A stretch of DNA of 10,000 nucleotides from Magnetospirillum sp. (GTDB lineage: Bacteria > Pseudomonadota > Alphaproteobacteria > Rhodospirillales > Magnetospirillaceae). Below, in pieces: positions 1 through 10,000 of this stretch; the first letter of the stretch is position 1; every line of letters begins with the position of its first letter. The DNA is taken from the NCBI GenBank assembly GCA_020217035.1, contig JAIWOG010000107.1, forward strand, positions 1 to 10,000. The letters run 5' to 3'. Under the pieces are notes generated by a model. That model ran no database searches. It had not been told where the DNA came from and worked only from the letters and a program-made list of their open reading frames with translations. A program made the position numbers and the translations under genes.

Positions 1-1
1 T

Positions 2-781
2 TCGGCCGAGGCGTTCGACTACGCCTATTCGACGCTGACCACCATGGTGGGATCGTCGTGGCTGGACGCCCAGTCGCTGACATCCAACAACCGGACCCAG
101 GCGGTTACCTGGCCTGACAAGCCCGAGCTTTTCAGTGCCGGCAATTACCAAGTCCAGCTCAACCATTACTTCCTGGGCAACGATTACGCCATCGAACTGA
201 ACGACGGCAGCGGCGTCACCCGCCCCGACCCGTCCACCAGCAAGTTGACCGGCGGCTCGGTGACGGGAACCGCTTACGCCGACCTGACCAACGTCACCAT
301 CACCGGCGACCAGATCACTTTCGACGCCGGCGGCACCACCCATACCGGGACCTTGAAGACCGGTGGTGGTGGCGTGCTGAACGCCTGGGCCTACAACAAC
401 TTCACCTCGTCCAATTCCGACCCCGACCAGAACGCCGCCGAAGTCGCCGCCTTGAAGGCGTCGGCCATGGCCGCCATCGACGACGCCATCGAGCGGGTGC
501 GCATGGCGGAAACCCAGTGGGGCATCGCCGAGGCTCAATTGTCCGGCGCCCTCAACTTCCTGGGGCTGCGCCAAGATCAGGCCAAGGAAGAGTTCGAGCT
601 GAAGTCCAACGAGGTGCTGGACGCCAAGAACGCCGAGTTGCGGGCCGCCAAGACCCGCTATGAATTGTCTGTCAACACGCTGAGCCTGACCAGCGGGCAA
701 GCCAGCAACTTCATCCAGCAGATGTTCATGACCTCGCCCTTCGCCGAGCAGAAAAGCCTGTTCGAAATCATCAGCGGCTGA
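2..781 (+). CDS. C-terminal part of a flagellin-like or other surface protein (5' end outside window)
   Basis: The reading frame is open from the left edge (codons from base 2) to a TGA at 779-781, so only the last 259 residues are visible and the Met at base 44 is probably internal. The first ~130 visible residues are rich in Gly, Thr, Ser, Asn and Asp, with a beta-type pattern and no cysteine. From about residue 145 the chain becomes strongly helical and heptad-like: AAIDDAIERVRMAETQWG, then KSNEVLDAKNAELRAAKTRYE, ending in FIQQMF and a short tail. A variable beta-rich middle followed by a helical C-terminal D0/D1-like region that begins 'AAIDxAI..V' resembles flagellins. The sugar-biosynthesis genes directly downstream fit a glycosylated flagellin locus. 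The resemblance is from memory and weak at the very end, so another secreted or appendage protein is possible. The gene is certain; the function is tentative. Confidence 0.55.
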   Translation, partial: SAEAFDYAYSTLTTMVGSSWLDAQSLTSNNRTQAVTWPDKPELFSAGNYQVQLNHYFLGNDYAIELNDGSGVTRPDPSTSKLTGGSVTGTAYADLTNVTITGDQITFDAGGTTHTGTLKTGGGGVLNAWAYNNFTSSNSDPDQNAAEVAALKASAMAAIDDAIERVRMAETQWGIAEAQLSGALNFLGLRQDQAKEEFELKSNEVLDAKNAELRAAKTRYELSVNTLSLTSGQASNFIQQMFMTSPFAEQKSLFEIISG

Positions 782-853
782 CCATCAGGCCAGGAAATCT
801 TAACTATTCGCCGCGCATGCTGAAGGCCGGATAGAACGTCCGCACCCTGCTGC

Positions 854-857
854 GAGG
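854..857 (+). promoter_or_regulatory. Shine-Dalgarno site supporting the TTG start of the pseB-like gene
   Basis: A GAGG lies six bases before the TTG at 864. No ATG or GTG lies in frame near the first conserved residues of the dehydratase, so this site decides the start. Confidence 0.6.
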
Positions 858-863
858 TTAGCC

Positions 864-1895
864 TTGACCATTCTCAATTCCTTTCGCCACGACATCGGCG
901 ATCGCCTGGACGGCAAGTCCGTGCTGGTCACCGGCGGCACCGGTTCGTTCGGCCGCGAATTCATCCGCACCGTGCTGGCGCAATACAAGGTCGGGCGTCT
1001 GATCGTCTTTTCGCGCGACGAGCAAAAGCATTTCGAGATGCAGCGCGAGTTCCCCGAGGACAAGTATCCGGCCATCCGCTATTTCCTGGGTGACGTGCGT
1101 GACCTGGACCGCCTGAACCGCGCCTTCAAGGGGGTGGATGTGGTCATCCACGCCGCCGCGCAGAAACACGTGCCGCTGGCCGAGTATAACCCCACCGAAT
1201 GCCTGCACACCAATGTCTGGGGCGCCGAGAACGTGGTGCGCGCCGCCATCGACAACAACGTGTCGGCGGTGGTCGCTTTGTCCACCGACAAGGCGGTCAA
1301 CCCGGTCAACCTGTACGGCGCCAGCAAGCTGGCGGCCGAGAAGGTGTTCGTCGCCGCCAACAACATCGCCGGCCGCGCCCATACCCGTTTCTCGGTGGTG
1401 CGCTATGGCAACGTCGTCGGCTCGAAGGGGTCGGTGGTGCCGTTCTACCAGCAATTGCTGGCCCAGGGCGCCGACCACCTGCCGATCACCGATCCGCGCA
1501 TGACCCGCTTCTGGATCACCTTGCAGCAGGGCGTCGACTTCGTGCTGTCGTCCTTCGCCATGATGAAGGGCGGCGAGATCTTCATTCCGAAAATCCCTTC
1601 CATGCGTATACCCGACCTGGCCAAGGCCATGGCGCCCCACCTGCCGCACAAGACCATCGGCATCCGCCCCGGCGAGAAGCTGCACGAGGTGATGGTGGCG
1701 GAAGAGGAATCGCGGACCACCCACGAACTGGACGACCGCTATCTGATCTATCCGGCGCTGTCGTTCTGGACCCAATCCGACCTGCCGGCCGGCGCCAAGG
1801 CGGTGCCCGAGGAATTCCGCTATGCCAGCGACAGCAACGACTGGTGGCTCAGCGACGCCGAGTTGCTGAGCATGATCAGCCGCTCGCTGCTTTAG
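864..1895 (+). CDS. pseB: UDP-N-acetylglucosamine 4,6-dehydratase (inverting), PseB-like
   Basis: This is a soluble extended short-chain dehydrogenase/reductase that should convert UDP-GlcNAc to the 4-keto-6-deoxy sugar, the first step towards pseudaminic acid and related sugars in the cytoplasm. Seen in the 343-residue protein: a Rossmann motif TGGTGSFG at residues 23-30; the segment STDKAVNPVNLYGASK at 140-155 with the T141-D142-K143 triad and Y151/K155; then MTRFWITLQQGVDFV and IGIRPGEKLHEVM, both typical of PseB. Retaining homologues (PglF/FlaA1-type) usually carry Met at the Tyr position, so Y151 favours the 5-inverting PseB type. The length is close to PseB (about 333) and there is no N-terminal membrane domain. 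The start is TTG at 864, backed by GAGG six bases upstream. It follows the surface-protein gene by 82 bases and is followed after 10 bases by an oxidoreductase, so it is probably the first gene of a sugar operon. Confidence 0.92.
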   Translation: MTILNSFRHDIGDRLDGKSVLVTGGTGSFGREFIRTVLAQYKVGRLIVFSRDEQKHFEMQREFPEDKYPAIRYFLGDVRDLDRLNRAFKGVDVVIHAAAQKHVPLAEYNPTECLHTNVWGAENVVRAAIDNNVSAVVALSTDKAVNPVNLYGASKLAAEKVFVAANNIAGRAHTRFSVVRYGNVVGSKGSVVPFYQQLLAQGADHLPITDPRMTRFWITLQQGVDFVLSSFAMMKGGEIFIPKIPSMRIPDLAKAMAPHLPHKTIGIRPGEKLHEVMVAEEESRTTHELDDRYLIYPALSFWTQSDLPAGAKAVPEEFRYASDSNDWWLSDAELLSMISRSLL

Positions 1896-1905
1896 GGATC
1901 AGACG

Positions 1906-2859
1906 ATGATCGCCGTGTTGGGCTTGGGCAGCATCGGCCTGCGCCACGCGGGCAACGCCCTGGCCTTGGGCCAGGCGGTCATCGGCTTCGATCCCAGCCC
2001 GGAGCGCCGCGCCCTGTTGGCGGATAAGGGCGGCACCGTCACCGCCGACCGTGGCCAGGCCATCGCCGCCGCCCGCGCCGTGGTGGTGGCGTCGCCGTCC
2101 GAACACCACATGGACGATTTGCGGGCTTGCCTGGCCGCCGGCCGCCACGTTCTGGTGGAAAAGCCGTTGGCCCATCGTGTCGACGGCTTGGCCGTACTGA
2201 TGGCCGAGGCCGAACAGGCCGGGCTGGTGGTGGCGGTGGCGATGATGCTGCGCCTTCATCCCGCCGTGCGCCGCGCGGCTGAAATCCTGTCCTTGGGCCA
2301 GTTGGGAAAGCCTTTGTGGGGCCGTTTCCTGGCGGCGCTTTACTTGCCCGAATGGCGCCCCGGCCAGGACTGGACCCAAGGATACGCCAACGATCCCAAG
2401 ACCGGCGGCGCTCTGTTCGACTATGTCCATGAAATAGACTTGGCCTGCCACCTGCTGGGACCGGCCCACGTGTTGGCTTCGGTGGCCACCCATACCGGCA
2501 GCATCGGCTTGGCCGCCGAGGACATGGCCGATTTGGTGCTGGACCATGGCGGGGCGCGCTCGTCCATCCACGTGGATTACGTCACCCGTCCACGCCATCG
2601 CTATGGCGAGGTCGCCGGCACCTTGGGGGCGCTGCGCCTCGACCTGGACGGCCGCCGCCTGACTTGGCGGGACACCAGCGGCGCCGTGGTCGAGGACGTC
2701 ACCTATCCCGGTTCCTATGCCGACGATTACGTGGCCGAGATGGCCGCCTTCGTCGCCGCCATCGACCGAGCCGAGCCGCCGCCCTGTTCCGGCGCCCAGG
2801 CGCTGGAGGTTCTTGAAACCCTGATTTCCGCCCGCACCCTTGCCGGATTGCCGTCATGA
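1906..2859 (+). CDS. Gfo/Idh/MocA-family NAD(P)-dependent oxidoreductase
   Basis: A 317-residue protein with both halves of the Gfo/Idh/MocA family. The N-terminus has a Rossmann dinucleotide site, GLGSIG at residues 6-11, followed by the family's EKP motif at 85-87, whose Lys usually helps catalysis. The C-terminal half has TGGALFDYVHEID at 166-178, the D...H..D arrangement that normally lines the substrate pocket. Members oxidise or reduce hydroxyl/keto groups on sugars, inositols and nucleotide sugars; the exact substrate cannot be read here. Placed between a 4,6-dehydratase and a cytidylyltransferase-aminotransferase, it most likely acts on an intermediate of the same sugar pathway, for example by making the keto group that is then aminated (inference). 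The ATG at 1906 is preceded by AGGGA at 1894-1898, which overlaps the stop codon of the previous gene. Its stop overlaps the next start as ATGA. Confidence 0.88.
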   Translation: MIAVLGLGSIGLRHAGNALALGQAVIGFDPSPERRALLADKGGTVTADRGQAIAAARAVVVASPSEHHMDDLRACLAAGRHVLVEKPLAHRVDGLAVLMAEAEQAGLVVAVAMMLRLHPAVRRAAEILSLGQLGKPLWGRFLAALYLPEWRPGQDWTQGYANDPKTGGALFDYVHEIDLACHLLGPAHVLASVATHTGSIGLAAEDMADLVLDHGGARSSIHVDYVTRPRHRYGEVAGTLGALRLDLDGRRLTWRDTSGAVVEDVTYPGSYADDYVAEMAAFVAAIDRAEPPPCSGAQALEVLETLISARTLAGLPS

Positions 2860-4901
2860 CCACCATCGCCATCATCCAGGCCCGCCTGTCCTCCACCCGC
2901 CTGCCCGGCAAGGTGCTGCTGCCCCTGGGCGGCATTCCGGCCCTGCACTGGGTGGCCCGCGCCGCCCAGGCCATTCCCGGCGTGGACAAGGTGGTGGTCG
3001 CCACCTCGGACCAACCCGACGACGACGCAATCGCCGCCTGGGCCAAGCAATCCGGCATCGCCTGCCATCGTGGCCCGCTGGACGACGTGCTGGCCCGCTT
3101 CGCCCTGGCCGCCAGGGCCGAGGGCGCGGACGTCATCCTGCGCCTGACCGGCGATTGCCCGTTGCTGGACCCCCAGGTGTGCGGTCAGGTTCTGGCCCTG
3201 CTGAAGCGCCAGGGGCTGGATTACGCCAGCAACGTCAGCCCGCAGACCTGGCCCGATGGCCTGGATTGCGAAGCCTTGACCCGTGCCGCCCTTGACGCCG
3301 CCATGGCCGAGGCCGCCCCCGGCCCCGAACGCGAACACGTCACCCCCTTCATCCGCGAACGCCGCGACCGCTTCAAGGTGGGCGGCGTGCCCTGCCCGCT
3401 GCCCGGCCTGGAAAGTGAACGCTGGACCCTGGACGAAAGCCGCGACCTGGACTTCCTGACCCAGGTGGTAACCAAACTGCCCGACCCGACCCGCCCGCCG
3501 TCATACCTTGAAGTGCTGGCGGTGTTGGATGCCCATCCGGGGCTGCGTGCCGTCAACGCCCAAATCACCCGCAATGAAGGCGCCGCCAAGTCATGGCGTG
3601 AAGCGCCGCTGCCCACCTTCCTGGGTACCGAACGCACCGAAAGCTGGTTGCGACGGGCGGAAAAGGTCATTCCGCTGGCCAGCCAGACTTTTTCCAAAAG
3701 CCGCATCCAGTACCCGGAAGGCTCGCCCTTGTTCCTGACCCACGGCCAGGGCGGAAGGGTGTGGGACGTTGACGGCAACCGCTATGTGGACATGGTCTGC
3801 GGCCTGCTGCCGGTGGTGCTGGGCTATCAGGACCCCGATGTGGATCAGGCCATCCGCGACCAGTTGGGCCGCGGCATATCCTTCAGCCTGCCCACCCCCT
3901 TGGAAACCGAACTGGCGGAACGGCTGACCCGGCTGATTCCCTGCGCCGAAAGCGTGCGTTACGGCAAGAACGGCACCGACGCCACCAGCGCCGCCATCCG
4001 TCTGGCCCGCGCCTTCACCGGCCGCGACCGCGTCGCCACCTGCGGCTATCACGGCTGGCAGGATTGGTATATCGGCGCCACCACCCGCCACAAGGGCATC
4101 CCGCAAGCGGTGCGCGAGTTGACCCACACATTGCCCTATAACGATCTGGAAGCGGTGGACCGGCTGTTTTCCGCCCATCCGGGCGAATTCGCCGCCCTGA
4201 TCATGGAACCGATGAACGCCGTCGATCCCAAGCCCGGCTATTTGCAGGACTTGAAGGAATTGGTGCATTCCCATGGGGCGCTGTTGGTGTTCGACGAAGT
4301 CATCACCGGCTTCCGCTATGCCGTCGGCGGTGCGCAGTCGATGTTCGGGGTGACCCCCGACCTGGCGTCGTTCGGCAAGGCCATGGGCAACGGCATGCCC
4401 ATTTCCGCCATCGTCGGCCGCGCCGACGTGATGCGGGAAATGGAGGACGTGTTCATTTCCGGCACTTTCGGCGGCGAGGCGCTGTCGCTGGCCGCCGCCA
4501 TCGCCACCATCGACAAGATGGAGCGCCAACCGGTGATCGAGAAACTATGGTCGCTGGGCACCCGTCTGGCCGATGGCGTGGCGCAGCTGACCGCGAAGCA
4601 CGGATTGTCCGACATCATCACCCTGGTGGGCCGGGCGCCGTGGAAGATCATCTCGGTGGTGGACCACCCGACAGCCCGCAAGGAAGCCATCAAGACCCTG
4701 TTCGCCCACCACATGCTGCGTTCCGGCGTGCTGTTCCTGGCCAGCCACAACGTCTGCTACGCCCATGATGACGACGACGTGAACGTGGTGCTGACCGCCT
4801 GGGACCGCGCGCTTTCCGCCGTCGCCGCCGAACTGGCCACCGGCCAGTTGGAAGCCCGCCTGCCCTGCCCGGCGGTGGAACCGGTGTTCAAGGTGAGATA
4901 G
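2856..4901 (+). CDS. Fusion of SpsF-type cytidylyltransferase and class III aminotransferase (GSA-aminomutase-like)
   Basis: This 681-residue protein joins two enzymes. Residues 1 to about 230 match SpsF/KdsB/NeuA-like cytidylyltransferases: IIQARLSSTRLPGK at 6-19 (the CTP-binding loop), RLTGDCPLLDP at 96-106, EREHVTPFI at 158-166, then WTLDESRDLDF. A linker at about 236-258 leads to a fold-type I PLP enzyme of class III (about 262-670), most like glutamate-1-semialdehyde aminomutase: DVDGNRYVDM, NGTDATSAAIRLARA (G373-T374-D375 at the phosphate site), CGYHGW at 396-401, LVFDEVITGF with D480 for the pyridine nitrogen, and FGKAMGNGMP with Schiff-base Lys K508. The first domain should make a CMP-sugar (or other NMP-sugar); the second should aminate a keto/aldehyde sugar or an activated intermediate. 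It is probably not HemL, because of the fusion and the sugar-gene context. The ATG overlaps the upstream stop (ATGA), so translation is probably coupled. Confidence 0.9.
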   Translation: MTTIAIIQARLSSTRLPGKVLLPLGGIPALHWVARAAQAIPGVDKVVVATSDQPDDDAIAAWAKQSGIACHRGPLDDVLARFALAARAEGADVILRLTGDCPLLDPQVCGQVLALLKRQGLDYASNVSPQTWPDGLDCEALTRAALDAAMAEAAPGPEREHVTPFIRERRDRFKVGGVPCPLPGLESERWTLDESRDLDFLTQVVTKLPDPTRPPSYLEVLAVLDAHPGLRAVNAQITRNEGAAKSWREAPLPTFLGTERTESWLRRAEKVIPLASQTFSKSRIQYPEGSPLFLTHGQGGRVWDVDGNRYVDMVCGLLPVVLGYQDPDVDQAIRDQLGRGISFSLPTPLETELAERLTRLIPCAESVRYGKNGTDATSAAIRLARAFTGRDRVATCGYHGWQDWYIGATTRHKGIPQAVRELTHTLPYNDLEAVDRLFSAHPGEFAALIMEPMNAVDPKPGYLQDLKELVHSHGALLVFDEVITGFRYAVGGAQSMFGVTPDLASFGKAMGNGMPISAIVGRADVMREMEDVFISGTFGGEALSLAAAIATIDKMERQPVIEKLWSLGTRLADGVAQLTAKHGLSDIITLVGRAPWKIISVVDHPTARKEAIKTLFAHHMLRSGVLFLASHNVCYAHDDDDVNVVLTAWDRALSAVAAELATGQLEARLPCPAVEPVFKVR

Positions 4902-4932
4902 GGGCGATCAGGCGCGAGGCGCAGCCCGTGCC

Positions 4933-4960
4933 GGACCCGCTCAAACGCCGCGGGGCTTTA
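4933..4960 (+). terminator. Possible weak terminator after the sugar operon
   Basis: In the gap between the converging operons, CCCGC (4936-4940) can pair with GCGGG (4950-4954) across a nine-base loop, with one further G-C pair beyond a mismatch, followed by TTTA. The stem is short and the T tract poor, so termination here is only a possibility. The gap (4902-4966) shows nothing else. Confidence 0.25.
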
Positions 4961-4966
4961 ACAGGA

Positions 4967-5845
4967 TTAGTTCTCGATCCAGCGCTTGTGCAGCCACAGC
5001 CATTGGCCGGGGCGTTCGCGCACCCATTGCCCCAACAAATCGTTGATGGCGGTCATCAGCACCAAGGTGTCGGCGTGGGAATCGCCGGACAGTTGAACCT
5101 CCATGGGCTTCATGATGGTGACGCGGAAATGGGCGCCGCCCAGGCGTTCGACGCGGGCCGGCACCACCGGGCATTTGAAGCGGGCGGCGAAACGTCCCAC
5201 CGCCGGCGCGGTCATGGCGTCGCGGCCCAGGAACGGCACCTTGATGCCGTCATTCATCTTCTGGTCCACCAGCATGCCCAGATGTCCGCCGGCCTTCAGC
5301 AGGGTCATGATCTCGCGCGCCCCTTCCGGGCCCTTGGCGATCTGGCCGCCCGGTGCCGCATGGGCGCGATAGCGACGATAGATCTTTTCCACGAAGGGAT
5401 TGTTGGCCTCGCGGTAGACCAAGGTGATGGGAATGCCTTCCAGCGCCGCCGTGGTGCCGGCCATTTCCCAATTGCCCAGATGGCCGGCGACGAACAGGCC
5501 GGGCTGGCCATCATCGCGCAACAGGTGCAGGTTCTCGCGCCCGATCAACTCGACCCGGTTCTTCATCAGCCAGCCGATATGGGGGAACTCGGCGGCGGTG
5601 CGCCCCAGGTTGTCCCAGACTTCCACGACGATGGCCTCGATCTCGGCCTTGGACTTGTCGGGGAAGGTGCGCCGCAAATTGCGCCGCGCCACGTCCGATA
5701 CCTTCAGCCACGGCCCAACGGAACGCGCCAGCCAACCGCCCAGCCCCGAAGCCCAATCCGCCGGCAAAAACGCGAACAGGCCGATCACCGCGTAAGCGAC
5801 CAAAGCTTCCAGACGATAGCGAAGGTCACGCCCACTCAACGCCAT
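4967..5845 (-). CDS. lpxL: Lipid A late acyltransferase, LpxL/HtrB family
   Basis: A 292-residue member of the LpxL/LpxM (HtrB/MsbB) family, which moves an acyl chain from acyl-ACP onto a primary acyl chain of Kdo-lipid A at the cytoplasmic face of the inner membrane. Seen: an N-terminal hydrophobic segment (about 14-28); NLRRTFPDKS at 56-65, typical of the family; the catalytic H-X4-E motif GHLGNWE with H122 and E127; YREANNP at 144-150; GMLVDQK near 190-196; and the closing RERPGQWLWLHKRW (276-289). The length fits the family (about 290-310). Which acyl chain or position it serves (LpxL or LpxM role) cannot be told, so the symbol marks the family. The ATG at 5845 lies ten bases inside the end of lpxK with only a weak GGA upstream, suggesting translation coupled to lpxK. 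It is the last gene of the - strand operon. Confidence 0.92.
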   Translation of the reverse strand: MALSGRDLRYRLEALVAYAVIGLFAFLPADWASGLGGWLARSVGPWLKVSDVARRNLRRTFPDKSKAEIEAIVVEVWDNLGRTAAEFPHIGWLMKNRVELIGRENLHLLRDDGQPGLFVAGHLGNWEMAGTTAALEGIPITLVYREANNPFVEKIYRRYRAHAAPGGQIAKGPEGAREIMTLLKAGGHLGMLVDQKMNDGIKVPFLGRDAMTAPAVGRFAARFKCPVVPARVERLGGAHFRVTIMKPMEVQLSGDSHADTLVLMTAINDLLGQWVRERPGQWLWLHKRWIEN

Positions 5846-6792
5846 GGCAATTCCATCAGCAATTCATCCAGTCCCGCTTCGTCGTCCCAGGCCAAGGTGA
5901 CAGTCAGCACCCGCACCCGGTCACGCAGTTCGGGCGGCACCCTAACCGCATCCTTGGCCGTGGTCCAGACCTCGAGACCTTGATCCAGGATTTCGGCGAT
6001 CTCGGCCTTGCCATAGGCATGGTGATCCGGAAAGGATTTTTGGCTCGCCACCTGGGCGCCGCATTGGCGCAAGGTGTCGAAGAACTTGGCTGGCCGGCCG
6101 ATGCCGGCGAAGGCCGCCACCTTGGCGCCCTGCAATTGGGCGGCTTCCGGCCCCGGCACCAGCCGGGCCTGCAACACCCGCTTGCCGGCCAGATGACGAC
6201 GCACGCCCACATGGTCGTCCCCCATCAGCACCACCGCCTGGGCGCGGGCCAACCCCTCGGCCACCGTTTCCCGGCACGGCCCGGCGGGGATCACCCGGCC
6301 GTTGCCAAAGCCATAGCCGCCATCCACCACCACCAAGGCCAGATCGTGCCGCAGCGAACCGTTCTGGAAACCGTCATCCATCACCAGAACGCCAGCCCCC
6401 AATTCAGCGGCGGCGATGGCGCCGTCGGGGCGATGCCGCGCCACCCAGGTGGGCCCCTGGGCGGCCAGCAGCAGCGCCTCGTCACCGACCCGGCCAGCAT
6501 TGTGACGGACAGGATCGACCAGACGCGGGCCGGCTTCGGTGCCACCATAGCCGCGGGTCAGGAAATGCGGTTCGCGCCCCATGGCCGACAGCTTGGCCCC
6601 CAGGGCCAAGCAGACCGGGGTCTTTCCGGCGCCGCCGGCGACGATGTTGCCGACACAGACCACCGGCATGGCGGCGTGAAAGCCCTCCCCCCTCAGACGC
6701 TTGTTGCGCCCGCCCCAGGCGTAGAGCCCGGCAAGCGGCGACAACAGCCGGGGCAGCAAGCCGTCCCGGCGCCAGAAATCAGGGGCTTGCAT
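5836..6792 (-). CDS. lpxK: Tetraacyldisaccharide 4'-kinase LpxK
   Basis: LpxK phosphorylates the 4' position of the lipid A disaccharide using ATP, at the inner membrane. The 318-residue protein has the typical LpxK P-loop, GNIVAGGAGKTP, with K57 and T58; then TRGYGG (79-84), VGDE (102-105), the Walker-B-like MDDGFQ (138-143), NGRVIPAGPCRE, FAGIGRP and FPDHHAY, all in family order. The N-terminal segment that usually anchors LpxK is present (about 12-28). I take the ATG at 6792 rather than the TTG one codon upstream, because a GGAGG lies six bases before the ATG but only three before the TTG. The start lies inside the end of waaA (14-base overlap) and the end overlaps the lpxL start by ten bases, so it sits in a tightly coupled lipid A operon. 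Length is normal (about 310-330). Confidence 0.95.
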   Translation of the reverse strand: MQAPDFWRRDGLLPRLLSPLAGLYAWGGRNKRLRGEGFHAAMPVVCVGNIVAGGAGKTPVCLALGAKLSAMGREPHFLTRGYGGTEAGPRLVDPVRHNAGRVGDEALLLAAQGPTWVARHRPDGAIAAAELGAGVLVMDDGFQNGSLRHDLALVVVDGGYGFGNGRVIPAGPCRETVAEGLARAQAVVLMGDDHVGVRRHLAGKRVLQARLVPGPEAAQLQGAKVAAFAGIGRPAKFFDTLRQCGAQVASQKSFPDHHAYGKAEIAEILDQGLEVWTTAKDAVRVPPELRDRVRVLTVTLAWDDEAGLDELLMELPWR

Positions 6793-8032
6793 CAAGCGCC
6801 TCCAGCCACGGCGACAGGGTTTGCATCACCGCATCCAGGGCGCCGGCCTCGGCCTCGCTCCACGCCAGGGCATTGGCGCGACTCTCGGCCAGCAAGCCAG
6901 GATCGGCCAACAACCTTGCGACCTGATGGTGCAGATCCTCGGGCGAGCCGACCTGTTGCGCGGCGCCCGCCGCCAGCATGGACGGCACCATGTCGGGGAA
7001 ATTGCTCATACGCGGACCGAACAGCACCGCCGCCCCCAGCCGCGCCGGCTCGAACGGGTTCTGCCCGCCTTCCGCCAACAGGCTTTTGCCCATGAAGACG
7101 ACGGGACACAGGCGGAAGAACAGCCCCAGTTCGCCCATGGTGTCGGCCACGTAAAGCCCGCCGTCCGGCATGGCGCCCGTTGAGCGCAGACGGCAATCGG
7201 GTAATTCGGCGGCGATTTCCGGGCCGCGATGGGGATGGCGGGGAACGATGACGGTCAGCAAGTCGGGGAAGCGGTCCAGCAAGGCAGCATGCACCCTGGC
7301 GACCAGCGCTTCCTCGCCGGCATGGGTGCTGGCGGCCAGCCACAGCGGACGCCCGGCCACCATCGCCCGCAAACGTTCCAATTCCGCCTGGTCGCAGGGC
7401 AAGGGCGGCACCGCTTGCTTCAAATTGCCGACGCACCGGCAATCGCCGCCGCCCAAATGCCGCAAACGGTCGGCGTCACCCGGCGTCTGGCCCAGGCACA
7501 GGTCGAAGCGGCCCAGCATGGTGGCGATGAAGCCCGGGGCCTTCTTCCAGCCTTCCAGGGAACGCGGCGACACCCGGCCTTGCACCAGGATCAGCGGCAC
7601 CTGGCGTTTCTTGATCTCGGTCAGGATGTTGGGCCAGAAATCCGATTCCGCCCACAGCACCAGATCGGGGCGCCAGTGGTCCAGGAAGCGCCGCACCCAG
7701 GCCGGACGGTCGACGGGCACGAATTGGTGGATGGCGCCCACCGGCAGGCGTTGCGCCATCATTTGGGCCGAGGTGACGGTGCCGCTGGTCAACAGCACCT
7801 TCAGCCCCCGGTCCAGCAAACGTTCGATCAACGGCAACAGCGACAGGCATTCGCCGACGCTGGCGCCATGCAGCCACACCAGGGCACCCTCGGGTCGCGC
7901 CTGAGAGGCGATTCCCATGCGTTCGGGAAAACGGGCCGGGTCTTCCTTGCCCTTGGCCATGCGCCGGTTCAGGTAAACCGAAATAGCCGGCCCCAGGACA
8001 TGCGACACGACGCGGTAAAGGCCGTGGATCAT
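6779..8032 (-). CDS. waaA: 3-deoxy-D-manno-octulosonic acid (Kdo) transferase WaaA
   Basis: WaaA (KdtA) adds one or more Kdo residues from CMP-Kdo to the lipid IV-A precursor at the inner membrane. The 417-residue protein starts with a hydrophobic stretch that would anchor it (about 5-20), then RFPERMG (34-40) and HGASVGE at 55-61, whose last residue, E61, corresponds to the catalytic Glu of the family (GT-B fold, GT30). Further on come AESDFWPN, LVQGRVS and the nucleotide-sugar motif GGQNPFEP at 322-329. Length is normal (about 425). The open frame extends upstream to 8671, but the extra 213 codons only shadow the preceding gene. The ATG at 8032 starts the family-like sequence and overlaps the upstream stop as ATGA, so translation is probably coupled. 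How many Kdo units it adds cannot be read from the sequence. Confidence 0.95.
   Translation of the reverse strand: MIHGLYRVVSHVLGPAISVYLNRRMAKGKEDPARFPERMGIASQARPEGALVWLHGASVGECLSLLPLIERLLDRGLKVLLTSGTVTSAQMMAQRLPVGAIHQFVPVDRPAWVRRFLDHWRPDLVLWAESDFWPNILTEIKKRQVPLILVQGRVSPRSLEGWKKAPGFIATMLGRFDLCLGQTPGDADRLRHLGGGDCRCVGNLKQAVPPLPCDQAELERLRAMVAGRPLWLAASTHAGEEALVARVHAALLDRFPDLLTVIVPRHPHRGPEIAAELPDCRLRSTGAMPDGGLYVADTMGELGLFFRLCPVVFMGKSLLAEGGQNPFEPARLGAAVLFGPRMSNFPDMVPSMLAAGAAQQVGSPEDLHHQVARLLADPGLLAESRANALAWSEAEAGALDAVMQTLSPWLEALDASP
6799..6803 (-). promoter_or_regulatory. Shine-Dalgarno site of lpxK
   Basis: GGAGG on the - strand, six bases before the ATG at 6792, lies within the last codons of waaA. 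It favours the ATG over the neighbouring TTG at 6795 as the lpxK start. Confidence 0.7.
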
Positions 8033-8721
8033 GCGGGCTTTACCGGGTCTTCGCCCACCATCTGGTCGGCTTGGTCGCACAGGTCGTTCATCACCTTTTC
8101 CAGGTGCAGCCGCCAGCCTTCCAAATCCTCGTCGCTGGCGTCGCGGGGAACGCTGATCGGTTCGCCCCAGATGAACACCCCCTTGCCGAAGGGCTTGGGC
8201 ACCAAGAAGCGGTCCCAGGAATTCAGCAGACGGCGCGGCGACGCCGAATAGGTGGCGGGAATGATCGGGCAACCCGACAGCTTGGCCAGGGCGATGATGC
8301 CGTCGGTGGCCTGCATGCGCGGTCCCTTGGGGCCGTCGGGGGTGATGCCGACGCAGCCGCCCGACTTCAGCATCTTCAGCAGCGCCCGCAACGCGCCGGC
8401 CCCGCCCCTGGTGCTGGAGCCGGCGATGGTGCTGATGCCGAAATGGGCCGAGGTGCGGGCGATCAGCAAGCCGTCGCGGTGATGGCTGATCAACATGTGG
8501 ATGGGCATGCCGCGCCGCCAGCACTTCATCATCATGATCAGCCGGCCGTGCCAGAACGCCAGGATGAACGGCTTGCCCTGGTCCCAGAACGGTTCCGGCA
8601 CGTGGGCGTTCACCACTCGCCAGCGTCCCGACCGCCACACCAGCCGAATGTAAAGCGACGCCAACCAGCATAAGAAGCCGCGAAGGACTTCGTTCTTGCC
8701 GAGTTGCTTGGCCAGGCTCAA
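8029..8721 (-). CDS. DUF374 (COG2121) lysophospholipid-acyltransferase-like protein
   Basis: A 230-residue protein of the DUF374 family, distantly related to lysophospholipid acyltransferases and of poorly defined substrate. Seen: a hydrophobic N-terminal segment (about 14-30); AFWHGR at 55-60; SHHRDGLLIAR at 79-89; GSSTRGG at 101-107; ITPDGPKGPR at 126-135; and SWDRFLVPKPFGKG at 168-181. These blocks and their order are characteristic of the family. The classic H-X4-D acyltransferase motif is not present: His58, His80 and His81 have no Asp five residues on, although an HHRDG block is there. The TTG at 8721 is chosen because GGAGGG lies five bases upstream and no ATG is available before the conserved region. 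It sits between msbA and waaA, which points to a role with lipid A or another envelope lipid (inference). Its stop overlaps the waaA start. Confidence 0.85.
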   Translation of the reverse strand: MSLAKQLGKNEVLRGFLCWLASLYIRLVWRSGRWRVVNAHVPEPFWDQGKPFILAFWHGRLIMMMKCWRRGMPIHMLISHHRDGLLIARTSAHFGISTIAGSSTRGGAGALRALLKMLKSGGCVGITPDGPKGPRMQATDGIIALAKLSGCPIIPATYSASPRRLLNSWDRFLVPKPFGKGVFIWGEPISVPRDASDEDLEGWRLHLEKVMNDLCDQADQMVGEDPVKPA

Positions 8722-8726
8722 GACCG

Positions 8727-8732
8727 CCCTCC
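8727..8732 (-). promoter_or_regulatory. Strong Shine-Dalgarno site before a TTG start
   Basis: GGAGGG on the - strand, five bases before the TTG at 8721, lies wholly in the 15-base gap after the msbA stop. It decides the start of the DUF374 gene and shows this gene does not rely on coupling alone. Confidence 0.7.
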
Positions 8733-8736
8733 GCCG

Positions 8737-10000
8737 CTAGAAGCCCCGCCCGGCGGCGGCTTCCTCGTGGAACTGCATGGCGTAAAGCCGGGCATATTGG
8801 CCGCCCAGTTCCAAAAGCGCGTTGTGGTCGCCCGATTCCACCACCCGGCCGCGATCCAGCACATGGATCAGGTCGGCACCCACCACGGTGGACAAGCGGT
8901 GGGCGATGACGATGGTGGTGCGGCCCTTCATCAAGTGTTCCAACGCCACCTGCACCTGACGCTCGGATTCGGTGTCCAGGGCACTGGTGGCTTCGTCCAG
9001 CAGCAAGATGGGGGCGTTCTTCAGCATGGCCCTGGCGATGGCCAGTCGCTGGCGCTGGCCGCCCGACAGGTTCAGGCCGCGTTCGCCCACCATGGTGTCG
9101 TAGCCTTCCGGCAAGGACAGGATGAAGTCGTGAGCGGCGGCGGCCTTGGCGGCGGCCTCGATTTCCTCGTCGGTGGCGCCGAAGCGGCCATAGGCGATGT
9201 TGGCGCGGATGGTGTCGTCGAACAGCACGATTTCCTGGCTGACCAGGGAAATGCGCGACCGCAAGCTGTCCAGGGTGACGTCGCGGATGTCGGTGCCGTC
9301 GATGCTGACATGGCCGTCGGTGACGTCGTAGAAGCGCGGCAACAGGTTCAGCACCGTGCTTTTGCCCGCCCCCGAGGCGCCGACCAGGGCCACCGTCTTG
9401 CCGCCGGGAATGTCCATGGTGACGCCGTCCAGCGCCGCCTTGGCGCCGTCATAGGTGAAGAACACGCCTTCGAACCGCACGTTGCCTTCGCGCAGCACCA
9501 GATCCTGGGCACCGGGGCGGTCCTTGATGACGCTGTCGGTGTCAAGGACGGCGAAGCAACGCGACGCGGCGGCCAGACCTTCCTGCAAGTTGGTGTTCAG
9601 GTTGGCCAGGTTCTTGATCGGCCGGTAGGCCAGCATCAGGGCGGTGATGAAGGACAGGAAGGCGCCCGGCGTGGTCGGGCCTTCGATGACGCGCGAACCG
9701 CCATAGACGATGACCACGGTGATGGCGAAGCCGCCCAGGAACTCCATGATCGGGCTGGACGCCGAACGCACGCGGGCCGCCTTGAAGGTCAGGTCGCGCA
9801 ACGTGCCGACCAGACCGCCGACCTTGCGGTTCTCGTAATCCTCCATGCCATAGGCCTTGACCACGCGGATGCCCTGGATGGCCTGTTCCAGATAGATCGT
9901 CAGTTGCGCCTGTTGTTCCTGGGTGTTGGCGCTGACCTTGCGCATGCGCTTGCCCAACCGCGCGATGGGCAGCACGGCGATGGGAAAGAACAGGAAGCTG
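8737..10000 (-). CDS. msbA: MsbA-type lipid A export ABC transporter, C-terminal part (5' end outside window)
   Basis: The frame is open to the right edge, so the N-terminus and first membrane helices are missing; about 420 C-terminal residues are visible. It is a fused half-transporter. The part near the edge holds the end of the membrane domain: a helix ending in FLFFPIAV, cytoplasmic stretches with IRVVKAYGMEDYE, and a helix around GGFAITVVIVYGGS. The ATP-binding domain follows, with Walker A GASGAGKST (bases 9355-9381), Q-loop VSQEIVLFDDTIRANI, signature LSGGQ (9055-9069), Walker B ILLLDEATSALD and the H-loop IAHRLSTV. The Q-loop sequence and overall pattern match MsbA, which flips core-lipid A across the inner membrane as a homodimer. 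The lipid A genes downstream support that over a general multidrug exporter, although the ABCB family is hard to tell apart by sequence. The stop is TAG at 8737-8739. Confidence 0.88.
   Translation of the reverse strand, partial: SFLFFPIAVLPIARLGKRMRKVSANTQEQQAQLTIYLEQAIQGIRVVKAYGMEDYENRKVGGLVGTLRDLTFKAARVRSASSPIMEFLGGFAITVVIVYGGSRVIEGPTTPGAFLSFITALMLAYRPIKNLANLNTNLQEGLAAASRCFAVLDTDSVIKDRPGAQDLVLREGNVRFEGVFFTYDGAKAALDGVTMDIPGGKTVALVGASGAGKSTVLNLLPRFYDVTDGHVSIDGTDIRDVTLDSLRSRISLVSQEIVLFDDTIRANIAYGRFGATDEEIEAAAKAAAAHDFILSLPEGYDTMVGERGLNLSGGQRQRLAIARAMLKNAPILLLDEATSALDTESERQVQVALEHLMKGRTTIVIAHRLSTVVGADLIHVLDRGRVVESGDHNALLELGGQYARLYAMQFHEEAAAGRGF

Follow-up and report, generated by a model that had tools for sequence, protein, structure and literature searches.

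FrbH and PntC-type proteins of phosphonate pathways carry a cytidylyltransferase and a PLP enzyme in one chain, as does the protein analyzed here, but they belong to other PLP families and act on phosphonate substrates. KdnA and KdnB of Shewanella, in the Kdo8N route, oxidize a hydroxyl of an ulosonic acid and then transaminate it, as we propose here, but they act on the eight-carbon Kdo, use another class of aminotransferase and are encoded by separate genes. SpsF is reportedly part of the sps legionaminic pathway of Bacillus subtilis; its family name is shared with some relatives of our protein, on which it is a source annotation, and we know of no aminotransferase fusion of SpsF. EpaA of Acinetobacter prophages consists of a CTP_transf_3 and an Aldo_ket_red domain and, together with EpaB, converts pseudaminic acid (Pse) into 8-epi-Pse (PMC12053666). 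EpaA/EpaB share with our protein an N-terminal CTP_transf_3 domain joined to a sugar-modifying enzyme, a partner enzyme, pseudaminic acid and a phage-borne occurrence. The likeness is one of architecture: the C-terminal domain of EpaA is an aldo-keto reductase (AKR) for C8 epimerization, whereas that of our protein is a class III aminotransferase (Aminotran_3), and the partner is a Gfo/Idh oxidoreductase. On the chemical side, the O-antigen of Tenacibaculum maritimum contains an 8-amino nonulosonate. An 8-amino-3,5,7,8,9-pentadeoxynonulosonic acid is reported in an O-antigen of Flexibacter maritimus (PMC3210612), and the main text of the Tenacibaculum genome paper, in the portion covered, does not mention pseudaminic, aminotransferase or O-antigen (PMC5561996). 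Among the open-licence papers listed, none offered a route to an 8-amino nonulosonic acid, and none of those listed in PubMed Central assigned a reaction to the fusion, in agreement with the first-pass annotation, which knew of no characterized product for the arrangement.

The window, the whole 10,000-nucleotide stretch of Magnetospirillum sp. DNA analyzed, encodes this fusion. The best explanation as a whole, to which we give a probability of about 0.6, is that this two-domain protein works as an enzyme in a nonulosonic acid pathway of the pseudaminic type. It is likely that the protein takes part in an extra amination and in CMP activation of a nonulosonate; C8 as the aminated carbon is close to an even call, slightly on the doubtful side.

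The fused protein and its two halves

The fusion is a single open reading frame on the forward strand (2856..4901, ATG start, 681 aa, zero internal stops), and its start codon and the stop codon of the 5′ Gfo/Idh gene overlap (ATGA, 2856-2859). The frame contains a CTP_transf_3 domain (residues 4-174, 2865..3377, +; Pfam 94.1 bits, cut-off 22.6) and an Aminotran_3 domain (residues 291-635, 3726..4760, +; 178.2 bits, cut-off 30.5), confirming the earlier proposal of one protein that joins a CMP-sugar synthase and an aminotransferase. The linker lies at about residues 236-258 (3561..3629, +), as judged from the interval between the tblastn hits to SpsF and to GSAM in locus L137. Among the 120 matches listed of 7855 scored, nearly all relatives have 650-704 aa and both domains, with P0035 as a shorter exception. 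Uninterrupted matches that span the model completely or almost completely were found in 21 of 199 genomes of the order-level sample and 14/385 of the class-level sample. An assembly chimera is ruled out by the full-length fused relatives in many genomes and by the conserved residues. In a contig scan with patterns of the aminotransferase part, all matches were remote class III enzymes, the best with 37-44% over a portion of the query, and a repeat search returned only short imperfect repeats.

The N-terminal half is of the CTP_transf_3/SpsF type, with PF02348 over its cut-off, a QARxxSTRLPGK-type loop and a conserved D100. In the AF2 model, pLDDT is mostly above 85 across the CTP_transf_3 domain, and the modelled whole N-terminal domain aligns with the solved cytidylyltransferase 6oew at TM 0.92 by target over 242 columns. 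It is not a recognizable PseF: residues 1-249 gave no match to TIGR03584 at E <= 1e-8, and the fusion scores 23.3 bits against that model, below the equivalog cut-off of 205.7. In this genome and two others (G402 and G497) the fusion is the sole candidate unclaimed by KdsB models; in G402 and G497 it is also the one PF02348 match outside the KdsB models. From gene context, we infer that this domain is a CMP-nonulosonate synthetase.

The C-terminal half is a class III aminotransferase, with PF00202 over its cut-off and the PLP lysine and aspartate present. Alignment to HemL structures points to K508 (codon 4377..4379, +) as the presumed PLP lysine, in line with the class III family at large. 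HemL, glutamate-1-semialdehyde aminomutase, is the closest solved family, but the fusion misses the HemL model TIGR00713 by a wide margin (275.7 bits, cut-off 527.3) and also falls short of NF004856 (410.6, cut-off 486) and NF000818 (301.2, cut-off 398). In the alignment, the HemL SPVR segment, which we take to determine substrate specificity, is replaced by QTFSKS with an invariant K281, and the long loop that presumably serves gating in HemL is shorter in the fusion. The segment is QTFSK in the fused rows printed, except in L147, L156 and L193 (LLSK) and L232 (QTYSK). The description of this half as GSA-aminomutase-like stands for the fold only. HemL and this half have fold and PLP residues in common and differ in the specificity segment, the gating loop and the cut-offs, and we reject a HemL identity. 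The same observations bear on a reading in which the PLP domain is an aminomutase: C8 would be oxidized and the C7 amine moved to C8 (or a centre epimerized), with no net extra amine. HemL does move an amine between neighbouring carbons, and the product would likewise need an oxidoreductase and PseC; given the low family scores, the replaced segment and the shortened loop, we consider this improbable.

Conservation was assessed over 64 fused proteins, 26 cellular and 38 viral. R10, R15, K19, D100, D193, G373, Y398, H399, D480, E481 and K508 are invariant in all 64. The reported preservation of key motifs thus holds for the CTP-loop residues R10, R15 and K19 and for D480, K508 and G373; the rest of the GTD motif is looser, with T374 varying (T/S/G) and D375 replaced by E in 3/26 cellular proteins. 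Trees comprised 93 rows, with L136 and every second viral row left out; the intended HemL outgroup row looks ArgD-like, so the root was unused. Both halves are under purifying selection, with dN/dS of ~0.07-0.19 for the aminotransferase half in six comparisons. The low-confidence AF2 model of the aminotransferase part weighs against our main reading.

Pathway genes in the window and in related genomes

Upstream of the fusion, the forward strand encodes PseB, the inverting UDP-GlcNAc 4,6-dehydratase (864..1895; TIGR03589 508.8 bits, cut-off 407.75), and a Gfo/Idh/MocA oxidoreductase (1906..2859; PF01408 and PF22725), the proposed oxidant of the hydroxyl to be aminated. The C-terminal part of a protein without known family lies further upstream (2..781, +), a position before pseB that it holds in this genus. 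Its relatives have 346-351 aa, and it has no Pfam family over cut-off and no NCBIfam match; a flagellin identity, an idea from its position, was discarded, as no family was over cut-off at E <= 5.

The genome itself (assembly completeness 94%) also encodes PseC (C101, TIGR03588 482 bits, cut-off 423.5), PseI (480 bits, over cut-off) and a PseG-like protein (109.6 bits, cut-off 153.55), so that PseB, PseC and PseI of the pseudaminic acid pathway (PseB-C-H-G-I-F) exceed equivalog cut-offs. This bears out the nonulosonate CMP-sugar context suggested earlier. The locus differs from that pathway in its SpsF-type fused cytidylyltransferase, and in its extra Gfo/Idh and class III aminotransferase, and no PseF was found, the best match to the PseF model in the genome scoring 28.2 bits (cut-off 205.7). 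The PF02348 matches in the genome are KdsB (C193), a KdsB-like paralogue (C17), the fusion and one match of 22.6 bits. Judged by these matches, the fusion is, besides KdsB and its paralogue, the only credible cytidylyltransferase, but the paralogue could activate the sugar instead.

Since PseC is encoded in the same genome, the simplest view of the class III enzyme is that it performs a further amination, and the first-pass view that it stands in place of the DegT-type aminotransferase is unsupported here. A related reading, in which the SpsF domain is a CMP-Pse synthetase and the aminotransferase carries out the usual PseC reaction or is decorative, appears highly improbable to us. It draws on two observations that also count against our main reading: PseC lies away from the fusion in 5/6 fusion genomes of this genus, and G442 and G424 carry the fusion without PseC over the cut-off. 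Against it stand PseC in the own genome, the adjacency of PseC and the fusion in G485 (L174) and L122-L126, the low dN/dS of the aminotransferase half and the invariance of K508 and D480.

Among 12 genomes of the same genus or family without the fusion, PseC is over the cut-off in five (G462, G450, G493, G501 and G549), and each of the five has a cytidylyltransferase match directly after it, 14 bases from the PseC match. The Gfo/Idh oxidoreductase and the fusion hold the place of this cytidylyltransferase in our locus. No Gfo/Idh or AKR was detected in the three fusion-less loci read (L175-L177), and the stand-alone SpsF of L176 shares 49% identity with a fused one. The fusion-less G501 carries, at another place in its genome, a relative of the aminotransferase that is unfused, which speaks against our main reading. 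PseF is over the cut-off in one of 20 fusion genomes (G500), and in six of the 20 the PseF model matches nothing above 50 bits (this genome, G571, G497, G402, G424 and G472). Most of the 20 thus offer another PseF-model candidate, a further point against the two-domain pathway enzyme, as the fusion there is not the only one.

Recurrence of the fusion in cellular and viral loci

Directly 5′ of the fusion, 16 of the 26 cellular fused loci carry a Gfo/Idh gene and five an AKR gene (21/26 together); in one more locus the AKR is 5′ with two genes between. The four loci without an oxidoreductase directly upstream (L129, L131, L132 and L154), together with L129 and L132, where neither PseB nor PseC was seen, argue against the main reading. 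Separate AKR genes also precede SpsF in some related loci. Separate SpsF and GSAM genes adjoin in the order of the fusion in five loci (L155, L157, L162, L163 and L164). Domain order is therefore silent on reaction order, and the significance once attached to an aminotransferase that follows the activating domain falls away. The fused architecture and the recurring gene neighbourhood suggest that the intermediate aminated and the intermediate activated are one and the same or consecutive; channelling, or amination of an already activated sugar, are possible modes.

A related aminotransferase is present at E <= 1e-75 in 58/395 Bacteroidota genomes. The 20 Bacteroidota loci read often contain SpsF and NeuB, and PseB and PseC were not detected in them, so the enzyme pair serves more than one pathway. 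This detracts from the main reading and favours another, in which the pair places the amine on another carbon or acts earlier in the pathway (nonulosonate C4, or a position of a UDP-sugar or free hexose) and SpsF activates the product. Pairs of a Gfo/Idh oxidoreductase and an aminotransferase of the WlbA/WlbC type, which aminate C3 of UDP-sugars, are a precedent; the interchange of Gfo/Idh and AKR fixes no position, and neither do our data as a whole fix the carbon. The ring oxygen of the nonulosonate derives from the C3 hydroxyl of the hexose, so an amine at that position would prevent the pyranose from forming. As fusion with a CMP-transferase also points to a late step, and the known triamino acid is 8-amino, we regard amination elsewhere as unlikely.

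Unexpectedly, the fusion was found in 39 of the 79 IMG/VR loci kept, with a terminase gene nearby in 35 and a Gfo/Idh gene present in 37 of the 39. The phage cassettes would comprise an acetyltransferase, methyltransferases, Gfo/Idh, the fusion, a PseB-like dehydratase, a DegT aminotransferase and NeuB. When 50,697 phage records were searched with a locus AKR, no match appeared at 1e-5; this counts against our main reading in that it leaves the locus AKRs without a tie to the EpaA AKR.

Proposed pathway and its meaning

In the two-domain reading, PseB, PseC, (PseH), PseG and PseI would produce Pse. The Gfo/Idh oxidoreductase would then convert one free hydroxyl into a ketone, most likely at C8, the exocyclic hydroxyl of Pse, with C4 as an alternative; EpaA, through its C8 epimerization, and the reported 8-amino acid are the precedents for C8. 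The C-terminal PLP domain would transaminate the ketone to an extra amine, giving 8-amino-Pse, a 5,7,8-triamino-3,5,7,8,9-pentadeoxynonulosonic acid, and the N-terminal SpsF domain would use CTP to form the CMP-sugar. The substrate, the carbon and the order of steps are all inferred.

If this is true, the fusion and its partner would supply a route to the chemically reported 8-amino nonulosonic acid, and would join EpaA as the second example in which one chain combines a cytidylyltransferase with a modifier of the sugar being activated. Some of the 'glutamate-1-semialdehyde aminomutase' annotations in sugar loci would be accounted for as well. More tentatively, and with the balance somewhat against it, the SpsF-aminotransferase may be central to a mobile, hitherto undescribed way of making CMP-8-amino nonulosonic acids, amination perhaps occurring during or after activation. 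Such a route would serve bacterial surface glycans, and a clade of uncultured phages, with a near-complete cassette near terminase and portal genes, would make its own triamino sialic-acid-like sugar. These viruses would then carry most of a nonulosonic acid pathway, and a role at the virion or host surface would become testable.

The fused protein and its two halves

The gene at 2856-4901 (+) is an uninterrupted, stop-free frame of 681 residues, and its ATG start shares bases with the stop codon of the Gfo/Idh oxidoreductase gene before it. Pfam places CTP_transf_3 at residues 4-174 and Aminotran_3 at residues 291-635, so the single protein with both domains proposed in the first-pass annotation is real. 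Among the 120 protein matches listed (7855 scored, within 0.55-1.75 times the query length), nearly all contain both domains and span 650-704 aa, with identities of 60-94%; one exception is P0035 (570 aa), an aminotransferase alone. The model was matched without interruption along all or nearly all its length in 21 of 199 genomes of the order sample, 14 of 385 of the class sample and 5 of 398 of the phylum sample, own genome counted in each; in a 22nd order genome, G456, the match is split across two contig ends.

Eighteen positions are invariant in 64 fused proteins (26 cellular and 38 viral): R10, R15, K19, D100, P102, D137 and D193 on the N-terminal side, and S280, K281, G373, Y398, H399, E451, D480, E481, K508, S535 and T537 in the remainder. 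The earlier claim that both halves keep their key motifs is largely borne out by R15, K19, D100, D480 and K508 within this set. E160 and H161 are invariant in the cellular proteins and mostly replaced in the viral ones. In six pairwise comparisons, dN/dS is ~0.17-0.32 for the N-terminal half and ~0.07-0.19 for the C-terminal half. Judging from sequence, both halves of the fusion look active. In the AlphaFold2 model (mean pLDDT 74, from 18 sequences), the N-terminal domain is good and matches the Leptospira cytidylyltransferase 6oew (TM 0.92 by target). The region around the PLP site is poor, perhaps because the active sites of class III aminotransferases form in a dimer.

The C-terminal half had also been called GSA-aminomutase-like, of which the class III domain stands; on the tests applied it is not HemL itself, and the cut-offs of HemL-type models were missed. 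The SPVR segment of Pseudomonas aeruginosa HemL is not kept and aligns to QTFSKS of the fusion, with the invariant K281 at the position of the HemL arginine. The fusion also has a shorter gating loop than P. aeruginosa HemL, in which the SPVR segment belongs to the substrate site. QTFSK is present in the fused rows of the aminotransferase alignment shown, except L147, L156, L193 (LLSK) and L232 (QTYSK).

Pseudaminic acid genes around the cellular fusion

Upstream of the fusion, the window contains PseB (508.8 bits, cut-off 407.75) and the Gfo/Idh protein gene; the upstream view stops at position 1, as the window is the entire 10-kb contig. Just upstream of pseB, at 2-781, is the C-terminal part of a protein of no known family (346-351 aa in relatives); among the loci read, it was seen only in this genus (L118-L121, L174). 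A convergent lipid A cluster occupies 4967-9999 (-), with an LpxL-like acyltransferase, LpxK, WaaA, DUF374 and an ABC transporter resembling MsbA. Elsewhere in the genome, contig C101 encodes PseC, overlapped by a PseG-like gene, and C29 encodes PseI. Among 32 genomes searched, all 20 fusion genomes contain a NeuB-family gene and 18 contain PseC over the cut-off (exceptions G442 and G424).

In the own genome, PF02348 hits KdsB and a KdsB-like paralogue as well as the fusion, and there is one further match of 22.6 bits. The paralogue, on C17 (L189), falls below all five KdsB-type cut-offs, one of them missed by ~1 bit; G402 (L185) has a similar second KdsB-like cytidylyltransferase that is over one such cut-off. 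No PseF was found in the own genome, where the best match to the PseF model scores 28.2 bits (cut-off 205.7). The fusion genome G500 has PseF over the cut-off, and a PseF-model match >50 bits is absent in just six of the 20 fusion genomes (G000, our own, G571, G497, G402, G424 and G472); the matches in the other 14 indicate that most have further nonulosonate cytidylyltransferases besides the fusion.

The comparison within the own genus or family covers twelve fusion-less genomes. PseC is over the cut-off in five of them (G462, G450, G493, G501 and G549); by match coordinates, each of these five has a cytidylyltransferase match 14 bases away from that of PseC. G501 also encodes an unfused aminotransferase relative at a separate place. 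In the three fusion-less loci read (L175-L177), PseB, PseC and SpsF are consecutive, PseG and PseI are nearby, and Gfo/Idh or aldo-keto reductase was not detected. The order PseB-PseC-Gfo/Idh-fusion is found in the sister genus (L122-L124, L126; L125 has PseB and PseC as well) and in G485 (L174) of our own genus, in whose other five fusion genomes PseC lies away from the fusion. By this family comparison, the arrangement looks like an ordinary pseudaminic acid operon in which the cytidylyltransferase has been flanked by two additions, the oxidoreductase and the aminotransferase.

The 26 cellular fused loci include many congeners and are not independent; directly 5' of the fusion is Gfo/Idh in 16 and an aldo-keto reductase in 5, and the sequences fetched show PseB in 20 of these loci. 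Two genes separate the aldo-keto reductase from the fusion on the Pseudosulfitobacter plasmid pSMR1-1 (L193), annotated as pseB, pseC, aldo/keto reductase, GNAT, hypothetical, class III aminotransferase (the fusion), pseG and pseI, and no oxidoreductase is directly upstream in L129, L131, L132 and L154. SpsF and the aminotransferase are separate adjoining genes in L155, L157, L162, L163 and L164. The fused state costs 6 changes on a quick aminotransferase tree (93 rows) and 7 on another, which suggests that joining or splitting happened repeatedly; the root of neither tree is usable. On a haloarchaeal plasmid of Halorussus aquaticus (L192, 6874-10124), Gfo/Idh, SpsF-like and class III aminotransferase genes are consecutive, with NeuB-family and DegT genes near. 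The fusion loci L129, L130, L132 and L133 share common clusters of frames, with HisH/HisF-like frames in L132 by look; these clusters hint at acetamidino nonulosonic acids.

Fusion genes in viral cassettes

When IMG/VR was scanned with the alignment of the family, 104 relatives came up, the best 80 of which, in 79 loci, were kept. The fused gene is present in 39 of these loci (38 under a stricter script) and absent in 40. The viral fused loci, L224 and 38 more among L198-L254, have the fusion within a nonulosonic acid cassette, and 35 of the 39 have a terminase. Within these 39 loci from the best 80 relatives, Gfo/Idh was found in 37, PseB in 34, PseC-like genes in 34, GNAT in 30, NeuB in 28 and a PseG match in only 3; the available flanks showed no cytidylyltransferase other than the fusion. 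Of the 79 loci, 35 encode a relative of the L224 terminase large subunit, and every one of these is fused.

Full annotation, with PHROGs and Pfam, covers one viral contig, L224 (IMGVR_UViG_3300024182_000001). Its cassette region (6551-15350) contains GNAT, two methyltransferases, Gfo/Idh, the fusion, a PseB-like dehydratase, a DegT aminotransferase and NeuB, near genes for terminase, SU10-type portal and small terminase. The tree on which the fused state costs 7 changes includes 19 viral fused rows, 18 of which group in one clade with SH-aLRT 100; L198, a viral fused locus on a 6.5-kb contig without terminase, groups with the bacterial L128. None of 50,697 named phage records matches the viral fusion over 80% of its length, and the literature searched gave no description of such a phage cassette. 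Loci L234 and L264 (same viral contigs as L196 and L197) have small aldo-keto reductase, SpsF and aminotransferase genes that are not fused; PseB accompanies them in both, and NeuB in one.

Proposed chemistry and related gene pairs

Acinetobacter EpaA, in which CTP_transf_3 is joined to Aldo_ket_red, acts with EpaB to turn pseudaminic acid into its 8-epimer, as shown by capsule NMR (PMC12053666); in that system, a cytidylyltransferase fusion works with a partner to change C8. An 8-amino-3,5,7,8,9-pentadeoxynonulosonic acid is described in a Flexibacter maritimus O-antigen (PMC3210612). From this precedent and this known sugar, our best guess is that Gfo/Idh, or an aldo-keto reductase, would oxidise C8 and that the class III domain of the fusion would then transaminate it; the position and the substrate are inferred, as is whether amination comes before or after activation.

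Counting against this reading, related aminotransferases were found in 58 of 395 Bacteroidota genomes, the phylum of G591, whose locus is titled Anaerophaga. Twenty Bacteroidota loci were read (L294-L313), with SpsF in 17, NeuB in 16 and a Gfo/Idh match in 1; neither PseB nor PseC was detected in any of them. A set of SpsF, class III aminotransferase and NeuB recurs among them, including L297 (8133-13526) and L305 (5907-14227), whose frames resemble SDR and HAD phosphatase by look, with two transketolase halves also in L305; an annotated Methylomagnum locus has the same gene set. The more distant relatives L166 and L167 show no pseudaminic acid genes, and L168 shows only a weak cytidylyltransferase match. 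The Bacteroidota loci, with no PseB or PseC detected, indicate that the SpsF-aminotransferase pair serves more than one pathway, and the context of a pseudaminic acid locus is needed to name its product.
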